This document shows, in pieces, positions 1-64,000 of a DNA stretch of 64,000 bases. The stretch spans positions 476,859 through 540,858 of the forward strand of contig NZ_JH376797.1 in NCBI RefSeq assembly GCF_000234095.1, given 5' to 3'. Each line of letters opens with the position of its first letter. Within the stretch, counting starts at the first letter, position 1. Below the pieces are notes generated by a model that made no database searches, had not been told where the DNA came from, and saw nothing but the letters and a program-made list of their open reading frames with translations. The DNA comes from Centipeda infelix ATCC 43532. GTDB taxonomy: Bacteria; Bacillota; Negativicutes; Selenomonadales; Selenomonadaceae. The position numbers were made by a program, and so were the translations under genes.

Positions 1-46
1 GCTTGGAGAGAGATTTTTTATATAGAGGAAAGGAAAGGGAATCTCC

Positions 47-1663
47 ATGGAAAAAGACTTGATAACAATGGCAAAGGAGAATCAAATCTTCTGTTCCGAC
101 TTGATTGTTGCAGCGAAAATCAATGGGGAAGTACATGATATCCAAACGTCCTATGAGGCTGCAGATCAAATCGAATTCATAGAATTGGATTCTCCCTTGG
201 GATGGACCATCTATCGCCGTTCTGTACTCTTTCTTTTGATTGCAGCGGTAAACAAACTAGATAAAAAAAGTGATGTAATTGCTAAGTTCACGGTAAATAA
301 AGGGTTATATTGCGAAATAAAAATCCCAAATCGCGTGATTGACCCACAGTTTATAACAGAAATAGATCATCAAATGAGAGAAATGATTGCGGCCAACCTT
401 CCCATAGTCAAACACAGCATTCCACGTCAGGAAGCGATTGATATTTTCAAAAATCTCGGACGAACAGGCAAGGTAAACCTCATTTCTGCACTATCAAAGC
501 CCATCATCAGCATATACACCTGTGAGGACTATACAGATTATCTATATGGTCCGATGCTCTCTGAGACAAGCGAGCTTGGCAGGTTTGAACTGGACTACGA
601 GCCCGATGGGGTGTTAATTCGCACCCCTGATGAAATGACAAATGGTCAGGTCAGGGAGCGCATCAATCAGCCGAAATTCGGTTCAATCCTTGCAGAATCG
701 AAGGCTTGGGCAGATATTTTGGACTGTCGCTTTATCTCTGATCTCAATCGAATCAACAAAGAAAATACGATAGGGGACCTCATTCGTGTTTCAGAGGCAC
801 TGCAAGAGAAACGTATCGCGCAGATTGCAGACCATATTTTCTCTCATCGTGAAAATATCCGTCTGATCCTGATTGCAGGACCGTCCTCATCCGGAAAGAC
901 CTCATTTGCACAGAGACTGCGGGTTCAATTGCGTGTCAACGGACTTCGCCCCGTTATGATTTCTTTGGATGACTATTTCCTCAACCGCGAGGATACGCCA
1001 CTGAATGAGAAGGGGCAGTATGATTACGAATCCCTTGATGCACTCGACACAAAGCTCTTCAATCAGAACATGATCGACCTTCTTGAGGGGAAGGAGGTCC
1101 AAATTCCACGTTATAATTTCATAACAGGGAAAAGGGAATGGAAAAAGGAGGCTGTTCTGTCCATTCACAGCAATCAACCTATCATTATTGAAGGAATTCA
1201 CGGACTAAATGAATATCTGACAAAGGATATCCCCCGCGTCAACAAATATAAAATTTATATCAGCGCGTTGACACAACTGAATATCGATGCACATAACAGG
1301 ATTCCAACGACAGAAGTACGTTTTCTGCGTCGTCTGGTGCGTGACTATCAATTTCGTGGAGCAAAGGCGCTCAAAAGTATTCGCCAGTGGCCGGATGTCA
1401 GAGCAGGAGAGGAGAAATACATCTTTCCATTCCAAGAAGAGGCAGATGTCCTGTTCAACTCGGCACTGATCTATGAGATCGGTATCTTGAAGAAATATGC
1501 CGTTCCGCTCTTGGAAGAAATTCATCGAGGGGAAGAAGGTTATACCGAAGCCCGACTGATTCTACGTTTTCTTCAGTATGTCGACGAAATCAACGCCATA
1601 GACAATATTCCCAACAACTCCATTCTTCGTGAATTTATCGGGAAATCCGTATTCTTCTCATAA
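47..1663 (+). CDS. Uridine kinase-like nucleoside kinase with TGS-like N-terminus
   Basis: 538 residues. The N-terminal part resembles the TGS/threonyl-tRNA-synthetase-like module found in front of uridine kinases in many Firmicutes. The C-terminal half is a phosphoribulokinase/uridine kinase fold with Walker A GPSSSGKT near residues 278-285, followed by SLDDYF and IIIEGIHGLN, both typical of uridine kinases. By family it should phosphorylate a nucleoside (probably uridine/cytidine) with NTP in the cytoplasm; the role of the TGS part is not known. The ATG at 47 follows a purine-rich gaaaggaaaggga stretch. The gene ends in a strong hairpin shared with the convergent downstream gene. Substrate is inferred from family only. 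Confidence 0.88.
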   Translation: MEKDLITMAKENQIFCSDLIVAAKINGEVHDIQTSYEAADQIEFIELDSPLGWTIYRRSVLFLLIAAVNKLDKKSDVIAKFTVNKGLYCEIKIPNRVIDPQFITEIDHQMREMIAANLPIVKHSIPRQEAIDIFKNLGRTGKVNLISALSKPIISIYTCEDYTDYLYGPMLSETSELGRFELDYEPDGVLIRTPDEMTNGQVRERINQPKFGSILAESKAWADILDCRFISDLNRINKENTIGDLIRVSEALQEKRIAQIADHIFSHRENIRLILIAGPSSSGKTSFAQRLRVQLRVNGLRPVMISLDDYFLNREDTPLNEKGQYDYESLDALDTKLFNQNMIDLLEGKEVQIPRYNFITGKREWKKEAVLSIHSNQPIIIEGIHGLNEYLTKDIPRVNKYKIYISALTQLNIDAHNRIPTTEVRFLRRLVRDYQFRGAKALKSIRQWPDVRAGEEKYIFPFQEEADVLFNSALIYEIGILKKYAVPLLEEIHRGEEGYTEARLILRFLQYVDEINAIDNIPNNSILREFIGKSVFFS

Positions 1664-1702
1664 AAAAGCTCGGGCTCTTTTCATAGAGCTCGAGCTTTTT
1701 TT
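1662..1702. terminator. Bidirectional Rho-independent terminator
   Basis: A stem (arms near 1667-1677 and 1685-1697, one wobble pair) is flanked by an A-run on the left and a T-run on the right. It can therefore terminate both the plus-strand kinase gene, whose stop codon it touches, and the minus-strand oadA gene that converges on it. Confidence 0.85.
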
Positions 1703-1719
1703 GAGAAAACCTCTACAGA

Positions 1720-3108
1720 TTACTCTTTGACATAAGCGGTGATCGGCTTATAGTGTTTCTGGAAGAACTCCTCTGCGACCTGCGGGAAGAGTGCATAGGA
1801 GAGGACATCCTCATCCGACGGGTTGATATAACCCTTGTTCTTGAGCTCCTCTTTGAACTCTGCGAACGTCGTTGCTTTTGCATCTTCGATGGAGCAGTCA
1901 TCAATGATGTCCTCAGGAGCGATACCGAGAGTGTCAGTCAGGAACTTGCGATCAATCTCAACAGGTGTCCTGCCAAACTTGCCGCGCGCGAGGTCTTTGA
2001 ACTCGGTCGGTACCATCTTGTAGCGCTCACCAGTCATGACATTGAAGGTTGCCATCGTACCAACAATCTGCGAGGACGGCGTAACAAGCGGGGGATAGCC
2101 AACATCCTTGCGAACACGCGGCATCTCATCCAGAAGATCCTGATACTTGTCTTCCATGCCCGCTTCCTTGAGCTGATTCGCAAGGTTCGAGAGCATACCA
2201 CCAGGAATCTGGAAGTCAAGAACATTCGGGTTCACATCAAAGTAGCCTTTGAGGTTGAAGGTCTTGATAAGATCCTGCTTAACCCCAAGGAAGTACTTGG
2301 AAATTGGCGTCATTGCCTGACGGTCAAGCCCTGTATCGCGCTCCTCCCCCTCAAGCATTGCCACCATTGTTTCCGTACACGGCTGTGAAGTGTCGCTGGA
2401 GAAGGGAGCAAGTGCAGTATCAATGATATCAACACCTGCTTCGACCGCCTTCAAATAGGTTGCATGGCCAAATCCGGAGGTGCAGTGCGTATGAAGGTCA
2501 ATGGGAATCTTTACCGCAGCCTTAAGCTTCTTAACAAGATCCTCTGCCACATACGGCTTCAGAAGTCCCGACATATCCTTGATGCAGACGGAATGGCAGC
2601 CCATCTTTTCAAGCTCAACCGCCAGCTCAACAAAGCTCTCATTCGTGTGAACAGGGCTGATCGTATAGACCAGGCAGCCCTGAACATGTGGTTTCTCAGG
2701 GCACTTGAGTGCTGCATCAATCGCGACTTTGAGGTTACGAATATCGTTAAGTGCATCAAAGATGCGGAATACGCCGATACCATGCTCCGACGCCTTCTGA
2801 ACGAACTTCTCTACCACGTCGTTGGAATAGTGGTTATAGCCGAGCAGGTTCTGACCACGGAGAAGCATCTGAATCGGCGTCTTGAGGTTTTTCTTCAGAA
2901 TATCCAAGCGCTCCCACGGATCCTCATCAAGGAAGCGCAGGCAGCTATCAAACGTAGCACCACCCCATGCTTCAAGAGAATTGTAGCCAATGGCGTCGAG
3001 CGCCGCGAGCTGCGGAAGCATGTCCGAGATTCTCATGCGGGTTGCCAGCAGTGACTGGTGACCGTCACGGAGGACAGTCTCAGTGATTTTGACCGGATTC
3101 TTTGCCAT
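1720..3108 (-). CDS. oadA: Oxaloacetate decarboxylase alpha-type carboxyltransferase (no biotin domain)
   Basis: 462 residues. It is a carboxyltransferase TIM barrel with RDGHQS (14-19), RGQN (84-87), IKDMSGL and the metal-binding DLHTHCTSG motif, followed by the conserved PYC_OADA region. It stops at about residue 462 without the C-terminal biotinyl (MKM) domain, so the biotin carrier must be a separate protein, as in Veillonella/Selenomonas sodium-pump decarboxylases and two-subunit pyruvate carboxylases. The product could equally be annotated PycB. The start at 3108 is chosen because AAGGAGAG lies 9-10 nt upstream. An upstream in-frame ATG at 3162 sits at the predicted transcription start and cannot be used. 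It is a monocistronic unit with its own promoter and terminator. Confidence 0.92.
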   Translation of the reverse strand: MAKNPVKITETVLRDGHQSLLATRMRISDMLPQLAALDAIGYNSLEAWGGATFDSCLRFLDEDPWERLDILKKNLKTPIQMLLRGQNLLGYNHYSNDVVEKFVQKASEHGIGVFRIFDALNDIRNLKVAIDAALKCPEKPHVQGCLVYTISPVHTNESFVELAVELEKMGCHSVCIKDMSGLLKPYVAEDLVKKLKAAVKIPIDLHTHCTSGFGHATYLKAVEAGVDIIDTALAPFSSDTSQPCTETMVAMLEGEERDTGLDRQAMTPISKYFLGVKQDLIKTFNLKGYFDVNPNVLDFQIPGGMLSNLANQLKEAGMEDKYQDLLDEMPRVRKDVGYPPLVTPSSQIVGTMATFNVMTGERYKMVPTEFKDLARGKFGRTPVEIDRKFLTDTLGIAPEDIIDDCSIEDAKATTFAEFKEELKNKGYINPSDEDVLSYALFPQVAEEFFQKHYKPITAYVKE

Positions 3109-3166
3109 AAAAGAACACTCTCCTTGATTAAAAGTATAATCAAAAATTATATAACCCAACATCTAA

Positions 3167-3195
3167 ATTATAGATTCAAATTGCGTTATTGTCAA
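3167..3195 (-). promoter_or_regulatory. Consensus sigma-70 promoter of oadA
   Basis: On the minus strand TTGACA (3195-3190) is followed after exactly 17 bp by TATAAT (3172-3167): a perfect match to the housekeeping promoter. The start point would be near 3160, about 50 nt before the ATG. The prophage attachment core begins 11 bp upstream of the -35 box. Confidence 0.9.
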
Positions 3196-3206
3196 TGACA
3201 AGTTAT

Positions 3207-3229
3207 AAAATTCACATATTTTTACACAG
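3207..3229. repeat. attL core (23-bp direct repeat)
   Basis: Begins AAAATTCACATA and ends TTTACACAG, identical to 39370-39392. The bases on either side differ between the two copies, so the core is exactly 23 bp. It lies between the oadA promoter and int, the expected place for an attachment site. Confidence 0.93.
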
Positions 3230-3278
3230 TATTTTCAAGCCTTTTATTTTTCGCGGTTCTTCCGCAATTTAGAAGCGA

Positions 3279-3314
3279 TTTGTCTACCGTTTGTCTACCA
3301 TGTCACTTGTCTAC
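3279..3314 (+). promoter_or_regulatory. Integrase arm-type sites, left end
   Basis: TTTGTCTACC occurs at 3279-3288 and again at 3290-3299 (11-bp period), with a third TTGTCTAC at 3307-3314 inside the 3' end of int. The same pair with the same 11-bp period occurs at the other end of the prophage (39211-39231). These are likely binding sites for the integrase N-terminal arm-binding domain. Confidence 0.7.
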
Positions 3315-4508
3315 GAAACGGGCGAAGATGGCGGCAGTTTCACGCTGCATCTCCTCGGTATCATGCGCATAAAGATTTTGCGTGATAGATACGTCCGCAT
3401 GACCGAGACGGGCGGCGACATCAATGGGGTTCGCTCCGGCTTCAATGAGCCGTGTCGCATGCGTGTGCCTAAAACTGTGCGAGTTCAGCCCGTGCGCAGA
3501 TAGGAGACGGCGCAGCGAAGCATAGCATATGGGGAGCCCGAAACGGTCAGAGCAGACAAGCGGGCGGCGTACCATGCCTTCAGGCGCGGCTTCAATTTTT
3601 GGCGCGGTGTAGACACGGCGATCAGGACACTCATAGACAATCTGATAGGCATTTCCAAGCCGCAGTTCATTTCGTGCCTGTATCGTTTTCCATTGCCGGA
3701 GCGCATTGACCATCCCGCCATCGATGTAGATCTTACGCGTGCTTGCGCTGCTCTTGGGCACTGAAAAGAACATGCGGCATCTGCGTCCAGCACTTGACAG
3801 TTGACGGCAGATATGGATAGTACTGTTTTGGAGATCCACATCGTCCCATGTCAGCCCCAGCACTTCACCGATACGCGCACCTGTATGGTAGGCGAGCCGC
3901 AGAAGTATGTGATACTTATGTCCGATAGGGCATTTCTTGAGGAGCGCCGCGAACTGCTCCGGCGTGATGATGCTCCGCTCAACGAGCTTCTTTGGTGCCG
4001 AGCGGGGGATGCTGATACCTGCACAAGGGTTAGATGTAATAATCTCTGCTGGATATACGGCGTATTTCAACGCGTTTGAAAGAACCGTACGGGAGAGTGA
4101 TAACGAGTTTTTTGAAAGCCCCTTTTCCGCAAGCCTCTTCATCCAAGAATCGACATCGCGGGGACGCAGGTCTTGGACATAAATATCGCCAAGGATCGGA
4201 TTGATCCGCACACGGATCGCGGACTCATAGTCGTAATGCGTCCCGCGTGAGACGTTTGGACGCATGACGTTCTCAAGCCATGCAGCGAGATAGTCGCGCA
4301 GCTTCACCCGCTCGCTCGTGATCCCGATGTTGCCGGACTTCCAGTCTGCATAAGCAGCGACACCTGCGTCATACGCCTCCTGCTCCGTCGCATAGCCGCC
4401 CTTCTCGATTGCTTTGCGCTTTCCCGTCATTGGGTTCTTTCCTGCGTCAAAGGAATAGGAGTAAGTCTTACCTCGTTTGCGGGTGCGGATAGTTGCTTTC
4501 TTTGCCAT
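3303..4508 (-). CDS. int: Tyrosine site-specific integrase
   Basis: 401 residues, usual for phage integrases of the Tn916/Lactobacillus phage type. There is an N-terminal arm-binding region (about 1-60, rich in basic and aromatic residues), a SAM-like core-binding domain (about 65-165) and a C-terminal catalytic domain. The catalytic set is visible: R212 (TGARIGE), K259, H344-x-x-R347 (HSFRH), H370 (LGHAD) and nucleophile Y380 (NLYAH). The ATG at 4508 has GGAGG upstream. It catalyses integration and, with an excisionase, excision at the flanking 23-bp repeats. It is the outermost prophage gene, right beside attL, and is read in the same direction as the repressor. Confidence 0.96.
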   Translation of the reverse strand: MAKKATIRTRKRGKTYSYSFDAGKNPMTGKRKAIEKGGYATEQEAYDAGVAAYADWKSGNIGITSERVKLRDYLAAWLENVMRPNVSRGTHYDYESAIRVRINPILGDIYVQDLRPRDVDSWMKRLAEKGLSKNSLSLSRTVLSNALKYAVYPAEIITSNPCAGISIPRSAPKKLVERSIITPEQFAALLKKCPIGHKYHILLRLAYHTGARIGEVLGLTWDDVDLQNSTIHICRQLSSAGRRCRMFFSVPKSSASTRKIYIDGGMVNALRQWKTIQARNELRLGNAYQIVYECPDRRVYTAPKIEAAPEGMVRRPLVCSDRFGLPICYASLRRLLSAHGLNSHSFRHTHATRLIEAGANPIDVAARLGHADVSITQNLYAHDTEEMQRETAAIFARFVDK

Positions 4509-4560
4509 AATGTTATACCTCCAGAAATTATGTGGAATAATCCCCGAAGGTGTGATATAC

Positions 4561-4645
4561 TTTGCTTGCTATGGCTTGTATATCTCTCCGGAGATTGCTT
4601 GCTTCACCGTTCATCGTGCGCCAACACGGTGGGCGGTTTTTTTTT
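4561..4645 (+). ncRNA. Candidate small RNA ending at an orphan plus-strand terminator
   Basis: The 323-bp gap between int and the repressor has no gene. On the plus strand a possible -10 box TATACT (4555-4560) is followed by a small hairpin (ATCTC-TCCG-GAGAT) and then by a strong terminator at 4607-4645, with no coding sequence in between. No good -35 was found. The RNA would be antisense to the int leader. This is inference from structure only. Confidence 0.3.
4607..4645 (+). terminator. Strand-specific Rho-independent terminator near int
   Basis: A 12-bp stem (4607-4618 with 4625-4636, loop CGCCAA) is followed by nine Ts. Several pairs are G:U in plus-strand RNA and would be A:C mismatches in minus-strand RNA. 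The terminator is therefore built for plus-strand transcription, although no plus-strand gene precedes it within the prophage. Confidence 0.75.
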
Positions 4646-4831
4646 ATGTGGGAAGAAACGCGATTTTTTTCCCATACAATTATCTAACTAGGAAAAAAAG
4701 CCAAATTTTTCATAGTTGGTTGTCGTGACTGGATAAAGGTGTTTGACGAAATCCTTATTTTTCGCTGAGATTAACGCTGTCGAACTCCTTGTGCTACATG
4801 TCTCCTTTTTTGTGTGGATTTTTTGATTGAA

Positions 4832-5284
4832 TTAGCCGCCGGTAGTTTCGCTCCACGATTCGTCGGATTTTGCGGAACGCTGTTCATGCAGAGTGTCGAG
4901 GAGCCCATCTACGAGCTCACGCCCATCTTCGTCCAGTGCACGGTATTTTTTAAGATGATCGGCTTCTTTTTGAGTGCAAACGTTCGTAGAAGGTGGGCTG
5001 GTAACAGGTGTTTGCATAGGAAGATTGTCAGAAGAACCATAATCCAAGGAAACTAATTGCCCCTTATCTACTGATCTCATCAACGCTTCAACACTTGTAG
5101 ACATTGCTTTTGCGAGGCTTTGAAACGTTTGGATGGATGGTATGATTACTTTTCCCGTTTTTGGGTTTTTGTTTTTCTCAAGCATGGATATGTAGCCTTT
5201 ACTTAAGGCGCTTCGTTTCGCAAATTCATCCATGCTTAGCTTATGACTTTTTCGATATGCTTTTATAACATCACCTAGCGTCAC
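4832..5284 (-). CDS. CI-like phage repressor (XRE-type HTH)
   Basis: 150 residues. An N-terminal XRE helix-turn-helix (about residues 4-70; LSMDEFAKRSALSKGYISMLE) is followed by a polar C-terminal part with no LexA/S24 peptidase Ser-Lys pair visible. Induction by RecA-stimulated self-cleavage is therefore not supported; an antirepressor or metalloprotease route is possible. The GTG at 5284 is preferred over the longer reading frame (to 5335) because GAGGTG lies just upstream and the longer start falls inside the promoter. It is divergent from the Cro-like gene across a 131-bp control region and is read toward int. Confidence 0.85.
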   Translation of the reverse strand: MTLGDVIKAYRKSHKLSMDEFAKRSALSKGYISMLEKNKNPKTGKVIIPSIQTFQSLAKAMSTSVEALMRSVDKGQLVSLDYGSSDNLPMQTPVTSPPSTNVCTQKEADHLKKYRALDEDGRELVDGLLDTLHEQRSAKSDESWSETTGG

Positions 5285-5306
5285 TAGTATCACCTCGCTA
5301 GCCTCT

Positions 5307-5335
5307 ATTGTATAGTATGATAAACATTTTTTCAA
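5307..5335 (-). promoter_or_regulatory. Repressor (PRM-like) promoter
   Basis: Minus strand: TTGAAA (5335-5330), 17-bp spacer, TACAAT (5312-5307). A GATAAACA half-site (5319-5326) lies inside the spacer, so repressor or Cro bound there would affect this promoter. Confidence 0.75.
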
Positions 5336-5381
5336 GGATTTTGTTTATCTCACTTGACATTTTTTGTTTAATAGGCTAAAC
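5319..5381. promoter_or_regulatory. Lysogeny-control operators
   Basis: GATAAACA at 5319-5326 and its reverse complement TGTTTATC at 5342-5349 form one inverted pair. GTTTA-ATAGGC-TAAAC at 5366-5381 is a compact palindrome with the same GTTTA/TAAAC half-site, and it overlaps the -10 of the lytic promoter. A shared half-site in the divergent intergenic region is what repressor/Cro operators look like. Confidence 0.7.
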
Positions 5382-5382
5382 T
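5354..5382 (+). promoter_or_regulatory. Lytic (PR-like) promoter
   Basis: TTGACA (5354-5359), 17-bp spacer, TAAACT (5377-5382). The -10 overlaps the 5366-5381 palindrome. It drives the Cro-like gene and probably the early region beyond the downstream terminators, if antitermination or readthrough occurs. Confidence 0.75.
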
Positions 5383-5415
5383 TTTTCTTGAAAGAAGAAG
5401 GGAGGAGGAGAAACT

Positions 5416-5622
5416 ATGGGGGGCGCCAATAGACTCAGGGAATACCGTAAGAAGAAGGGGTTGACACAACAAAAACTCGCGGATAAAGCTAATGTTTCCA
5501 GATCCATCATTATTGGTCTTGAGCGTGGTACTATTGCTACAACAACAACGGATACGCTTCTAAAGTTGTCTACTGCATTAAACGCGACTGTACCTCAAAT
5601 TTTTTTTAGAGAGAATGTTTAA
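5416..5622 (+). CDS. Cro-like HTH regulator
   Basis: 68 residues, a single XRE-family helix-turn-helix (LREYRKKKGLTQQKLADKAN then VSRSIIIGLERG) with almost nothing else, the size and layout of small Cro or YdaS-like phage regulators. RBS GGGAGGAGG. It is the first gene rightward from the divergent promoter region, opposite the repressor. Its last codons and stop are part of a terminator hairpin. By position it should favour the lytic state by binding the shared operators. Confidence 0.85.
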   Translation: MGGANRLREYRKKKGLTQQKLADKANVSRSIIIGLERGTIATTTTDTLLKLSTALNATVPQIFFRENV

Positions 5623-5673
5623 TCTATTAAACATTCTCTCTAAAAAAAGAGTACGGCGTTCGCCGTACTCTTT
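5602..5673. terminator. Two consecutive bidirectional terminator hairpins
   Basis: The first stem (about 5602-5624 with 5627-5648) starts in a T-run and ends in an A-run and includes the cro stop codon. The second (5647-5659 with 5661-5673) has AAAGAG/CTCTTT ends. They separate the Cro-like gene from the convergent 75-residue gene and must be passed for early transcription to continue. Confidence 0.75.
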
Positions 5674-5689
5674 GCACCGAGATTAGCTT

Positions 5690-5917
5690 TTAGCACTCTA
5701 AGAAAAAGGTGATATAGGAGATCAGCTTACCATCGACGATACACGTCTGCCGCTTGCCAATAAAAGAGTACCTATGTACTGCCAGCCAGAAAAAGTCAAA
5801 GAACTGTCCTGGCTTGATGGAGTCAAGATGTTCTTGCTCATCCAGTACTCGAATCTCTGTCAGACCGTGGACTGTAATCGTTTTTCCGGTAGTCAACGTA
5901 ATATTGATTCCGTACAT
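5690..5917 (-). CDS. Small phage protein, unknown function
   Basis: 75 residues on the minus strand, convergent with the Cro-like gene. Real-gene evidence: AAGGAGG sits 8 nt before the ATG, and a terminator follows. It starts with MYGINITLTTGKTITVHG, a beta-rich pattern like small membrane-free 'yopX-neighbour' type proteins, and contains no recognisable motif. It is the only minus-strand gene to the right of the repressor, so it could be expressed in the lysogen. Function not recognised. Confidence 0.6.
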   Translation of the reverse strand: MYGINITLTTGKTITVHGLTEIRVLDEQEHLDSIKPGQFFDFFWLAVHRYSFIGKRQTCIVDGKLISYITFFLEC

Positions 5918-5989
5918 TCTAATCGCCTCCTTATTGTGATTGTATCACTGCAGGGAGGGAGCAGCAACCGAAACAAAGGAGGATCAGCC

Positions 5990-6370
5990 ATGAAGCTCAA
6001 GTGGAACATGAACAACGTCGTTGCCGCACGGGGCAACACCTACACCTGCATCGCAAGGTTTGACAACAGCCGCTTTTGGCTCAAGGTCAATGCGATCACG
6101 TCCGTGCAGAACTTCAAGGGAGATATCCGCCGCATCGCGCAGCTTGTAGGGGCGAAGGAGGTCGAGATCAAGTACCTCCACATGGATGACGAGGCGGGCA
6201 CGCTCACCGAGCCGCGCGAGAACATCGTACTCTTCTCCGATCGCGGTGGCGACGACTACAGGTATTTCACCGAGTCAATCGACCCCGTAACGAATCGGCG
6301 CACCATCCACTACCTCGCCCCCGAAGATGTCTTTATCCTTACAAGTGTAGGAGCAATCAAAGCGGCGTAA
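5990..6370 (+). CDS. Hypothetical early phage protein
   Basis: 126 residues starting MKLKWNMNNVVAARG. The ATG at 5990 has AAAGGAGG 9 nt upstream; the frame is open further left, but that part overlaps the opposite-strand gene and has no ribosome site. No signal peptide, membrane segment or known motif. It is the first gene of a tightly packed early operon reading rightward. Function not recognised. Confidence 0.65.
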   Translation: MKLKWNMNNVVAARGNTYTCIARFDNSRFWLKVNAITSVQNFKGDIRRIAQLVGAKEVEIKYLHMDDEAGTLTEPRENIVLFSDRGGDDYRYFTESIDPVTNRRTIHYLAPEDVFILTSVGAIKAA

Positions 6371-6399
6371 TTGCCGCAACAGAGAGGAGGAAAGAAAAG

Positions 6400-6738
6400 A
6401 TGGCGAACAACAACCCATTCGACGTATTGAAGGACGAATTTGCGGAAGTTGTCCGCAGTGTTGTCCGCGAGGAATTGCACAAGCTCCGTGCGCAGCAGCC
6501 AGAGGCACAGCCCGTACCGGAAGAGGACGATCGGCTCGTCGGGCGCGAGGAGATTGCGCGGCGTTTGGATCTGACACCAGATACGGTATCCGCCAAGATG
6601 GGGAAAGGTGAGCTGATCTGGACGATTGATCCGATCAGCGGTCAGCGAAAGATGAAAAAGAGTACGCTCGATCAGTACATTCGTGACCTGCCCGAATATA
6701 CGGGACTTTTGAGCGCACGAAAGGAGGCAGTCGCATGA
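6400..6738 (+). CDS. HTH (MerR/excisionase-like) DNA-binding protein
   Basis: 112 residues. An N-terminal acidic/coiled part (FDVLKDEFAEVVRSVVREEL) precedes a short winged-helix-like module: VGREEIARRLDLTPDTVSAKM, then a basic wing IDPISGQRKMKKSTLDQYI. This is the pattern of helix-turn-helix_17 excisionase-type domains. It is the best candidate for the prophage excisionase/directionality factor, though general early regulators share the fold. RBS GAGAGGAGG. Its stop overlaps the next start (ATGA). Confidence 0.65.
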   Translation: MANNNPFDVLKDEFAEVVRSVVREELHKLRAQQPEAQPVPEEDDRLVGREEIARRLDLTPDTVSAKMGKGELIWTIDPISGQRKMKKSTLDQYIRDLPEYTGLLSARKEAVA

Positions 6739-7049
6739 GCGGCAAGAAGGCGGTGACGGGCGCGGCGATCGCACTTGCGGCGATTATCTGTGCGGGTGCG
6801 GCAAGCGATCACGCGCAGGGCGATGTACGGGATGCGGTCTTGGTTGAAGAGGTCTACATCGTCAAGAATGGCGACACTCTTTGGGGGATCGCCGAAGAGT
6901 ACATCAAAAAAAACACAGGCAGCCGTAGATATATCCTTGAATACAAAGAAGGTATCTACGAGAACAACCCTTGGCTTGTAGACCGTAAGGGCTTGATCCG
7001 TCCGGGTGACGAGCTGCGAATAACCTACTGGGTGAAGGAAGGAACGTGA
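6735..7049 (+). CDS. Secreted small LysM-domain protein
   Basis: 104 residues. An N-terminal signal segment (about residues 5-25: KKAVTGAAIALAAIICAGAAS) precedes one LysM repeat with the diagnostic VKNGDTLWGIAEEY start and IRPGDELRI end (about 41-97). The insert between them, with NNPWLVD, is like the YneA/XkdP LysM type. It should be exported and bind peptidoglycan. There is no hydrolase domain. Its location in the early operon, far from the lysis genes, suggests a role in the lysogen or early infection (for example at the cell wall) rather than lysis. It overlaps the previous gene by 4 nt. Confidence 0.75.
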   Translation: MSGKKAVTGAAIALAAIICAGAASDHAQGDVRDAVLVEEVYIVKNGDTLWGIAEEYIKKNTGSRRYILEYKEGIYENNPWLVDRKGLIRPGDELRITYWVKEGT

Positions 7050-7050
7050 G

Positions 7051-7287
7051 ATGTGTATGGAAGGGTTATCACGCAAGACCATTTTTCGGCGTGATGAGGT
7101 AGAAGGCGTAATCCTCACGTACAAACTCCCCTGCGACGATGGCTGGACAACGAATCTCTGTGTGTATGCGGAGAATGAGAATCCGGGAATCTGGAACGAG
7201 GCGAGTACACGGGAAATGGCAGAACGTCAGCATGAGGAAACCATCCGCATGGTGAAACTGATGGGCTTTGAAACGGAGGACGCATGA
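7051..7287 (+). CDS. Hypothetical early phage protein
   Basis: 78 residues, acidic C-terminus (AERQHEETIRMVKLMGFETEDA). The ATG at 7051 follows the LysM gene by one base and has GAAGGAA upstream. Its last third resembles the last third of the 98-residue product at 8833-9129 (KKHTDFVHMAFLMGFE), suggesting a small duplicated family. Function not recognised. Confidence 0.55.
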   Translation: MCMEGLSRKTIFRRDEVEGVILTYKLPCDDGWTTNLCVYAENENPGIWNEASTREMAERQHEETIRMVKLMGFETEDA

Positions 7288-7532
7288 TGGAGTACATCGA
7301 TGCACGCGGATGGCGATATCGTGTCATGCAGGGACTTGATGGCAGCTGGAAGGGACGCTATCGAAAGCCCGATAAGCCGTGGCAGAAGAATCGGGCAGAC
7401 GATGTTGGCTGGAAGAACGTCGCTACTCTGCCTTGGCGCAAAACGCAGGAAGAGGCGGAACGTGACCTTGCTGAGTACGCGAAGCGCAAGGAGATGCGGG
7501 TTTATCAGAAAGACGCGGAGGACGTGACATGA
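7284..7532 (+). CDS. Hypothetical early phage protein
   Basis: 82 residues, rich in Trp, Arg and Lys (GWRYRVMQGLDGSWKGRYRKPD), with a C-terminal helix EEAERDLAEYAKRKEM. This resembles short beta-hairpin/helix proteins common in phage early operons. It starts at the first of two ATGs, overlapping the previous stop by 4 nt, after GGAGGACGC. Function not recognised. Confidence 0.55.
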   Translation: MMEYIDARGWRYRVMQGLDGSWKGRYRKPDKPWQKNRADDVGWKNVATLPWRKTQEEAERDLAEYAKRKEMRVYQKDAEDVT

Positions 7533-7834
7533 CTAAGTTTTTCACGATGAGCGGCGTGATTGCAGCTGCCGGCTCTTACACGAAGGTCGTCAAGCACATG
7601 TCATCGCATGAGGAGAAGGGCAGACGGTTCATCCAAGGCTATCGTGTCTGTACGTATTACACGGAGGGGGACGGCCGGGACTACAGTGTTCTGGCGGAGT
7701 TCCCAGGGACGCGGGAGGGGCATGCCGCTGCGGAATCTCTGGTGCTCTGGATCTGGGAGGAGATGCTGGAGGGCAAGGAGCACATCGTTATCCATGATGC
7801 GCCGCCGGTGCGAAAGTTTATGTCGATGGCATAA
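7529..7834 (+). CDS. Hypothetical early phage protein
   Basis: 101 residues starting MTKFFTMSGVIAAAGSYTKVVKH. No clear domain; mixed alpha/beta with a conserved-looking central segment YRVCTYYTEGDGRDYSVLAEF. The start overlaps the previous stop (ATGA) behind GGAGGACGTG, indicating translational coupling. Function not recognised. Confidence 0.55.
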   Translation: MTKFFTMSGVIAAAGSYTKVVKHMSSHEEKGRRFIQGYRVCTYYTEGDGRDYSVLAEFPGTREGHAAAESLVLWIWEEMLEGKEHIVIHDAPPVRKFMSMA

Positions 7835-7851
7835 ACAGAAAGGACGGAGAT

Positions 7852-8076
7852 ATGCATATCAAGAAAATTTTGCATCAATACCGACGCGACTTTCGGGCAC
7901 TTTTTATCTGTGAGAATTGCGAGCACGAGTGTGAAATGCTGGGATACGACGATGCCTATTTCCATGCGAAGGTCATTCCCGACAAGGTATGCCCGAAGTG
8001 CGGAAAGACGGAGCGGGAGATCGACCCGAATTACCGCCCGCTCACCACAAAGTATCCTGAATGGATGCAGCTCTAG
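7852..8076 (+). CDS. Small zinc-ribbon protein
   Basis: 74 residues with two knuckles, ICENC (about 20-24) and VCPKCGK (about 46-52), the four cysteines needed for one zinc site, flanked by basic and aromatic residues. It is probably a nucleic-acid or protein-binding adaptor. RBS AAAGGACGGAG. It is the first of two adjacent zinc-binding genes in this operon. Confidence 0.65.
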   Translation: MHIKKILHQYRRDFRALFICENCEHECEMLGYDDAYFHAKVIPDKVCPKCGKTEREIDPNYRPLTTKYPEWMQL

Positions 8077-8100
8077 GAAGCAAGTGAAGGAGGGATCGCA

Positions 8101-8649
8101 GTGACCCCCGAGGAGCGGAGAGCGAAGGAGTGCGCGCAGCACCGGGAGCGCTATTATTGGTACAAAGCGCATGGGATCTGTGTGAGCTGTGGGCAAGCGG
8201 ACGCCGCGCCAGGGAAGGTAAAATGTGAAGAGTGCGCTGCGAAAGTGGCAGACCGAAGCATGGCCGCCTACTACCGGAAAAGAGAGGAGCGGAAAGAGGC
8301 GATGCGTCGGCGGCAGAGAGAGCGGTATGCAAAGCGCAGGACAGAGGGGCTCTGTACTGATTGCGGCAAAAAAGCGTCCGCAGGAAAACGGCTTTGTCTG
8401 GATTGTTTTCTGCGACGCCGCCGCTATGACAAACGGTACTTCGATGCATATCGCCGCGTGAAGACGGATTTCTCTGACGGGCTCTGCCGCCTGTGCAATG
8501 AGCCAGTTGTACCGGGAAAAAAGCTCTGCGCAACGCATTGCGATATCTTGAGGGAGAACCTGAAAAAAGCGAATGCGCAGCAATCTAATGTCGACCATCC
8601 GTGGAGACATGGCAACCAGTTAATTTTTAAGAAAGGAGATACGCAGTGA
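8101..8649 (+). CDS. Multi-zinc-ribbon phage protein
   Basis: 182 residues, highly basic. Three similar units each have a CxxC pair, a short Gly-Lys linker and a second pair: ICVSCGQ...KCEEC (about 22-43), LCTDCGK...LCLDC (about 84-102) and LCRLCNE...LCATHC (about 128-147). They are separated by Arg/Lys-rich helices. This suggests up to three zinc sites and nucleic-acid binding. The GTG at 8101 follows AAGGAGGGATC. A differently organised zinc-ribbon protein sits at the far end of the prophage (38464-39177). Function not recognised. Confidence 0.65.
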   Translation: MTPEERRAKECAQHRERYYWYKAHGICVSCGQADAAPGKVKCEECAAKVADRSMAAYYRKREERKEAMRRRQRERYAKRRTEGLCTDCGKKASAGKRLCLDCFLRRRRYDKRYFDAYRRVKTDFSDGLCRLCNEPVVPGKKLCATHCDILRENLKKANAQQSNVDHPWRHGNQLIFKKGDTQ

Positions 8650-8831
8650 AGAGTGAGTGGAAAATCTCAAGTATGTACCTCGGCGGCAAGAAGGTCTATC
8701 AGGTCTACCGCATCAAGGATATGCGCGTTGTCGATCACAGCGGCAACCGTGAGTATGCGGGCAGGTGGTACAAGGACAAAGCGGACGCGCAGGCGGTCGT
8801 AGATGAGATGAATGCGAAAGAAGGAGAATAG
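8646..8831 (+). CDS. Hypothetical early phage protein
   Basis: 61 residues. It starts at GTG 8646, overlapping the previous TGA, behind AAAGGAGATAC. The layout is a beta-sheet core (WKISSMYLGGKKVYQVYRIKD) then a helix (KDKADAQAVVDEMNAKEGE), the common small phage layout in which a modified sequence is followed by an Asp/Ala-rich helix. Function not recognised. Confidence 0.55.
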   Translation: MKSEWKISSMYLGGKKVYQVYRIKDMRVVDHSGNREYAGRWYKDKADAQAVVDEMNAKEGE

Positions 8832-8832
8832 C

Positions 8833-9129
8833 ATGGATCCATACACACAGCGCACAACGATTATGAAATGTGACAATCGCACCATGCGTATTATGACAAG
8901 TGTAGGTCGATTGCCTAGCGCATGGGACTTGTGCGCATCGTCCGAGGCGTGGGTAACAAGCCTCGCGGTCTCCGCTGGGGACAACAGTCTTAGCATCACA
9001 AGGTTTTCGTTGACGCAAGAGGAGGCCGACAAGAAGCACACGGATTTCGTGCACATGGCGTTCTTGATGGGGTTTGAACTGTCCAGCGGGCACACGTCCT
9101 ATAGGCGCACAAACAAAAAGAACCCGTAA
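8833..9129 (+). CDS. Hypothetical early phage protein
   Basis: 98 residues. The ATG at 8833 is chosen over an upstream in-frame start because AAGGAG lies 6 nt before it, at the end of the previous gene. The C-terminal part (KKHTDFVHMAFLMGFELS) resembles the end of the 7051-7287 product. The stop codon lies in a hairpin. Function not recognised. Confidence 0.5.
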   Translation: MDPYTQRTTIMKCDNRTMRIMTSVGRLPSAWDLCASSEAWVTSLAVSAGDNSLSITRFSLTQEEADKKHTDFVHMAFLMGFELSSGHTSYRRTNKKNP

Positions 9130-9148
9130 CGGCGACAACCGTTACGGG
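9123..9148. terminator. 10-bp perfect hairpin after early gene cluster
   Basis: CCCGTAACGG and CCGTTACGGG with loop CGACAA. No T-run follows on either strand, so it may be an RNA-processing or protective structure rather than a true terminator. It marks the break between the small-gene cluster and the recombination block. Confidence 0.4.
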
Positions 9149-9202
9149 CGACAAGAAAGATTTACAGACACAGTATAACACGACTCAAGGAGGATTTACA
9201 AT

Positions 9203-9550
9203 ATGACGAACTGCGAAAAACTCTATAACTACTTTCTCGAGCACCCGAAGGCGTCCGCCGACGAGGTGATGGAGGCGCTTAACTGGGAGCGCAAACAAGT
9301 GAGCAAGTACAAGCATCGCCTCAAAGAGCGTGGTTTCATCGATGTGGATGCAATCGAAGGAGTGAAGATCCTGCGTCCATACCGCAAGGAGGATAAAAAC
9401 AATCCGATCCACGACTACAAGCAGGACGCATATATGGAGGCAGCGGACGCGTGCCTGGATCGGATCCACGACCCGGAGACGACGATCCCGCAACTGATTG
9501 AGCTGATCCGCGAGCTGCGGATGGTGCTCAAGGCAATCATTCCCGCGTAA
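9203..9550 (+). CDS. Winged-helix DNA-binding phage protein
   Basis: 115 residues. The N-terminal 55 residues read as a winged helix: LYNYFLEHPKASADEVMEAL, then recognition helix NWERKQVSKYKHRLKERGFI, followed by a basic wing. The C-terminal helices (LDRIHDPETTIPQLIELIREL) could oligomerise. It is a probable regulator of the recombination/replication genes that follow. RBS AAGGAGG. Confidence 0.6.
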   Translation: MTNCEKLYNYFLEHPKASADEVMEALNWERKQVSKYKHRLKERGFIDVDAIEGVKILRPYRKEDKNNPIHDYKQDAYMEAADACLDRIHDPETTIPQLIELIRELRMVLKAIIPA

Positions 9551-9563
9551 GGAGGCACAGGTA

Positions 9564-10058
9564 ATGAGAACATTATATGACCTTGGCGACGCCTTTAACG
9601 GCGTTATGGACATGGTGCTGGATGAGACGATGGATCTCACGGTACTCGAGGCGTGTCTGCAATCGATTGAGGCAGACATCGCCGTCAAATGTGAGAACGG
9701 CATCGGGCTGATCCGCTCGCTCGAGAATCTGCGCGACGGTATGAAGGCAGAGGCAGCCCGCCTTACGGATCGGCAGAAGATCATCGACAACCGCATCCGA
9801 AGCATTAAGGAGTGGTATCAGCGCAATCTTGACGCGATGGGCAAATCCAAGGTTACCACGACACGCGGCACGATGGCCGTGCAGAACAATTCGCCGGCAC
9901 TCAAAGTCACGGATGAAGATCAAATTCCCCTCTGCTATCTGGATCTCATCCCTGCGCGGTATGAGGTGAATAAGGACGCTGTGAAGAATGCACTCAAAGC
10001 AGGTGAGGAGGTTCCGGGCGCACATCTTGAGCAGGGAAGGAGTCTTCACATTCGATGA
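9564..10058 (+). CDS. Gp157-family protein
   Basis: 164 residues. It matches the siphovirus Gp157 layout: an N-terminal long helical part (SLENLRDGMKAEAARLTDRQKIIDNRIRSIKEWYQ), then GTMAVQNNSPALKVTDEDQIPLCYL and a C-terminal PGAHLEQGRSLHIR. In this family the protein is encoded next to the ERF or RecT recombinase, has been linked to phage resistance, and has no defined biochemical activity. Its stop overlaps the ERF start (ATGA), so the two are coupled. Confidence 0.85.
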   Translation: MRTLYDLGDAFNGVMDMVLDETMDLTVLEACLQSIEADIAVKCENGIGLIRSLENLRDGMKAEAARLTDRQKIIDNRIRSIKEWYQRNLDAMGKSKVTTTRGTMAVQNNSPALKVTDEDQIPLCYLDLIPARYEVNKDAVKNALKAGEEVPGAHLEQGRSLHIR

Positions 10059-10741
10059 ATATTTTCGAAAAGATTCAGGCTGTCCGTGTGCAGCTCGCTG
10101 CGGACAATCTGAAGAAGGGGAAGAAGAACGAGTATGCGGGGTACACCTACTATGAACTCGGCGACTTCCTTCCGCGCATCATGACACTGTGCAGCGAGCA
10201 GAAAATCTTTCCCGTGATCTCATTCACGGCGGAGATGGCGACACTGACGATCTATGACTGCGAGAAGCCGGATGCGAAGGTGGAGATCACAACACCAATG
10301 TCCACGGCGCAGCTTAAGGCGTGTCATCCGGTGCAGAACCTCGGCGCAGTGCAGACGTATCTTCGGCGGTATCTCTACATCGCCATGTTCGAGATTGTGG
10401 AGTCGGACAAGATCGAGGCGACGATGAGCAAGGATCCCGTCGAAGTACCTGCAGCAACATCCGCACCGTCCGATATCTCTCCGAGCGGCCGCGCGTTCCG
10501 CTGCGATATCAATAAACCGGCGCGCGAGGAGCTAGTCCGTCTCTGGCAGTTCATGGGATGGGATACGGCGAATATCGAAAACTACCTTGCCACGCGGGCA
10601 CTCAATATGAATACATCACAAACGCCCGCGTTTTTTCAAAAGGTCTTGCAGGAGCAGATCGAGTTCTGCATCACGGAGTCACGCAAGGGAACACCGGGCT
10701 ATGCGGGACTGCTGTTTGATGACGGCTACCCGTTCCAATAA
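10055..10741 (+). CDS. ERF-family single-strand annealing recombinase
   Basis: 228 residues. The N-terminal ERF core is clear: EKIQAVRVQLAADNLKKGKKN, YAGYTYYELGDFLP and LGAVQTYLRRYLYIAMFEI (about 1-125), followed by a divergent C-terminal tail. It would anneal complementary single strands during phage recombination and genome circularisation, working with the SSB encoded next. Confidence 0.9.
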   Translation: MNIFEKIQAVRVQLAADNLKKGKKNEYAGYTYYELGDFLPRIMTLCSEQKIFPVISFTAEMATLTIYDCEKPDAKVEITTPMSTAQLKACHPVQNLGAVQTYLRRYLYIAMFEIVESDKIEATMSKDPVEVPAATSAPSDISPSGRAFRCDINKPAREELVRLWQFMGWDTANIENYLATRALNMNTSQTPAFFQKVLQEQIEFCITESRKGTPGYAGLLFDDGYPFQ

Positions 10742-10756
10742 GAGAGGAGTATTTCA

Positions 10757-11305
10757 ATGAATGTATCATTTTTTGGCCGACTGACAAGGAACCCCGAGGT
10801 CAAGACGAATCAGACGGGGACATCCTACACAACGTTCACGGTTGCGACACAGGTGCAGGCAAAGGGGCAGGACGGCAAGGCGAAGACGCTCTTTATCGAT
10901 GTGTCGGCATTCGGCAAGCAGGGCGAAAATATTATGAAGTACTTCGGCAAGGGCAGCCGCATCGTGATCCACGGCGATATCTTCGACGCAAATGCGTGGG
11001 TCGGCAAGAATGACGGTCAGCCGCACATCGGCGTGAATGTGACGCTGAACGGCTTTGACTTTGTGGACACGCAGGCAGAATCGGCGGCACGTCAACAGAG
11101 CGCCCCGCAACAGATGGCACCGCCTCCGCAGGCTCCTCCACCGGTAGTACCTACGGGCTACGCAGCGCAGATTCCGGCACCGATGCAGACGGGCGTCGCA
11201 CCGTGGGCACCGCCCGCATACGGGGGGCAACCGCAGCAGGGCGTCGCCTACGGAGCAGCCCCTCCGCCGCCCACAGGGCAGAACTATGCGGCAGCTCCGT
11301 ACTGA
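10757..11305 (+). CDS. ssb: Single-stranded DNA-binding protein
   Basis: 182 residues. N-terminal OB fold (about 1-105: GRLTRNPEVKTNQTG, TTFTVATQV, FIDVSAFGKQGENIMKYFGKGSRIVIHG), then a Gln/Pro/Ala-rich disordered tail. The usual acidic DDDIPF-like tip is absent: the protein ends in QNYAAAPY, so partner binding through the canonical tip is doubtful. It lies between the recombinase and the helicase. A second, truncated ssb stub lies at 18506-18637. Confidence 0.9.
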   Translation: MNVSFFGRLTRNPEVKTNQTGTSYTTFTVATQVQAKGQDGKAKTLFIDVSAFGKQGENIMKYFGKGSRIVIHGDIFDANAWVGKNDGQPHIGVNVTLNGFDFVDTQAESAARQQSAPQQMAPPPQAPPPVVPTGYAAQIPAPMQTGVAPWAPPAYGGQPQQGVAYGAAPPPPTGQNYAAAPY

Positions 11306-11311
11306 TGCGCT

Positions 11312-12676
11312 ATGGATATCAGCCTCAGACCATATCAGCAGCAGTTCATTGATGATGTTGGGTATGAGTTCACGCAGGGGCGGCGGCGCGTGTGCGCTGT
11401 GGCACCCTGCGGCGCGGGCAAGACGATTATGACGGCATGGATGGCGCGCGGCACAGCACTTTCGGGGCGGCGCGCTATTTTCATGGTGCATCGACAGGAA
11501 CTCATCGAGCAGACGTCTGCGACGTTCACGGCAATGGGCATTCAGCATGGTCTTATTGCTGCAGGGGCAGCGAAGGAATATGATTTGCCTGTGCAGATCG
11601 CCTCGGTGCAGACGCTCATTCATCGTCTGCACGAGGTGCAGCCGCCCGATCTTTTGATCTGCGATGAGTGTCATCATATCGTTGCCAATACATACCGCAG
11701 GATTTTGGAGCATTTCGCCGCTGCCTATGTGCTCGGCGTGACGGCGACGCCGGAGCGGATCGGCGGGCAGGGACTCGGTGAGATTTTCCAGTCGCTTGTG
11801 CTCGGACCAACCGCCGCAGAACTCATTGCCGCCGGCAATCTGACGCCGTACGACTACTACGCACCGCCCTCGAAGTTCGACCCCGCTGCGGCGCACGTGC
11901 GCTTCGGCGAGTACGTCAAGGGCGATCTCATCCATCAGATGGATGATGCGGATGTGATCGGCGACATTGTGAAAAACTATCAGAATCTCGCAGCAGGGCG
12001 GCGTGCGATCTGTTACTGCATCAACCGCGCGCACAGTGAGCACGTCGCAGCGTCGTTCCGCACAGTGGGCATTTCTGCCGTACACATTGACGGAGAGACG
12101 CACAAGACCGTCCGTGCGCGTACCGTCGAAGATTTTCGCCTCGGCAAGATTCGGATTCTATGCAACGCGGAGCTCCTCGGAGAGGGCTTTGACGTTCCGG
12201 CGATGGAGGCAGTGATTCTTGCTCGCCCTACGGCATCACTGACGCTCTATATCCAACAGAGTATGCGGCCGCTGCGTCCCGATCCTGCAAATCCCGATAA
12301 GCGTGCGGTCATTATCGATCATGTGGGCAATGTGTTCCGGCACGGTATGCCGGATGAGGAGCGCGCATGGACGCTTGAAACGAGGAAAAAGAAGCCGCGC
12401 AGTTCATCTATTAAGGTATGCCCCGCCTGTTATACCGCCGTTCCAAGTACGGCGCGTGTGTGTCCCTGCGGGCATGCTTTTGCTGCTGCGCCGGAGGAGC
12501 ACAAATACACTGAGAGGGACGGTACACTCACGAAGATCGAGGAAATCAAGCGAAAGAAGCGGCAGGAGGTCGGTATGGCACGCAGCGTTGCAGACCTTAC
12601 GGCAATCGCCTTAAAGCGCGGCTACTCGCTGCGCTGGGTGTCGCGCATGGCAGACCTGAAACGACTGAGAGGATAA
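11312..12676 (+). CDS. DEAD/DEAH-box (SF2) helicase
   Basis: 454 residues. Motif I APCGAGKT (about 31-38), DEAH-type motif II CDECHH (about 117-122), motif III TATPER, and a C-terminal helicase domain with LGEGFDVPA and QSMRPLRP (motifs V and VI). A C-terminal zinc knuckle CPAC...CPCG (about 371-388) resembles those in phage SF2 helicases. It probably unwinds DNA at the phage fork or remodels recombination intermediates. It is close to the SSB gene (6-nt gap). Confidence 0.9.
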   Translation: MDISLRPYQQQFIDDVGYEFTQGRRRVCAVAPCGAGKTIMTAWMARGTALSGRRAIFMVHRQELIEQTSATFTAMGIQHGLIAAGAAKEYDLPVQIASVQTLIHRLHEVQPPDLLICDECHHIVANTYRRILEHFAAAYVLGVTATPERIGGQGLGEIFQSLVLGPTAAELIAAGNLTPYDYYAPPSKFDPAAAHVRFGEYVKGDLIHQMDDADVIGDIVKNYQNLAAGRRAICYCINRAHSEHVAASFRTVGISAVHIDGETHKTVRARTVEDFRLGKIRILCNAELLGEGFDVPAMEAVILARPTASLTLYIQQSMRPLRPDPANPDKRAVIIDHVGNVFRHGMPDEERAWTLETRKKKPRSSSIKVCPACYTAVPSTARVCPCGHAFAAAPEEHKYTERDGTLTKIEEIKRKKRQEVGMARSVADLTAIALKRGYSLRWVSRMADLKRLRG

Positions 12677-12679
12677 CGC

Positions 12680-13078
12680 ATGAAGAAATCAGAGCATGAC
12701 ATTCAAAACGAGATTCGCGTCGCGATCGGCGCAAAGCAGACGGCGACACTCTTTCGCGCGAACGTCGGCGAGGCATGGACGGGGATTTGTCGAAGGATGA
12801 ATTGGATACCGGATCGTGTTGTAATTGATGGTGCGCGGCGGTTTCAGAGCGGTCTGCCCGTCGGATTTCCGGACCTCTTCGGATTCCGAACCATCGAGGT
12901 AACGCCCGAGATGATCGGCAAAAAGATCGCCGTTTTTGTCTTCCTCGAGGTCAAAAAACCCGGCGGGCGCACGAGCAAGGCACAGAAGGAGATGCACGCA
13001 TTCCTGCAATCGGCGGGTGCGATCGGCGGTGTGGCACGCTCCGCCGAGGAGGCGGCGGCTCTGCTGCAGCGTTTATAG
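12680..13078 (+). CDS. VRR-NUC domain endonuclease
   Basis: 132 residues, a stand-alone VRR-NUC protein. Visible are the N-terminal ESEHDIQNEIR-like start (SEHDIQNEIRVAI), the FRANVGEAW and GLPVGFPDLFGF segments with the conserved Asp, and FLEVKKPGGRTSKAQK carrying the ExK catalytic pair. In phages these act as structure-specific (Holliday-junction-like) nucleases. It follows the helicase by 3 nt and precedes the primase. Confidence 0.88.
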   Translation: MKKSEHDIQNEIRVAIGAKQTATLFRANVGEAWTGICRRMNWIPDRVVIDGARRFQSGLPVGFPDLFGFRTIEVTPEMIGKKIAVFVFLEVKKPGGRTSKAQKEMHAFLQSAGAIGGVARSAEEAAALLQRL

Positions 13079-13097
13079 CCGGGCGGGTTGAAACGAG

Positions 13098-16043
13098 GTG
13101 AGTGTCATTGACACCATAGAATTTTTCCGCGCGTTCTATCCGGAGGAGAGCGAGGGGCATACCTATCTCTGGACGCTGCCAGATAAGCGGACGCAAGTGT
13201 TTGCCGCCGCTGCGCACGCTGAGATCGCGCAGGCGGCGCGAAATACAGGGGACGCGGGCAAGGATGTGTATTTCTCTGTTGGGCTGTCTGAGCGCCTGTT
13301 CAAGGCGCATGAGCGGGCGAAGAGCGCGGACATTATCGCGATCCCTGCGCTCTGGGTGGACATCGATATCGCAGGTGACGCTCATGCAGCGAAGTCCCTG
13401 CCGCCGGACTATACAGCGGCGCGGGCACTTCTGCCGGAGATGCTTGACCCGTCGATCGTCGTACACAGCGGGCATGGGATCCATGCATACTATATTTTTC
13501 GCGAACTGCTCGACACGCGCACGGAGGAAGAGCGTAGCGCCGCCGAGGATCTATTGCGCCGTCTGCAGGGCGCTGTGCGTGCGCGTGCCGCCATCTATGG
13601 CTGGCATGTGGACAGCGTCCCCGATCTCTGCCGTGTGCTGCGCGTCCCTGGGACGCTAAACCGCAAGGGCGGCGATGCGGTGCCCTGCATGATTACGGAG
13701 TACTCCGAGGGGCTGCGGTACAACGCGGAGGATTTCGATGTGCTGCCCGAGGTGCAGGAGATCAGCAGGGCGGAGCGTGCGGAGAAATTCGAGCGACGAC
13801 CGACGGACGGGGACGCGCGGCTGATGCTCGCGAACTGCGCGTTCCTGCAGCATTTTCAGCAGAACTATAAAACCCTCCCCGAGCCTGTCTGGAAGGCGGC
13901 GTGCACGAATCTCATGCGCGGTGTTGGCGGCGAGGAGATCATTTTGCCGCTCGTCAAGGAATGGCTCGGCACGAAGTACAACAAAGAGGATACCCGCAAG
14001 AAGCTCGCGCATTATCTAAACGAGTGCACGCCGCAGACGTGTGTACACATTCAGTCAGAACTTGGCTTCAAAGGCTGCGCGGATTGTCCCGACATCAAGT
14101 CGCCCTGCGCGTGGTCGCTCGGCAAGGTGCCGCAGGCAATCGCAAAGCTCCGGCAGATCGCGCTGCCGAATGCGGAGAATACACTGAATGAGGAGACGAT
14201 CGGTGCGCTTGCGCTCGTCAAGAAGGAAAACGGGCTGGAATACGCACGCTTTAAGGAGCGGTGCAAGGGGAATGTCAATCTGAACGACCTGCAGCGCGAG
14301 GTAAAACGCGTGCAGGCGTCACAGGCGGGGCTTTCGGTCGTGGAGGGGGGCGCACTCGAGGCGGGGCAAAAGCTCGGCGATATCACCACGCGCTCATTTG
14401 TCCCGGATACGCCGCTCGATCTTGCGCTCCCCGCGAACTTTTCCTACGGCGCCGATGGCGTCTATGAGGTACGCATGACGGAGATGGGGCAGGTGGCGCG
14501 GCTTGCTGCAGGTACGCCCGTCATCATCTCGGAAAAGCAGTACAATGTCGATACGCAGACGGAGAAAGTGCAGCTTTCCTTCCGCTACTATGATCATTGG
14601 GTGCATGTGGTCTGCAAACGTTCGGAGGTATTCTCTGCGCGCGGCATCATCGCGCTCACGGATCGCGGGCTGAACACTTCGAGTGAGTCGGCAAAATATC
14701 TGGTGAAATACCTCCAAGCCCTTGAGGCGGCGAATCCGAATATTCCGCTTGTTCATGCCGTCTCCAAGATCGGCTGGCGGCCATATGGGCTGAGTGAGTT
14801 TGTGATCCCATCATCGAGCAGATACCACGTCGACATGGACGACGACGGAGAGCTTGCCGCCGCCTTTACGCAGCGTGGGACGCTCGCAGAGTGGCAGGAG
14901 GCGGCGCAGGAGATACGTAAACACACTTTTGCGCGTTTTGTATTGGCAGCTGCGTTTGCGACTCCGCTGTTGCACATCTGCAAGAACCGCAATTTTATGA
15001 TTTACTTCTGGGGCACGTCGGGCGGCGGCAAGACGGCGGCGCAGCGATTTGCGCTCACGGTCTGGGGCAATCCGACACGGCTGATGAAGTCGTTCTATGG
15101 GACAACGAACGGACTTGAACGCGCTGCCGAATACAGCAATGATTTCCCGCTCGTCATCAATGAGCGTCAGGTCATGATGGGGAGCAACAAGCAGGAGGCG
15201 CTTGAGAGCCTTGTCTATATGCTTGAGGGCGGTCATGGCAAGGTGCGCGCGAGCAAGTCCGGCATCCGAAAGATGGCGACGTGGCGCACGATCGCAATGG
15301 CATCGGGCGAAGAACCCTTGTCGAAAGAGTCGAGCATTCAGGGCGTCAAGACGCGTCTGATCGAACTGAACACCTATCCCGTACTGCCGGAGGAAACGGC
15401 GAAGATGGTCTATGCCATCGACGAGGAGCGGCATGGCACGGCGGGCAGGGCTTTTATGGAGCGCCTGCTGCAGGAGGCGGAAACGGCATACACGGAGATT
15501 CTTGCGGCGCGTCAGGCACTCATTGAACGGCTGCACACGGACTATCCCGAGCATTTTGAGCCGCATATTGACAACGTGGCGACGGTCGCCATCGCGGATA
15601 TGCTTGTGAGCATGTGGCTGTTTGGTGAAACGCCCGAGGCGGCACAGCAGGGCGCCTATGATATGGCAGCTGTTATCATGGAAGGGCAACCAACAAAGCG
15701 TGAAATCTCCGATACGCGGCGTGCATGGGACTTTGTAGAGGCGTGGCTTGTCAGTAACTGGCAGCATTTCAGCAACGATATCGGCTATGAGTCACGTGCC
15801 AAGCTCTCACCGGAATACGGCTTCATTCGCAACGGATATGTCAATGTGTATCCGATGTATCTGCGCGCGGCGCTCGATGATGCGGGCTTCTCGTCCAATA
15901 AGTTCTTGAAGGAGTTCGCCGAAAGCGGGCTGATCTGCTCGACGCCCGAAAAAAGCAATCGTCGATTCACAAAACGGGTCAGTTATAGCGGGACGAAGAT
16001 TCATGTGATTCAGATTCCACAGGAAATGGAGCGTCTTTTATGA
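13098..16043 (+). CDS. PrimPol-type primase fused to DUF927-like helicase
   Basis: 981 residues. The N-terminal third looks like an archaeo-eukaryotic primase: WVDIDI (metal DxD, about 86-91), HSGHGIHAYY (about 121-130) and RVLRVPGTLNRK (about 178-189). A cysteine cluster (about 310-336) follows. The C-terminal half is a P-loop ATPase with GTSGGGKT (about 638-645), resembling DUF927 helicases. It would prime and unwind at the phage origin. The start is uncertain: GTG at 13098 lies within the sequence GAGGTGA that also looks like a ribosome site, so initiation a few codons later at a non-standard codon is possible. It is followed by a repeat-rich non-coding region. Confidence 0.85.
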   Translation: MSVIDTIEFFRAFYPEESEGHTYLWTLPDKRTQVFAAAAHAEIAQAARNTGDAGKDVYFSVGLSERLFKAHERAKSADIIAIPALWVDIDIAGDAHAAKSLPPDYTAARALLPEMLDPSIVVHSGHGIHAYYIFRELLDTRTEEERSAAEDLLRRLQGAVRARAAIYGWHVDSVPDLCRVLRVPGTLNRKGGDAVPCMITEYSEGLRYNAEDFDVLPEVQEISRAERAEKFERRPTDGDARLMLANCAFLQHFQQNYKTLPEPVWKAACTNLMRGVGGEEIILPLVKEWLGTKYNKEDTRKKLAHYLNECTPQTCVHIQSELGFKGCADCPDIKSPCAWSLGKVPQAIAKLRQIALPNAENTLNEETIGALALVKKENGLEYARFKERCKGNVNLNDLQREVKRVQASQAGLSVVEGGALEAGQKLGDITTRSFVPDTPLDLALPANFSYGADGVYEVRMTEMGQVARLAAGTPVIISEKQYNVDTQTEKVQLSFRYYDHWVHVVCKRSEVFSARGIIALTDRGLNTSSESAKYLVKYLQALEAANPNIPLVHAVSKIGWRPYGLSEFVIPSSSRYHVDMDDDGELAAAFTQRGTLAEWQEAAQEIRKHTFARFVLAAAFATPLLHICKNRNFMIYFWGTSGGGKTAAQRFALTVWGNPTRLMKSFYGTTNGLERAAEYSNDFPLVINERQVMMGSNKQEALESLVYMLEGGHGKVRASKSGIRKMATWRTIAMASGEEPLSKESSIQGVKTRLIELNTYPVLPEETAKMVYAIDEERHGTAGRAFMERLLQEAETAYTEILAARQALIERLHTDYPEHFEPHIDNVATVAIADMLVSMWLFGETPEAAQQGAYDMAAVIMEGQPTKREISDTRRAWDFVEAWLVSNWQHFSNDIGYESRAKLSPEYGFIRNGYVNVYPMYLRAALDDAGFSSNKFLKEFAESGLICSTPEKSNRRFTKRVSYSGTKIHVIQIPQEMERLL

Positions 16044-16049
16044 ATTTGC

Positions 16050-16364
16050 GGGAACTATGGGAACTCTGTGGGAACCGTTGTGGGAACCGCAAAAATCCAG
16101 TAATTTCAAGGGCTAAGCGTATATATAAGAGAGAGTTCCCACAGTTCCCACATAATATATATATACTCTTATACCACCCTTACCTTGGTACTAAATATAG
16201 GGTAAGGGGGAGGGGGTAAAAAGGTATATATATGTATTTCAAAATTTGTGGGAACTGTGGGAACCTTTGCCCCTAAAGGCTTGTGGCTCTAAGGAAAGTG
16301 CGGTTCCCACAAATGCCAAAAAGCACGGGAACCGGCGCGGGAACCCTGCTGTTTTTGCGGGAAC
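16050..16364. repeat. GGGAAC iteron region, putative phage replication origin
   Basis: The 345-bp gap after the primase holds 12 GGGAAC hexamers. Nine are forward, starting at 16050, 16059, 16070, 16082, 16250, 16259, 16327, 16339 and 16359. Three are reverse, at 16135, 16144 and 16303. Three pairs are spaced exactly 9 bp. Most extend to GTGGGAAC or GCGGGAACC. Between the clusters lie AT tracts (ATAATATATATATAC, near 16151-16165) and a G-rich run (near 16203-16216). No gene is seen here. Iterons plus an unwinding-type AT tract beside the primase suggest an origin; a regulatory array is the alternative. Confidence 0.65.
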
Positions 16365-16388
16365 CCTAGTTCATTCGGAGGTGATTTT

Positions 16389-16835
16389 ATGGGCTATTTC
16401 GAACATGTGAAGCCAAAAACACAGACGCAGCCGAAAATGTCAGACACAAGTCCGTATATGTCCATGATCGAACGCATTGAGCAGCGTGCCTATGCGATGC
16501 TCGAACGAGAGGAGCAGCAGACAACCGACTATGCATGCGTGGATCCGTTCGTGGAACTTTCGCCGGAGGATTCGGATGCGTGGATTGAGCTACTGAGCAA
16601 GGCACGTGAGATCGACAAGGAGTTCTATGCACGGCTCTATTACATACGCGGAGGTGGCACAAGGCTCGTACGAGACTACCGATGGGGCTATGTGCTACAG
16701 CCAATTATCACGGGTAATAATGCAACAGGGTGGCTGAACTATGAGCAGTACGAGGAGGAAAAGCACTGTCTTGACGGCTATGTGCAGCAGCTCATCCGTC
16801 TTCTGCGTATGGTTGCGTACGATGGTGCTGCATAA
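16389..16835 (+). CDS. Hypothetical phage protein
   Basis: 148 residues. It begins MGYFEHVKPKTQTQPKMSD and is largely helical, with EREEQQTTDYACVDPF and a C-terminal helix CLDGYVQQLIRLLRMVAYD. RBS CGGAGGTGA. It is the first gene after the putative origin. The composition and position resemble small middle-region proteins before the late regulator. Function not recognised. Confidence 0.6.
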   Translation: MGYFEHVKPKTQTQPKMSDTSPYMSMIERIEQRAYAMLEREEQQTTDYACVDPFVELSPEDSDAWIELLSKAREIDKEFYARLYYIRGGGTRLVRDYRWGYVLQPIITGNNATGWLNYEQYEEEKHCLDGYVQQLIRLLRMVAYDGAA

Positions 16836-16862
16836 GTACAATGCCAGAAGGAGGTCAAAAAA

Positions 16863-17150
16863 ATGGCAGAGCAGAAATACCCGCAGAATGCGGAGTCGAA
16901 TGAGTATCGGTACATTGAATTCAAATGGCTGGATGAGGCCGTCAAAGGGCTGACAGCAGGCGCAGAAAAGCATCCGGGCGAAACGTGACGGGATATTCCG
17001 GCAGAGGAACATGCGGCGCGCGCACTGCGGCATCTCTCGATGTGACATGCAGGGGATCGGAGTGACAGCCACATCATCAACGCAAGTATGCGCTGCATGA
17101 TGGCGCGAGCGATGGAATGTGACGTATTGGAGGTGTCGAAAAATGCGTGA
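16863..17150 (+). pseudogene. DUF5664-like gene interrupted by two in-frame TGA codons
   Basis: A 96-codon frame begins at ATG 16863 behind AGAAGGAGG and ends at TGA 17148-17150, overlapping the next start (ATGCGTGA), as intact neighbouring genes do. It is interrupted by TGA at 16986-16988 and 17043-17045. Both fall where a Trp would fit: HPGET-stop-RDIPAEEHAARALRHLSM-stop, then HAGDRSDSHIINASMRCM. This is like phage DUF5664/dNTP-diphosphohydrolase-type proteins (assignment from memory). Without readthrough only 41 residues are made. It is most likely a recent double nonsense allele. Every other gene here terminates at TGA normally, so a recoded genome is unlikely. Confidence 0.7.
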
Positions 17151-17544
17151 GTTAAAATTTAGGGCGTGGGATCTACAGACGAAGAAAATGCACACGGTCG
17201 AGAGTATAAATTTTTGTGGACGTAAAACAGTAACAGTGCAATACAATCCGATCAAGAAAATCCTATTAGACAGCGTGTGCCTTATGCAGTACACCAGAGT
17301 GAAGGACAAGAACGGCGTCGAAATTTACGAGGGTGATATCATTCATTTCCCGTATGATTGGTTTGGTGATTCGGGAAAGGATTTTATAGTCCGATGGAAT
17401 GAATCATGCTGTGCGTTTGTCAGAGAGCCTATCAGTGGGAGTCGTATGTGGGGACATGCAAGTAGAGAGATACTGTCAATGTGCGAAGTGGTCGGCAACA
17501 TCTACGAGAATCCGGAGTTGGTGAGCAATGAAACAGATACTTGA
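17143..17544 (+). CDS. YopX-family protein
   Basis: 133 residues. It opens with the family signature MRELKFRAWDLQTKKM and contains LMQYTRVKDKNGVEIYEGDIIHF and VVGNIYENPEL, the diagnostic YopX pattern. The ATG at 17143 follows TTGGAGGTG; the longer reading frame (from 17119) lacks a ribosome site. YopX proteins are common in phage early/middle regions; their function is unknown. It overlaps the interrupted upstream gene by 8 nt. Confidence 0.85.
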   Translation: MRELKFRAWDLQTKKMHTVESINFCGRKTVTVQYNPIKKILLDSVCLMQYTRVKDKNGVEIYEGDIIHFPYDWFGDSGKDFIVRWNESCCAFVREPISGSRMWGHASREILSMCEVVGNIYENPELVSNETDT

Positions 17545-18004
17545 TGCATGCTGCGGCTCTCGGATGTTCTGGTTCGACAAGAAAAACCCGCATGTGGAGT
17601 TCTGCGACAATCGGGAAGTCCCATATCATGAGTTCTACCCGAACCGTTATATCGAGGTTTGTCCGAATACGGTATGCGATTTTCGTGCGCTGCCATTCGA
17701 GAGCTCGAGTTTTTATCTTGTAGTGTTTGACCCGCCGCACCTTACGAATGCAGGGCCGACATCGTGGACGCGGCTCAAGTATGGGTGTCTTGACAAGAAT
17801 TGGCCGCAGGTGCTGCATGATGGATTCTGGGAATGCATGCGTGTACTGAAACCATATGGAACGCTCGTGTTCAAGTGGAGTGAGGTGGATGTCCCGCTTC
17901 GCGAGGTGCTTGCAGCAATCCGGGCAGAGCCGCTATTCGGGCACCGCAGCGGAAAGAATATGAATACACATTGGATGTGTTTTATGAAGTTTCCAGAGGA
18001 ATAA
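17528..18004 (+). CDS. Class I SAM-dependent methyltransferase (phage DNA methylase-like)
   Basis: 158 residues. A short Rossmann methyltransferase: N-terminal LDACCGSRMFWF (SAM-binding motif I with Gly and Cys), then FYLVVFDPPHLT carrying a DPPH version of the N6-adenine/N4-cytosine DPPY motif (about 66-75), and YGTLVFKWSE. Small stand-alone methylases of this type occur in phages and may methylate DNA, with no partner nuclease nearby. It overlaps the YopX gene end by 17 nt. Confidence 0.75.
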   Translation: MKQILDACCGSRMFWFDKKNPHVEFCDNREVPYHEFYPNRYIEVCPNTVCDFRALPFESSSFYLVVFDPPHLTNAGPTSWTRLKYGCLDKNWPQVLHDGFWECMRVLKPYGTLVFKWSEVDVPLREVLAAIRAEPLFGHRSGKNMNTHWMCFMKFPEE

Positions 18005-18107
18005 CAACTACAAGCGCAAAAATGCGGTTGAAAGTATCGAATATCGTCCAAAAAGCGGGAAATATGACACTTATCTACGCGGAAAACGAGATGAAGGAGC
18101 GAAGATC

Positions 18108-18509
18108 ATGAGTAAGAAATACGCCTACATATACAATCTGGAAGATGAAAAGTGGCATACAGATTATTGGTTTTTGTCGGATGCATTATATGTTGCGAGA
18201 GCAAATAATCCAGATGCTCAAACCGTCTATATCGCAGAGACAGAGGATTACGTGCCGCCTATTTGGGTTGATTGCGTGGTTGATAACTTGCGCAAGGCTG
18301 CCGATGATGTGCTGGCGAAGAGTTCCGAGGATTTTCTTTGTGATTTGATAGATCAGGAACTGGAAGATCTGGAAGACGCTCTAGCAGAAGCGTTCGAAAA
18401 GTGGGGGCGCGAAACTGGAAATCCATATTGGATTGAAATACCGATAAAAGGTACAGAACGCCTGTATAATCTGAAAACAGGAAAGCCCGTAGAGGAGGAA
18501 TCCAAATGA
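18108..18509 (+). CDS. Hypothetical phage protein
   Basis: 133 residues, acidic. It begins MSKKYAYIYNLEDEKWHTDYWFLSDALYVARANN, with a helical segment CDLIDQELEDLEDALAEAFEKWG and a C-terminal IKGTERLYNLKTGKPVEE. RBS GAAGGAGCG. The 103 bp before it hold only a weak 29-codon frame. The stop overlaps the ssb stub start (AATGA). Function not recognised. Confidence 0.55.
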   Translation: MSKKYAYIYNLEDEKWHTDYWFLSDALYVARANNPDAQTVYIAETEDYVPPIWVDCVVDNLRKAADDVLAKSSEDFLCDLIDQELEDLEDALAEAFEKWGRETGNPYWIEIPIKGTERLYNLKTGKPVEEESK

Positions 18510-18637
18510 ACCACTGGGTAGGTATCGGACGGCTTACGCGAGACCCGAATGTGAAGTACACGCAGAGCGGGAAGGCATACGCCTCGTTTACGCTGGCGAT
18601 TGACCGCCGAAAGAGCACGGACGGGAATCAGCTTTGA
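18506..18637 (+). pseudogene. Truncated ssb stub
   Basis: 43 codons: MNHWVGIGRLTRDPNVKYTQ through LAIDRRKSTDGNQL are the first two strands of an SSB OB fold. Then comes TGA instead of the expected continuation (an acidic DFIDV-type segment). The stop is immediately followed by GGAGGGG, the ribosome site of the next gene, which indicates a deletion/junction rather than a point mutation. A full ssb exists at 10757. The stub itself has a good RBS (GAGGAGG) and may still be translated, but cannot form an OB fold. Confidence 0.75.
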
Positions 18638-18650
18638 GGAGGGGCGCGAC

Positions 18651-18971
18651 TTGCAAGAATACACCTTAGAGCAAAAACTTCCTGCGGATTATCAAAACGG
18701 CAGTACCTTGAAAGCCTTTACGCTGAATCTCTTTCGTTGGCATCAGGTTGCTATGAGTGACGACCTTGAGGCTTTGGAAGAATACGCAAGGCATTGTTGG
18801 CGGATCGGAACGGAGCTGCGTATCGTTGACAGGGGACTGAATGTGCAGTTCAAGATAACAGATTACGGGAGTGAACAGCCTGTTGAATACATTACGCCCT
18901 GCAGAGAATACGACATCGCAAGGGAGCAGTCGGCGCGGGAGGTGCACAGTGGCAACACTCACACCGGATGA
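18651..18971 (+). CDS. Hypothetical phage protein
   Basis: 106 residues. The TTG at 18651 is chosen because GAGGAGGGG lies 6 nt upstream, while the longer frame starts without a ribosome site inside the ssb stub. The sequence begins MQEYTLEQKLPADYQNGSTL, helical with a central LEALEEYARHCWRIGTELRIVD. Function not recognised. It overlaps the next gene by 23 nt. Confidence 0.6.
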   Translation: MQEYTLEQKLPADYQNGSTLKAFTLNLFRWHQVAMSDDLEALEEYARHCWRIGTELRIVDRGLNVQFKITDYGSEQPVEYITPCREYDIAREQSAREVHSGNTHTG

Positions 18972-19224
18972 ACAGACGTTATACTTCTTCGCATTTCGGT
19001 ATGCCCTACCGCGACAATCCTATGCACTGTCTTTTGTGTCTCATCTCATCCTGCAGCGCGTGAATGACTTCGATGATTGGCAGCTGCGAGACATGATTGG
19101 TGAGATCGAGGCACATTGGGAGTGGAATAAGGATATCCATCCGATTGACCGAGATGTGCAGCGGCTTTTTCGAGATTGGCTGCAAAAGGCTCTTTTGGAG
19201 CGAGGTGTGAAACAAGCGATATAA
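18949..19224 (+). CDS. Hypothetical phage protein
   Basis: 91 residues. The GTG at 18949 follows GGGAGG by 7 nt. The sequence is helical: TLTPDEQTLYFFAFRYALPRQSYA, then VNDFDDWQLRDMIGEIEAHWEW and a C-terminal amphipathic helix. Its position just before the late sigma-like gene suggests a late-control partner, but no family is recognised. A terminator-like hairpin follows. Confidence 0.55.
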   Translation: MATLTPDEQTLYFFAFRYALPRQSYALSFVSHLILQRVNDFDDWQLRDMIGEIEAHWEWNKDIHPIDRDVQRLFRDWLQKALLERGVKQAI

Positions 19225-19226
19225 GG

Positions 19227-19253
19227 AAAAGAGTGGCGTATCACCGCTCTTTT
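19227..19253 (+). terminator. Terminator before the late regulator
   Basis: AAAAGAGTGG pairs with CCGCTCTTTT (one G:U) around a 7-nt loop; a short T-run ends the stem. It lies 3 nt after the preceding stop and before the sigma-like gene. Confidence 0.55.
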
Positions 19254-19288
19254 GGTGCGCATGGACATGAGGAAACAAGGGGAGCAGA

Positions 19289-19717
19289 ATGGTCGAAATC
19301 AAACAAGTAAGGGCATACCTCTGGCGTGTCCGTGATATAGAGCGGGATCTGAAACTGCTTGAACAGGAGTACGAGCAGGCAAAAGACGATATCTTGCATC
19401 TGAAAGCGATCCAGTATGATGCGAATAAGGTCAGTGGAGGCAAGATTGGCGATCTTTCTGATGCGATCATAATGTTGGAGAAGTACGCGGAGGAGATCAA
19501 CTTTCAATGGAATTGCTTGATTGCGTTACGGAAAGAGGCAAGAGTTCAGATTGAGCAGATACCTGACGGGCGATATAGAGCAATATTGCTGGGGAGGTAT
19601 TTATACGGGCAGTCATGGGAGCAAGTGGCGGTCAGCATGGGATATACCTATCGAAATGTACTGGGGCTGCATGGTAAAGCACTGCAAAGTTTCGCTGTTG
19701 TCGGAAAGTTTTCATAG
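19289..19717 (+). CDS. Late transcription regulator (DUF1492/ArpU-RinA-like, sigma-70 region 4-like)
   Basis: 142 residues. A long N-terminal coiled-coil (VRDIERDLKLLEQEYEQAKDD) precedes a C-terminal helix-turn-helix like sigma-70 region 4: RYRAILLGRYLYGQSWEQVAVSMGYTYRNVLGLHGKALQSF. This family (ArpU, RinA, DUF1492) activates late genes and sits directly before HNH/terminase, as here. RBS AAGGGGAG. Confidence 0.8.
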   Translation: MVEIKQVRAYLWRVRDIERDLKLLEQEYEQAKDDILHLKAIQYDANKVSGGKIGDLSDAIIMLEKYAEEINFQWNCLIALRKEARVQIEQIPDGRYRAILLGRYLYGQSWEQVAVSMGYTYRNVLGLHGKALQSFAVVGKFS

Positions 19718-19762
19718 ATTTTCACATTATTTCTGTGATATAGTATAAACTGGAAAAAGCAA

Positions 19763-19790
19763 GGGGCACAGCTACGGCGGTGCTCTTTTT
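19763..19790 (+). terminator. Terminator between late regulator and HNH
   Basis: GGGGCAC pairs with GTGCTCT (one G:U) around a 10-nt loop, followed by TTTTT. A promoter-like GTGATATAGTATAA lies just before it, so this segment may control late transcription. Confidence 0.55.
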
Positions 19791-19827
19791 GCATGCGATG
19801 AAAACGGTAAGAAGGGAGGTAGTGCAG

Positions 19828-20184
19828 ATGCCGAGAAAGCCGAAACGACCATGCCGCATGTCGGGCTGTCCGAATCTTACGGACAGAAAAAGCTGTTATT
19901 GCGAGATGCACGAGAAAACAATGCAGCGGCACTACGATCACTTCACGCGCGGCTACGATCAGCACGCGAGATACGGTAGCGCGTGGCGTAGGATTCGTGA
20001 CCGACACTTGGCAGGGCATCCGCTCTGTGAGAAATGCAAAGAACAGGAGCGCTACGTTCTCGCAACACTCGTGCATCATATCAGACCTCTCGCCGATGGC
20101 GGCACACATGATGAGGACAACTTGATGTCGCTTTGCGCGTCATGCCATGAACGGATTCACCGACGCGGCACGGGCGACCGATAG
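19828..20184 (+). CDS. HNH endonuclease (packaging-associated)
   Basis: 118 residues. The ATG at 19828 follows GGGAGG. An N-terminal zinc-like CRMSGCPN...CYCEMH segment precedes the HNH core: CEKCKE...VHHIRPLADGGTHDEDNLMSLCASCHERIH (CxxC, His-His, Asn, CxxC-H). HNH proteins encoded directly before the small terminase are needed with the terminase for specific cutting of cos-type phage genomes (HK97 gp74, phi-SLT types). This fits the candidate cos 3' of the gene. Confidence 0.9.
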   Translation: MPRKPKRPCRMSGCPNLTDRKSCYCEMHEKTMQRHYDHFTRGYDQHARYGSAWRRIRDRHLAGHPLCEKCKEQERYVLATLVHHIRPLADGGTHDEDNLMSLCASCHERIHRRGTGDR

Positions 20185-20201
20185 ACCCCTAGGGGGCGGT
20201 C
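20184..20201. other. Candidate cos region
   Basis: Immediately after the HNH stop is GACCCCTAGGGGGCGGTC, with a perfect CCCCTAGGGG palindrome at 20186-20195 and outer GAC/GTC. It lies in the 110-bp gap between HNH and small terminase, where cos sites of HNH-type siphophages are found. This is by position and symmetry only; ends are not proven. Confidence 0.4.
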
Positions 20202-20294
20202 AAATCTCTAAAAACGCATTGCTGCGCGACCGGTGCTGGAGCATACGTGAAAAAATGGTAAATCAAACAGGGTATTAAAAAATGGGGTGAGAAG

Positions 20295-20861
20295 ATGGCG
20301 CGGGACGGTACGAACCGTGGCGGCCGACGCCCCCGCGCCGGAAGAAAGCCGCAAACAAGGTCGGATAGGGTCGCGCCGGGGCAGACGGCAAATGTTTTGG
20401 AATTTCCGGGAGTGGATCTCGGCAATGCTGACGGCATGAAGGCGGCAGATCTATGCGGCACTGACATGCCGCGCCCGAGTGCATATTTGTCGGCGTGTCA
20501 GAAGAATGGAAAGACGCTCGGTGCAGACGATATTTTCCGTGAAACGTGGCAGTGGCTCAAGGAGCGCGGGTGTGAACGTCTTGTAAATCCTCGGCTCATC
20601 GAGAGCTATGCACAGGCATTCGCTCGCTATATCCAATGCGAGGAGGCTGTGAGTCAATACGGTCTGCTCGGCAAGCATCCGACCACGGGCGGTGCGATTG
20701 CAAGTCCGTTTGTACAGATGGCACTTTCGTTCCAGAAGCAATCCAATCTGCTTTGGTATGAGATTTTCGACATTGTAAAGCAAAACTGCACGACAAACTT
20801 CAGCGGCTCGGCGCAGGAAGATCCTATGGAGAGATTACTGCGGACGCGCATGCAAAAGTAG
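20295..20861 (+). CDS. Phage terminase small subunit (P27-like)
   Basis: 188 residues. A basic N-terminus (GGRRPRAGRKPQT) is followed by a helical domain with DDIFRETWQWLKERGCERLVNPRLIESYAQAFARYI and a C-terminal region SPFVQMALSFQKQSNLLWYEI, the P27-type small terminase pattern. It recognises the packaging site and hands DNA to the large subunit. It sits between HNH and the large terminase. Confidence 0.9.
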   Translation: MARDGTNRGGRRPRAGRKPQTRSDRVAPGQTANVLEFPGVDLGNADGMKAADLCGTDMPRPSAYLSACQKNGKTLGADDIFRETWQWLKERGCERLVNPRLIESYAQAFARYIQCEEAVSQYGLLGKHPTTGGAIASPFVQMALSFQKQSNLLWYEIFDIVKQNCTTNFSGSAQEDPMERLLRTRMQK

Positions 20862-20873
20862 GGAGGTGACTCT

Positions 20874-22475
20874 TTGCGGAAATTGACGGACTACAAACCG
20901 ACAAAGTTCATGGCGGAGGACGCACACTACGACCAAGCCGCTGCGGACTACGCGGTTCGATTTATCGAGTGTCTGTGTCACACGAAGGGGACGTGGGCAG
21001 GAAAGCCCTTCGAACTCATTGATTGGCAGGAGCGCATTATTCGCGACCTCTTTGGCGTGTTGAAGCCGAACGGCTATCGACAATTCAACACGGCATATAT
21101 CGAGATTCCGAAGAAACAGGGAAAAAGTGAACTCGCGGCCGCCATAGCGCTACTTCTCTGCTGTGGTGATGGGGAGGCTGGAGCAGAGGTATATGGCTGT
21201 GCTGCTGATCGGCAGCAGGCAAGCATCGTGTTCAAAGTTGCTGCCGACATGGTGCGTATGTGTCCAGCACTCAACAAGCGGGTGAAGATTCTTGCTTCAC
21301 AGAAGCACATGAAATACCTACCAACAAACAGTACCTATCAGGTACTCTCGGCAGAAGCCTATACGAAACATGGATTCAATATTCACGGCGTTGTGTTCGA
21401 CGAGCTTCACACGCAGCCGAACCGCAAGCTCTTTGACGTTATGACGAAAGGCTCCGGCGATGCGCGTATGCAGCCGCTCTACTTTCTCATTACTACGGCG
21501 GGGACGGATACGCAGTCCATCTGCTACGAGACGCACCAGAAAGCGAAGGATATTCTTGAAGGGCGAAAGATTGATTCGACTTTCTACCCTGTGATCTACG
21601 GAGCGAAGGAGGATGAGGATTGGACAGATCCCGAGGTATGGAAGCGGTCGAATCCGTCCCTCGGGATTACGGTCGGCATCGACAAGGTACAGGCGGCCTG
21701 TGACTCTGCGCGGCAGAACCCTACCGAGGAGAACAGTTTCCGACAGCTTCGACTGAACCAATGGGTGAAGCAGTCCGTGCGGTGGATGCCGATGAACAAG
21801 TGGGATGCGTGTGCCGTGCCCGTGGATGCAGAAGCCTTGGAATGTCGCATCTGCTACGGCGGCCTTGATCTTTCCTCAACAACGGATGTTACGTCGTTTG
21901 TTCTGGTGTTTCCTCCGATGGAGGAGGATGAACCGTTTGCCGTGCTTCCGTACTTCTGGATTCCCGAGGAGAATATCGACCTTCGTGTACGGCGCGACCA
22001 TGTTCCTTATGACGTGTGGGAGAAGCAGGGTTTTCTTATGACTACTGAAGGGAATGTCGTGCATTATGGTTTCATCGAGGCATTCATCGAAAAACTGGGT
22101 GAAAAGTACAACATCCGCGAGATTGCCTTTGACCGATGGGGCGCGGTGCAGATGGTGCAGAACCTCGAAGGGATGGGCTTCACCGTTGTTCCATTCGGGC
22201 AGGGATTCAAAGATATGAGTCCGCCGACCAAGGAGCTGATGAAGCTGACGCTGGAAAAGAAAATAGCGCACGGCGGGCATCCCGTCATGCGCTGGATGGC
22301 AGACAACATCTTCATTCGCACCGATCCTGCGGGGAACATCAAGGCGGACAAGGAGAAGTCCACCGAGAAGATCGACGGTGTGATTGCGCTGATTATGGCA
22401 CTGGATCGTGCGATCCGCTGCGGAAATGACCTCTCGGAATCTATCTACGATACGCGCGGCATACTGGTGTTCTGA
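20874..22475 (+). CDS. Phage terminase large subunit
   Basis: 533 residues, full length. ATPase domain with a Walker A-like PKKQGKS (about 77-83) and Walker B VVFDELH (about 172-178). The RNase H-like nuclease domain starts around YGGLDLSSTTDVT (catalytic Asp) and continues with FDRWGA and DGVIALIMALDRAI. It powers DNA packaging into the prohead and cuts the concatemer. TTG start at 20874 with GGGAGGTGA upstream. Confidence 0.95.
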   Translation: MRKLTDYKPTKFMAEDAHYDQAAADYAVRFIECLCHTKGTWAGKPFELIDWQERIIRDLFGVLKPNGYRQFNTAYIEIPKKQGKSELAAAIALLLCCGDGEAGAEVYGCAADRQQASIVFKVAADMVRMCPALNKRVKILASQKHMKYLPTNSTYQVLSAEAYTKHGFNIHGVVFDELHTQPNRKLFDVMTKGSGDARMQPLYFLITTAGTDTQSICYETHQKAKDILEGRKIDSTFYPVIYGAKEDEDWTDPEVWKRSNPSLGITVGIDKVQAACDSARQNPTEENSFRQLRLNQWVKQSVRWMPMNKWDACAVPVDAEALECRICYGGLDLSSTTDVTSFVLVFPPMEEDEPFAVLPYFWIPEENIDLRVRRDHVPYDVWEKQGFLMTTEGNVVHYGFIEAFIEKLGEKYNIREIAFDRWGAVQMVQNLEGMGFTVVPFGQGFKDMSPPTKELMKLTLEKKIAHGGHPVMRWMADNIFIRTDPAGNIKADKEKSTEKIDGVIALIMALDRAIRCGNDLSESIYDTRGILVF

Positions 22476-22489
22476 AAGGAGTGATGCGC

Positions 22490-23746
22490 ATGAATTTTTT
22501 CAGCAGATTTTTTCGATCGAGGGACAAGCCGCAGAATTTACTGGGCGGTCTGACTTTTTTGTTCGGACAGACGGCTGCGGGAAAGGTTGTCAACGAACGC
22601 TCTGCGATGCAGACGACGGCAGTCTACGCCTGTGTCCGTATTCTCGCGGAATCTATCGCGGGACTGCCGCTTCACGTCTATACTTACCAAGGGAAGGGAA
22701 AAGAGCGTGTGCCGGAGCATCCGCTCTATCGGCTACTGCACGACGCACCAAATCCAGAAATGACGAGTTTCGTGTTCCGCGAAACACTTATGGCACATCT
22801 GCTCCTGTGGGGCAATGCCTATGCGCAAATTCTTCGTGATGGCAGAGGACAGGTTGTCGGCCTCTATCCGCTGTTGCCCGATCGGATGGATGTGAACCGA
22901 GACAGCCGTACGGGTGATCTGTACTATCTCTACACGCGAAACGCCGAGGAAAATCCAAACTTCAAAGGTGCAGGGCAGATTCGTCTGAACCGGATGGATG
23001 TGTTGCATATTCCGGGACTCGGTTTCGATGGTCTTGTCGGGTATTCTCCCATTGCTATGGCAAAAAACGCCGTCGGCATCGCACTTGCAACGGAGGAATA
23101 TGGTGCGACATTCTTTCAGAATGGGGCACGCCCCGCAGGTGTGCTTGAACATCCCGGTGTACTCAAGGATCCGTCGAAGCTGCGCGAGAGCTGGCAGTCC
23201 ATCTACGGCGGTACGAAGAATGTAGGCAGAATCGCCGTACTCGAGGAAGGCGTGAAGTATCAGCAGATTGCCATACCACCCGAGGAGGCGCAGTTCCTTG
23301 AGACGAGAAAGTTCCAGATTGACGAGATTGCACGGCTCTACCGTGTGCCGCCGCATATGGTCGGGGATTTGGAGAAATCCTCGTTTTCGAACATCGAGCA
23401 GCAGTCGCTTGAGTTCGTGAAATACACACTGAACCCGTGGGTGGTGCGGTGGGAACAGGCCCTTCAAAAAGCGTTGCTCTCGGAAAAGGAGAAGCACGGG
23501 CACTTCATCCGCTTCAATGTAGACGGGTTGCTGCGCGGGGACTACAAGAGCCGCATGGAGGGATATGCCATCGGGCGGCAGAACGGGTGGCTCTCTGCGA
23601 ACGACATCCGCAGCCTTGAGGACATGAATCCTATCAATGCAGACGAGGGCGGCGATCTCTATCTCATCAACGGAAATATGACGAAACTCGAGGATGCGGG
23701 ACTCTTTGCAGGTCAGCCGCAGAAAGGAGAGGGCAATGAAGCGTAA
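22490..23746 (+). CDS. Phage portal protein (HK97 family)
   Basis: 418 residues. Characteristic stretches are TAVYACVRILAESIAGLPLHVY, HPLYRLLHDAPNPEMTSFVF, LLLWGNAYAQI and IARLYRVPPHMVGDLEKSSFSNIEQQ. It forms the dodecameric DNA gateway of the capsid. The ATG at 22490 is placed 9 nt after AAAGGAG; upstream in-frame GTG/ATG are too close to it. It overlaps the protease gene by 11 nt. Confidence 0.95.
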   Translation: MNFFSRFFRSRDKPQNLLGGLTFLFGQTAAGKVVNERSAMQTTAVYACVRILAESIAGLPLHVYTYQGKGKERVPEHPLYRLLHDAPNPEMTSFVFRETLMAHLLLWGNAYAQILRDGRGQVVGLYPLLPDRMDVNRDSRTGDLYYLYTRNAEENPNFKGAGQIRLNRMDVLHIPGLGFDGLVGYSPIAMAKNAVGIALATEEYGATFFQNGARPAGVLEHPGVLKDPSKLRESWQSIYGGTKNVGRIAVLEEGVKYQQIAIPPEEAQFLETRKFQIDEIARLYRVPPHMVGDLEKSSFSNIEQQSLEFVKYTLNPWVVRWEQALQKALLSEKEKHGHFIRFNVDGLLRGDYKSRMEGYAIGRQNGWLSANDIRSLEDMNPINADEGGDLYLINGNMTKLEDAGLFAGQPQKGEGNEA

Positions 23747-24431
23747 ATTTTGGAACTGGGTACGGAATGAAGGGGAGGGGCGGACGCTCCTGCTCGATGG
23801 TGTGATTTCGGATGAGACGTGGTGGGGCGATGAGGTAACACCTCAAATGTTCCGCTCGGAGCTGAACGCCGCCGATGGAGATATTACCCTCTGGATCAAC
23901 TCGCCCGGCGGAGACTGCTATGCGGCGGCACAGATCTACAATATGCTCATGGAGTATAAGGGAAACGTCAATGTCAAGATTGACGGGATTGCCGCCTCTG
24001 CTGCATCCGTTGTTGCAATGGCGGGGGCGACCGTCGAGATTTCTCCTGTGGGCATGTTGATGATCCACAATCCCGCGACGATCTCCATCGGCGACACACA
24101 CGAAATGGAGAGGACGATCACGTTCCTTGCCGAGATCAAGGAGAGTATCATCAACGCCTACGAGATCAAGACGGGCCTGTCCCGTGCGAAGATTTCACGG
24201 CTGATGGATGCCGAGACGTGGATGAATGCAAAGAAGGCGGTGGAGCTTGGATTTGCAGATTCTGTTCTCTATGAGAATCGGGAACATCCCGCAGACGATA
24301 CGGCAGACGGGTTGATCTTCTCCCGCGCCGCTGTTACGAACTCCCTGCTCTCCAAGATCTGGCAGGGGAAGACGAGGAATCATGTCGATGCGGAGCCGCT
24401 GAAAAGGCGGCTCTTTTCTATGGCACATTGA
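23736..24431 (+). CDS. Head maturation protease, ClpP-related
   Basis: 231 residues. ClpP-type serine protease with LWINSPGGDCYAA, catalytic Ser in IAASAASVVAMAGA (about 88-92) and His in LMIHNPAT (about 110). It processes the capsid scaffold domain. The start at 23736 is inside the portal gene end, behind AAAGGAGAGGG. Confidence 0.93.
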   Translation: MKRKFWNWVRNEGEGRTLLLDGVISDETWWGDEVTPQMFRSELNAADGDITLWINSPGGDCYAAAQIYNMLMEYKGNVNVKIDGIAASAASVVAMAGATVEISPVGMLMIHNPATISIGDTHEMERTITFLAEIKESIINAYEIKTGLSRAKISRLMDAETWMNAKKAVELGFADSVLYENREHPADDTADGLIFSRAAVTNSLLSKIWQGKTRNHVDAEPLKRRLFSMAH

Positions 24432-24444
24432 AGGAGGACTATTT

Positions 24445-25617
24445 ATGGACAAGGTTTTGGCAATGCGCGAGAAGCGCGCCGCTCTCTGGGAGAACGCAAA
24501 GGCTTTTTTGGAGGAGCATACGCATGACGGCCGACTTTCGGCCGAGGATGCAAAGACGTATGAGCAGATGGAGCAGGAGGTGTTGGCACTCGGCAAGGAT
24601 ATCGAGCGCATGGAGCGTCAGGCAATTCTCGACGCGCAGCTTTTGCAACCGATGACGACGCCAATCACGAACACGCCGAATGGAAGTGTCGGTGCAGAAA
24701 AAACGGGCAGGGCGAGTGATGCGTACCGTGAGGCGATGCTCCGCGCCCTCCGTTCGAAGTTCCAGCGGGTTGACAATGAGCTCATCGAGGGGACGGACGC
24801 GAGCGGCGGCTATCTTGTGCCGGAGGAGTATGACCACCGTCTGATCGATGTGCTGCATGAGGAGAATGTGCTGCGCCCGCTTGCGACGACGATTACGACG
24901 AGCGGCGAGCACAAGATCAACATCACAGCGACGAAGCCCGCTGCGGCGTGGATTGATGAGGGGGCGGCGCTGACCTTCGGGGACGCAACGTTTGCTCAGA
25001 TGATTCTCGATGCGCACAAGCTCCACGTCGCGGTCAAGGTATCGGAGGAGCTGCTCTATGACAATGCGTTCAACCTCGAGCACTATCTGATTACCGAGTT
25101 CGGCAAGGCACTCGGCGATAAGGAGGAGGAGGCATTCCTGCTCGGCGATGGGGCGCACAAGCCGACGGGGCTTTTGGGGGCGGCGCACGCACTCGAGACG
25201 GAGGAAGCGAAGCTCAAGGCAGATGAACTGATTTCGCTGGTCTACGCACTGAAGCGTCCCTACCGCAAGAATGCAGCATTCATCGCGAACGATCAGACAC
25301 TTGCGGCGATCCGCAAGCTGAAGGATGCAAACGGCGTCTATCTCTGGCAGCCGTCGTATCAGATGGGCGAGCCTGACCGCATTTTCGGCTATCCTGTCTA
25401 TACGACGCCCTATATGCCGACTGTGGAGGCGGGCAAGATTGTTCTGGCGTTCGGGGATTATTCCTACTACAACATCGGGGATCGTGGCGTGCGCTCGATG
25501 CAGGTCCTCAAGGAGCTTTTCGCAGAGCACGGTATGGTCGGCTTTGTCATGAAGGAGCGCGTGGACGGCAAGCTGGTGCAGAAGGAAGCCGTGCAGGTGT
25601 TGAAGATCAAGGCGTAA
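24445..25617 (+). CDS. Major capsid protein (HK97 fold)
   Basis: 390 residues. The first about 100 residues are a coiled-coil scaffold (delta) domain (LWENAKAFLEEHTHDGRLSA..., KDIERMERQAI) probably removed by the ClpP-like protease, after which the HK97 core starts near GGYLVPEEYDHRLI. Typical core stretches: AWIDEGAALTFGDATF, KLHVAVKVSEELLYD, FLLGDGAHKPTGLL and a late GDYSYYNIGDRGVRSMQVL. RBS AAGGAGG. Confidence 0.95.
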   Translation: MDKVLAMREKRAALWENAKAFLEEHTHDGRLSAEDAKTYEQMEQEVLALGKDIERMERQAILDAQLLQPMTTPITNTPNGSVGAEKTGRASDAYREAMLRALRSKFQRVDNELIEGTDASGGYLVPEEYDHRLIDVLHEENVLRPLATTITTSGEHKINITATKPAAAWIDEGAALTFGDATFAQMILDAHKLHVAVKVSEELLYDNAFNLEHYLITEFGKALGDKEEEAFLLGDGAHKPTGLLGAAHALETEEAKLKADELISLVYALKRPYRKNAAFIANDQTLAAIRKLKDANGVYLWQPSYQMGEPDRIFGYPVYTTPYMPTVEAGKIVLAFGDYSYYNIGDRGVRSMQVLKELFAEHGMVGFVMKERVDGKLVQKEAVQVLKIKA

Positions 25618-25645
25618 GCTGCGGCGGCAGAGGGGAGGTGGTTTT

Positions 25646-25921
25646 ATGCTTGTGCCGCTTGAGGAGGTCAAGCAGTACCTTCGCATTGATGGAAACGACG
25701 AGGATCTGCTTCTATCGAGTTTTGCAGAGACGGCAGAGCAGCTTTGTACGGCGCTCCTGCGCGTAAAGGATCTGTCGGAGGTGGAGGATAGTGCTATCGT
25801 ACGGATTGCGATTCTCTACGCAGTATCCTATCTCTACGAACACAGGGAGGAAGCCGACCACAGGGGGCTTGCGCTGACGCTGCGTGCGTTACTTTTTGGC
25901 GTTCGAAGGGAGGTCTTTTAA
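25646..25921 (+). CDS. Head-tail connector (gp6-like)
   Basis: 91 residues. The short helical protein begins VPLEEVKQYLRIDGNDEDLLLSSFAETAEQL, the signature of HK97 gp6-like/phage_connector proteins that form a ring below the portal. RBS GGGGAGGTGG. It is directly followed by the joining protein. Confidence 0.88.
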   Translation: MLVPLEEVKQYLRIDGNDEDLLLSSFAETAEQLCTALLRVKDLSEVEDSAIVRIAILYAVSYLYEHREEADHRGLALTLRALLFGVRREVF

Positions 25922-26260
25922 GTGCGAGTGTCCATGAGTGAGCTGCGTCATCGGATTACACTCCTGCGCCCTGTCATGGATGCGGATGATGAGGGGAATA
26001 TCCTCTCCTCGTCTGTGCAGGAGATTGCAAAGGCATGGGCGCTCGTTCTGCCGTTCGCGGCGAAAATCTCCGACGGTTATGCGGAGAAGGTGCAGGAGGT
26101 GGATTATCGTGTAGTCATTCGTTACCGCACGGATGTGCGTGTGACAGATCGTATCCGTTGGGGCGACAAAACACTCACACCGATTTCGCCGCCGTATCCG
26201 CTTGGCGGGAAGAAACAGTGGCTTGTTCTGGAATGCAGGGAGTTGGTGGAAGATGGCTAG
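25922..26260 (+). CDS. Phage head-tail joining (head closure) protein
   Basis: 112 residues. The ELRHRITLLRP start and the KAWALVLPFAAKISDGYAEKVQEVDYRVVIRYR segment match the Phage_H_T_join/SPP1 gp16-like family of stoppers that close the connector after packaging. The GTG at 25922 abuts the previous stop and has GGGAGG 9-10 nt before it; an ATG at 25934 is the alternative. Confidence 0.87.
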   Translation: MRVSMSELRHRITLLRPVMDADDEGNILSSSVQEIAKAWALVLPFAAKISDGYAEKVQEVDYRVVIRYRTDVRVTDRIRWGDKTLTPISPPYPLGGKKQWLVLECRELVEDG

Positions 26261-26651
26261 ATACCGAGGTTTCGTCTCTGCCGAGAAGATTCTCTCGGAA
26301 CTCGGCGTGGAGGCGACGACTGCGGCAAAGGAAGCCCTCGCGCATGGCGCGGACGATGTGGTCGCAGAGGCAAAGAATCGCTGTCCCGTCTATACGGGAA
26401 CAGATAAGCGTGTGGTCAAAGGCGCACTGCGAGATTCCATCCACAAGCGACTGCGCAGAAAAGACGGCTCTGTTTGGAGGATTGCAGCGGATGCAGAATC
26501 CAGTGACGGCGTATTCTACGGCGTACTCGTCGAGTTCAGCCCGCGCATCAACAAGCCGTTTCTCTATCCCGCGCTCGATGCCAAGAAGGACGGGATCCGT
26601 TCTGCCATCGCCGATGCCGTGCGGTCTGCCATTCGGAGGCGGGGGAAATGA
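26253..26651 (+). CDS. HK97 gp10-family tail-completion protein
   Basis: 132 residues. It begins MARYRGFVSAEKILSELGVE and contains AEAKNRCPVYTGTDKRVVKGALRDSI and the C-terminal FLYPALDAKKDGI, which match gp10-like tail terminator/adaptor proteins. The start overlaps the joining protein gene (ATGGCTAG). It joins tail to head. Confidence 0.87.
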   Translation: MARYRGFVSAEKILSELGVEATTAAKEALAHGADDVVAEAKNRCPVYTGTDKRVVKGALRDSIHKRLRRKDGSVWRIAADAESSDGVFYGVLVEFSPRINKPFLYPALDAKKDGIRSAIADAVRSAIRRRGK

Positions 26652-27010
26652 GCACGGCACGGATGGTGTATCAGGCACTTGTACGCACAAAGGAGTTGAC
26701 ACAGCTTCTTGCACACGGGAAGAAGAGCATCTATCACGGGCACAGTCCCAATGCAGGGACGTATCCCGTTCTCGTTTACTCCGTTATTTCGGATGTTCCT
26801 GCGCTCTCGGCAGACGGTACGGAACTGGAACGCCGAATCACGGTACGTATCCACATCCTGACAAAGGACGGACGCTGTCGGGCGATTCATCGGGCCGTGC
26901 AGAACACACTTTTGCCGCTTGGTTTTGTAAGAGCGCAGACGCAGGAACTTGTCGAAAAGGATATATTCGTGGAAATCACAGACTATAAAACAGCAGTAGA
27001 AGGAGAATAA
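26648..27010 (+). CDS. Tail completion (tail terminator-like) protein
   Basis: 120 residues: YQALVRTKELTQLLAHGKKSIYHGHSPN, then PVLVYSVISDVPALSADGTELERRITVRIHIL. This is the fold of gpU/DUF3168-like tail terminators, placed between the gp10-like gene and the major tail protein, as expected. It probably caps the tail tube. ATGA overlap with the upstream gene. Confidence 0.75.
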   Translation: MSTARMVYQALVRTKELTQLLAHGKKSIYHGHSPNAGTYPVLVYSVISDVPALSADGTELERRITVRIHILTKDGRCRAIHRAVQNTLLPLGFVRAQTQELVEKDIFVEITDYKTAVEGE

Positions 27011-27011
27011 T

Positions 27012-27611
27012 ATGCCAAGTCCAACACCAACAGGAAAGCCCGCAGGGAATCTGACAAGCGGGCAGTTTATCAACATCCAGAAGTTACATATCGCCAAGAT
27101 GCTCACCGATGAGGCGGGCGGCACGGCGACCTACGAGAAGCCGATTCCGCTCGGGAAGCTCCTGCGCAAGGTGGACATCAAGCCGCAGACGAATCAGGCG
27201 GAGCTTTTTGCCGACGGTCAGTCCGTGGATACGGCATCCAATACCGCATCCTATGACCTTACCTTCGATACCGCCGCGCTTCCTTTGGAATACACGGCGT
27301 ATCTTCTGGGACACAGTATCGAGAACGGCGTAATGAAGGCGGGCAAGGACGATGTCGCTCCGTACTTCGCCGTGCTCTTTCAGTCGGATAAGCGCAACGG
27401 CAAGAAGAGATACACCAAATTCTACAAAGTCCAATTCCTCGAACCCTCGGAATCTGGCAACTCGAAGCAGGAGAGCATTCAGTTCGATACGCCGACTCTG
27501 ACGGCAAAGGCGATCTATCGACTCTCTGACGGGCTGTCCTACGCCAAGGCTGACGAGGAGGCGGCAGGCTTTGCCGCAGAGACAGGCTCGAAGTGGTACG
27601 AGCAGGTCTGA
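27012..27611 (+). CDS. Major tail tube protein (phi13-type)
   Basis: 199 residues with the phi13 major-tail family pattern: FINIQKLHIAKMLTDEAGG, PIPLGKLLRKVDIKPQTNQAELFADGQSVDTAS, PLEYTAYLLGHSIENGVM, and KRNGKKRYTKFYKVQFLEPS. It polymerises around the tape measure to make the tail tube. RBS GAAGGAGAA. Confidence 0.92.
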   Translation: MPSPTPTGKPAGNLTSGQFINIQKLHIAKMLTDEAGGTATYEKPIPLGKLLRKVDIKPQTNQAELFADGQSVDTASNTASYDLTFDTAALPLEYTAYLLGHSIENGVMKAGKDDVAPYFAVLFQSDKRNGKKRYTKFYKVQFLEPSESGNSKQESIQFDTPTLTAKAIYRLSDGLSYAKADEEAAGFAAETGSKWYEQV

Positions 27612-27622
27612 GGGAGGACACG

Positions 27623-27937
27623 ATGGATACGCCGAAACTGCATATTGCGGGCAGGGAGATTACGCCGCATCCTCCGAAGATGAAGGTATGGCGCGAGTTC
27701 CTTGCCTTTTTTGATGCCGACAAACAGGACATGGATCTTGAGACGTTCTTGGACGAGCACGTCCGCCTGATTGTCCTTGGATTCGGACGGGAGGAAGTGA
27801 CAAGGGAATCCGTGGAGGAAAATGTGGATGTGGCGGACATCGTGCCGCTCACCCGTGCACTCTTTCGTTGGATTCAGTCGCTGACCTTCTCCAAACTGGT
27901 GAACCTCCCAAACGAGGAGACGGGGAAAGAGGCGTAG
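27623..27937 (+). CDS. Tail assembly chaperone (gpG-like)
   Basis: 104 residues. It lies between the major tail and tape-measure genes, where the lambda gpG/gpGT chaperone pair is found. It starts MDTPKLHIAGREITPHPPKMKVW and ends NLPNEETGKEA. The last codons pass a GGGGAAA run, and the -1 frame continues beyond its stop, so it is probably expressed both alone and as a longer fusion. RBS GGGAGGACACG. Confidence 0.85.
   Translation: MDTPKLHIAGREITPHPPKMKVWREFLAFFDADKQDMDLETFLDEHVRLIVLGFGREEVTRESVEENVDVADIVPLTRALFRWIQSLTFSKLVNLPNEETGKEA
27922..27928 (+). promoter_or_regulatory. Probable programmed -1 frameshift site
   Basis: GGGGAAA at 27922-27928 is read as ACG GGG AAA GAG in the chaperone frame, just before TAG 27935-27937. 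The next open frame is -1. A slip on GGG repairs perfectly in the P site, but AAA to GAA in the A site mismatches the first codon base, so it is not an ideal heptamer like lambda GGGAAAG. The position matches the general tail-chaperone rule. Confidence 0.6.
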
Positions 27938-28110
27938 TTCTTTCCCCGTACCAGAATTTACTGCGCTATTACGAGCGACTGCAGTCCGCCTACGGGTGGA
28001 CGATGCACGAGATTGATTCACATGAGATTGGATTCCTGCTCGATCAGCTTGTGGTAACGGCACTGTGCGAACAGCAGCAATGTGAACGCTTTATTGACGA
28101 TGTGATGTAG
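27928..28110 (+). CDS. Tail chaperone frameshift extension (gpT-like)
   Basis: About 60 codons in the -1 frame, RGVVLSPYQNLLRYYERLQSAYGWTMHEIDSHEIGFLLDQL onward, ending at TAG 28108-28110. The frame has no ATG before residue MHEIDSH and no ribosome site, so translation by frameshift from the upstream chaperone (giving about 162 residues) is the best explanation. It is then followed by a strong RBS for the tape measure. Confidence 0.65.
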   Translation, partial: RGVVLSPYQNLLRYYERLQSAYGWTMHEIDSHEIGFLLDQLVVTALCEQQQCERFIDDVM

Positions 28111-28122
28111 GGAGGGGATAGG

Positions 28123-30675
28123 GTGGCAAAGCGCGGACAAAAGATTGATGAACTCTATCTCGATATCGGCCTTAATATCGCACAGCTGCAGCTGGACTTT
28201 GACACAGCGGGGAAAACCGTCTCGGATTCCATTGCACGCCTCAACAGCAAGGCGAATAATATCCATCTGAAGTTGGATGCCGACCTCGCGAAACTCGATG
28301 GCGTGGGGACGGAGCTGGATAAGATCAAGGTGCGCCATCAGGCGATCAACCGAGAACTGGACATTCAGCGGCAGAAGGAACAGATTCTTGCGGCTGTTTT
28401 GCAGTCTGCCAAGAAAAATGACGGTGTGGACAGCGCGTCTTATCGGCGTGCGGAGAGCAATCTCCTGCGTCAGCAGAGAACCGTCGCCCAGACCGAAGCC
28501 GAGGTGCGGAAACTGAATAACCGCCTCAAGGAGAGTACGGTTCTCTCCGGCACGCTCGGTGGACGTATCTCAGCGGGCATGACGGCGGCACAGGCAGGTG
28601 TCAAGAATCTAACGAGCGGCTTCAATGTGTTGTCTGCAAAGATGGCTGCCGTTATGGCAGTCGCGGCGACGGGTGCGGGGCTGTTCAATATCACGAAAGA
28701 TGCGATGCTTGCGGGCGAGAACGTCTACAAACTCACACAGCGGCTTCACGTCTCTGCGGGGGAGGCGGCGACACTCAATCGGGTGTTTCAGCTTGCGGAT
28801 ACGGATATCAAGAGCATTATTCCGCTGATTGCACGTCTCGACAAGCAGGTATCTGCAGCGGGCAATTCCGGCAATGACACGTCTCGCGCACTCTCGCGCT
28901 TCGGCATCGCACTCAAAGATCAACAGGGAAATCTCCTGCCGCTCAACGAGCAGCTGGCACAGCTCGCCAAAGGGTACAAGACCGCAAGCGAAGCGGGGAT
29001 GGAGGAGGCGTATACCGCAGAAGTCCTCGGAGCACGCGGGGCTGCGCTCATCCCCATTCTCGAACAATACGAAGACCTTATGACCATTTCTTCTCGCGTC
29101 AAGACCACGGGACTGCTTGACCCGGAGCAGGCGCATGAGACCTATCTCAAGTGGCGTGCGATGGAGATGGAAGCGGGACAGCTGAAACTTGCCCTCGGTG
29201 CGGCTCTCCTTCCTGTCGCCGAGGAACTCATGCCGGAGATCAATGACGGCTTCGAGTCTCTGGTTGAAGTGATTCGGGACAACAAGGACGAAATCAAGGA
29301 CGCCGTGCTCGGATGGGGTGAAGCACTCAAGATCGTCGCGGAGCTTGCGGGCTTCGTCGGAGAACAGATTCATAAGGTCAATGAACACGCCGAGGCGAAT
29401 GCGTGGCTCGTAAAGAATCATCCTGTGGCATCTCCGCTGATTGCAATTCCGTTTCTCGGTGGTACGGTTCTCGACGCCCTCTATGGCGATGAGTACAAGC
29501 AATATCAAGAACAACAGAAAATCGCTAAAGAGAAAGCGGCGGCAGAGGAGAAGGCGCGTGCCGAAGCGGAGAAGAACGCCAAGGCGCAGGAGCAGAATGC
29601 CAAGGCTGCGAAAATCCGTGCGGCAGCCGAGAAAGATGCCGCAAAAACGGTCAGCGAGTCTGCAAAGGCGACCGCACAACTGACGGATAGCCTATATACA
29701 CTGACGCATACAGACATACAGAACAGCCTTCACGCTCTGGGTCGTGAATCCTTCGAGTTTTTCCAGAAGGGCGCAGACCCGCACCTCATTGACGAATATC
29801 GCTTGGCAAAGGAAGCGAAAATCTACGCAGACTTTCAGCGCGACGTTGTGGACAAGGCGAATGCTCTCTATAAGACTGATTTGCAGAACAAATTGGACTC
29901 CATCGCTCGGGAAGCCGACGCCTTTCGTCAGAAGGGCTTGGACGAGGCACAGACACAGGCGTGGCTGAGTGAGAGCAAGGCGCGGGTGATGGAACAATGG
30001 GAGCGAGACGTTGCTTCCAATATTGACTCCATATGGAAGACTGAGCTTGAAAACCGCCTTGCGGAGATTGAACGCGAGAAGGATGCTTGGGTGCAGAAGG
30101 GACTGGACGAGGTCGAGGCGACACGCTGGGCAGAGAAGGAAAAACTTGATGCCAAGCGCAACGCCGCTCTGGAAGTCCTCCGCTCCCAGAAAGAGGAACT
30201 GAAGGTATTCAAGGAGTCCGGGCAGGTCGGATTGATGCAGTACCTTCGCAAGAAAAACAAGTTCACGGCAGAGGACTTGGGGCTTACCCCGGAATTGCTT
30301 CAACAGTTCCAGTCGGGGCGAAAATGGGCGATGGAGAATCTATTGCCGAATTTTGCCCCCGAGAAGCGTGAAGACAGTTCCCGCATCCGTGTAAACGGGC
30401 AGGAGTTCTCGTATGCGCAGATGATGGCAGGGCTTGAACAACAGGCACAGAGCATCCAAACTGCGGGGCAGATTGGAAGTGCTTCACAGCAGGGGAATCA
30501 GACATCTACCTCTATGACGGATAACCGGCAGGTTCACATACAGGTGCAAATCGAGAACGCCGTTACGGAGGACAACGAGGGAATGCGTATGCTTGCCGAT
30601 CATGTTGCCGACCGTATTCGCCCTGCTGTTGAAAATGCCCTAGGGGGTGATTCCAATTCATATTCACATTGGTGA
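28123..30675 (+). CDS. Tape measure protein
   Basis: 850 residues. N-terminal long amphipathic/coiled region, a hydrophobic segment LSAKMAAVMAVAATGAGLFN (about 168-187), a central TAATLNRVFQLADTDIKS type domain, and a strong Lys/Glu/Ala coiled stretch (about 462-520). It sets tail length: at about 1.5 Angstrom per residue, near 130 nm. GTG start at 28123 behind GGGAGGGG. Confidence 0.93.
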   Translation: MAKRGQKIDELYLDIGLNIAQLQLDFDTAGKTVSDSIARLNSKANNIHLKLDADLAKLDGVGTELDKIKVRHQAINRELDIQRQKEQILAAVLQSAKKNDGVDSASYRRAESNLLRQQRTVAQTEAEVRKLNNRLKESTVLSGTLGGRISAGMTAAQAGVKNLTSGFNVLSAKMAAVMAVAATGAGLFNITKDAMLAGENVYKLTQRLHVSAGEAATLNRVFQLADTDIKSIIPLIARLDKQVSAAGNSGNDTSRALSRFGIALKDQQGNLLPLNEQLAQLAKGYKTASEAGMEEAYTAEVLGARGAALIPILEQYEDLMTISSRVKTTGLLDPEQAHETYLKWRAMEMEAGQLKLALGAALLPVAEELMPEINDGFESLVEVIRDNKDEIKDAVLGWGEALKIVAELAGFVGEQIHKVNEHAEANAWLVKNHPVASPLIAIPFLGGTVLDALYGDEYKQYQEQQKIAKEKAAAEEKARAEAEKNAKAQEQNAKAAKIRAAAEKDAAKTVSESAKATAQLTDSLYTLTHTDIQNSLHALGRESFEFFQKGADPHLIDEYRLAKEAKIYADFQRDVVDKANALYKTDLQNKLDSIAREADAFRQKGLDEAQTQAWLSESKARVMEQWERDVASNIDSIWKTELENRLAEIEREKDAWVQKGLDEVEATRWAEKEKLDAKRNAALEVLRSQKEELKVFKESGQVGLMQYLRKKNKFTAEDLGLTPELLQQFQSGRKWAMENLLPNFAPEKREDSSRIRVNGQEFSYAQMMAGLEQQAQSIQTAGQIGSASQQGNQTSTSMTDNRQVHIQVQIENAVTEDNEGMRMLADHVADRIRPAVENALGGDSNSYSHW

Positions 30676-30988
30676 GGTGCGGACATTATCCGTTGAAAAC
30701 TGGCAGACCATTCCCGATGACCGTCAGCAACTCCTCGAAATTGTCGGCGGCGCGGTGGTTCAAGACTTCGGTCATGTGACAGAGGGCGACCGTATTTCCT
30801 GTTCGGTCACGGTTATTGCTGCCGATTGGGAGAAAATCAAGAGCTACTGGGACAGCCGCACGATGGTGTCCGTAACGGATGAGGGCGGGAGCGTCCTGCC
30901 CTCCATGCGTGTGGTAGTGAAGTCCTACGAGTATATGGCTCATTTCCCGAAGGTATATAAACTGTCTTTAGAATTTTGGAGGGTGTGA
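30647..30988 (+). CDS. Tail-tip protein, unassigned
   Basis: 113 residues. It overlaps the tape-measure end by 29 nt: MIPIHIHIGEVRTLSVENWQ, then GGAVVQDFGHVTEGDRISCSVTV and a beta-rich C-terminus. The size and position (first gene after the tape measure) suggest a small distal-tail or baseplate component. The start is uncertain: GTG 30647 sits in GGGGGTGA, which may itself be the ribosome site for a later start. Confidence 0.6.
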   Translation: MIPIHIHIGEVRTLSVENWQTIPDDRQQLLEIVGGAVVQDFGHVTEGDRISCSVTVIAADWEKIKSYWDSRTMVSVTDEGGSVLPSMRVVVKSYEYMAHFPKVYKLSLEFWRV

Positions 30989-30990
30989 CA

Positions 30991-31404
30991 ATGGCAGAAC
31001 TCTTGCATATCTATATGAACAATCCGACGGAGGGTGCCAAGGATGGGACGGAGGTCAGCTCTGGCACGGAACTCGCTCCGATCTCGGTTTTGCTCGATGC
31101 GGGCAAGAGCGAGCAGAAAGCCGTCAAGTGTGCTGTCCGCTGTGAGAGCGGCTTCCATATTGACGGAGCGTTGACGATTAAATTTGTCGGTGACCATGCA
31201 GACAAGTGGAAAGCGGCACTGAATAACGGATACACTGCCGAGACCGCATTGAACTCTGCCGAATGGAAGGACGAGATTGCACTCTCAGGTGTTGGTGCCG
31301 TGAATGTCATCTTCTGGGTGAAGGCAATGAGCAGTTCTGACGAAAAGCCGCAGCAGGATACGAGTGTGGACATTCAAGTTGAGGGACTGTTGGCTACGAC
31401 ATAG
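30991..31404 (+). CDS. Tail-tip protein, unassigned
   Basis: 137 residues, mostly beta strands: MAELLHIYMNNPTEGAKDGTEVSSGTELAPISVLLDAG, and FWVKAMSSSDEKPQQDTSVDIQVEG. The layout resembles small immunoglobulin-like decoration or baseplate proteins. The ATG at 30991 is clear (GGAGGGTG upstream). Function not recognised. Confidence 0.6.
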   Translation: MAELLHIYMNNPTEGAKDGTEVSSGTELAPISVLLDAGKSEQKAVKCAVRCESGFHIDGALTIKFVGDHADKWKAALNNGYTAETALNSAEWKDEIALSGVGAVNVIFWVKAMSSSDEKPQQDTSVDIQVEGLLATT

Positions 31405-31416
31405 GAGGTGCTTGTT

Positions 31417-32325
31417 ATGTCGTTCAAGTACATCAATCCGGGTTATGCGGAACTACTTTCGACTAGCGACGGTACAACGGTGACAGGGGAGCAGTACAGT
31501 AAAACGGGCGTATCCTTCTGGCAGCCGAACTACTACAAGGGACTCGATCTTTCCGAAGTGCCGCCGGAGCTTTACGGTAGATTCGATATGTATATCAAGA
31601 ACTCTGAGAATGCAAACAGTGCCAGATTATCCATTGCTATTGGGAGTTACAAAATCGTTAAAGCTGAAACATCATGGAACTCGTGGAAGATTCATGGAAA
31701 TAACAACAATAATATACTTGTTGCATCGGATGCCGTTCATACAAAAGCAATCAGTACAGTGTGGTTTCATATCAAGCCGGGAGAGAACAACAACGGCGTT
31801 TTTCACGCCATAATTGATGAACGTGAAGTTTGCAATATACAGAATGCGAATATTGGATATCTCACGGACTCAGATGCAAAGACAATCAAGATCAGCAGTC
31901 TTACCGATGAAATTCTCATTTCAAGCCTCATCCTCTCAGATGAGGAAATCAACCCACGGGAACAGGTCATTATGCTACCCGTCCAATCGACACAGACGGA
32001 TATGACCGACTGCGGCGATGGCAGCTATGAAGCGACGGCGGCAGGACAGGAGCTTCTGCAGTCGGTCGATGTCGCAGCTCTTATCACGCAGTACGGAGGG
32101 AACTCCCGTGTGGTCAGTATTGCTCCGTTTGCAAAGCCCGCCTATCGGACGGCAGAGGGGCTGTGCGCTCTGACAGCAATCGAAAAGAGTGGCAGCGCAA
32201 TCACGGAACACGGCAGACATATCGCAGGGCAAGATCAGAATGGTTTCGTTATAGGAACATATGACACGTCTCTAAATATTGCAGGTCTTGCGGGGCGGCA
32301 ATTCGGATGGAGAGCAGGGACATGA
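31417..32325 (+). CDS. Probable tail-tip / receptor-contact protein
   Basis: 302 residues. The central part (about 65-175: ENANSARLSIAIGSYKIVKAETSWNSWKIHGN, VWFHIKPGENNNGVFHAIIDE) looks like a lectin-type jelly-roll found in phage tail tips. The C-terminal part (SVDVAALITQYGGNSRVVSIAPFAKPAYRT) differs. The central DNA (about 31600-31950) is visibly richer in A and T than its neighbours, as when host-range domains are exchanged. ATG at 31417 with AGGAGGTGC. Confidence 0.6.
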   Translation: MSFKYINPGYAELLSTSDGTTVTGEQYSKTGVSFWQPNYYKGLDLSEVPPELYGRFDMYIKNSENANSARLSIAIGSYKIVKAETSWNSWKIHGNNNNNILVASDAVHTKAISTVWFHIKPGENNNGVFHAIIDEREVCNIQNANIGYLTDSDAKTIKISSLTDEILISSLILSDEEINPREQVIMLPVQSTQTDMTDCGDGSYEATAAGQELLQSVDVAALITQYGGNSRVVSIAPFAKPAYRTAEGLCALTAIEKSGSAITEHGRHIAGQDQNGFVIGTYDTSLNIAGLAGRQFGWRAGT

Positions 32326-34058
32326 GCATCAAACTGAAGCCCGGTGTCATCATTTCATGGTTGCCGTTTGGGCGTATAAAGTTACGTCCTATAGTTTATG
32401 TTACGTTTATCCCAATGGTTCGGGATCCAGTAAAGCTGAGGTGTGACTTAAAGCGGGAACTTCATACATCCTGCGTGGTTCACGCCGACACACGCCGACT
32501 GCTCAAAACAGGAGTGAAAGTCTCAATCAGGGGGAAGCTGATCCGACGAATTGGTCGTACGGAAGCGACAAATGCCGATACAGTGCGGCGTATCGGACAA
32601 TTCTGCTCCGTCGCTACAGATACAGCACGTCAGCTTGTCAAGTCTCTGCATATATTATTGGCAGATACGAGAATTGAGATTCCACACACACTTACCTACG
32701 CAGACTTCAAAAACCGTGGGATTCGCTCGTTCTCTGTGACGCTCGAGGAACTCAGTCTATCGGACAATATTCAACTCGAAACCGTGAATCCTCTTTCCAT
32801 CGGTGCGTGCGTAGAGGGGCGATTGGTGGACTACGACTTCTGTTTTCTCGTGGAGGAGACGAGTCAGCGCGGCATCATACAGTCCGTTAAGGGAACATAC
32901 AGTAAGGACACGCTCCTCTACACACCCATCCATATCTACGTGGAGCGGGCGAAGGTGTCGCGCTATGCGGCGGAGATTGCGGCGGCGCTCGGGCTTCGGC
33001 TTCATCGTCTGACGGACGACTTTACACCGTCACAGAACTTCGAGGGTAGCGGTATGACCTACCATGACTTCATCTCGGCACTGTTCGGATGGACAGCAAA
33101 ACTCCCGCAGCGTCAGATCAACGTCTTTATTCGCGGAGACACACTCCATATCATTCAACGCGGCATGGAGGAATCTGTCGTTGACATTACGAATTGGCCG
33201 CACGCACAGCCGACCGTAGAGCGAAAACTCCTGCGTTCCGTCTGGCACAGTTCCCATAACGATTCCACCGGGGCGCATAACGAGGAGGACACCGTACCCG
33301 TTCCCTTCACGGGGACGATTTCGTTCCACGAGATCAGCCGAACGTATTCCAACGGCTTTCTTGTCCGTGAGACGAATGAAAACGGCTACAGCACCTACTC
33401 CTACGATGGGGAATATCTCGCGGAAAAACGCACGCACAATGTGGACGGTTCGACAAGCCGCACGGATTATGCCTATGCCGCCACAGGGCGCGACGTTTAT
33501 CTCTTCAAGGAGTGGGAGCGTACAACAGAACCCGTCAATGACGGAAAGAAGCATACGGAGTATGACTGGGAGGATTGGAGCCGCGAGAAGGGGACGGAGC
33601 GCATCACCTACCATGCGCCGCTTGGTTATGGTTGGTATGCGACCACGGTTTACGTCGATGGCGTGCTTGAAGGAAGCTCTTTGTCACAGGGCAAGCCCGG
33701 CGGCAAGGCGAGTCTATTCACGATTGAGCAGTCGAATCTGAGCCTCGGCGGTCATTACGCCAGTGACGATACGCTTCCGTATTCCTCGCTCATCGACACC
33801 GAATTTCCCGTTGTAGGCGCGGACTATTTGCAGATGCTGACGAGAGAGATTGAGTGGCTCAACCGCAAGACGCAGGAGACGGTCACGGTGGAGATTCGCG
33901 CACGGATTCAGAACGGCGTTCCCGACATTGACCACATCGTCGATTTCACTGAGCGCATCCGCTTCGAGGGGCATGAGTATTTTTTGCAGTCGAACACGGT
34001 GGAACTTACGCCGCGGCTTCTGCGGCAGACAATCAAGATGGTGAGGTGGTACGGATGA
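32322..34058 (+). CDS. Tail hub/baseplate protein with RHS-like YD segment
   Basis: 578 residues. It starts MSIKLKPGVIISWLPFGRI and carries a gp27/hub-like region (RIEIPHTLTYADFKNRGIRSFSV, LETVNPLSIGACVEGRL, IHIYVERAKVSRYAAEIAAALG). About residue 340-400 has a YD-repeat-like stretch: NENGYSTYSYDGEYLAEKR and DYAYAATGRDVYLF. It is the largest tail-tip gene and the probable hub that joins the tube to the tip. ATGA overlap with both neighbours. Confidence 0.65.
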   Translation: MSIKLKPGVIISWLPFGRIKLRPIVYVTFIPMVRDPVKLRCDLKRELHTSCVVHADTRRLLKTGVKVSIRGKLIRRIGRTEATNADTVRRIGQFCSVATDTARQLVKSLHILLADTRIEIPHTLTYADFKNRGIRSFSVTLEELSLSDNIQLETVNPLSIGACVEGRLVDYDFCFLVEETSQRGIIQSVKGTYSKDTLLYTPIHIYVERAKVSRYAAEIAAALGLRLHRLTDDFTPSQNFEGSGMTYHDFISALFGWTAKLPQRQINVFIRGDTLHIIQRGMEESVVDITNWPHAQPTVERKLLRSVWHSSHNDSTGAHNEEDTVPVPFTGTISFHEISRTYSNGFLVRETNENGYSTYSYDGEYLAEKRTHNVDGSTSRTDYAYAATGRDVYLFKEWERTTEPVNDGKKHTEYDWEDWSREKGTERITYHAPLGYGWYATTVYVDGVLEGSSLSQGKPGGKASLFTIEQSNLSLGGHYASDDTLPYSSLIDTEFPVVGADYLQMLTREIEWLNRKTQETVTVEIRARIQNGVPDIDHIVDFTERIRFEGHEYFLQSNTVELTPRLLRQTIKMVRWYG

Positions 34059-34276
34059 ACGGTGTCATAGGGCTTGCTGCGGCAATACGGGCGGGGATAA
34101 AGAACTCGCAGGTGGGTGAATCACAGGCGCAGCGCGGCAGGATTCAGAATGGGCGCGTCCATATCGGGGAGCGATCCTATCCCTTCCGTGCGGCAGTAGA
34201 TTGCAATACGTCAGACGGCAGTCTAGTGTGGGTACAGATTTCAAAGGGTGGTACCGCCGTTATCGTGGGAGCGTGA
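34055..34276 (+). CDS. Small tail-tip protein
   Basis: 73 residues, entirely between the hub gene (4-nt overlap) and the next tip gene. It begins MNGVIGLAAAIRAGIKNSQ and continues with a short basic/beta segment, ending LVWVQISKGGTAVIVGA. Similar short genes follow hub genes in other siphophages. Function not recognised. Confidence 0.5.
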   Translation: MNGVIGLAAAIRAGIKNSQVGESQAQRGRIQNGRVHIGERSYPFRAAVDCNTSDGSLVWVQISKGGTAVIVGA

Positions 34277-34281
34277 GGGGT

Positions 34282-35355
34282 ATGCACAGGGCGCGAGTGA
34301 AAGCTGTGAGCGGAAATCGGGTGCTTTCGGATGGCGCATGGCTTACCTGCATAGGGAATCGAACGGTTCGTGAGGGAGAGTGGATCTGGACGGACGGTCG
34401 TTGCGTCTACGGGCATGAATCCGAGGGCGGCGGCAGCTACATTCCGACGAATGTCCTTTCCGGCATACCGCTCCTCCAAATAAAGTGGAAGGATCAAAAA
34501 AACCAGATGCTTCATTTGTACTACGCAAAAGGAAAGATTCATCCGCTCGGCTTTTCCAAAGAGGATATATGGATGGTCAACAGCAGCCGCCACTTTGCGT
34601 ATGTCTCAGGTCATGGAATGCTGGATGCCGAAATGGATGAGCGGGGAAATCTCTATACCCTCGAAGCTGTGAATGTCCTCGTGTACCCGCTCATCGGAGC
34701 AGATCAGCGTGATGGCATTCTTCGTGTCAAATGTAATGGAGAAGTCATCGCCGCATACGATCTTGTGCCAATGTTTGGTGCTCCCGCCGTATCCGGCCCC
34801 ACTGACCTCTATAGCTGCCAAACAGTAGGCGGGCGGGTGGATAAAACAGGGAACTTCAAAGTGATGATATGGCATTCCATGTCAGAGCATGGGGAAAACG
34901 GAAGCCATGTCAGCACAGACCGTTATGTATTCTTCGATGGCAGCAATCTTGAGCCGTGGATGGAGAACACCAAAACAACATCAAGAGACTCTGTTACAGG
35001 GGAATCTCATACTTCGGAAAGCAGATGGAGCGCACCGGATTACAGTATCCGCTATCCAATCCATGACGGCATGTATATGCGCTTTCCTGCAAATCTTGAT
35101 TATCTCACTTTTGGGAAGAGCTACATTTCAAAGATTTACAGTGCAAAAGACAACCTGCTCATGGAGCTTCCTACGAATCCGACTACTCGTACAAGCCTTT
35201 GCTCTCTGGGACAGGGGAGATATCTGGTCAGCACTGGATCTCCCTTATATTTATGGAAAGAGGAGCAGCTTACGGAACTGCTGCGTGGGTGCTACAACTT
35301 CCGTCTGCGTAGGATGAAGCATCTCGGAAAATGGAAGAAAGCAGGAGGTATTTGA
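34282..35355 (+). CDS. Probable receptor-binding / tail fibre protein
   Basis: 357 residues, last gene before the holin, the usual place for the tip or fibre. Aromatic and beta-rich, with repeated short strands such as GNRTVREGEWIWTDGRCV, YYAKGKIHPLGFSKEDIWMV and YRSLY-like segments, and SSRHFAYVSGHGMLDAEMDERGNLY. No known domain is seen. The ATG at 34282 has GAGGGG just upstream. Confidence 0.6.
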   Translation: MHRARVKAVSGNRVLSDGAWLTCIGNRTVREGEWIWTDGRCVYGHESEGGGSYIPTNVLSGIPLLQIKWKDQKNQMLHLYYAKGKIHPLGFSKEDIWMVNSSRHFAYVSGHGMLDAEMDERGNLYTLEAVNVLVYPLIGADQRDGILRVKCNGEVIAAYDLVPMFGAPAVSGPTDLYSCQTVGGRVDKTGNFKVMIWHSMSEHGENGSHVSTDRYVFFDGSNLEPWMENTKTTSRDSVTGESHTSESRWSAPDYSIRYPIHDGMYMRFPANLDYLTFGKSYISKIYSAKDNLLMELPTNPTTRTSLCSLGQGRYLVSTGSPLYLWKEEQLTELLRGCYNFRLRRMKHLGKWKKAGGI

Positions 35356-35356
35356 C

Positions 35357-35782
35357 ATGGATCAGATTTTGACAATACGTCTCTATGCGGCGGGCATCGG
35401 CATCTTTGTTGGAGAGATCCTCGGCAGCTTTGACGATCTGCTTTATGCACTCGTCGCTTTTGTTGTGACGGACTACATCACGGGTGTACTCCGTGCGATT
35501 GTTGAGAAGAAACTGTCCAGTGCCATCGGCTTCAAAGGGATTTGCAAGAAGGTCTGCATCTTCACTCTTGTGGGCGTAGCGAATGTCCTCGATGTTCACA
35601 TCATCGGCAGCGGGTGCGTCCTGCGTTCCGCCGTGATATTCTTCTACATCTCGAATGAAGGAATTTCCATCATCGAGAATGCGACGAGGATAGGGCTTCC
35701 CGTGCCGCAAAAACTTCAAGATATGATATTGCAGCTACAAGACAATAACGTTGCAAACAAGAAAGGGGAGAAGAACAAATGA
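35357..35782 (+). CDS. Phage holin (phi29/Cph1-type)
   Basis: 141 residues. Three hydrophobic segments: IRLYAAGIGIFVGEI (about 8-22), LYALVAFVVTDYITGVL (about 30-46, with the family DYITG motif) and the FTLVGVANVLDV/VIFFYISNEGISIIE region (about 68-105). Family TcdE/holin_4_1. It permits endolysin access and is directly followed, with ATGA overlap, by the amidase. Confidence 0.9.
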   Translation: MDQILTIRLYAAGIGIFVGEILGSFDDLLYALVAFVVTDYITGVLRAIVEKKLSSAIGFKGICKKVCIFTLVGVANVLDVHIIGSGCVLRSAVIFFYISNEGISIIENATRIGLPVPQKLQDMILQLQDNNVANKKGEKNK

Positions 35783-36315
35783 AAGTATTTCTGAACCCGG
35801 GGCACGCCCCGAATGGAAATCCGGATCCTGGTGCTTGCGGATGTGGACTGCGCGAGTGTGACGTGGCGAAGAATGTCGCAGACCTTGTTGCGGGTTATCT
35901 CGCTGCCGCAGGTGTAGAAGTTGTGGGGAGTCTCCAATCCGACAGTCTGCATGAAGTCGTCTCGGCTTCCAACCGTGCGGATGCCGATGTGTTTATCTCC
36001 ATCCACTGCAATGCCTGCAACGGCAGTGCGAATGGGACGGAGGTCTGGCACTACTACGGAAGCGGCGAGGGAGAAAAGCTGGCAGACTGCATCCAGAATC
36101 AGATTGTGGATGCGCTCGGAACTGTGGATCGTGGAGTGAAGGGGGCAAAGCCCGGTGTCAACGGTTTGTATGTTCTCAACAACACTGACGCGGTCGCCGT
36201 CCTCGTTGAGCTCGCCTTTATCGACAACGAAAGCGATGCAGCACTCTTGAGAGACCGGCAAGACGAGTTTGCCCGTGCCATTGCGCGCGGCGTGACTGAC
36301 TACGAAGCACAGTGA
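35779..36315 (+). CDS. N-acetylmuramoyl-L-alanine amidase (endolysin)
   Basis: 178 residues, Amidase_3 fold: FLNPGHAPNGNPDPGACG (zinc His), SASNRADADVFISIHCNAC (second zinc His) and the C-terminal VLVELAFIDNESDAALL (catalytic Glu). It cleaves the amide between peptide and muramic acid. No cell-wall-binding domain and no signal peptide, so it depends on the holin just upstream. ATGA overlap with the holin gene. Confidence 0.93.
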   Translation: MKVFLNPGHAPNGNPDPGACGCGLRECDVAKNVADLVAGYLAAAGVEVVGSLQSDSLHEVVSASNRADADVFISIHCNACNGSANGTEVWHYYGSGEGEKLADCIQNQIVDALGTVDRGVKGAKPGVNGLYVLNNTDAVAVLVELAFIDNESDAALLRDRQDEFARAIARGVTDYEAQ

Positions 36316-36326
36316 GGTGATTCACA

Positions 36327-36941
36327 ATGCTTGAACGGACATGGACAGCGGTCACAGCGCATAAAAAAGCACTGCTCGTAACTCTCCTCATTCTGCTCCT
36401 ATTGATTCTGTGCATTTCTTTTTCAAGAGAAAAGCAGACGGCAACCGAAAAACCTGCTGTCCTGACGCAGGAGCAGACGCAGGACACTGCGGCACTGCGG
36501 GCACAGCTCGACATCTCGCGTGCCAACGCACGGGCACTGCAACAGCGTCTCACGGAGGCACAAGCGGGGCAACGTGCACCTACAGTGACATATGATGTCA
36601 CCGCTCCTACCGTGGATCGGGCGGCGCAGGTCGTTGAGCGTCAGATCAGGGAGGACGACCCGACACTGCCACGGGCGGCGAGGGAAAAGACAGATCGGAC
36701 GGTCGTCACGCCGATCACAAAGGACAAGGATGGCAATCAATTGTCAACCGATCAGCAGAAGGTTGACGTGTATAAGATCAACCTCCGCAAAGATCACCGC
36801 ATCAAGGCGGGAGCATCCGTCATTGATGGCAAGGCGCTCATGTCGATTGGCTACGAGCAGGGGCGATTTGAGGCTCTTGCTCACTTCGACGGCTCCCGCT
36901 ACAAGGGCACGACGGTGATGTACAACGTCGCAGAGTGGTGA
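36327..36941 (+). CDS. Membrane-anchored, spanin-like lysis protein
   Basis: 204 residues. One N-terminal transmembrane helix (about 17-35: KALLVTLLILLLLILCISF) with a short cytoplasmic head, then a long coiled-coil (about 55-90), a Pro/Thr linker and a soluble C-terminal part. The placement directly after the endolysin and this layout fit an inner-membrane spanin (Rz-like), which a diderm host would need. No second (outer-membrane lipoprotein) gene was found nested or next to it. Function inferred from layout and context. Confidence 0.6.
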   Translation: MLERTWTAVTAHKKALLVTLLILLLLILCISFSREKQTATEKPAVLTQEQTQDTAALRAQLDISRANARALQQRLTEAQAGQRAPTVTYDVTAPTVDRAAQVVERQIREDDPTLPRAAREKTDRTVVTPITKDKDGNQLSTDQQKVDVYKINLRKDHRIKAGASVIDGKALMSIGYEQGRFEALAHFDGSRYKGTTVMYNVAEW

Positions 36942-37008
36942 ATAGTTGAATCGACTGGGGGAGATGTTTTGTGGCGTCTCCTCTAGTTGGTTTAAGGAAG
37001 TATGGAGC

Positions 37009-37620
37009 ATGCTTGAGAGGGAACTATGCAATTACGCAGAAAAACTTGCCAATTTTATTCGGGAAAAAAACTTTGCACCAGTTGCCAAAAGGAAGCCATA
37101 CTATCACATGGGAGCAACAATAACTGACTCTATACTACAGGCAGGTTTAAATTATCATCATGTAGTCTATCCGCGTGTTCTTAAACTCCTCACAAAATAT
37201 CCGGACTACAAGACGACATGTGATTTCATTATTTTAATGCAAGTGGTTCCTCTTGGAGAACTTATCGCTTGGAAAAACTCGAAGAAGTTACAACGCATTA
37301 GTGGGTTAAGCTGGTTCTTATATAGCAATGGTATCGAAAATGAAGATCAGCTTGCAAAATGGCTTGATATAGAAGAAAACATAAGTCAGCTAAGAAGGGT
37401 TGATGGCGTTGGACCTAAAACCGTTGATTATCTAAAAATGCTTTCTGGCGGTCAGGCGATTGCTATAGATCGTCACCTATTTGTATTCTTGGAGTTGGCA
37501 GGGATACCCCATTGCTCATACCAAGATGCCGCTCTCATATATGGTAAAGCGGCAGGGGTGTTGGATATGAGTCAATATGAGCTGGACAAGCAAGTGTGGC
37601 TGTATATGGCTAAAACTTAA
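37009..37620 (+). CDS. HhH-GPD DNA glycosylase-like protein (accessory gene)
   Basis: 203 residues. The HhH core LRRVDGVGPKTVDYLKM (Lys of the EndoIII-type GVGxKT) and the following AIAIDRHLFVFL (catalytic Asp) are the HhH-GPD signature. The C-terminal Cys cluster of EndoIII/MutY is absent. It should excise a base or act on modified or damaged DNA. It lies after the lysis genes with its own terminator and is clearly more AT-rich than the structural genes, a typical accessory ('moron') position. The start at ATG 37009 (AAGGAAG upstream) is preferred; a TTG at 36946 would add 21 residues. Confidence 0.75.
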   Translation: MLERELCNYAEKLANFIREKNFAPVAKRKPYYHMGATITDSILQAGLNYHHVVYPRVLKLLTKYPDYKTTCDFIILMQVVPLGELIAWKNSKKLQRISGLSWFLYSNGIENEDQLAKWLDIEENISQLRRVDGVGPKTVDYLKMLSGGQAIAIDRHLFVFLELAGIPHCSYQDAALIYGKAAGVLDMSQYELDKQVWLYMAKT

Positions 37621-37636
37621 AATTTGATGTTTGTGT

Positions 37637-37672
37637 ATAAGCCCCGGGGCTACGGCTTCGGGGCTTATTTTT
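37637..37672 (+). terminator. Terminator after the glycosylase gene
   Basis: Ten-pair stem (37637-37646 with 37659-37668; AAGCCCCG core) and a T-rich tail. It isolates the glycosylase gene, and the late operon, from the promoter that follows. Confidence 0.85.
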
Positions 37673-37704
37673 ATGCCTCTAAAAATATAACCATAAAAAT
37701 AAAA

Positions 37705-37751
37705 AAATATGTATATAAACTATTGACAAATATGTATATACCTGCTATAAT
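37705..37751 (+). promoter_or_regulatory. Perfect sigma-70 promoter with direct-repeat operator
   Basis: TTGACA at 37723-37728, exactly 17 bp, then TATAAT at 37746-37751: full consensus. AAATATGTATATA occurs at 37705-37717 and again at 37728-37740 (23-bp period), upstream of and inside the promoter, so a bound repressor would block it. It drives the next three small genes independently of the phage late genes. Confidence 0.85.
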
Positions 37752-37801
37752 GTAATCAAGATAAAGGTCAGGCGAAAGCCCAGAAAGAGGAGGAAATCAA
37801 A

Positions 37802-38074
37802 ATGAAGGCAGAGAGAAAGTTCAAGGGAGTCAAGGCGGCGGTCGGAGAGATGCGCGGCTGCAACCGCTACGACGGCACGTACCTCGAGGTTCACTACGAT
37901 GTGGACGAGGACGAGGTGTATACGCACTTCCACTCCTCCTTCGGCGGGAACTCGTGGACGGTGTACCACGATTCAGCGGTTATCCCCGTCGGAAAATATT
38001 CGAGCCCCGTCAAGATGGCGGAGCTCAAGGAGGACATCCGCCGAGCCATCGCACGGCGGGCAGAGGTGGCGTAA
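37802..38074 (+). CDS. Acidic small protein, unknown function
   Basis: 90 residues. MKAERKFKGVKAAVGEMRGCNRYDG then a strongly acidic segment YDVDEDEVYTHFHSSFGG and a C-terminal helix MAELKEDIRRAIARR. First gene of the independently promoted right-end unit; RBS GAGGAGG. The acidic, DNA-mimic-like surface is a possible clue but not proof. A perfect hairpin starts at its stop codon. Function not recognised. Confidence 0.6.
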   Translation: MKAERKFKGVKAAVGEMRGCNRYDGTYLEVHYDVDEDEVYTHFHSSFGGNSWTVYHDSAVIPVGKYSSPVKMAELKEDIRRAIARRAEVA

Positions 38075-38107
38075 CATCTAAGAGGGGCGCAAGCCCCTCT
38101 TAGATGT
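38074..38107. other. 15-bp perfect hairpin with GCAA loop
   Basis: ACATCTAAGAGGGGC and GCCCCTCTTAGATGT with loop GCAA, starting on the last base of the upstream stop codon and ending 16 nt before the next ATG (RBS CAGGAGG). With no T-run it is unlikely to end transcription; it may set relative expression or protect mRNA ends. Confidence 0.5.
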
Positions 38108-38122
38108 ACACAGGAGGATATC

Positions 38123-38467
38123 ATGAAAAAGAACAAGCAGATTTACATGAACCCTGCACTTGCGGGGCTCGAAGCGGACGTGAAGGAGGCAGGGACGAGC
38201 TTTTCCGCACGTCTCGGCGAGATCGTCGAGCGGTATCAAATGATGCTCGATCTCGAAGCACTGCCAGAGTTTTCGGAGGACGAAACGATGATCCTTAGTG
38301 AGGCAATCTGCGGCAGCGTAATCGACCGCCGCAAGATTCGCGGACTGTATCTCGATGTTTTGGACACGGCAATAGGAACAAAGGAGGAGCGCGATGCCCT
38401 GAGCGCGAAGATCGAGAACCTGACAGCAGGGCAGCGCCTCAAATTGATTGAGACATTGGGACAATGA
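38123..38467 (+). CDS. Ribbon-helix-helix-like small regulator
   Basis: 114 residues. The start KQIYMNPALAGLEADVKEAGTSFSARLGEIVERYQMML reads as a beta strand, helix, turn and second helix, the ribbon-helix-helix pattern, followed by a helical C-terminal part. Such proteins often bind direct repeats and repress their own operon, which would fit the AAATATGTATATA pair upstream. Its stop overlaps the next gene's start (AATGA). Assignment is tentative. Confidence 0.55.
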   Translation: MKKNKQIYMNPALAGLEADVKEAGTSFSARLGEIVERYQMMLDLEALPEFSEDETMILSEAICGSVIDRRKIRGLYLDVLDTAIGTKEERDALSAKIENLTAGQRLKLIETLGQ

Positions 38468-39177
38468 AAAAAGGAGTTTCAACGAAACAGCCCCGCACCT
38501 GCCGAGAGTGCGGGGTTGTTTTTGAGGGTGGCCCCCGTGCCTGGTATTGCCCGAAATGCCGCGCGAAACGAAGAAAAGAGCAGGCGGCACGGTATAGACG
38601 CCGCCGCAAAGACAGGGTATCCCTTGTACTTGGTGAAAGTGTCGGAGAGTGCGTCGTGTGCGGAAAGGCATTTGTTTATGTATCCGCCCGCCAACAGTAC
38701 TGCCCTGACTGTGCAAAAGGGGCGTGGAAAGCATCCGATCGGCAGCAGGGGCTGGAGTGGTATCACAAGCACATGGATTTAGGCAAGAGGAGGGAGCGCC
38801 GGAAAGAGCGTTATGTAAAGAAACCTCCTACAAGTTGCCCCGTGTGTGGGAGTAAACTGGAACGATCGCAAAAGAGCTACTGCACAGAGCGTTGCGCCCG
38901 CATCGCGCAGTCCTATCAATCTGCCCGGTGCTATTATCTGCAAGGCAAGCGAAAATCTCTGCCTACATGGGAGGACTGGATCCGGCAAGAAGAAAACAGG
39001 CTGGCTCGTGGATGTAAAGTGTGCGGCAAAAAGATAGGGAGCATGAGGCACAGTTACTGCTCGCCAGAATGTAGCAAGATCGGCAAGACGTACAGTACGG
39101 CGCTGTCGCATTACCTTGCGGGGACGCGAAGTGAGCCCCCGTCGTGGGAAGACTGGATAAAACTGCATAAGAAATAG
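38464..39177 (+). CDS. Tandem zinc-ribbon protein
   Basis: 237 residues. Four CxxC...CxxC-type units: CRECGV...CPKC (about 13-33), CVVCGK...CPDC (about 63-82), CPVCGS...CTERC (about 125-143) and CKVCGK...CSPEC (about 184-202). The last two are near-duplicates of about 55 residues (SYC, SYQSA/TYSTA, then PTWEDWI/PSWEDWI), a tandem domain repeat. It is highly basic. It is the last gene before attR. Function not recognised; nucleic-acid binding is likely. Confidence 0.65.
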   Translation: MKKGVSTKQPRTCRECGVVFEGGPRAWYCPKCRAKRRKEQAARYRRRRKDRVSLVLGESVGECVVCGKAFVYVSARQQYCPDCAKGAWKASDRQQGLEWYHKHMDLGKRRERRKERYVKKPPTSCPVCGSKLERSQKSYCTERCARIAQSYQSARCYYLQGKRKSLPTWEDWIRQEENRLARGCKVCGKKIGSMRHSYCSPECSKIGKTYSTALSHYLAGTRSEPPSWEDWIKLHKK

Positions 39178-39215
39178 AGGGACAGCGTTTCGTGCGCCGT
39201 CCCCTCTGTTTTTGT
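39176..39215 (+). terminator. Prophage right-end terminator
   Basis: A long imperfect stem (left arm from about 39176, right arm CGCCGTCCCCTCT ending about 39207) is followed by GTTTTTG. It ends the right-end accessory transcript just before the arm sites, limiting readthrough into the host his region. Confidence 0.65.
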
Positions 39216-39231
39216 CTACAATTTGTCTACC
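39211..39231 (+). promoter_or_regulatory. Integrase arm-type sites, right end
   Basis: TTTGTCTAC at 39211-39219 and TTTGTCTACC at 39222-39231: the same sequence, strand and 11-bp period as the pair at the left end. In the excised circle these flank the attachment core on both sides, as P and P' arms. Confidence 0.7.
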
Positions 39232-39369
39232 GTGCCTACAAAAACCTTTGAAAAAAGCTCAAATCATCATTCGTGAAAGATTCTCCTAAAAATTACCGTG
39301 AAAGCGCACGATTGCTGGGATTACTGCGAATACCAACAACAAGAAAAAACATTGTAATTCAAGGCTTGA

Positions 39370-39392
39370 AAAATTCACATATTTTTACACAG
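39370..39392. repeat. attR core (23-bp direct repeat)
   Basis: Identical to 3207-3229. On the phage side it is preceded by AAGGCTTGA, whose extension AAGGCTTGAAAA (39361-39372) is the reverse complement of TTTTCAAGCCTT at 3232-3243, the phage-side flank of attL. Host sequence resumes at 39393. Confidence 0.93.
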
Positions 39393-39413
39393 CTCTCACG
39401 ATAAAAGTGCTAG

Positions 39414-39457
39414 CCCCTCCAACTATCCATAATTACCATTATGGATAGTTGGAGGGG
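39414..39457. terminator. 20-bp perfect hairpin at the end of the his operon
   Basis: Arms 39414-39433 and 39438-39457 are perfectly complementary with a four-base loop. They lie 17 nt after the hisIE stop (minus strand). The T-run on the minus side is interrupted (CTAGCACTTTTATC), so it may be an RNA-stabilising or weak bidirectional terminator rather than a classic one. It is host DNA, just outside attR. Confidence 0.6.
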
Positions 39458-39473
39458 GAAATCACTGTAAAAA

Positions 39474-40178
39474 TTACATATCCGGTCGCATTCCTGTTTT
39501 TCCGGCAAACTTATGATAGTTGCCGCCGTTATGTCTCCGCTTCAGTTCTTCGAGCAAATCCTCCGGTGTCATATTGTGGTACGCGAGCAAAACCAAGCAA
39601 TGATACCAGAGATCTCCCATTTCATAGAGCACATCCTCACGGATGTTATTTTTAGACGCAATAATTGTCTCTGCTGTTTCCTCGCCAAGCTTTTTCAAGA
39701 TCTTGTCCTGGCCCTTATCAAAGAGATAATTCGTATAGGAACCTTCGACCGGATGCAGACGGCGGCTCTGAATCACCTGATAAAGATCGGACAGAATCTC
39801 TGCAAGCGGCATCTCATCTCTCGCATCAACAGGAATAATACTGTTTTCACTGGCAGGATAGAGTTTTCTACCGTTAAAGCATGAATATGTACCCGTATGA
39901 CAGGCTACACCCGTCTGTTTGACACGCAGCAGAATCGTATCACCATCACAGTCATAGGAAAGTTCCTGCACGCGCTGCACGTTTCCGGAGGTTTCGCCCT
40001 TTTTCCACAGCTTCTTGCGGCTGCGGCTGTAGTACCATGCGAATCCCGTTTCCATCGTTTTCTCAAGGGATTCACGGTTCATGTACGCGAGCATGAGGAC
40101 TTGATTGTTTTCTTCCTGTACTATAACAGGAACAAGTCCGTGTTCGTCAAAATTCACCATTGAAATATCAACACTCAT
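39474..40178 (-). CDS. hisIE: Bifunctional phosphoribosyl-AMP cyclohydrolase / phosphoribosyl-ATP pyrophosphatase
   Basis: 234 residues, steps 2 and 3 of histidine synthesis in one protein. The N-terminal HisI part has [32 protein letters not shown] and the Zn/Cys segment [20 protein letters not shown]. The C-terminal HisE part has [28 protein letters not shown] and LLEELKRRH. Last gene of the operon; its ATG shares the A of the hisF stop (TGATG). A long hairpin follows. Confidence 0.95.
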
Positions 40179-40945
40179 CAGAATCGAACCTCCAGTCCGC
40201 GTGACTTCAAATACATCTTCACTTCATTTATGGAAAGTTCTCCATAGTGGAACAACGACGCAGCCAATACGGCATCCGCTTTTCCTTCGGCAAGGACATC
40301 ATAGAAATGCTCCAATTTTCCGGCACCTCCGGAAGCGATGACGGGTACGTTGACATTTTCCGATACCGCATGCGTGAGTGCAATATCATAACCGTTCTTT
40401 GTACCGTCAGCATCCATACTAGTCAACAGGATTTCCCCCGCACCAAGCGCGACAACATCCTTTGCCCAAGAAATACAGTCCATCCCTGTCGGTGTTCTGC
40501 CACCGTTGACATAGACCTCCCATGTGTCTATGCCATTACGTCGTGCATCAATTGCAACAACAATACATTGACTTCCGAACCGCAAGGCGCCCTCGCGTAT
40601 GATTTCCGGATTTTTAACCGCCGCTGTATTGACAGAGATCTTATCCGCCCCTGCGTTCAGCATACGGTGCATATCTTCTAAATTGCGGATTCCACCGCCA
40701 ACGGTAAGTGGGATAAAAACTTTTGAAGCGCATTCAGATACGACATCGACCATTGTGTTGCGTTCTTCATGTGACGCCGTAATATCCAGAAACACGAGCT
40801 CATCCGCACGTTCTTTATCATAACGTTCGGCTAATTCCGTCGGGCTTCCCGCATCCCTTAACCCGACAAAATTCGTCCCCTTGACAACGCGCCCATCCTT
40901 GACGTCGAGACATGGAATAATACGCTTTGCAAATGTTTTTCTCAA
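40178..40945 (-). CDS. hisF: Imidazole glycerol phosphate synthase cyclase subunit
   Basis: 255 residues. TIM barrel with [17 protein letters not shown] (catalytic Asp), FLDITAS, GGGIR, and the phosphate-binding [10 protein letters not shown]. It pairs with HisH to make imidazole glycerol phosphate and AICAR. The TTG at 40945 is chosen for its AAAGGGGG ribosome site; an upstream ATG at 40978 lacks one and would add a non-conserved tail. Confidence 0.95.
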
Positions 40946-40979
40946 GACGAAATTCCCCCTTTCAGAAGATGCATTCATC

Positions 40980-41702
40980 TCAACGAGCTGCGGCAATCGC
41001 CTCAGGTAAGGAAAGCGTTCCTTCATAAATGGATTTTCCGGCAATTACACCGATAATACCGTCTTCCTCTCTGATTTTTAAGGCATGAATATCTTCCAAT
41101 GATTTTACGCCACCGGAAGCGATGACATCTATACCGGACGCTGCCGCCAGCTTTGCCGTTGCCTCAATATTAACACCGGAAAGCGTTCCATCCCGTGCGA
41201 TATCGGTGTATATAATTGTCTTCAAACCATAGGAAGCAAGCTCTTTCGCCAGTTCGACAGCAGAAATACCGCCCGATATGCCCCACCCGTCCACGGCGGC
41301 AATGCCATCCTTCGCATCAATGCCAACAACGATACGATCGCCATAGAGCCGACAAGCCTCTTTTACAAGGTCGCGGTTCTGTACTGCAGCAGATCCAAGA
41401 ATCACGCGTGTCACACCAAGAGCTAAGGTGTTTTCTATCGTTTCGAGAGTACGAATGCCTCCGCCCAGCTCAACGGGAATTTGAACATTGCCGAGAATCT
41501 TCTTGATGACCTCAGTGTTTTTCGGCTTTCCGGCAAGTGCTCCATCAAGATCAACCACATGCAGGCACTCAGCACCCTCCCGCTCCCAACGCAGTGCAAT
41601 CTCTTCGGGTGCGCTGCTGTAGATTGTTTCCTGTGCAAAGTCGCCTCTGAGGAGACGGACACATTTGCCGTCGCGCAAGTCAATCGCGGGGAAAATAATC
41701 AT
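40980..41702 (-). CDS. hisA: ProFAR isomerase
   Basis: 240 residues, (beta/alpha)8 barrel: [21 protein letters not shown] (catalytic Asp), [11 protein letters not shown], and [14 protein letters not shown] (second Asp). It converts ProFAR to PRFAR. The ATG at 41702 follows GGAGGG by 7 nt and overlaps the hisH stop (ATGA). Confidence 0.96.
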
Positions 41703-42328
41703 CTGCTTCCCTCCTGTCCGTGACAAATAAAGTTCTGAATGATGTTTAGTCCAATATCCCCCGATTTTTCGGGATGAAATTGTGTTGCCATGATATTTTC
41801 GGCAGATATGGATGCTGTAATTTCCTCTCCATAGAAGCAGGTCGATGAAACAATATCCTTATCCTCCGGTACTGCATGATAGCTGTGCACAAAATATACA
41901 TAGGAACCCTGTGGTACCCCTACAAACAATCCATTATCCCTATGTGCCTGCGCGATATCGAGTGCATTCCAGCCCATATGCGGAATCTTTTCATGCGGTG
42001 CAGATATCTTTCGGACACAGCCATCCAGGAAACCAAGCCCCTCTACACCGGAGGATTCTTCACTGCCTGCAAAAAGAATCTGAAGACCGACACAGACGCC
42101 AAGCAGCGGCATCTTACGATCAACGCATTCGCGAATGGCAGGGATCAAACCGGATGCCTTGAGCTGCTTCATGCAGTCGCCAAAAGCGCCCACCCCTGGC
42201 AGGACGATTTTGTCCGAAGCAAGAATGTCGTCGGCTTTTCCGCTCACACGAACCTTCGCGCCCAATGCAGCAAAGGCCTTCTCAACGCTGAATAAATTTC
42301 CGGCTCCGTAGTTTATAATTGTAATCAT
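41699..42328 (-). CDS. hisH: Imidazole glycerol phosphate synthase glutaminase subunit
   Basis: 209 residues, class I glutamine amidotransferase: MITIINYGAGNLFSVEKAF start, nucleophile Cys in LLGVCVGLQIL, and the His-Glu pair in TQFHPEKSG. It supplies ammonia to HisF. RBS TAAGGAAA. Confidence 0.95.
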   Translation of the reverse strand: MITIINYGAGNLFSVEKAFAALGAKVRVSGKADDILASDKIVLPGVGAFGDCMKQLKASGLIPAIRECVDRKMPLLGVCVGLQILFAGSEESSGVEGLGFLDGCVRKISAPHEKIPHMGWNALDIAQAHRDNGLFVGVPQGSYVYFVHSYHAVPEDKDIVSSTCFYGEEITASISAENIMATQFHPEKSGDIGLNIIQNFICHGQEGSR

Positions 42329-42337
42329 AGCGTTTCC

Positions 42338-42937
42338 TTACAGAACACCTTTGGTCGACGGAATCATATCCCCCAGTCGCGCATCCTTCTCTGTGGCGAT
42401 CCGAAGTGCGTGCGCGACTGCCTTAAATACCGCCTCCACTTTGTGATGTGAGTTCCTTCCGTAGAGAATCTTCACATGAAGCGTGAGCCCCGCATGAAAG
42501 GCAAATGCACGCAGGAACTCCTCCGTGAGCTCCGTATCATAGCCGCCGATCATCGGTGTCATCGGCGTATCCCCGGGATCGTAGACAAGAAAGGGACGCC
42601 CGCTGATATCCAGAGCCGCCAATACAAGCGTCTCATCCATGGGCAGATAGAACGATCCATACCTTGTAATACCGCGCTTTTCTCCAAGTGCGGCGCAAAA
42701 TGCCTGCCCCATCGCAATACCGATATCCTCAACAGAATGATGTCCATCGACTTCAATATCGCCATCACATTTTACAGTCAAATCAAAGAGCCCATGAGAT
42801 GCAAAGAGGGTCAGCATATGATCGAAGAAGCCGATGCCCGTATCAATCTCAGACACGCCCGTTCCGTCCAGTGAGACAGAGACACGCACATCGGTTTCCC
42901 CTGTCTTTCGATGTATGTCTGCATTGCGTGTGCTCAT
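42338..42937 (-). CDS. hisB: Imidazoleglycerol-phosphate dehydratase
   Basis: 199 residues, monofunctional HisB: DTGIGFFDHMLTLFASHG, DGHHSVEDIGIAMGQA (metal ligands), HAGLTLHVKILYGRNSHHKVEAVFKA. No phosphatase domain is attached, as usual outside Enterobacteria. RBS GGAGGGAAATCC; its start overlaps the hisC end. Confidence 0.96.
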   Translation of the reverse strand: MSTRNADIHRKTGETDVRVSVSLDGTGVSEIDTGIGFFDHMLTLFASHGLFDLTVKCDGDIEVDGHHSVEDIGIAMGQAFCAALGEKRGITRYGSFYLPMDETLVLAALDISGRPFLVYDPGDTPMTPMIGGYDTELTEEFLRAFAFHAGLTLHVKILYGRNSHHKVEAVFKAVAHALRIATEKDARLGDMIPSTKGVL

Positions 42938-43998
42938 GGATTTCCCTCCACAAAAGACTTCATAACACGATATACCGCATCATTTTCATCCGGTCGGCCG
43001 ATGGAGATACGCAGCATATTCGCCAACTGCGGTGCTTTTCCAAAACTACGTACCCCGATGCCGCATTGGATGAACTCTTCATTGAGTTCCTCTGCATGAG
43101 GATAATGAAGCAGAATAAAATTGGTATGAGACGGATAGACGGTTACCCCCGCGAGACGTTCATATTGTTCCCGCATACGCTCACGCTCTGCACAGATCAT
43201 GTGAATCTGCGGCTCAAACTCCGACCTCATTTGGAACACAGTATCTGCTGTCACCAAGGACAGCACGTTCATATGATATGGCATATAGGTCTTTGCAATC
43301 ATCTCGATCACATCCCCATGCGCCAACATATAACCGACGCGACATGAGGCAAGCGCATACGCCTTTGAAAAGGTGCGTGCAATCATCATATGCGAATATT
43401 TTTTCAGAAGCGGAATGGACGTGTCTCCATAAAACTCGACATATGCTTCATCAATCAGAAAGGCACATGAGATATGCTCCGCAATGTGCTCAATTGCTTC
43501 GAGCGGCAACACGCTCCCCGTCGGATTATTCGGGTTGCAGATGACCGCAAGCGAAGCATCATTTTGATTGACCGTCTGAATAAACGCATCTACATCCAGC
43601 GTAAAATCATCCCGCAGCGGAACAGGAATCCCCTCTGCATCTGCTGCCGCCGCATAGATTCCATACATGGAGAACGAAGGCGTTGGATAGACAATCTTAT
43701 GCGCTTTGTTTCCGCCAAATGCATGAAAAACCTTCTCTATGATTTCACTGGAGCCGTTTCCTATGATGACGTTTTCCTGACGATATCCATAGGACTCCCC
43801 GATCTGTTCACAGAGCAAATTGTATTCCTCATTGGGATAGCGTGCAAAAGCAACACGCGACAAGCGTGACAGGATACGCTCCTCGACCAAGGGAGGCTGT
43901 CCGATATTGGACTCATTTGCATTGACTTTGATACGCCAGTCCAGCTCACACGTGTCGTACTTTGGCATGGACGCCAATCCATCACGGTAGTTCAGCAT
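42934..43998 (-). CDS. hisC: Histidinol-phosphate aminotransferase
   Basis: 354 residues, PLP aminotransferase class I/II: NANESNIGQPPL, NPNNPTGSVLP (AspNPxNPTG), FLIDEAYVEF and the PLP Lys in FSKAYALASCRVGYM. Start 43998 behind AGGAGGGG; the frame is open further upstream into hisD with no ribosome site. It overlaps the hisB start by 4 nt. Confidence 0.95.
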   Translation of the reverse strand: MLNYRDGLASMPKYDTCELDWRIKVNANESNIGQPPLVEERILSRLSRVAFARYPNEEYNLLCEQIGESYGYRQENVIIGNGSSEIIEKVFHAFGGNKAHKIVYPTPSFSMYGIYAAAADAEGIPVPLRDDFTLDVDAFIQTVNQNDASLAVICNPNNPTGSVLPLEAIEHIAEHISCAFLIDEAYVEFYGDTSIPLLKKYSHMMIARTFSKAYALASCRVGYMLAHGDVIEMIAKTYMPYHMNVLSLVTADTVFQMRSEFEPQIHMICAERERMREQYERLAGVTVYPSHTNFILLHYPHAEELNEEFIQCGIGVRSFGKAPQLANMLRISIGRPDENDAVYRVMKSFVEGNP

Positions 43999-45337
43999 GT
44001 TCTCCCCTCCTGATCTGAATTGCACGCGCATGGGCATCAAGGCCTTCCGTCTCAGCGAGACGGATAATATCATCGCTGACCTCATCCAGAGCTTTTTGCG
44101 TATAAGAGATGATACTTGTACGCTTCATAAAGGTCTCAACGTTCAAAACAGAATAAAAGCGTGCAGTCCCCCCCGTTGGCAGCACATGATTTGGACCCGC
44201 AAAATAGTCCCCGAGCGGTTCCGGCGAATACGCTCCGACAAAGATCGCACCGGCACATCGAATCTGAGGCAGCATATGGAAAGGATCTTTGATGAGAAGT
44301 TCCATATGCTCCGGTCCCGATATATTTGCAAGAACGACTGCCTGCTCCATATTCTCCGTCACGATAATACATCCATTGTCCTCAATCGAGGCACGCGCAA
44401 TGTCCTTGCGCGGAAGGCTTTCCAGCTGACACTGTACTTCGTTCAGAGTGTGCTCTGCCAAGGCTCGATCATTCGTGATAAGAATGCTTGAAGCAAGCGG
44501 ATCATGCTCTGCCTGACTGAGGAGGTCGGCTGCAATGTACTTCGGAGAGGCACTGTCATCTGCAAGAATCAGAATCTCGCTTGGCCCTGCAAGCATATCA
44601 ATATCTACATGACCATATACTTCTTTTTTCGCCAGTGTAACGAAGATATTGCCGGGGCCCGTAATCTTATCGACACGCGGAACACTCTCTGTCCCATATG
44701 CCATCGCCGCAATAGCCTGCGCTCCCCCCATTTTGAAGATCTTACGGATACCAAGGAAACGTGCCGCAACGAGAACATACGGATTGATCACACCATCCTT
44801 GGTCGGGACAGACATGATAATTTCCTCGACGCCCGCAACCAGTGCCGGAATTGCATTCATCAGAACGGACGAAGGATATGCCGCCGTGCCCCCAGGGACA
44901 TAGATGCCAACGCGTGAGAGCGGAAGAATCTCCTGCCCAAGGATTGAACCATGTGCGCGGTAGGTCATCCACGAGCGTGGTTTTTGCTCCTCGTGGTAGG
45001 AAAAGATATTATCCGCCGCTTTTTTCAGTGATGCCACAACCTTCGGGTCAACACTGTGCTCCGCCACCTGAAATTCTTCCTCGAACACCATCAAATGATC
45101 CGATGTCAAATCAACGCAATCCAGTAATTTCGTATAGTGGAAGAGTGCCTGATCGCCCTTCTGACGTACGTCCTGAACAATATGGTGAACCAGCTCTGTC
45201 GCAGAAAGATCCGCGCCGAAAAGTTCTTTATTGCGCGCGCGAATACGGTCACTCAGTACAACCTCATCAAATGCCTTCTTCTGAAGCAGTCGCCCCGCTT
45301 GTTCCATGCCAATATCTGCAACAGATACGATATTCAC
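43982..45337 (-). CDS. hisD: Histidinol dehydrogenase
   Basis: 451 residues. VPGGTAAYPSSVLMNAIPA, KITGPGNIFVTLAKKEVYG, DMLAGPSEILILADDSASP, LSQAEHDP and PTGGTARFYS, with His/Asp zinc ligands, are all present. It performs the last two oxidations. Slightly longer than the usual 430 residues at the N-terminus. GTG start at 45337, overlapping the hisG stop. Confidence 0.95.
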   Translation of the reverse strand: MNIVSVADIGMEQAGRLLQKKAFDEVVLSDRIRARNKELFGADLSATELVHHIVQDVRQKGDQALFHYTKLLDCVDLTSDHLMVFEEEFQVAEHSVDPKVVASLKKAADNIFSYHEEQKPRSWMTYRAHGSILGQEILPLSRVGIYVPGGTAAYPSSVLMNAIPALVAGVEEIIMSVPTKDGVINPYVLVAARFLGIRKIFKMGGAQAIAAMAYGTESVPRVDKITGPGNIFVTLAKKEVYGHVDIDMLAGPSEILILADDSASPKYIAADLLSQAEHDPLASSILITNDRALAEHTLNEVQCQLESLPRKDIARASIEDNGCIIVTENMEQAVVLANISGPEHMELLIKDPFHMLPQIRCAGAIFVGAYSPEPLGDYFAGPNHVLPTGGTARFYSVLNVETFMKRTSIISYTQKALDEVSDDIIRLAETEGLDAHARAIQIRRGEHAELP

Positions 45338-45999
45338 CGTACTTCCCCACCTTCCAAAACTTGCTTCAGATCATTTACAATGCGATAAATACGATCAAAT
45401 TTCAGCTTGAAGCTCACACGGTTGACAATCAGTCGTGCACTCACATCCATGATGTGGGCAATTTCCTCCAAATCGTTTTCGACCAGCGTTGTCCCTGTTT
45501 CTACGATATCGACAATGCTCTCCGAAAGCCCCACAAGCGGTCCCAGTTCAATCGATCCGTTGAGTTTTATATACTCCATCTGCATTCCCTGCTGTGCAAA
45601 GAATTGCTCTGCAATATGCGGATACTTGGTCGCCACCCGCGTATGTGCATAGTCCAACAGACGGCTGCGGCGTTCTTCCCGTGGAACTGCCATCATCAGC
45701 CGGCATTTTCCAAAGCCGAGATCGAGCAGCTCATAAACATCCTGCCCGGACTCCACCAAAACATCCTTGCCAATCACGCCAATATCCGCAGCACCATATT
45801 CGACATAGGTCGGGACGTCGGAAGTCTTTGTGATAATGAACCGAACCTTGCATTCATCATTTGATATAATGAGTTTGCGGGATTTTTCACTCAGGTGCTC
45901 TGCCGTAACGCCGACCCGCTCAAACAAATTTGCAGAAAGAGAGAACAGCTTTCCTTTTGGCAATGCTATAGTCAGATAATCGTCAACGTATTTCGCCAT
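45334..45999 (-). CDS. hisG: ATP phosphoribosyltransferase, short form
   Basis: 221 residues, the short HisG lacking the C-terminal regulatory domain. It has LTIALPKGKLFS, DVPTYVEYGAADIGVIGKDVL and SIVDIVETGTTLVENDL (PRPP loop). It needs HisZ (47654-48832) for activity. ATG 45999 with AGAAGGGA. First gene of the his operon. Confidence 0.95.
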   Translation of the reverse strand: MAKYVDDYLTIALPKGKLFSLSANLFERVGVTAEHLSEKSRKLIISNDECKVRFIITKTSDVPTYVEYGAADIGVIGKDVLVESGQDVYELLDLGFGKCRLMMAVPREERRSRLLDYAHTRVATKYPHIAEQFFAQQGMQMEYIKLNGSIELGPLVGLSESIVDIVETGTTLVENDLEEIAHIMDVSARLIVNRVSFKLKFDRIYRIVNDLKQVLEGGEVR

Positions 46000-46032
46000 A
46001 TAATCCCTTCTCATCCTTTAGTCAATTAAAGA

Positions 46033-46044
46033 ACTAATATTAGT
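46033..46044. promoter_or_regulatory. Palindromic operator candidate at his operon start
   Basis: ACTAATATTAGT, a perfect 12-bp palindrome, placed just after the -10 of the his promoter, covering the predicted transcription start (about 46040). A dimeric regulator bound here would block initiation. The YerC/TrpR-like protein encoded with hisZ is the obvious candidate. Confidence 0.6.
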
Positions 46045-46046
46045 GT

Positions 46047-46075
46047 ATAGTACCACGTTGCTGCCTGTAGGTCAA
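46047..46075 (-). promoter_or_regulatory. his operon promoter
   Basis: Minus strand TTGACC (46075-46070), 17-bp spacer, TACTAT (46052-46047). The leader to hisG is about 40 nt, too short for a classical attenuator or T-box. Confidence 0.8.
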
Positions 46076-46154
46076 TCCATCAAAAAAGGGTTTTCAACAA
46101 TCATCGCGAATAATATTTAGAAAATCCATCCATACGTACGAAAAGGAGTCGCAG

Positions 46155-47111
46155 ATGACACTTCAAATACTATCATTTGTGCGATTAAGCGACAAGCAAA
46201 TGGAGCTGATCCACCAGAGTTATCCGGATTGCACGCTCAGATGCATACGTCCAAAAGACTTGAAAGACGATCTCTCGGATGTCGATATCTTACTGGGATA
46301 TGATGCGCAGATGGAGATGGAGAAGTATCTCCCCCAAATGCCGCATCTAAAATGGATTCACACATACAGTGCGGGTGTTGAAAAACTGCTCTCGCATGAG
46401 GTTTTCTGCCAGTCTGATATATTGCTGACAAATTCACGCGGAATTCACGGCATCCCCATGGCGGAACACGTTCTCGGAACAATGCTCGCGTCCAGCCGCT
46501 GTCTCATCGAGGCATGGGAAAATCAAAAGGCACATGTTTGGAAACGGCTGACCGATCCCGATGAGCTGTTTGGTAAGACTGCCGCCATCATCGGCTTGGG
46601 AAGCATTGGCAGAGAGGTTGCAAAACACCTCAAAAACATGGGAATGCGGATCGTTGCCGTAAAACAAAAGGAGTCCACAGAACCATTCGTGGACCAGCTG
46701 TTCACCATAGATCATCTGTCCGATGCTCTGTCCTGCGCGGATTATATAATCGTTACGCTCCCGCTGACACCTCAGACAAAAAAATTGTTTAACACACATA
46801 CCTTTCATATGATGAAAGAAAACGCCTTTTTTATCAATGTCTCCCGCGGTGACGTCGTAGAGGAGGACGATTTGGTGGAGGCACTCAGATCGAAATGCAT
46901 ACGGGGTGCTTCTCTGGATGTCTTTGCTGCCGAGCCGCTTTCCGAGGATTCCCCGCTGTGGAATGTTCCGAATCTCTTCATTACACCGCATTACTCTGCA
47001 ATCTCGCCAATGTATTTGGATCGCTCGCTCAAGATCTTTCGCAACAACTTGCAGATCTTCCCGCAGCGTATCGGAATGCTCAATGTCGTCGATAAAGAAC
47101 GTGGTTACTGA
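46155..47111 (+). CDS. D-2-hydroxyacid dehydrogenase family protein
   Basis: 318 residues. NAD-binding domain with IIGLGSIGREVAKHL (about 139-153), catalytic Arg in INVSRGDVV, Glu in DVFAAEPL and His in LFITPHYSAIS. The N-terminal catalytic domain is divergent. It reduces a 2-oxoacid or oxidises a D-2-hydroxyacid; the substrate cannot be told from the sequence. RBS AAAAGGAG. It is divergent from the his promoter and ends in a strong terminator. Confidence 0.9.
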   Translation: MTLQILSFVRLSDKQMELIHQSYPDCTLRCIRPKDLKDDLSDVDILLGYDAQMEMEKYLPQMPHLKWIHTYSAGVEKLLSHEVFCQSDILLTNSRGIHGIPMAEHVLGTMLASSRCLIEAWENQKAHVWKRLTDPDELFGKTAAIIGLGSIGREVAKHLKNMGMRIVAVKQKESTEPFVDQLFTIDHLSDALSCADYIIVTLPLTPQTKKLFNTHTFHMMKENAFFINVSRGDVVEEDDLVEALRSKCIRGASLDVFAAEPLSEDSPLWNVPNLFITPHYSAISPMYLDRSLKIFRNNLQIFPQRIGMLNVVDKERGY

Positions 47112-47120
47112 GCCATTGAT

Positions 47121-47657
47121 TCAATTTTGCGCATCCGCCAGCTTTAATATGGACAGCACCGGAGAATCCTCCGGTGCTGCTTTTTTTTGATGCTGCTCAA
47201 CAATTGCTGCCTCACGGATATCTCCGATCTCACGTAGTGCCGCTGCTCCGATATAGGGATGGGCAATATGGACATAGAGTGCCGTCCCTATGCGTCCACA
47301 CACATCACGGGAATCCTTGTGCCGTAAGAAATAAGGAGATACAAAAGGAAAAAACCGATCTGCAAGAACGGCAAATACCTTGCCCCAGATATCCGCCGTC
47401 CCTTTGATACGACCGATATCATGAAGCAATGCGCATCGTATCAGCAGGATATACGCATCTGATTCCGAATACCCTTGCTGGGTATAGATTCTTTTTGCCG
47501 TAAGAGCGACACGAAAGGCATGGTACTGATCCGCTTCGTGCATTGCATAGAACAATTTTTGCTCTGCTGCACTCAAATAGGATTTAATAAACGTATGTCC
47601 TTCCGCATCCAAGCAACCGAACAATGCCCGCAGAAACTGCCGTACACGCTGTTTCAT
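47121..47657 (-). CDS. HD-domain phosphohydrolase-like protein
   Basis: 178 residues. RCALLHDIGRIKG gives the metal-binding HD pair; an upstream AFRVALTAKRI and a downstream His (HIAHPYIGAAAL, VEQHQ) complete a single HD fold. It begins inside the hisZ stop (ATGA overlap), so it is co-expressed with hisZ. Its C-terminal codons form the terminator of the opposing gene. Substrate unknown. Confidence 0.8.
   Translation of the reverse strand: MKQRVRQFLRALFGCLDAEGHTFIKSYLSAAEQKLFYAMHEADQYHAFRVALTAKRIYTQQGYSESDAYILLIRCALLHDIGRIKGTADIWGKVFAVLADRFFPFVSPYFLRHKDSRDVCGRIGTALYVHIAHPYIGAAALREIGDIREAAIVEQHQKKAAPEDSPVLSILKLADAQN
47154..47188 (+). terminator. Terminator of the dehydrogenase gene, inside the opposing CDS
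   Basis: Perfect 11-bp stem (CAGCACCGGAG with CTCCGGTGCTG, loop AATC) followed by eight Ts on the plus strand. It lies within the last codons of the minus-strand HD gene. Confidence 0.9.
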
Positions 47658-48832
47658 TCAAAATACTCAAGCTGCTCACATCCGCGTTCCGCACGCGAAG
47701 ATTCCGCTTCCTCATAGGACTGCGAGTGAAGTCCAAGCTCTACGGTATTGCCTACATGACGCAATTCAGATGCCCGATGAATCGCGCTGTCGATGGATGA
47801 TTCCCCATACCCAATATAGAAGTTCTTGGATGGAGACGGTATGCGCCTCCCCTGGCGTTCAAGCGTCAATAAAAGCCGCTCGATCCCGAGTGCAAATCCC
47901 GTTGCCGGCATGGGATGCCCATACTCCGTCAAAAGGCGGTCGTATCGTCCGCCTCCGCATAGGGGGAATCCCAGCCCGGGTGCGTATCCCTCAAAAACCA
48001 TTCCCGTATAATAGTTGAAATCTCGAATGATGCCCAGATCAAAACAGATATAGTCCGAGAATCCGTAGGATTTCAATATTCGGTATATCTCTTCCAAATT
48101 GTCAATGGCAGAGTGACTTTGCTCACTGCGCGGGAAGTCATAAAGTTTTTGAAGGAGATCCTCTTTCCCGTTCAGAAGAGGAAGCTGCTTGATCGCCATC
48201 CTATCCTTTTCAGAGAGGGGCAATGCATCAACGATACAATCCATGAGCACGATATCGTGACATTCGATTGCAGACTTCAGCGTCTTTCTTTGCACATCCT
48301 CAATCTCAAAATAGGACAAGACAGCATCGAGAAAGGCAATCTGTCCCATGTGAATCTGAAAGTCCTTGATTCCGGACTTCAAAATTGCTTCGATTGCAAG
48401 TGCGATAATTTCTGCATCCGAAGCAGGGCTGTCACTCCCCATCAGTTCGACGCCTGCCTGATGAAATTCGCACTGTCGCCCCATCTGGGTCTGCTCCATA
48501 CGGAACACATTACCAATATAGGATAACTTCAATGGCCTTGGATCATCCTTCAGACGGCTGCTGACAAGACGAACGATCGGCGTCGTCATTTCATTGCGAA
48601 GCGCAAGGAGCTTATTTTTGTTGCCGAGCAACATAAAAAGAGAGTTCTCATCCTGCATTCGTGGAGCAAGCGTTTCTAAGTGTTCGATCGTCGGTGTCAC
48701 AACCTCATGATATCCCCAGCATAGGAACAAGGAGGACAACATATTCTCCATATGGCGCATTGCCGCCGCATCTGCAGGAAGAAGATCGCGCGTGCCATAT
48801 GGCGTCTCCAAAATCAATTGTTCAGAATTCAT
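47654..48832 (-). CDS. hisZ: ATP phosphoribosyltransferase regulatory subunit
   Basis: 392 residues. Class II aminoacyl-tRNA synthetase-like (HisRS paralogue): TPYGTRDLLPADAAAMRHME, PTIEHLE, MTTPIVRLVSSR, FHQAGVELMGSD, and GGGRYDRLLTEYGHPMPATGFALGIERLL. It lacks the anticodon-binding domain of true HisRS. It complexes with short HisG, giving activity and histidine feedback. ATG 48832 with AAGGAGAAGAGCG. Confidence 0.93.
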   Translation of the reverse strand: MNSEQLILETPYGTRDLLPADAAAMRHMENMLSSLFLCWGYHEVVTPTIEHLETLAPRMQDENSLFMLLGNKNKLLALRNEMTTPIVRLVSSRLKDDPRPLKLSYIGNVFRMEQTQMGRQCEFHQAGVELMGSDSPASDAEIIALAIEAILKSGIKDFQIHMGQIAFLDAVLSYFEIEDVQRKTLKSAIECHDIVLMDCIVDALPLSEKDRMAIKQLPLLNGKEDLLQKLYDFPRSEQSHSAIDNLEEIYRILKSYGFSDYICFDLGIIRDFNYYTGMVFEGYAPGLGFPLCGGGRYDRLLTEYGHPMPATGFALGIERLLLTLERQGRRIPSPSKNFYIGYGESSIDSAIHRASELRHVGNTVELGLHSQSYEEAESSRAERGCEQLEYFE

Positions 48833-49148
48833 CGCTCTTCTCCTTATGAATATCCGCCGTGGAAATGCCTTTTTCCAACACGAGGGTGTATCCATCCGCA
48901 CCGTAATTCAGGCAGCGTTTCACACGGCTGATGGTTGCAGTGCTGGCACCGGTATGTGCAACAATATCGTCATAGGTATTTCCCTCGTGCAGCATGCGGG
49001 CAACGTCCAGACGCTGGGCCATGGCGCGAAGCTCTCCTATTGTGCAGATGTCTTCAAAGAATTGATAGCATTCCTCCATTGTATTCAATGAAAGAATTGC
49101 ACGACACAGTTGATCGGTCAGATCATCTCTCAATTTCTCATTTACCAT
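48822..49148 (-). CDS. YerC/YecD-family TrpR-related regulator
   Basis: 108 residues, the whole protein being one helix-turn-helix of the TrpR superfamily: DQLCRAILSLNTMEECYQFFEDICT, then ELRAMAQRLDVARMLHEGNTYDDIVAHTGASTATISRVKRCL. In Firmicutes this family has been proposed as a histidine-responsive regulator (HisR); its coupling to hisZ (the start of hisZ lies inside its 3' end) fits that. The his palindrome at 46033 is a plausible target. Confidence 0.88.
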   Translation of the reverse strand: MVNEKLRDDLTDQLCRAILSLNTMEECYQFFEDICTIGELRAMAQRLDVARMLHEGNTYDDIVAHTGASTATISRVKRCLNYGADGYTLVLEKGISTADIHKEKSDEF

Positions 49149-49243
49149 TACAGAGCCCTCTCATAAACGCCCCATCCTACCTTGCTATTCATTCACAGTA
49201 TAGCACAGAATAAGATAGCCGAAAAGTTCAGTCGCATACCCTT

Positions 49244-50179
49244 TCAAGGCAGAAAATGTAGTGTAATATTTTCCTCATGCCCTGTGATTCGGTCATGCGG
49301 CACAGATATACGAACAATTTTTTTGTCTTCAGGCTCCGTGTCAGAATCTGTGATTTCTTCAACGGTAGCCTCAGCAGGCCGACCGCTCAGTTCATATCGG
49401 ACAATTTGCCCCGGATAGATCCTATTCATATCCTCCGCAGAAATCTCGGCTTCAATCCAGCAGTTCTCCACAAGATCGAGTGTGAGAATCGAAGCTCCAC
49501 TGTCGATAAGGTCACCTTTTTTTGCGTGGATCTTAGAGACCACACCTTCTCGCACAGCAAAGAAGCCTATTGTCTCCGCATGATCGCGTGCCTTTGCAAG
49601 GGTCTCCTCTGACTTTTTCAACTGTTCCTCTGCTGCCTTGAGTGCCGCAGCATTTGGTACGGTCATTTGTCCCCTTCCCATCGTCAGCGCGTTCTTTTCC
49701 TGTTCATATGCCGCAGCTGCCTCATTTCTTTTGGCTGCACTGACTGCCCCCATCTCATAGAGTTCGTTCATACGCTCCATACGCATTCGTGCGGCATCCA
49801 TCCCTTCGGAGGATGCAGGTGTATTCTGAGATGCCACAGCTGCGCCGTATCGAATCTGTTCGACATTCCTTTGTGCAAGCTCGACATTCTTTTGCAAGCG
49901 CGCGAGTTCTTCATCCGAAAAGACACTTTGTACCGTAACAAGGAGCATCCCCGCTGTTACATGGTCACCCTCCGAAATATGAAACTCTTGAATGACAGAT
50001 GTATTCCCTGCCTGCAACTCACTTTGTTCATAGACGATGCGTGCATTTGACAGCGTGAACGCATTCGATGCGTCCATTTTATGCAGCAGAATAAACGACG
50101 CACAGAAAACGATAAGCAGCAGACCGATAAGGAATAGGTACACTCTCTTTTTTAGCAGCTCGGTGATGTCATTTTCCAT
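49244..50179 (-). CDS. HlyD-family periplasmic adaptor, solitary
   Basis: 311 residues. An N-terminal membrane helix (about 14-35: YLFLIGLLLIVFCASFILL), a lipoyl-like SVIQEFHISEGDHVTAGMLLV, a long coiled-coil hairpin (about 80-190), then FFAVREGVVSKIHAKKGDLIDSGASI and a beta-barrel with YPGQIVRYELSG. It would bridge an inner-membrane transporter and an outer-membrane channel. No transporter or TolC gene is adjacent. ATG 50179 with AGAAGGG; a longer upstream frame is unlikely. Confidence 0.85.
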   Translation of the reverse strand: MENDITELLKKRVYLFLIGLLLIVFCASFILLHKMDASNAFTLSNARIVYEQSELQAGNTSVIQEFHISEGDHVTAGMLLVTVQSVFSDEELARLQKNVELAQRNVEQIRYGAAVASQNTPASSEGMDAARMRMERMNELYEMGAVSAAKRNEAAAAYEQEKNALTMGRGQMTVPNAAALKAAEEQLKKSEETLAKARDHAETIGFFAVREGVVSKIHAKKGDLIDSGASILTLDLVENCWIEAEISAEDMNRIYPGQIVRYELSGRPAEATVEEITDSDTEPEDKKIVRISVPHDRITGHEENITLHFLP

Positions 50180-50235
50180 GAAAACCCTTCTAAAAAATAT
50201 GGCTGTCAACCAGTGACAGCCATAGACCAATACGT

Positions 50236-52866
50236 TTATTCGGCTGAGACCTGCTGACGGATCACAGCAACTGCCTCTTCAAATGCCTGCGGGAGTTTTT
50301 CGGGATTCTTGCCACCCGCCTGCGCCATATCGGGACGTCCGCCGCCCCCGCCGCCGACCGCTTTTGCAGCCGCCTTAATGATATTGCCCGCATGAGCCCC
50401 GCGTTTTACGGCATCCTTATCCGCCTTGACGACAAGGCTGACCTTATCGTCAATAACAGCTCCAAGGACGACAATACCTATCTCAAGTTTCTCACACGTC
50501 AAATCTGCAATGTTACGAAGTTCATCCATCGCATCCACATTGGCTTTTCCAAGGACTACATGGAAGTTCCCAATCTCTTGAACCCCCATAAGCAGCTTCT
50601 GTGCATCTGCCTGATCACGGAACTCAGCAAAACTGCGCAGCTGTTCCTGCATGCTCTTGCGCTCACTCATAAACTTATCGACCTGAGCACAAAGTTCCTC
50701 GGGTCTCGTCTTCAGTTTATGCGCAATTTCCTGAACAGTCCTTGCCATCTCTGCCGCATATGCACATGCAGCACGCCCGGTAATCGCCTCGATGCGGCGC
50801 ACCCCCGCAGCGACACCCGACTCACTGACAATCTTGAACAAACCAATTTGTCCTGTATTCGTCACATGAGAACCGCCGCAAAGCTCGATGCTAAAGTCTG
50901 GAACACGAACAACACGAACAATATCACCGTACTTCTCTCCGAAGAGTGCCATAGCCCCCAGTGCCTTCGCCTCATCAATCGGCATCATGGAGATATGAAG
51001 ATCGGTTGACCGCAGGATCTCCTCATTGACCAATTCCTCGACATCACGCAGCTGCTGCTCGCTCACAGGCTCAAAATTCGTGAAATCAAAGCGCAGCCGT
51101 TCCGGTGTGACAAGAGAGCCCGCCTGCTGAACATGATCGCCGACAACGCGCCGAAGTGCCGCCTGCAGGAGATGTGTCGCCGTATGATTTCGCGCGGATG
51201 AGAGTTTTTTCTTGGTATCAAGTCCAATCTCTACTGTGTCACCACACTGTATCTGCCCTTCTTCGACATAGGCAAGATGATAGACTGTTCCATCAGGGAG
51301 TCTCTTTGCATTGCTGACGGTGAGATACCCTAGATCACTGCGAAGGATACCTTCATCGCCAACCTGTCCGCCACCTTCTGCATGAAACGGCGTCGTGCTC
51401 AGGATAATACCGGCACTCTCACCATCGCGCAGTGAATCAACAAGTTCGCCATCACGCCAAATCGCAACAACTACAGCAGTTGTGGCCGTGGCATCCTCCG
51501 TGAGGCTTCCGGTATCGATGCCCGAAAGATCCGGAACAGCAACCGCCTGATTTTCTCCGCGTGCACTTCTTGCACGCGTGCGCTGCTTCTCCATCTCACG
51601 GTGAAAGCCTTCATCATCCAAGGTGATTCCATGTTCGTGAAGAATCTCCTCGGTGAGTTCCCGCGGGAATCCATAGGTATCGTAGAGCTTGAAACCAATC
51701 TCACCATTCAGAACAGTCTCATGCACATCCTTCAGACGGGTGACCTCTTCATTCAAAAGCTCAATCCCCTGCGCCAGCGTAGAGGCAAACCGATCCTCTT
51801 CCACACGGATCACGCGTTTGATATAATCCTGTTTTGTCAGGAGCTCGCTAAAATCCTTTGCATCGCGGAAAATCTCAACGACTGCATCCACCGTGCCGTC
51901 AAGGAATGGCTTTGTGATCCCAAGCATACGTCCATGGCGGATTGCACGACGGAGCGTACGACGCAGAACGTAACCGCGCCCCTCATTCGACGGAAGGATT
52001 CCGTCCATAATCATGATGGCAACAGAGCGCGCATGATCTGCAATGACTTTGAGCGAAATATCCTTTTTCGGATCCACACCATAGGCTATACCCGAAATCT
52101 TAGATGTGTATTCGATGATCGGATAGAGGAGATCTGTCTCAAAGTTTGTTCTCTTGTTCTGAACGACCGAGGCAAGCCGCTCCAAGCCGCAACCAGTATC
52201 AATATTCTTGTGTGCAAGGAGATTATACTCCCCCTCCTCCGTACGATCATACTGCGTAAACACAAGATTCCAGATCTCGAGGAAGCGGTCACAGTCACAG
52301 CCAATCCCACAGGTCGGTTCACCACAGCCACGTTCCTCACCGAGATCAATGTAGATCTCAGAATCCGGACCGCAGGGACCTGGTCCGATCTCCCAGAAGT
52401 TATCTTCCAACGCAACAATATGATCCGGCAGCACATCTGTCTCTGACAGCCATATGGAGCGCGCCTCATCATCCTCGGGATAAATGGAAACCCAAAGTTT
52501 ATCTTTTGGAAGTTCAATAACCTCTGTCAGGAATTCCCACGCCCACGGAATCGCCTCCTTCTTGAAGTAATCACCGAAAGAGAAGTTTCCAAGCATCTCA
52601 AAAAAGGTCTGATGACGTGCTGTACGTCCGACATTCTCGATATCACCTGTACGAACAGAACGCTGACAGGTGGTAATACGAGGACGTGGAGGTTTCACCT
52701 TACCAGTAAAAAAAGGCTTCAGAGGTGCCATACCGGCGCCAATCAAAAGAAGCGTAGGATCGTTTTCCGGCACAAGGGAGTAACTGGGCAAACGAAGGTG
52801 GCCCTTTTTTTCTGCGAAAAACTGCAAATACGCTTCTCGCAGTTCATTTCCGGTCATATTCTTCAA
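50236..52866 (-). CDS. alaS: Alanyl-tRNA synthetase
   Basis: 876 residues, standard length. The class II core MTGNELREAYLQFFAEKKGH; TCQRSVRTGDIENVGRTARHQTFFEMLGNFSFGDYFK; an editing domain with HTATHLLQ and CGGSH zinc motifs; a C-terminal DHHA1-type GGGGGGRPDMAQAGG. It charges tRNA-Ala. TTG start at 52866 behind AGGAGGG (an ATG 9 nt later is further from the ribosome site). No T-box-like sequence in the 124-bp upstream gap. Confidence 0.96.
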   Translation of the reverse strand: MKNMTGNELREAYLQFFAEKKGHLRLPSYSLVPENDPTLLLIGAGMAPLKPFFTGKVKPPRPRITTCQRSVRTGDIENVGRTARHQTFFEMLGNFSFGDYFKKEAIPWAWEFLTEVIELPKDKLWVSIYPEDDEARSIWLSETDVLPDHIVALEDNFWEIGPGPCGPDSEIYIDLGEERGCGEPTCGIGCDCDRFLEIWNLVFTQYDRTEEGEYNLLAHKNIDTGCGLERLASVVQNKRTNFETDLLYPIIEYTSKISGIAYGVDPKKDISLKVIADHARSVAIMIMDGILPSNEGRGYVLRRTLRRAIRHGRMLGITKPFLDGTVDAVVEIFRDAKDFSELLTKQDYIKRVIRVEEDRFASTLAQGIELLNEEVTRLKDVHETVLNGEIGFKLYDTYGFPRELTEEILHEHGITLDDEGFHREMEKQRTRARSARGENQAVAVPDLSGIDTGSLTEDATATTAVVVAIWRDGELVDSLRDGESAGIILSTTPFHAEGGGQVGDEGILRSDLGYLTVSNAKRLPDGTVYHLAYVEEGQIQCGDTVEIGLDTKKKLSSARNHTATHLLQAALRRVVGDHVQQAGSLVTPERLRFDFTNFEPVSEQQLRDVEELVNEEILRSTDLHISMMPIDEAKALGAMALFGEKYGDIVRVVRVPDFSIELCGGSHVTNTGQIGLFKIVSESGVAAGVRRIEAITGRAACAYAAEMARTVQEIAHKLKTRPEELCAQVDKFMSERKSMQEQLRSFAEFRDQADAQKLLMGVQEIGNFHVVLGKANVDAMDELRNIADLTCEKLEIGIVVLGAVIDDKVSLVVKADKDAVKRGAHAGNIIKAAAKAVGGGGGGRPDMAQAGGKNPEKLPQAFEEAVAVIRQQVSAE

Positions 52867-52990
52867 CGTAATCGCCCTCCTAAAATCACGTTCATCAAGA
52901 ACTTGAGTGTGCGTAAGTATAGCATAAAATCAAGAAAAAATATAGAAATCCCAGCATCACAAATCGGTATACATGATACGTCGCCCCACA

Positions 52991-55586
52991 TCACATGAGA
53001 CTTTTTACCAATTCTTTTGCCTGTTCTGATGTCATAAGGATTTCCCGAGGCTTATTACCGCCGGCACTTGGGCCGATGATCCGCAATTCCTCCATTGTAT
53101 CGACCAGACGTGCTGCTCTCGTATAGCCAACACCGAGCCTGCGCTGAATATTGGATGAAGATGCTTGACCCGTGGACATGACGAGTTCCACCGCATTGGG
53201 AAGAAGTTCATCATACCGCACAGAAACCTCATCTGCATCTGCACGTTCGTCTTCCGCCGCCTCATTCTCCATAAAGTCGATCAGTTCCTCATTCTCACTG
53301 ATCTCCTGTCCCTGTGCACGGATGAAGTCCAGCAGCATTTCAACCTCTTCATCGCTGATAAATGCTCCCTGCACGCGAATCGGCTTCGGAGCCCCCTGCG
53401 GAGAAAAAAGCATATCGCCTTTCCCAAGAAGAGTCTCTGCTCCACCGCGATCCAATATCGTACGCGAATCTACCTGTGACGAAACCGCAAACGAAATACG
53501 CGACGGAAGATTTGCCTTGATAATTCCCGTGATAACATTGACCGATGGACGCTGCGTTGCAAGGATCATGTGAATTCCCGCCGCACGTGCTTTTTGCAGG
53601 ATACGGCAGATGGCATCCTCCACGTCCTTTGGCGATACCATCATCAGATCTGCCAGCTCATCGATGACAATGACGATAAGAGGGAGCTTTTCCTCCGGAT
53701 ACCGGCGGTTGAAAGACTTGATGTCACGAACACCGTGATTTGCGAAGATCGAATAGCGTTTTTCCATCTCCTGTACTGCCCAATTCAGGACAGAGGACGC
53801 TTTTTTTCGGATCGGTCACAACGGGAACCATGAGATGGGGAATCCCGTTGTAATTCGAGAGTTCCACCATCTTCGGATCGATCAGGATGAGCTTTACTTC
53901 ATCGGGGGTTGCCTTAAACAGGATGCTCGAAATCAAGGTGTTGATGCAGACGGATTTTCCCGAACCTGTTGCACCTGCAACCAGGAGATGCGGCATTTTT
54001 CCGATATCCGCAAAAATGGCTTTTCCGCTGATATCCATACCAAGACCAACGGTAAGCTTAGACGAAGCCTCCTGAAACTGCGGATTCTCCAAAACCTCGC
54101 GGAGCTGAACGCTTTCTAACGTGCGATTTGGAATCTCAATGCCGATGGCAGCCTTTCCCGGAACCGGCTCAATACGAACCGAGGAGGTCGCAAGCTGCAG
54201 TGCAATGTCCTCGGCAAGATTCGTGATCTTGCTCACCTTCACCCCGGGTGCAGGTTCAAGGTCATATCGTGTTACTGCAGGACCGTGACAGAAGCTGACA
54301 ACCTTTGCATTCACATGAAAGCTCTCAAGTGTATGCTGTAAAACATGTGCATTTTCCTTGATTTCCTGTGCCAGCGTATCATTCTCTTTCTTGATGTGTT
54401 TGGAAAGAATATGCGTGACCTTGGGAAGCTCATAAGGACACTCACCCGTCTCATCGGCGATGGCGGAAGTTGGTGTCACAGGAGGCGGAGAAGCGAGCGA
54501 AACGACAGGTTCTTCCCCTGAAAGGAGATCGGTTACATCCACATGTCCCTCAGTCTCATCGCCCGCCTCTTCCTCCACAGGTATGCACTCCTCCATTACG
54601 ATGGAAGCCTTTTCCACAGGCATAACAGGCATATCATCCTGTGTTTCAATTTCCCGTTCATAGTCAAAGAGAATCGGTGTCCGAGCCTCCTGCTCTTCCT
54701 CTATAGGAATTGGCTCTGCTGCCGAAACAGGAACATCATGTACCTGCACAGGCTCTGGTTCATGCACCTCATTTTCTTCATGGGGAACAGATTGTGCTTC
54801 CGATTCAAGCGGTGGTGTTTCCACGTTATCTTCCATAGCTGGATGGTCAGGTTCTTTGTGTTCCTCTGCAAACATGGGATCGTTTGCCTGATTATACGGA
54901 ACGGCGGACAGCGTATCATGGACAATCGCCGATGTTTTTGTTTCAATTTTCTCTGCCGCCACGCTCACCTTTTCGCGCGTCGTTTGAAGGGCTGCCCCCG
55001 CTGCATTTGCTCCTTTTTTTGCCTGTTCTTTCGTTTTCATATAGCCGGAGGCAAGCGACCATGTCGTAGCCAAAAGAACCGATCCGACAATGATGGTACT
55101 CAGCAAAATAATTGCGCCATCCACACCAAAGCAGGCCCGGAGGAGGAAGAGAAGCCCACCGCCGACCAATCCCCCGCCATCTGCAAGATTCTGCGGGAGT
55201 ATCTCCTCGTCAACAGGAACAACAACGTGATGCCATATGGCAAGAAGTGAAATGAACAAGCCGATGACACCAAAGAATTTTTTTGTATAGAGCAGCCCGC
55301 GATGGTGTATGATGTATTGCAGGCTTATGAGGGCGATGATCAAAAGAGCGAAGGGGGCTCCCCAACCAAAGAGATAGCGAAAGAAGTCCGCGAAAAAGAA
55401 TCCGACAAAACCAACATTCAGTCCGAGAGTCCCAACCCCTGAAATCAGAGCAAACGCAAGAAGGATAAGACCAATGAGTTCATACTTCCGTCCTGATCCG
55501 TTTGGCGCCGTACTCCTCCGTTTGGCGGAAACAGACCGCGACGTTCGTCGGCCAGAACTTTTCTTGCCCAACAACAATCCCTCCAT
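52991..55586 (-). pseudogene. ftsK: FtsK/SpoIIIE DNA translocase, frameshifted
   Basis: Two frames together give one FtsK of the usual length (about 860 residues). The upstream part (53724-55586) has four membrane segments, an acidic linker and Walker [15 protein letters not shown]. The downstream part (52991-53767) has Walker B LIVIVIDELADLMM, LATQRPSVNVITG and a C-terminal gamma-like winged helix (GVGYTRAARLVDTMEEL). The break is at the coding-strand A7 run (T7 at 53811-53817): TDPKK then SVLCPE; with one A fewer it reads [22 protein letters not shown], the family sequence. A sequencing error, a real mutation or slippage are all possible. The start is uncertain (weak RBS; later TTGs have GGAGGG). 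Confidence 0.85.
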
Positions 55587-55662
55587 ATCACATTATGCCC
55601 CCGCCCTAAGAGAGCGGAGGCATAGCAAATGAAATCACCTTTGTCTACGGTACATCAGTATA

Positions 55663-56940
55663 CTATTTTGTCAGGCGATCTGCAACTTTTTGTGCTTCAA
55701 ACAGGATGTGTTCTTCATCCAAGGTCGTGAGTGCACCATTCTCCATGAGGAGCTTTCCATCCACCATCACCGCGTCAACAGATGAGGATTTCGCAGCGTA
55801 CGCAAGGAGTGACACGGGGTTGTAGCACGGCGTCCATGCCGCCCCGTGCATGGAGAAGAGTACAATATCCGCCTTATCCCCCGCCTGCAGACGACCAACA
55901 TCACGAAGGGAAAGTGCCTGTGCACCGTACTCCGTCCCCATCTTGACCGCAGTGAGTGCAGGAACGGCGAGCGGATCAAGCGTATGAACCTTGTGCATCA
56001 GAGCTGCTAACTGTACTTCGTCCAGCATATCCAGATTGTTGTTGCTGGATGCCCCATCTGTACCGAGTGCGACACAGATGCCCTCTTCCAACAAACGAGG
56101 CACGGGGGCTGTTCCGCTGGCGAGCTTCATATTGCTGCCGGGATTATGTGCAACACGGATCTGGTACTTCTTGATGATATCGATATCCTCATCATCCAGA
56201 TGCACACAGTGCGCCGCAAGCGTTCCATTCTCAAACAGACCTGTCGAAGCAACATGGGCAAACGGCCGCTTGCCATATTCCTTTAGACAGTTCTCGATCT
56301 CACCCACGGTCTCCGACATATGGATATGAACCTCAGCACCAAGTGCCTGTGCCTTAGCAGCAATCTTTTTCAAGTAGTCCGGCGGGCAGGTATAGAGAGC
56401 GTGGGGGCCAAACATAACGGTAATGCGCCCCTGTGCCGCTCCATGATAGTTCTCATAGAGTGCAGCATTCTCCTCCAGCTTCTTGTCACTGTCAGGCGCA
56501 ACACCAATAAGACCACGCGAAAGCACACCGCGCAAACCTGAGACCTCAACGACCTCGGCAACGCGCTCCATATCCGGTCCGTACATATCGGCAAACGCCG
56601 TCGTACCACTGCGGATCATTTCGACCGCCGCAAGCATTGCACCCCAGTAGATATCATCCGAACGCAGCTTTGCTTCGATCGGCCAGATCATCTGCTCCAG
56701 CCAATCCATGAGCTTCATATCGTCCGCATAGCTGCGCAGGAGTGTCATGGACGCGTGTGTATGAGCGTTGACAAATCCGGGAATTGCAAAATGCTGCGTT
56801 CCATCAATAACCTTGTCCGCTTGAAAGTTCTCCGGAACGTCTCCCACAGCCGCAATCCGATCATCGATAACAGCAATGTTGGCAACTGGAGTTGTCCCGT
56901 CAGGCAAAAGGACGATGGCATTTTTGATCAGCGTATTCAA
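55663..56940 (-). CDS. mtaD: 5-methylthioadenosine/S-adenosylhomocysteine deaminase
   Basis: 425 residues, amidohydrolase: HTH metal pair in GFVNAHTHASMTLLRS, FGPHALYTC, EVHIHMSETVGE (His), AHCVHLDDEDI, RVAHNPGSNMKLASG and GTDGASSNNNLDM (Asp). It deaminates MTA/SAH (and perhaps adenosine). TTG start at 56940: the stop of ahcY (TAG) is the first base of its ribosome site TAGGAGAG, 6 nt before. Read with ahcY, both acting on SAH. Confidence 0.92.
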   Translation of the reverse strand: MNTLIKNAIVLLPDGTTPVANIAVIDDRIAAVGDVPENFQADKVIDGTQHFAIPGFVNAHTHASMTLLRSYADDMKLMDWLEQMIWPIEAKLRSDDIYWGAMLAAVEMIRSGTTAFADMYGPDMERVAEVVEVSGLRGVLSRGLIGVAPDSDKKLEENAALYENYHGAAQGRITVMFGPHALYTCPPDYLKKIAAKAQALGAEVHIHMSETVGEIENCLKEYGKRPFAHVASTGLFENGTLAAHCVHLDDEDIDIIKKYQIRVAHNPGSNMKLASGTAPVPRLLEEGICVALGTDGASSNNNLDMLDEVQLAALMHKVHTLDPLAVPALTAVKMGTEYGAQALSLRDVGRLQAGDKADIVLFSMHGAAWTPCYNPVSLLAYAAKSSSVDAVMVDGKLLMENGALTTLDEEHILFEAQKVADRLTK

Positions 56941-56951
56941 TACAGTCTCTC

Positions 56952-58196
56952 CTATGCCAGCCCGAGGTATTCTTTTTGATCCGCGCTGAGTTCATCGATG
57001 GTGACACCAAGAGAATTCAACTTGATATTTGCGATCTCAACGTTGATCTCATCCGGCATCAGATGAACCCCCTTCTTCATTTCTTTTCCATGCCGCATTA
57101 GATGAAGAGCAGAGAAGAACTGTACGCCAAAGGAAAGATCCATGATCTCAGCAGGATGCCCGTCTCCCGCTGCGAGGTTGACCAGTCGCCCCTCTGCCAA
57201 GAGATAGAGACGACGCCCATCCGGCTGGACGAACTCCCTGATATTCTCGCGCACGACTTTATTGGATGCCGAGCCCTCGGTCAGCTCCGGAATGTTGATC
57301 TCAACATCGAAGTGTCCGGAGTTCGCCATCATAGCTCCGTCCTTCATCACATCGAAGTGACGCTTGCAGAGGATGTCCTTATTGCCCGTAAGCGTCAGGA
57401 AGATGTCGCCCACCTTTGCCGCCTCGTCCATCGGCATGACATAGAAACCGTCAAAGACCGCCTCAATCGCCTTGATGGGATCGACTTCCGTGATGATAAC
57501 ATTTGCGCCAAGTCCGCGTGCACGCATCGCTCCGCCCTTGCCGCACCATCCGTATCCTGCGATAACGACCGTCTTCCCCGCTATGACGAGGTTCGTCGTA
57601 CGCATGATGCCGTCCCATGTGGACTGGCCCGTCCCATAGCGGTTGTCAAAGAGATACTTGCAGTATGCGTCATTTGCCGCAATCATCGGGAACTCAAGCT
57701 TGCCCTGACGCTCCAACGCCTTTAGGCGATGTACGCCCGTCGTCGTTTCCTCCGAGCCGCCAATGAGTCCGGGAAGAAGATCACGCCGCGTCGTATGGAG
57801 CATATCGACCAGATCCCCGCCGTCATCAATGACAATGTCCGGCTTGATATCGAGTGCTTTATTGAGAAATACGGAATATTCTTCCTCCGTGCAGCCATGC
57901 CACGCGAAGACATGAATTCCTTCTTCGACAAGCGCAGCCGCAACATCATCCTGTGTGGACAGCGGATTGCTGCCCGTAACAGCAACCTCTGCGCCGGCAT
58001 GCTTGAAGATCGTGGCCATGTAGGCCGTCTTCGCCTCAAGGTGCAGGGTAATGACCATCTTGATGCCGGCGAACGGCTTCGTGACTGAATACTCCTTGTC
58101 GGCTGCCGCCATCACCGGCATAAAACGTTTGACCCAGTCAATCTTTGCGTGACCGGATGGTGCCAGTGCAATATCCCGAATCATCGACTCCATCAT
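56952..58196 (-). CDS. ahcY: Adenosylhomocysteinase
   Basis: 414 residues. NAD-dependent SAH hydrolase: PFAGIKMVITLHLEAKTA, DDGGDLVDMLHTTR, SEETTTGVHRLKALE, the NAD-binding IAGYGWCGKGGAMRARGLGANVIITEVDPI, and NSGHFDVEI. It cleaves SAH to adenosine and homocysteine. ATG 58196 with AAGGGAGA. Preceded by cobO with a 10-nt gap. Confidence 0.96.
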   Translation of the reverse strand: MMESMIRDIALAPSGHAKIDWVKRFMPVMAAADKEYSVTKPFAGIKMVITLHLEAKTAYMATIFKHAGAEVAVTGSNPLSTQDDVAAALVEEGIHVFAWHGCTEEEYSVFLNKALDIKPDIVIDDGGDLVDMLHTTRRDLLPGLIGGSEETTTGVHRLKALERQGKLEFPMIAANDAYCKYLFDNRYGTGQSTWDGIMRTTNLVIAGKTVVIAGYGWCGKGGAMRARGLGANVIITEVDPIKAIEAVFDGFYVMPMDEAAKVGDIFLTLTGNKDILCKRHFDVMKDGAMMANSGHFDVEINIPELTEGSASNKVVRENIREFVQPDGRRLYLLAEGRLVNLAAGDGHPAEIMDLSFGVQFFSALHLMRHGKEMKKGVHLMPDEINVEIANIKLNSLGVTIDELSADQKEYLGLA

Positions 58197-58206
58197 AAGT
58201 CTCCCT

Positions 58207-58776
58207 TCAATTTTCAATTCCTTTTCGTGCAGAAATTCCTCGCTCATAATAGTGGCGCACTTCCCGCATTTCCGTAATCAAATCAGCGCGTTCAAGCAGC
58301 CATTTAGGTGCATTTCTGCCTGTGCAGACAAGCTCAGTTTTTGCAGGAAGAATATCCAGCAGTTCCTCCATCTGTATTCTCTGCAAGAGTCCAAAAGAAA
58401 GCGCAATATTTATCTCATCCAATATGACAAGCTCTGCTTCTTGCTTGGCAATAACACCCATCACACGGTCAAAACCAACAGTCAGCAAGGAAACATAATC
58501 TGCCGGGGGTTTTCCTTTTGGAAAGATGACGACATCATCGCCAAGCTGTTCCCGCGCTTTTTCATCCATCATCCCCTCTTCTGCGACAAAGAAGGGTTTT
58601 CCACTGGTCTCCAGCGTCATATTCGACATTTCACGCAAGAGTCTCTGCTCACTATAGGCAAGGCTCTTCATAAACTGCATCATGAACACGCGATACCCAG
58701 CTCCGAGGGCGCGTATGGCAAGACCAATTGCCGCTGTCGTCTTCCCCTTTCCGTTTCCGGTGTAAACCTGAATCAT
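58207..58776 (-). CDS. cobO: Cob(I)yrinic acid a,c-diamide adenosyltransferase
   Basis: 189 residues, BtuR/CobO/CobA family: [27 protein letters not shown] (P-loop GNGKGKTT, residues 8-15), FMMQFMKS, ELVILDEINIALSFGLL and CTGRNAPKWLLERADLITEMREVRHYY. It attaches the 5'-deoxyadenosyl group to cobalt. Its ATG overlaps the pnp stop (TGATG). Confidence 0.94.
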   Translation of the reverse strand: MIQVYTGNGKGKTTAAIGLAIRALGAGYRVFMMQFMKSLAYSEQRLLREMSNMTLETSGKPFFVAEEGMMDEKAREQLGDDVVIFPKGKPPADYVSLLTVGFDRVMGVIAKQEAELVILDEINIALSFGLLQRIQMEELLDILPAKTELVCTGRNAPKWLLERADLITEMREVRHYYERGISARKGIEN

Positions 58777-60845
58777 CAGAGGAGTGCCTTATGGCTGACG
58801 TTAATGCGTCCCTTTTCATCAATTTCGATAACCTTGACTTCGAGCTGGTCGCCAATCTTTACCACATCTTCGACACTTTCCACGCGGTGTTTTGCGAGCT
58901 GTGAGATGTGGCAAAGCCCTTCTTTGCCGGGCAGAAGTTCAACGAAGGCACCGAACTTCAGGAAACGCGTAACGCGCCCCATATAGACCTCCCCCACCTC
59001 GACCTCGCGCACAATGTCCTCAATCATCTTGCGGGCGCGATCCATCGCATCCATATTCGGAGATGTGATGAAAATATTTCCATCCTCGTGAATATCGACA
59101 TCCACGCCCGTTTCGTCAATGATCTTACGGACAACCTTGCCGCCCGTTCCAATGACGTCGCGAATCTTATCAATGTCAATGGTAATGACTTCCACACGCG
59201 GTGCATAGGGTGAGAGCTCTGCGGCAGGCTTGTCAATGCACGCAAGCATTTTCTCAAGGATGAACGCGCGTCCCTCCTTTGCCTGAGCCAAAGCGGATGC
59301 GAGAATATCCCTCGTGATTCCGGCAATCTTGATGTCCATCTGAATTGCCGTAATCCCCTTGGTCGTTCCGGCGACCTTGAAGTCCATATCGCCGAGCGCA
59401 TCCTCCATCCCCTGAATATCCGTCAAGATGGAGTAGTCATCGCCATCGCGCACGAGCCCCATCGCAACACCGGACACAGGCCGTTTGATCGGAACGCCGG
59501 CACACATAAGCGACAGCGTGCTCCCGCAGACGCTCCCCATTGAGCTCGAGCCGTTCGATTCGAGAATCTCCGAGACGAGGCGAATCGTATAGGGGAAGTC
59601 CTCGATCGATGGAATCATCGGGAAAAGAGCACGCTCTGCGAGCGCTCCATGCCCAATCTCACGCCGTCCGGGACTGCGCATGGGGCGAGCCTCACCGACA
59701 CTGTATCCTGGAAAGTTATAGTGATGCAAATAGTGCTTTGTTGTCTCAGGGCCAAGACCGTCAATGATCTGCTCGTCTCCAATGGAGCCAAGCGTCGTGA
59801 CGGTAAGCACCTGCGTCTGTCCTCTGGTGAAAAGCCCCGAGCCGTGCGTACGCGGCAGGATGCCAACCTCGCAGCTGACAGGGCGCACCTCGTCCAGCGC
59901 ACGTCCGTCCGGACGGATCTTCTCGTGCGTAATCATATGACGGACAATGCCCTTTTCGATCTTGTAGAGGATCTGTGCAATTTCTTTTGCGGCATCCGGG
60001 TATTCCTCGATGAAATGCTCGACCGTCTCCGCCTTAATTGCGGCAATATCCGCATCGCGTGCGAGTTTGTCACTGTTCCGCGTTGCGGCATCAAGACGCT
60101 CCTCTGCATACGCACGCACCTTAGACTCCAGCTCCTCGGAAACAGTGAAAATTGCAGGAACGATCTTTTCTTTTCCACAGGCACTCCGAATATTGTTCTG
60201 AAACTCGACAAGGCGACGAATCTCAGCATGACCGAATAGGATCGCGTCGAGAACGACTTCTTCAGAAAGTTCATTTGCGCCCGCTTCCACCATCATCACG
60301 GCATCGTACGACCCAGCTACGGTAAGGTTGAGATCCGAAACAGCACGTTGAGCCTCCGTCGGATTGATGACAAAGGCTCCATCAACATAACCAACACGAA
60401 CGCCCGCAATCGGTCCCATGAAAGGAATATCAGACACCGTCAGCGCACAGGAAGCACCGATCATCGCAGCAATTTCCGGAGGATTGTCCTGTTCTACGCA
60501 CAAGACCGTCGCAACGATTTGGATATCGTTGCGAAAGCCATCGGGGAAAAGAGGGCGGATGGGACGATCAATGAGGCGCGCACAGAGCACGGCATCGTTG
60601 CTCGGACGACCCTCCCGCTTGATAAAGCCGCCGGGAATCTTTCCTGCTGCATACATCTTCTCTTCATAGTCCACTGTCAAGGGGAAAAAATCAACGCCCT
60701 CACGCGGTGCACTCGAAGCAGTTGCCGTCACTAGGACAACAGTGTCGCCATAGCGAACCAGTACAGCACCATTCGCCTGCTTTGCCATCTTCCCATGCTC
60801 TATTGTCAGCTTACGTCCGCCCAGCTCAATCTCAAAGCATTGCAT
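58776..60845 (-). CDS. pnp: Polyribonucleotide nucleotidyltransferase
   Basis: 689 residues. Two RNase PH-like halves ([55 protein letters not shown]), then a KH domain ([18 protein letters not shown], about 560-600) and a C-terminal S1 domain ([30 protein letters not shown], about 624-685). 3'-5' phosphorolytic RNase of the degradosome. ATG 60845 with AGGAGG; the longer frame from 60932 is not needed. Confidence 0.96.
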
Positions 60846-60929
60846 ACAAATCCTCCTAGATTCGTTTCTTAAATCGTTCCGTATAACAAAAGCATTCGAC
60901 ACAATATCATAGAATCCTTGTCTCGATAG

Positions 60930-60953
60930 CAAAAAAGCGGGGAAGTCCCCGCT
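60930..60953 (-). terminator. rpsO terminator
   Basis: Perfect AGCGGGG/CCCCGCT stem with a 4-nt loop, followed on the minus strand by six or more Ts. It separates rpsO from pnp, so pnp must rely on partial readthrough or its own promoter. Confidence 0.88.
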
Positions 60954-60974
60954 CTTACTCTTTGTCCTAAAATA

Positions 60975-61241
60975 TTACTTACGCAGGTTGAGCTTCGCAA
61001 TGATCGAACGATAGCGCTCAATATCCGTCTGATACAGATAGCTCAGAAGGCGACGGCGATGGCCAACCATCTTCAAAAGCCCACGGCGTGAGTGATGATC
61101 TTTCTTGTGTTCCTTCAGATGTTCCGTCAGGTACTGGATGCGTGCCGTCAGGACAGCAATCTGCACCTCGGGTGATCCTGTATCTCCCTCATGTACCGCA
61201 TATTCCTTGATGATTTCCTGTTTCTTTTCCTGTGTGAGCAT
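60975..61241 (-). CDS. rpsO: 30S ribosomal protein S15
   Basis: 88 residues, the usual length. Signature helices [32 protein letters not shown] are present. It binds 16S rRNA early in 30S assembly. RBS GAGGAGG. The rpsO-pnp order is conserved in bacteria. Confidence 0.98.
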
Positions 61242-61325
61242 ATCGAATCCTCCTCATAAATTTTCACCACTGACCAAGAAAACGTCGGATTATTCGCTAT
61301 CTGAGTCATGGTTCTGTTGCGCTCA

Positions 61326-62285
61326 TCATATTACCATAGAAATATTTTCTTGTAAACGAAAACTTTTATCAAAAATATGTTCGACAGTCTCTTTATCATC
61401 TGCAATCTGACGAATTAAATCATCGATGGAAGAAAAACACTGCTCGTCTCGTATTTTTTTGTAAAATGAAATCATGAGCTCTTCATCGTAAAGATCCCCT
61501 GAAAACTCCATGATATGAACTTCCAGCCGTCGATCACAACCGTCAAATGTTGGATTGTTCCCAATGTTTGCGGCCGCATGATAAAGACGCCCCTGGTAGA
61601 AGACTGATACAGCATAGACGCCGTTCGGCAGATGCTCAAATTCTTCGCGCAGTGCCAGATTCGCTGTCGGAAAGCCAAGCCTGCGCCCGCGTTCCTGTCC
61701 GTGAATCACCGTCCCATTGATGGTAAACGGATAGCCGAGGTATTCATTGACTTTGGACAGATCCCCATTTGCAATGAGGGCACGAATTCGCGTACTACTA
61801 ACCGGTGCGCCGTCACGCATGACCGATTGGCATACGATCACCTGAAAACCGTATGTCACGGCACTGTCCCGCAAGAGTGTCGGCGTCCCGTGCCCCCCTC
61901 TGCCAAAGGTATAATTCTCCCCCACAACAATGTATTTCGGCGAAAAATGCCGCTGCAAAAGTCCAATAAAATCCGCTGCACCCGTCTCAGCAAAATCAGC
62001 CGTAAAAGGGATTTCCACCAAGGCGTTCACGCCAAGATTCTTCAGAACACAAAAGCGTATGGCGCCGCTTGCAATGCGGTGCGGCACGGCATTTGGAGCA
62101 ATGATGGAACGCGGGTGGTTGGAAAATGAAAAAACAAGCGCAGCCCCATTGATTTCCTGCGCCTTTGCAACTGCCGTCCGTATGATTTCCTGATGACCGA
62201 TGTGGACGCCATCAAACATACCAAGTGCAATTACGATATTTGAATATTTTGATGAAAAATCAGCAAGCTCTTTATATTTTTCCAT
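61326..62285 (-). CDS. ribF: Bifunctional riboflavin kinase/FAD synthetase
   Basis: 319 residues. N-terminal FMN adenylyltransferase (IALGMFDGVHIGHQEII, GENYTFGRGGHGTPTLL, SSTRIRALIANGDL) and C-terminal riboflavin kinase (GQERGRRLGFPTANLAL with the PTAN motif, AANIGNNPTFDG, GDLYDEELMISFYKKIRDEQ). It makes FMN and FAD. RBS GAGGAGA is unusually distant (about 13 nt) from the ATG. Confidence 0.95.
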   Translation of the reverse strand: MEKYKELADFSSKYSNIVIALGMFDGVHIGHQEIIRTAVAKAQEINGAALVFSFSNHPRSIIAPNAVPHRIASGAIRFCVLKNLGVNALVEIPFTADFAETGAADFIGLLQRHFSPKYIVVGENYTFGRGGHGTPTLLRDSAVTYGFQVIVCQSVMRDGAPVSSTRIRALIANGDLSKVNEYLGYPFTINGTVIHGQERGRRLGFPTANLALREEFEHLPNGVYAVSVFYQGRLYHAAANIGNNPTFDGCDRRLEVHIMEFSGDLYDEELMISFYKKIRDEQCFSSIDDLIRQIADDKETVEHIFDKSFRLQENISMVI

Positions 62286-62323
62286 GGGGAAAAAGCATTC
62301 TCCTCATATGTATATTCCGTTAG

Positions 62324-63235
62324 TCACGGCTCTCCAATGATGCGCAGCTCCGGAAAAAGTTCTACCGCGTGTTTCGCATAAACCCGTTTCTGCACGGCTG
62401 CGATCAGTCGCTGAACGTCATCTGCTGTCGCATTGCCAATGTTGATGATGAACCCCGCATGTTTCTGTGAAACCTGTGCACCGCCGACGGTAAGCCCCTT
62501 TAACCCCGTCTGATCGATCAGTGTTCCGGCAAAATATCCCGGAGGACGCTTGAATGTGCTTCCTGCACTCGGATATGCCAGGGGCTGCTTGCTTTCACGT
62601 CGCTGGTTCAGATCCTCCATGCGCGCCAAGATCTGCGCACGGTTATCTTCGTGTAAATGCAGACGTGTTTCGCAAATTGCCTCATCACAGCTCTGAAAGA
62701 TGCTGTGACGATAGCCGAAATCAAGCTCCTTGGCAGAATACGTCCGAACCTCCCCCCTTGGGGAAACGGTCGTTACCGAAACGACGACAGACTTCATCTC
62801 ATCGTCATAAGCCCCCGCATTCATAAAGATCGCACCGCCGATGCTCCCCGGAATCCCACAGGCAAATTCAAGCCCCGCAAGACCATTCTCCTGTGCATAT
62901 GAAGCAACATCCCGCAGCAGAGCACCCGCACCAACGACGAGATCCGTATCCTCACACGATACGAATGCCATCTTACGACTAAATCGTATTACGAGGCCAC
63001 GGATACCGCCGTCGCGCACCAATATATTTGACCCGTTACCGAGCCATGTAATCGGCTCGCCATATTCCCTTGCAAGACCGATGATCTTCTGTACTTCTCC
63101 CGTATTCTGCGGATAAAAGAGCAGATCGGCAGGCCCCCCGATCCGAAAGGTCGTGTGAAAACGAAGAGGCGCATCCGTAAAGAGACGCGATGAATCGAAT
63201 TCCTGATAACAGACACGAACGAATTCCTTGTTCAT
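62324..63235 (-). CDS. murB: UDP-N-acetylenolpyruvoylglucosamine reductase
   Basis: 303 residues, FAD-binding: FRIGGPADLLFYPQ, WLGNGSNILVRDGG, CGIPGSIGGAIFMNAGAY, FGYRHSIF, PSAGSTFKRPPG (catalytic Ser), and ELFPELRIIGE (catalytic Glu). It makes UDP-MurNAc for peptidoglycan. Its start overlaps the trmL stop region (63232-63235). Confidence 0.95.
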   Translation of the reverse strand: MNKEFVRVCYQEFDSSRLFTDAPLRFHTTFRIGGPADLLFYPQNTGEVQKIIGLAREYGEPITWLGNGSNILVRDGGIRGLVIRFSRKMAFVSCEDTDLVVGAGALLRDVASYAQENGLAGLEFACGIPGSIGGAIFMNAGAYDDEMKSVVVSVTTVSPRGEVRTYSAKELDFGYRHSIFQSCDEAICETRLHLHEDNRAQILARMEDLNQRRESKQPLAYPSAGSTFKRPPGYFAGTLIDQTGLKGLTVGGAQVSQKHAGFIINIGNATADDVQRLIAAVQKRVYAKHAVELFPELRIIGEP

Positions 63236-63726
63236 ATTTTATGCGATCCCCCACAGCCTGTTCCGGCAAGACTTAATTCAACAAAAGCATTTTGACGCAG
63301 AGCCTCGTATGCAACGACAGCAACAGCATTGGACAGATTCAGAGAACGTGCTCCCGCGTGCATCGGAATACGAATCGTGTGCGCCTCATTGGCAGCCAGC
63401 AACGATTCCGGCAGCCCCGCCGTCTCCTTGCCAAAGACGAGAAATACATCCGATGTATAGGCAATGTCGGAGTAGATCTGTGCTGCTTTCGTCGTACAGA
63501 AATAAAATGGATGCCCCTCGTACTTCACTTGAACCTCGTCAAAGCTGTCATGATAATGCACCTTGACAAGATGCCAATAATCCAGTCCCGCGCGTTTCAA
63601 ATATTTGTCATCCGTCGAGAATCCAAGCGGCCGCACGAGATGAAGCTCGATGCCCGTTCCGGCACATAGCCGTGCAATGTTCCCCGTATTCCCCGGAATC
63701 TCCGGCTCGACCAGAACAATGTGCAT
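63232..63726 (-). CDS. trmL: tRNA (cytidine/uridine-34 2'-O)-methyltransferase
   Basis: 164 residues, SPOUT methyltransferase: LVEPEIPGNTGNIARLCAGTG, LVFGKETAGLPESLL and the knot IPMHAGARSLNLSNAVAVVAYEALRQ. It methylates the wobble nucleotide of leucine tRNAs. First gene of the trmL-murB pair. 113 bp separate it from ilvD. Confidence 0.93.
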   Translation of the reverse strand: MHIVLVEPEIPGNTGNIARLCAGTGIELHLVRPLGFSTDDKYLKRAGLDYWHLVKVHYHDSFDEVQVKYEGHPFYFCTTKAAQIYSDIAYTSDVFLVFGKETAGLPESLLAANEAHTIRIPMHAGARSLNLSNAVAVVAYEALRQNAFVELSLAGTGCGGSHKI

Positions 63727-63789
63727 ATGTTATGAGCCTCCACTCTCTTTCAGAAATAATGCACCGTCATTATAGCGAATTACACATAT

Positions 63790-63826
63790 AAAAACAACCC
63801 ACAGGCACAGAAACTCCCGTGGGTTG
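63790..63826 (-). terminator. ilvD terminator
   Basis: Minus strand: CAACCCAC pairs with GTGGGTTG around a 16-nt loop, followed by TTTTTA. It ends the ilvD transcript 14 nt after its stop. Confidence 0.75.
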
Positions 63827-63839
63827 CACGATGTTCTTC

Positions 63840-64000
63840 TTAGCGCAGAATTGCACCTTCATTCGCAGATGTCGTCAGCTTTGCGTAGCGGGCAAGATAC
63901 CCCGTTTTGATCTTAGGTTCGGGCCGTACCCAGTTTGCACGACGCTTTGCAAGTTCTTCATCGCTGATTTCGAGTTCAAGTTTACGATTCGGAATATCAA
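63840..64000 (-). CDS. ilvD: Dihydroxy-acid dehydratase, C-terminal end (partial)
   Basis: The last 53 codons (reading in from the window edge: [19 protein letters not shown], then a Tyr-rich [20 protein letters not shown] and Arg before the TAA) match the end of the IlvD/Edd dehydratases. It makes 2-oxoacids for branched-chain amino acids using an Fe-S cluster; the catalytic part lies outside the window. Confidence 0.9.

Follow-up and report, generated by a model that had tools for sequence, protein, structure and literature searches.

A prophage operon of Centipeda infelix with a ribbon-helix-helix protein of predicted AcrIE10 fold: a probable acr-aca-like anti-defence unit

Results

A three-gene unit occupies the right end of a prophage

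The window analysed here, a stretch of 64,000 nucleotides from Centipeda infelix ATCC 43532 (contig NZ_JH376797.1), carries a prophage of about 36 kb that includes genes for a terminase, a portal protein and an amidase. A perfect 23-bp direct repeat (AAAATTCACATATTTTTACACAG) stands at both ends of the prophage, at 3207–3229 (attL) and, in the same letters, at 39370–39392 (attR), and a phage integrase gene on the minus strand (3303–4508; Pfam PF00589, E 2e-22) adjoins attL. Positions 38900–40100 were compared with 13 other genomes of the genus: in 11 of these the longest match was chromosomal DNA starting at query positions 471–523, at or just beyond attR (similarity to the chromosome of the genus restarts at 39370 or slightly past it), and the remaining two gave short matches only. 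The three-gene unit (37705–39177) forms the extreme right end of the prophage, between the lysis genes and attR, and is separated from the gene upstream by an intrinsic terminator (37637–37668, plus strand) with a 14-pair stem and a T run. An earlier note on this DNA had described a self-contained accessory cassette at the right end of the prophage; this description holds, except that the note placed its end at 38467 and the unit runs on to 39177. The gene ahead of the terminator (36946–37620, plus strand; 224 aa), which lies between the last gene of the lysis region and the unit, shows a weak helix-hairpin-helix / 8-oxoguanine-glycosylase-like signal.

All three genes are on the plus strand. 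Gene 1 (37802–38074), a presumed cargo (anti-defence) gene, codes for a neutral protein of 90 aa (pI 6.90, net charge about zero) and not for the acidic partner postulated in the earlier note; it is the product of gene 2 that is acidic (pI 4.8). Gene 2 (38123–38467) encodes a ribbon-helix-helix (RHH) protein of 114 aa with a predicted AcrIE10 fold, a presumed autorepressor and possible Cas7 binder. Gene 3 (38464–39177), which overlaps gene 2 by ATGA, encodes a basic zinc-ribbon protein of 237 aa (pI 9.9), confirming that a zinc-ribbon gene comes last; four CxxC...CxxC / CxxC...CxxxC units were recognised in it by eye, and it matched phrog_1271 (E 7e-11) and DZR_2 (E 4e-5, short of its Pfam cut-off). 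A perfect 15-bp hairpin that lacks a T run stands between genes 1 and 2 (38074–38107, plus strand) and may govern the relative amounts of their products. Gene 1 had no significant match in Pfam, PHROGs, NCBIfam or PADLOC and none in the phage collection; among 100 relatives it was present in one, the window itself, and the one further relative found is the first gene of an Acidaminococcus unit (L021), which stands in the same position and is 37% identical. The predicted structure of its product (pLDDT 78.4, from 2 sequences) had no PDB match better than E 0.34.

A consensus promoter contains a putative operator

The unit is preceded by a promoter of the form TTGACA-17-TATAAT (37723–37751, plus strand; −35 at 37723–37728, −10 at 37746–37751) that agrees with the consensus at 12 of 12 positions and has a TG before the −10, in keeping with the perfect promoter noted earlier. 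Two such 12/12 sites are present in the 64 kb, compared with 0.010 expected per window under a model of local dinucleotide composition. The other site, a sigma-70 promoter on the minus strand (3195–3167), lies about 12 nt outside attL and is directed away from the prophage; since only 5 nt separate its −10 from the start of a host carboxylase-like ORF (1720–3162), the start of this ORF may be annotated too far upstream.

Two exact copies of a 13-bp repeat, AAATATGTATATA, are located at 37705–37717 and 37728–37740 (plus strand), 23 bp apart from start to start, and are putative operator copies; the second one covers the last base of the −35 and otherwise lies in the promoter spacer. These repeats, which had been reported with the same spacing, have no further exact copy in the window. 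With up to two mismatches allowed, five matches were found against 0.54 expected, a number reached in 0 of 100 shuffles, and an exact 13-mer repeat at a distance of 10–60 nt occurred in 0.15% of 2000 simulations of a 150-nt block. In a looser test that counts near-identical 9-mer pairs, the promoter region of the window was unremarkable (28 of 100 shuffles were as high), because this region is A+T-rich; 9-mer direct repeats were clearly in excess (at most 1 of 100 shuffles) in seven of 22 loci, the window not being among them. Repeats recur every 22–23 bp in the window and in seven further units (L005, L018, L019, L021, L046, G100 and G190), and every 12 bp in Paenibacillus-type units and some streptococcal units; to judge from the sequences, this recurrence suggests that several RHH dimers may bind side by side.

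A dyad test, devised after the counting of 9-mer repeats, was applied to the hand-picked cores of 24 distinct promoters (a duplicate 25th row was dropped and ties were broken toward 13). The best dyad centre was found 12.5–14 nt past the start of the −35 in 21 of the 24 promoters, the exceptions being the window (15), L019 (14.5) and L024 (15.5), and in nine promoters the dyad had only three of six pairs. Across 15 representatives the mean number of pairs was 3.47 of six at centre 13, with the runner-up centre reaching 2.53, and the summed best dyad score was 67, compared with a mean of 56.0 and a maximum of 64 for shuffles (0 of 1000 as good). An inverted repeat inside the core promoter is present across the family, the window being one of the three exceptions in placement, with five of six pairs at centre 15 and four of six at centre 13.

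A small leader hairpin, GGC-GAAA-GCC, is predicted downstream of the promoter (37771–37780, plus strand), and a similar one is predicted in the sister prophage (L005). Part of the units have in common a two-hairpin 5' leader that is absent from the window's unit. In hairpin 2 of this leader (10 sequences) 98.9% of the pairs were formed, with 15 cells changed on both sides, and the covariation score exceeded all 500 shuffles; the number of pairs with two-sided changes (five) was unremarkable, being equalled in 94 of 500 shuffles. The leader model (R1, E ≤0.01) matched 16 places in 29 sources, of which 13 were distinct and most came from its own building set. As the 300 Negativicutes genomes yielded it only once (G099) and the window lacks it, the structured leader is a trait of part of the family only. 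A search of Rfam with 11 loci, one of which (L001, 3.3 kb) spans the window's unit, returned nothing that reached the gathering threshold. On one viral contig (L045/L059) the promoter core and leader are duplicated about 1.4 kb apart (L059 249–309 and 1620–1681, minus strand), with the second copy preceding a different, unrelated gene, and the repressor may therefore serve a small regulon.

The 114-aa protein combines an RHH motif with an AcrIE10-type domain

The 114-aa protein matches phrog_14350 (E 6e-27), a family without a named function. Its AlphaFold2 model (pLDDT 91.8) has helices at residues 11–23 and 27–44, and the C-terminal half is predicted to be folded (pLDDT of 92–98 per 10 residues over residues 31–110). 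In VIA-align the model matched AcrIE10 chains over 109–110 residues (rmsd 2.4 at Z 12.0; identity about 22–23%) with Z 11.8–12.0, and with this aligner values below about 13 can reflect an arrangement common in helical folds. The next match was CopG RHH (Z 5.1, residues 1–44 only), which supports the RHH-like character previously assigned to the second gene. Foldseek likewise returned AcrIE10 (E 2.5e-3, probability 1.00). A profile built from 20 relatives of the 114-aa protein (A2) matched four PDB AcrIE10 sequences in hmmsearch with E-values of 1.8e-9 to 3.2e-9 (next match 0.11), the alignments covering profile positions 14–115 to 26–114 of 116. Model and profile thus concur, and since the AcrIE10 match also lies far above the next rows it appears to stand despite the moderate Z-scores. 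The structural and profile matches together indicate an N-terminal RHH motif followed by a C-terminal AcrIE10-type helical domain, and on this basis we regard a relation in fold between the two proteins as nearly certain. No match was obtained with the RHH model in a viral structure library (below E 1.0), with the window's RHH protein in plasmids or with the AcrIE10 stretch in phages.

AcrIE10, an inhibitor of type I-E systems encoded on Klebsiella plasmids, is represented in the PDB by entries 8ji9, 9m71, 9m7t and 9uer, the titles of which name, among others, a complex of AcrIE10 with Cas7 and another with DNA. It has been described as a butterfly-shaped dimer (PMC12740422) that sits in the groove of Cas7e and prevents the assembly of Cascade (PMC13131331); DNA binding is not mentioned in the available portions of the three papers that refer to AcrIE10. 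The likeness to the 114-aa protein comprises the fold over 109 of 114 residues, the profile match and the location on a mobile element, and on one Klebsiella plasmid AcrIE10 is encoded by the second gene, which overlaps a 90-aa gene, an order as in the window. The two differ in that their identity is only about 23%, that AcrIE10 is found on a plasmid and the 114-aa protein in a phage, that the window's operon has a third gene, and that AcrIE10 targets type I-E, whereas the RHH-bearing hosts have type I-C, with Cas7e (TIGR01869, E 0.001) present in 0 of 6 RHH-bearing genomes. Since its host is without a type I-E Cas7, we consider the 114-aa protein to be AcrIE10-like and not an AcrIE. Upstream of the Klebsiella AcrIE10 gene (L058 1900–2200) an inverted repeat, GTATGACATCTGTCATAC, was seen by eye, and the 90-aa gene ahead of it had no BLASTP similarity to gene 1 of the window.

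The 114-aa protein is likely to bind the promoter repeats, and autoregulation of the unit by this protein is very probable. Direct binding to Cas7, which is suggested by homology with AcrIE10, is a possibility that we hold with less than even confidence.

The putative regulator is constant and its neighbours are exchanged

Relatives of the RHH protein were found in phages and prophages of Negativicutes, Paenibacillus and Streptococcus. A tblastn search of the phage collection gave 15 records (eight from Streptococcus and seven from Paenibacillus), viral contigs contributed 25 loci, several of which duplicate phages of the remaining collections, GTDB contigs searched with one short pattern gave four loci, and 13 of 300 Negativicutes genomes contained an RHH match at 1e-5; one of the loci (L018) is from Pectinatus haikarae. 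In five streptococcal records the RHH gene is located past the lysin, toward the phage end, and in two Paenibacillus records it has the amidase/holin genes on one side and the integrase or repressor region on the other. In most loci up to three small co-directional genes, and at least one, stand ahead of the RHH gene, the exceptions being L033 (no such gene seen), L035 (genes of 204 and 399 aa) and G224 (a gene of 297 aa). In L035 (2200–4001) phosphoadenylylsulfate-reductase-like and ParB-like genes (by eye), which we take to be an IbrA/IbrB-like pair, stand directly before the RHH gene and behind the family leader. Three genomes with distant matches (G149, with three tandem copies, G157 and G224) fall outside the strong set of 10 used below; in G149 (L089) the three tandem genes lie beside an AAA-ATPase-like gene.

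In the sister prophage L005 the promoter and repeats are retained and the RHH protein is 79% identical to that of the window, though the first genes of the two units have no BLASTP similarity. The 35 cargo proteins from 23 loci, with the AcrIE10 plasmid included, formed 23 BLASTP clusters (E 0.001, a cut-off that leaves room for distant relations), two of which consist of larger basic proteins. In 19 of the 23 loci the promoter-proximal cargo protein had a pI of 5.2 or lower; the value was higher in the window, L021, L034 and the AcrIE10 plasmid. No known anti-CRISPR was detected among the cargo (10 proteins searched in Pfam and PHROGs, 8 in NCBIfam, 7 in PADLOC, and 4 families in the PDB), a null result bounded by the number of Acrs that those libraries contain, and nothing convincing was returned by PADLOC and NCBIfam. 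Matches of alignment A9 to hemagglutinin HA2 (E 0.027 and worse) were dismissed as chance. On mobile elements the family stands beside small genes that vary from locus to locus and share its orientation, a trait of Aca proteins, and by analogy a constant regulator with changing neighbours has the look of an acr-aca operon.

RHH genes and type I-C systems tend to occur together

The host has a type I-C locus (Cas1 and Csd2 by search; cas5, cas8c and cas4 frames by eye) and one CRISPR array of nine repeats and eight spacers. None of the eight spacers matches the prophage, so no argument from self-targeting can be made; the sole listed match in the window, of 12 nt, falls outside the prophage (49625–49636), and self-targeting was rejected.

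Cas7c (Csd2) was above its cut-off in 65 of 300 Negativicutes genomes, but in eight of the 10 with a strong RHH match (E<1e-20, a cut picked after the list was seen; hypergeometric p 1e-4, kinship ignored). The 300-genome draw was taken to be the same for both counts, as the handles and completeness counts agree. When all RHH matches were counted, Csd2 was present in eight of 13 genomes (p 0.0017, kinship ignored); it was missing from the strong-RHH genomes G070 and G135 and from the weak-hit genomes G149, G157 and G224. At the level of genera, five of six with RHH had Csd2 versus 32 of 97 (p 0.014). Among the first 100 relatives the corresponding numbers were five of six versus 30 of 100 (p 0.009) and, outside the window's own genus, three of four versus 18 of 86 (p 0.028), with kinship ignored in both cases. 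The Paenibacillus genome of L020 also has Csd2. The association with type I-C is confounded by kinship.

One related unit, in genome G100, is flanked by phage lysis genes on one side and on the other by a chromosomal gene that was taken by eye for rpsD, and belongs to a prophage that is also found in IMG/VR (L091). It consists of three TTATGSSCATAA dyads 22 bp apart, the promoter, an acidic 85-aa gene, the RHH gene and a gene for a 283-aa Cas7c homolog that overlaps the RHH gene by ATGA. In searches the homolog matched Csd2 (E 5e-71) as well as Cas7c chains of known structure (at E 2e-34 or better), and it shares 43% identity with the Cas7c of the same genome; no other cas genes were seen by eye in the 14 kb around the unit. 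It would be hard to explain, outside CRISPR interference, why a homolog of Cas7 should stand next to a protein related to a Cas7 binder, although this is a single case.

Discussion

We interpret the unit, with a probability of roughly 0.6, as an acr-aca-like anti-defence operon of the prophage that is probably directed against type I-C Cascade and is autorepressed by the AcrIE10-fold RHH protein; the anti-defence role by itself we consider probable. According to this model the strong promoter would fire upon entry of the DNA, and gene 1 (perhaps also gene 3) would provide an inhibitor of defence. The RHH protein would accumulate, presumably as a dimer, and occupy the repeats upstream of and inside the promoter, which would bring the operon down to its lysogenic level. 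By homology with AcrIE10, its C-terminal domain may in addition hold Cas7 subunits of the host and so block the assembly of Cascade. The early burst, the binding of Cas7c and the target inhibited by gene 1 are what we infer within this model; a consensus promoter with an internal operator would fit a burst at entry followed by autorepression at least as well as expression in the lysogen. The earlier note had suggested an anti-phage module, which is probably the wrong way round, as the evidence points to action against the defence of the host.

The RHH protein could instead be a dedicated autorepressor and nothing more, with neighbours that are accessory genes unrelated to host defence and serve lysogenic conversion, superinfection exclusion or morphology; the AcrIE10 fold would then be an old fold of RHH regulators, and Cas7 binding an invention of the Klebsiella branch. 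The well conserved RHH motif and operator placement would suit this explanation, as would the cargo, in which the searches revealed no known anti-defence relative, and the lack of a self-targeting spacer. Residues 45–114, however, are dispensable for DNA binding by RHH and are nevertheless conserved across phyla and align with AcrIE10, and the Cas7c homolog in the G100 unit and the co-occurrence with type I-C also speak for more than autorepression, so that we judge this explanation rather unlikely. Quite unlikely, in our estimate, is a variant of the anti-defence operon in which the AcrIE10-like repressor acts as a CRISPR-sensing switch and binds either the operator or the Cas7c of the host: free Cas7 would pull the repressor off the promoter and turn the operon on in proportion to the defence, and the Cas7c homolog of G100 would serve as a decoy and an internal set-point.

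The unit also resembles a type II toxin-antitoxin system, an option raised in the earlier note, with gene 1 as the toxin and the RHH protein as the antitoxin that autoregulates through the direct repeats. Gene order and an RHH autoregulator are alike in both, acr-aca and toxin-antitoxin operons are similarly built (PMC9410906), and the N-terminal RHH motif and the expected autoregulation are shared with RHH antitoxins/CopG. Close relatives, however, have dissimilar genes in the place of gene 1, no significant toxin family was found in Pfam, NCBIfam or PADLOC, and the 114-aa protein adds a C-terminal half that is predicted to be folded as in AcrIE10 and is not a flexible toxin-binding tail; a toxin-antitoxin function therefore appears most improbable. 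A selfish nuclease cluster, in which the zinc-ribbon and AP2/zinc proteins descend from homing endonucleases and the role of the RHH protein is limited to regulating them, would account for the resemblance of gene 3 to phrog_1271, annotated as 'HNH endonuclease', and for the AP2-like zinc proteins seen by eye in L018, G190 and several streptococcal units. It is very unlikely given that no HNH motif was seen by eye in gene 3, that the L021, L046 and G100 units showed no such gene, and that gene 1 and the AcrIE10 domain are left unexplained.

The acr-aca operon to which we liken the unit is a known arrangement. The operons described in PMC9410906 consist of variable small genes followed by the gene of a DNA-binding protein on a mobile element and have inverted repeats within the core promoter, as is the case here; they differ in that no proven acr is among the neighbours in the window's unit, where repression is a prediction. 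Aca1–10 are helix-turn-helix (HTH) proteins (PMC9410906), whereas the 114-aa protein combines an RHH motif with an AcrIE10 domain and is not a member of the HTH Aca families; aca11–13 carry HTH and AP2 motifs (PMC8934645). A dual Acr/Aca role, which homology suggests for the 114-aa protein, has been reported for AcrIIA1 (PMC9410906), AcrIIA15 (PMC13131331) and AcrIF24, of which AcrIF24 and AcrIIA1 use HTH domains, unlike the window's RHH protein. In archaeal viruses, RHH or HTH domains occur in some predicted early anti-defence proteins that were chosen by a shared strong promoter (PMC11065993); the accessible text of that paper states no relation of these candidates to AcrIE10, and they are archaeal, unlike the prophage studied here. 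No bacterial example of an RHH Aca was found in the open-licence literature among the matches listed, and RHH does not occur in the main text of PMC12026748. The statement that the module had not been described before thus needs dividing: the AcrIE10 fold family has been published, and no description of this type of operon was found in the searchable literature.

If our interpretation is correct, the AcrIE10 family would reach beyond Klebsiella plasmids into phages of Negativicutes, Paenibacillus and Streptococcus, and an RHH class would be added to the regulators of acr genes in bacteria. The phrog_14350 family would then be a marker gene that stands beside about 20 clusters of small proteins without an assigned function, and these clusters would become candidate anti-CRISPR or anti-defence proteins, to be considered first against type I-C systems.

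Anti-CRISPRs that copy Cas subunits are known from AcrIB3 and AcrIB4, the former of which mimics Cas5 (38%) (PMC13131331). The lone Cas7c homolog of G100 would share the mimicry of a Cas protein with them; it differs in that it is a Cas7, of type I-C, putative and located outside the window. Viral contigs gave eight Cas7c matches in total, one of which is the G100 prophage. In four others (L092, L093, L097 and L098) cas-like neighbours were judged by eye to be present, least surely in L092, and the remaining three (L094–L096) contain lone-looking Cas7c genes without an RHH match, which may represent another anti-CRISPR setting of viral cas7, unrelated to the first. The Cas7c homologs of L094, L095 and L096 are 293 aa long, and in L095 and L096 they are preceded, by eye, by a small acidic-looking gene and a short, possibly regulator-like gene.
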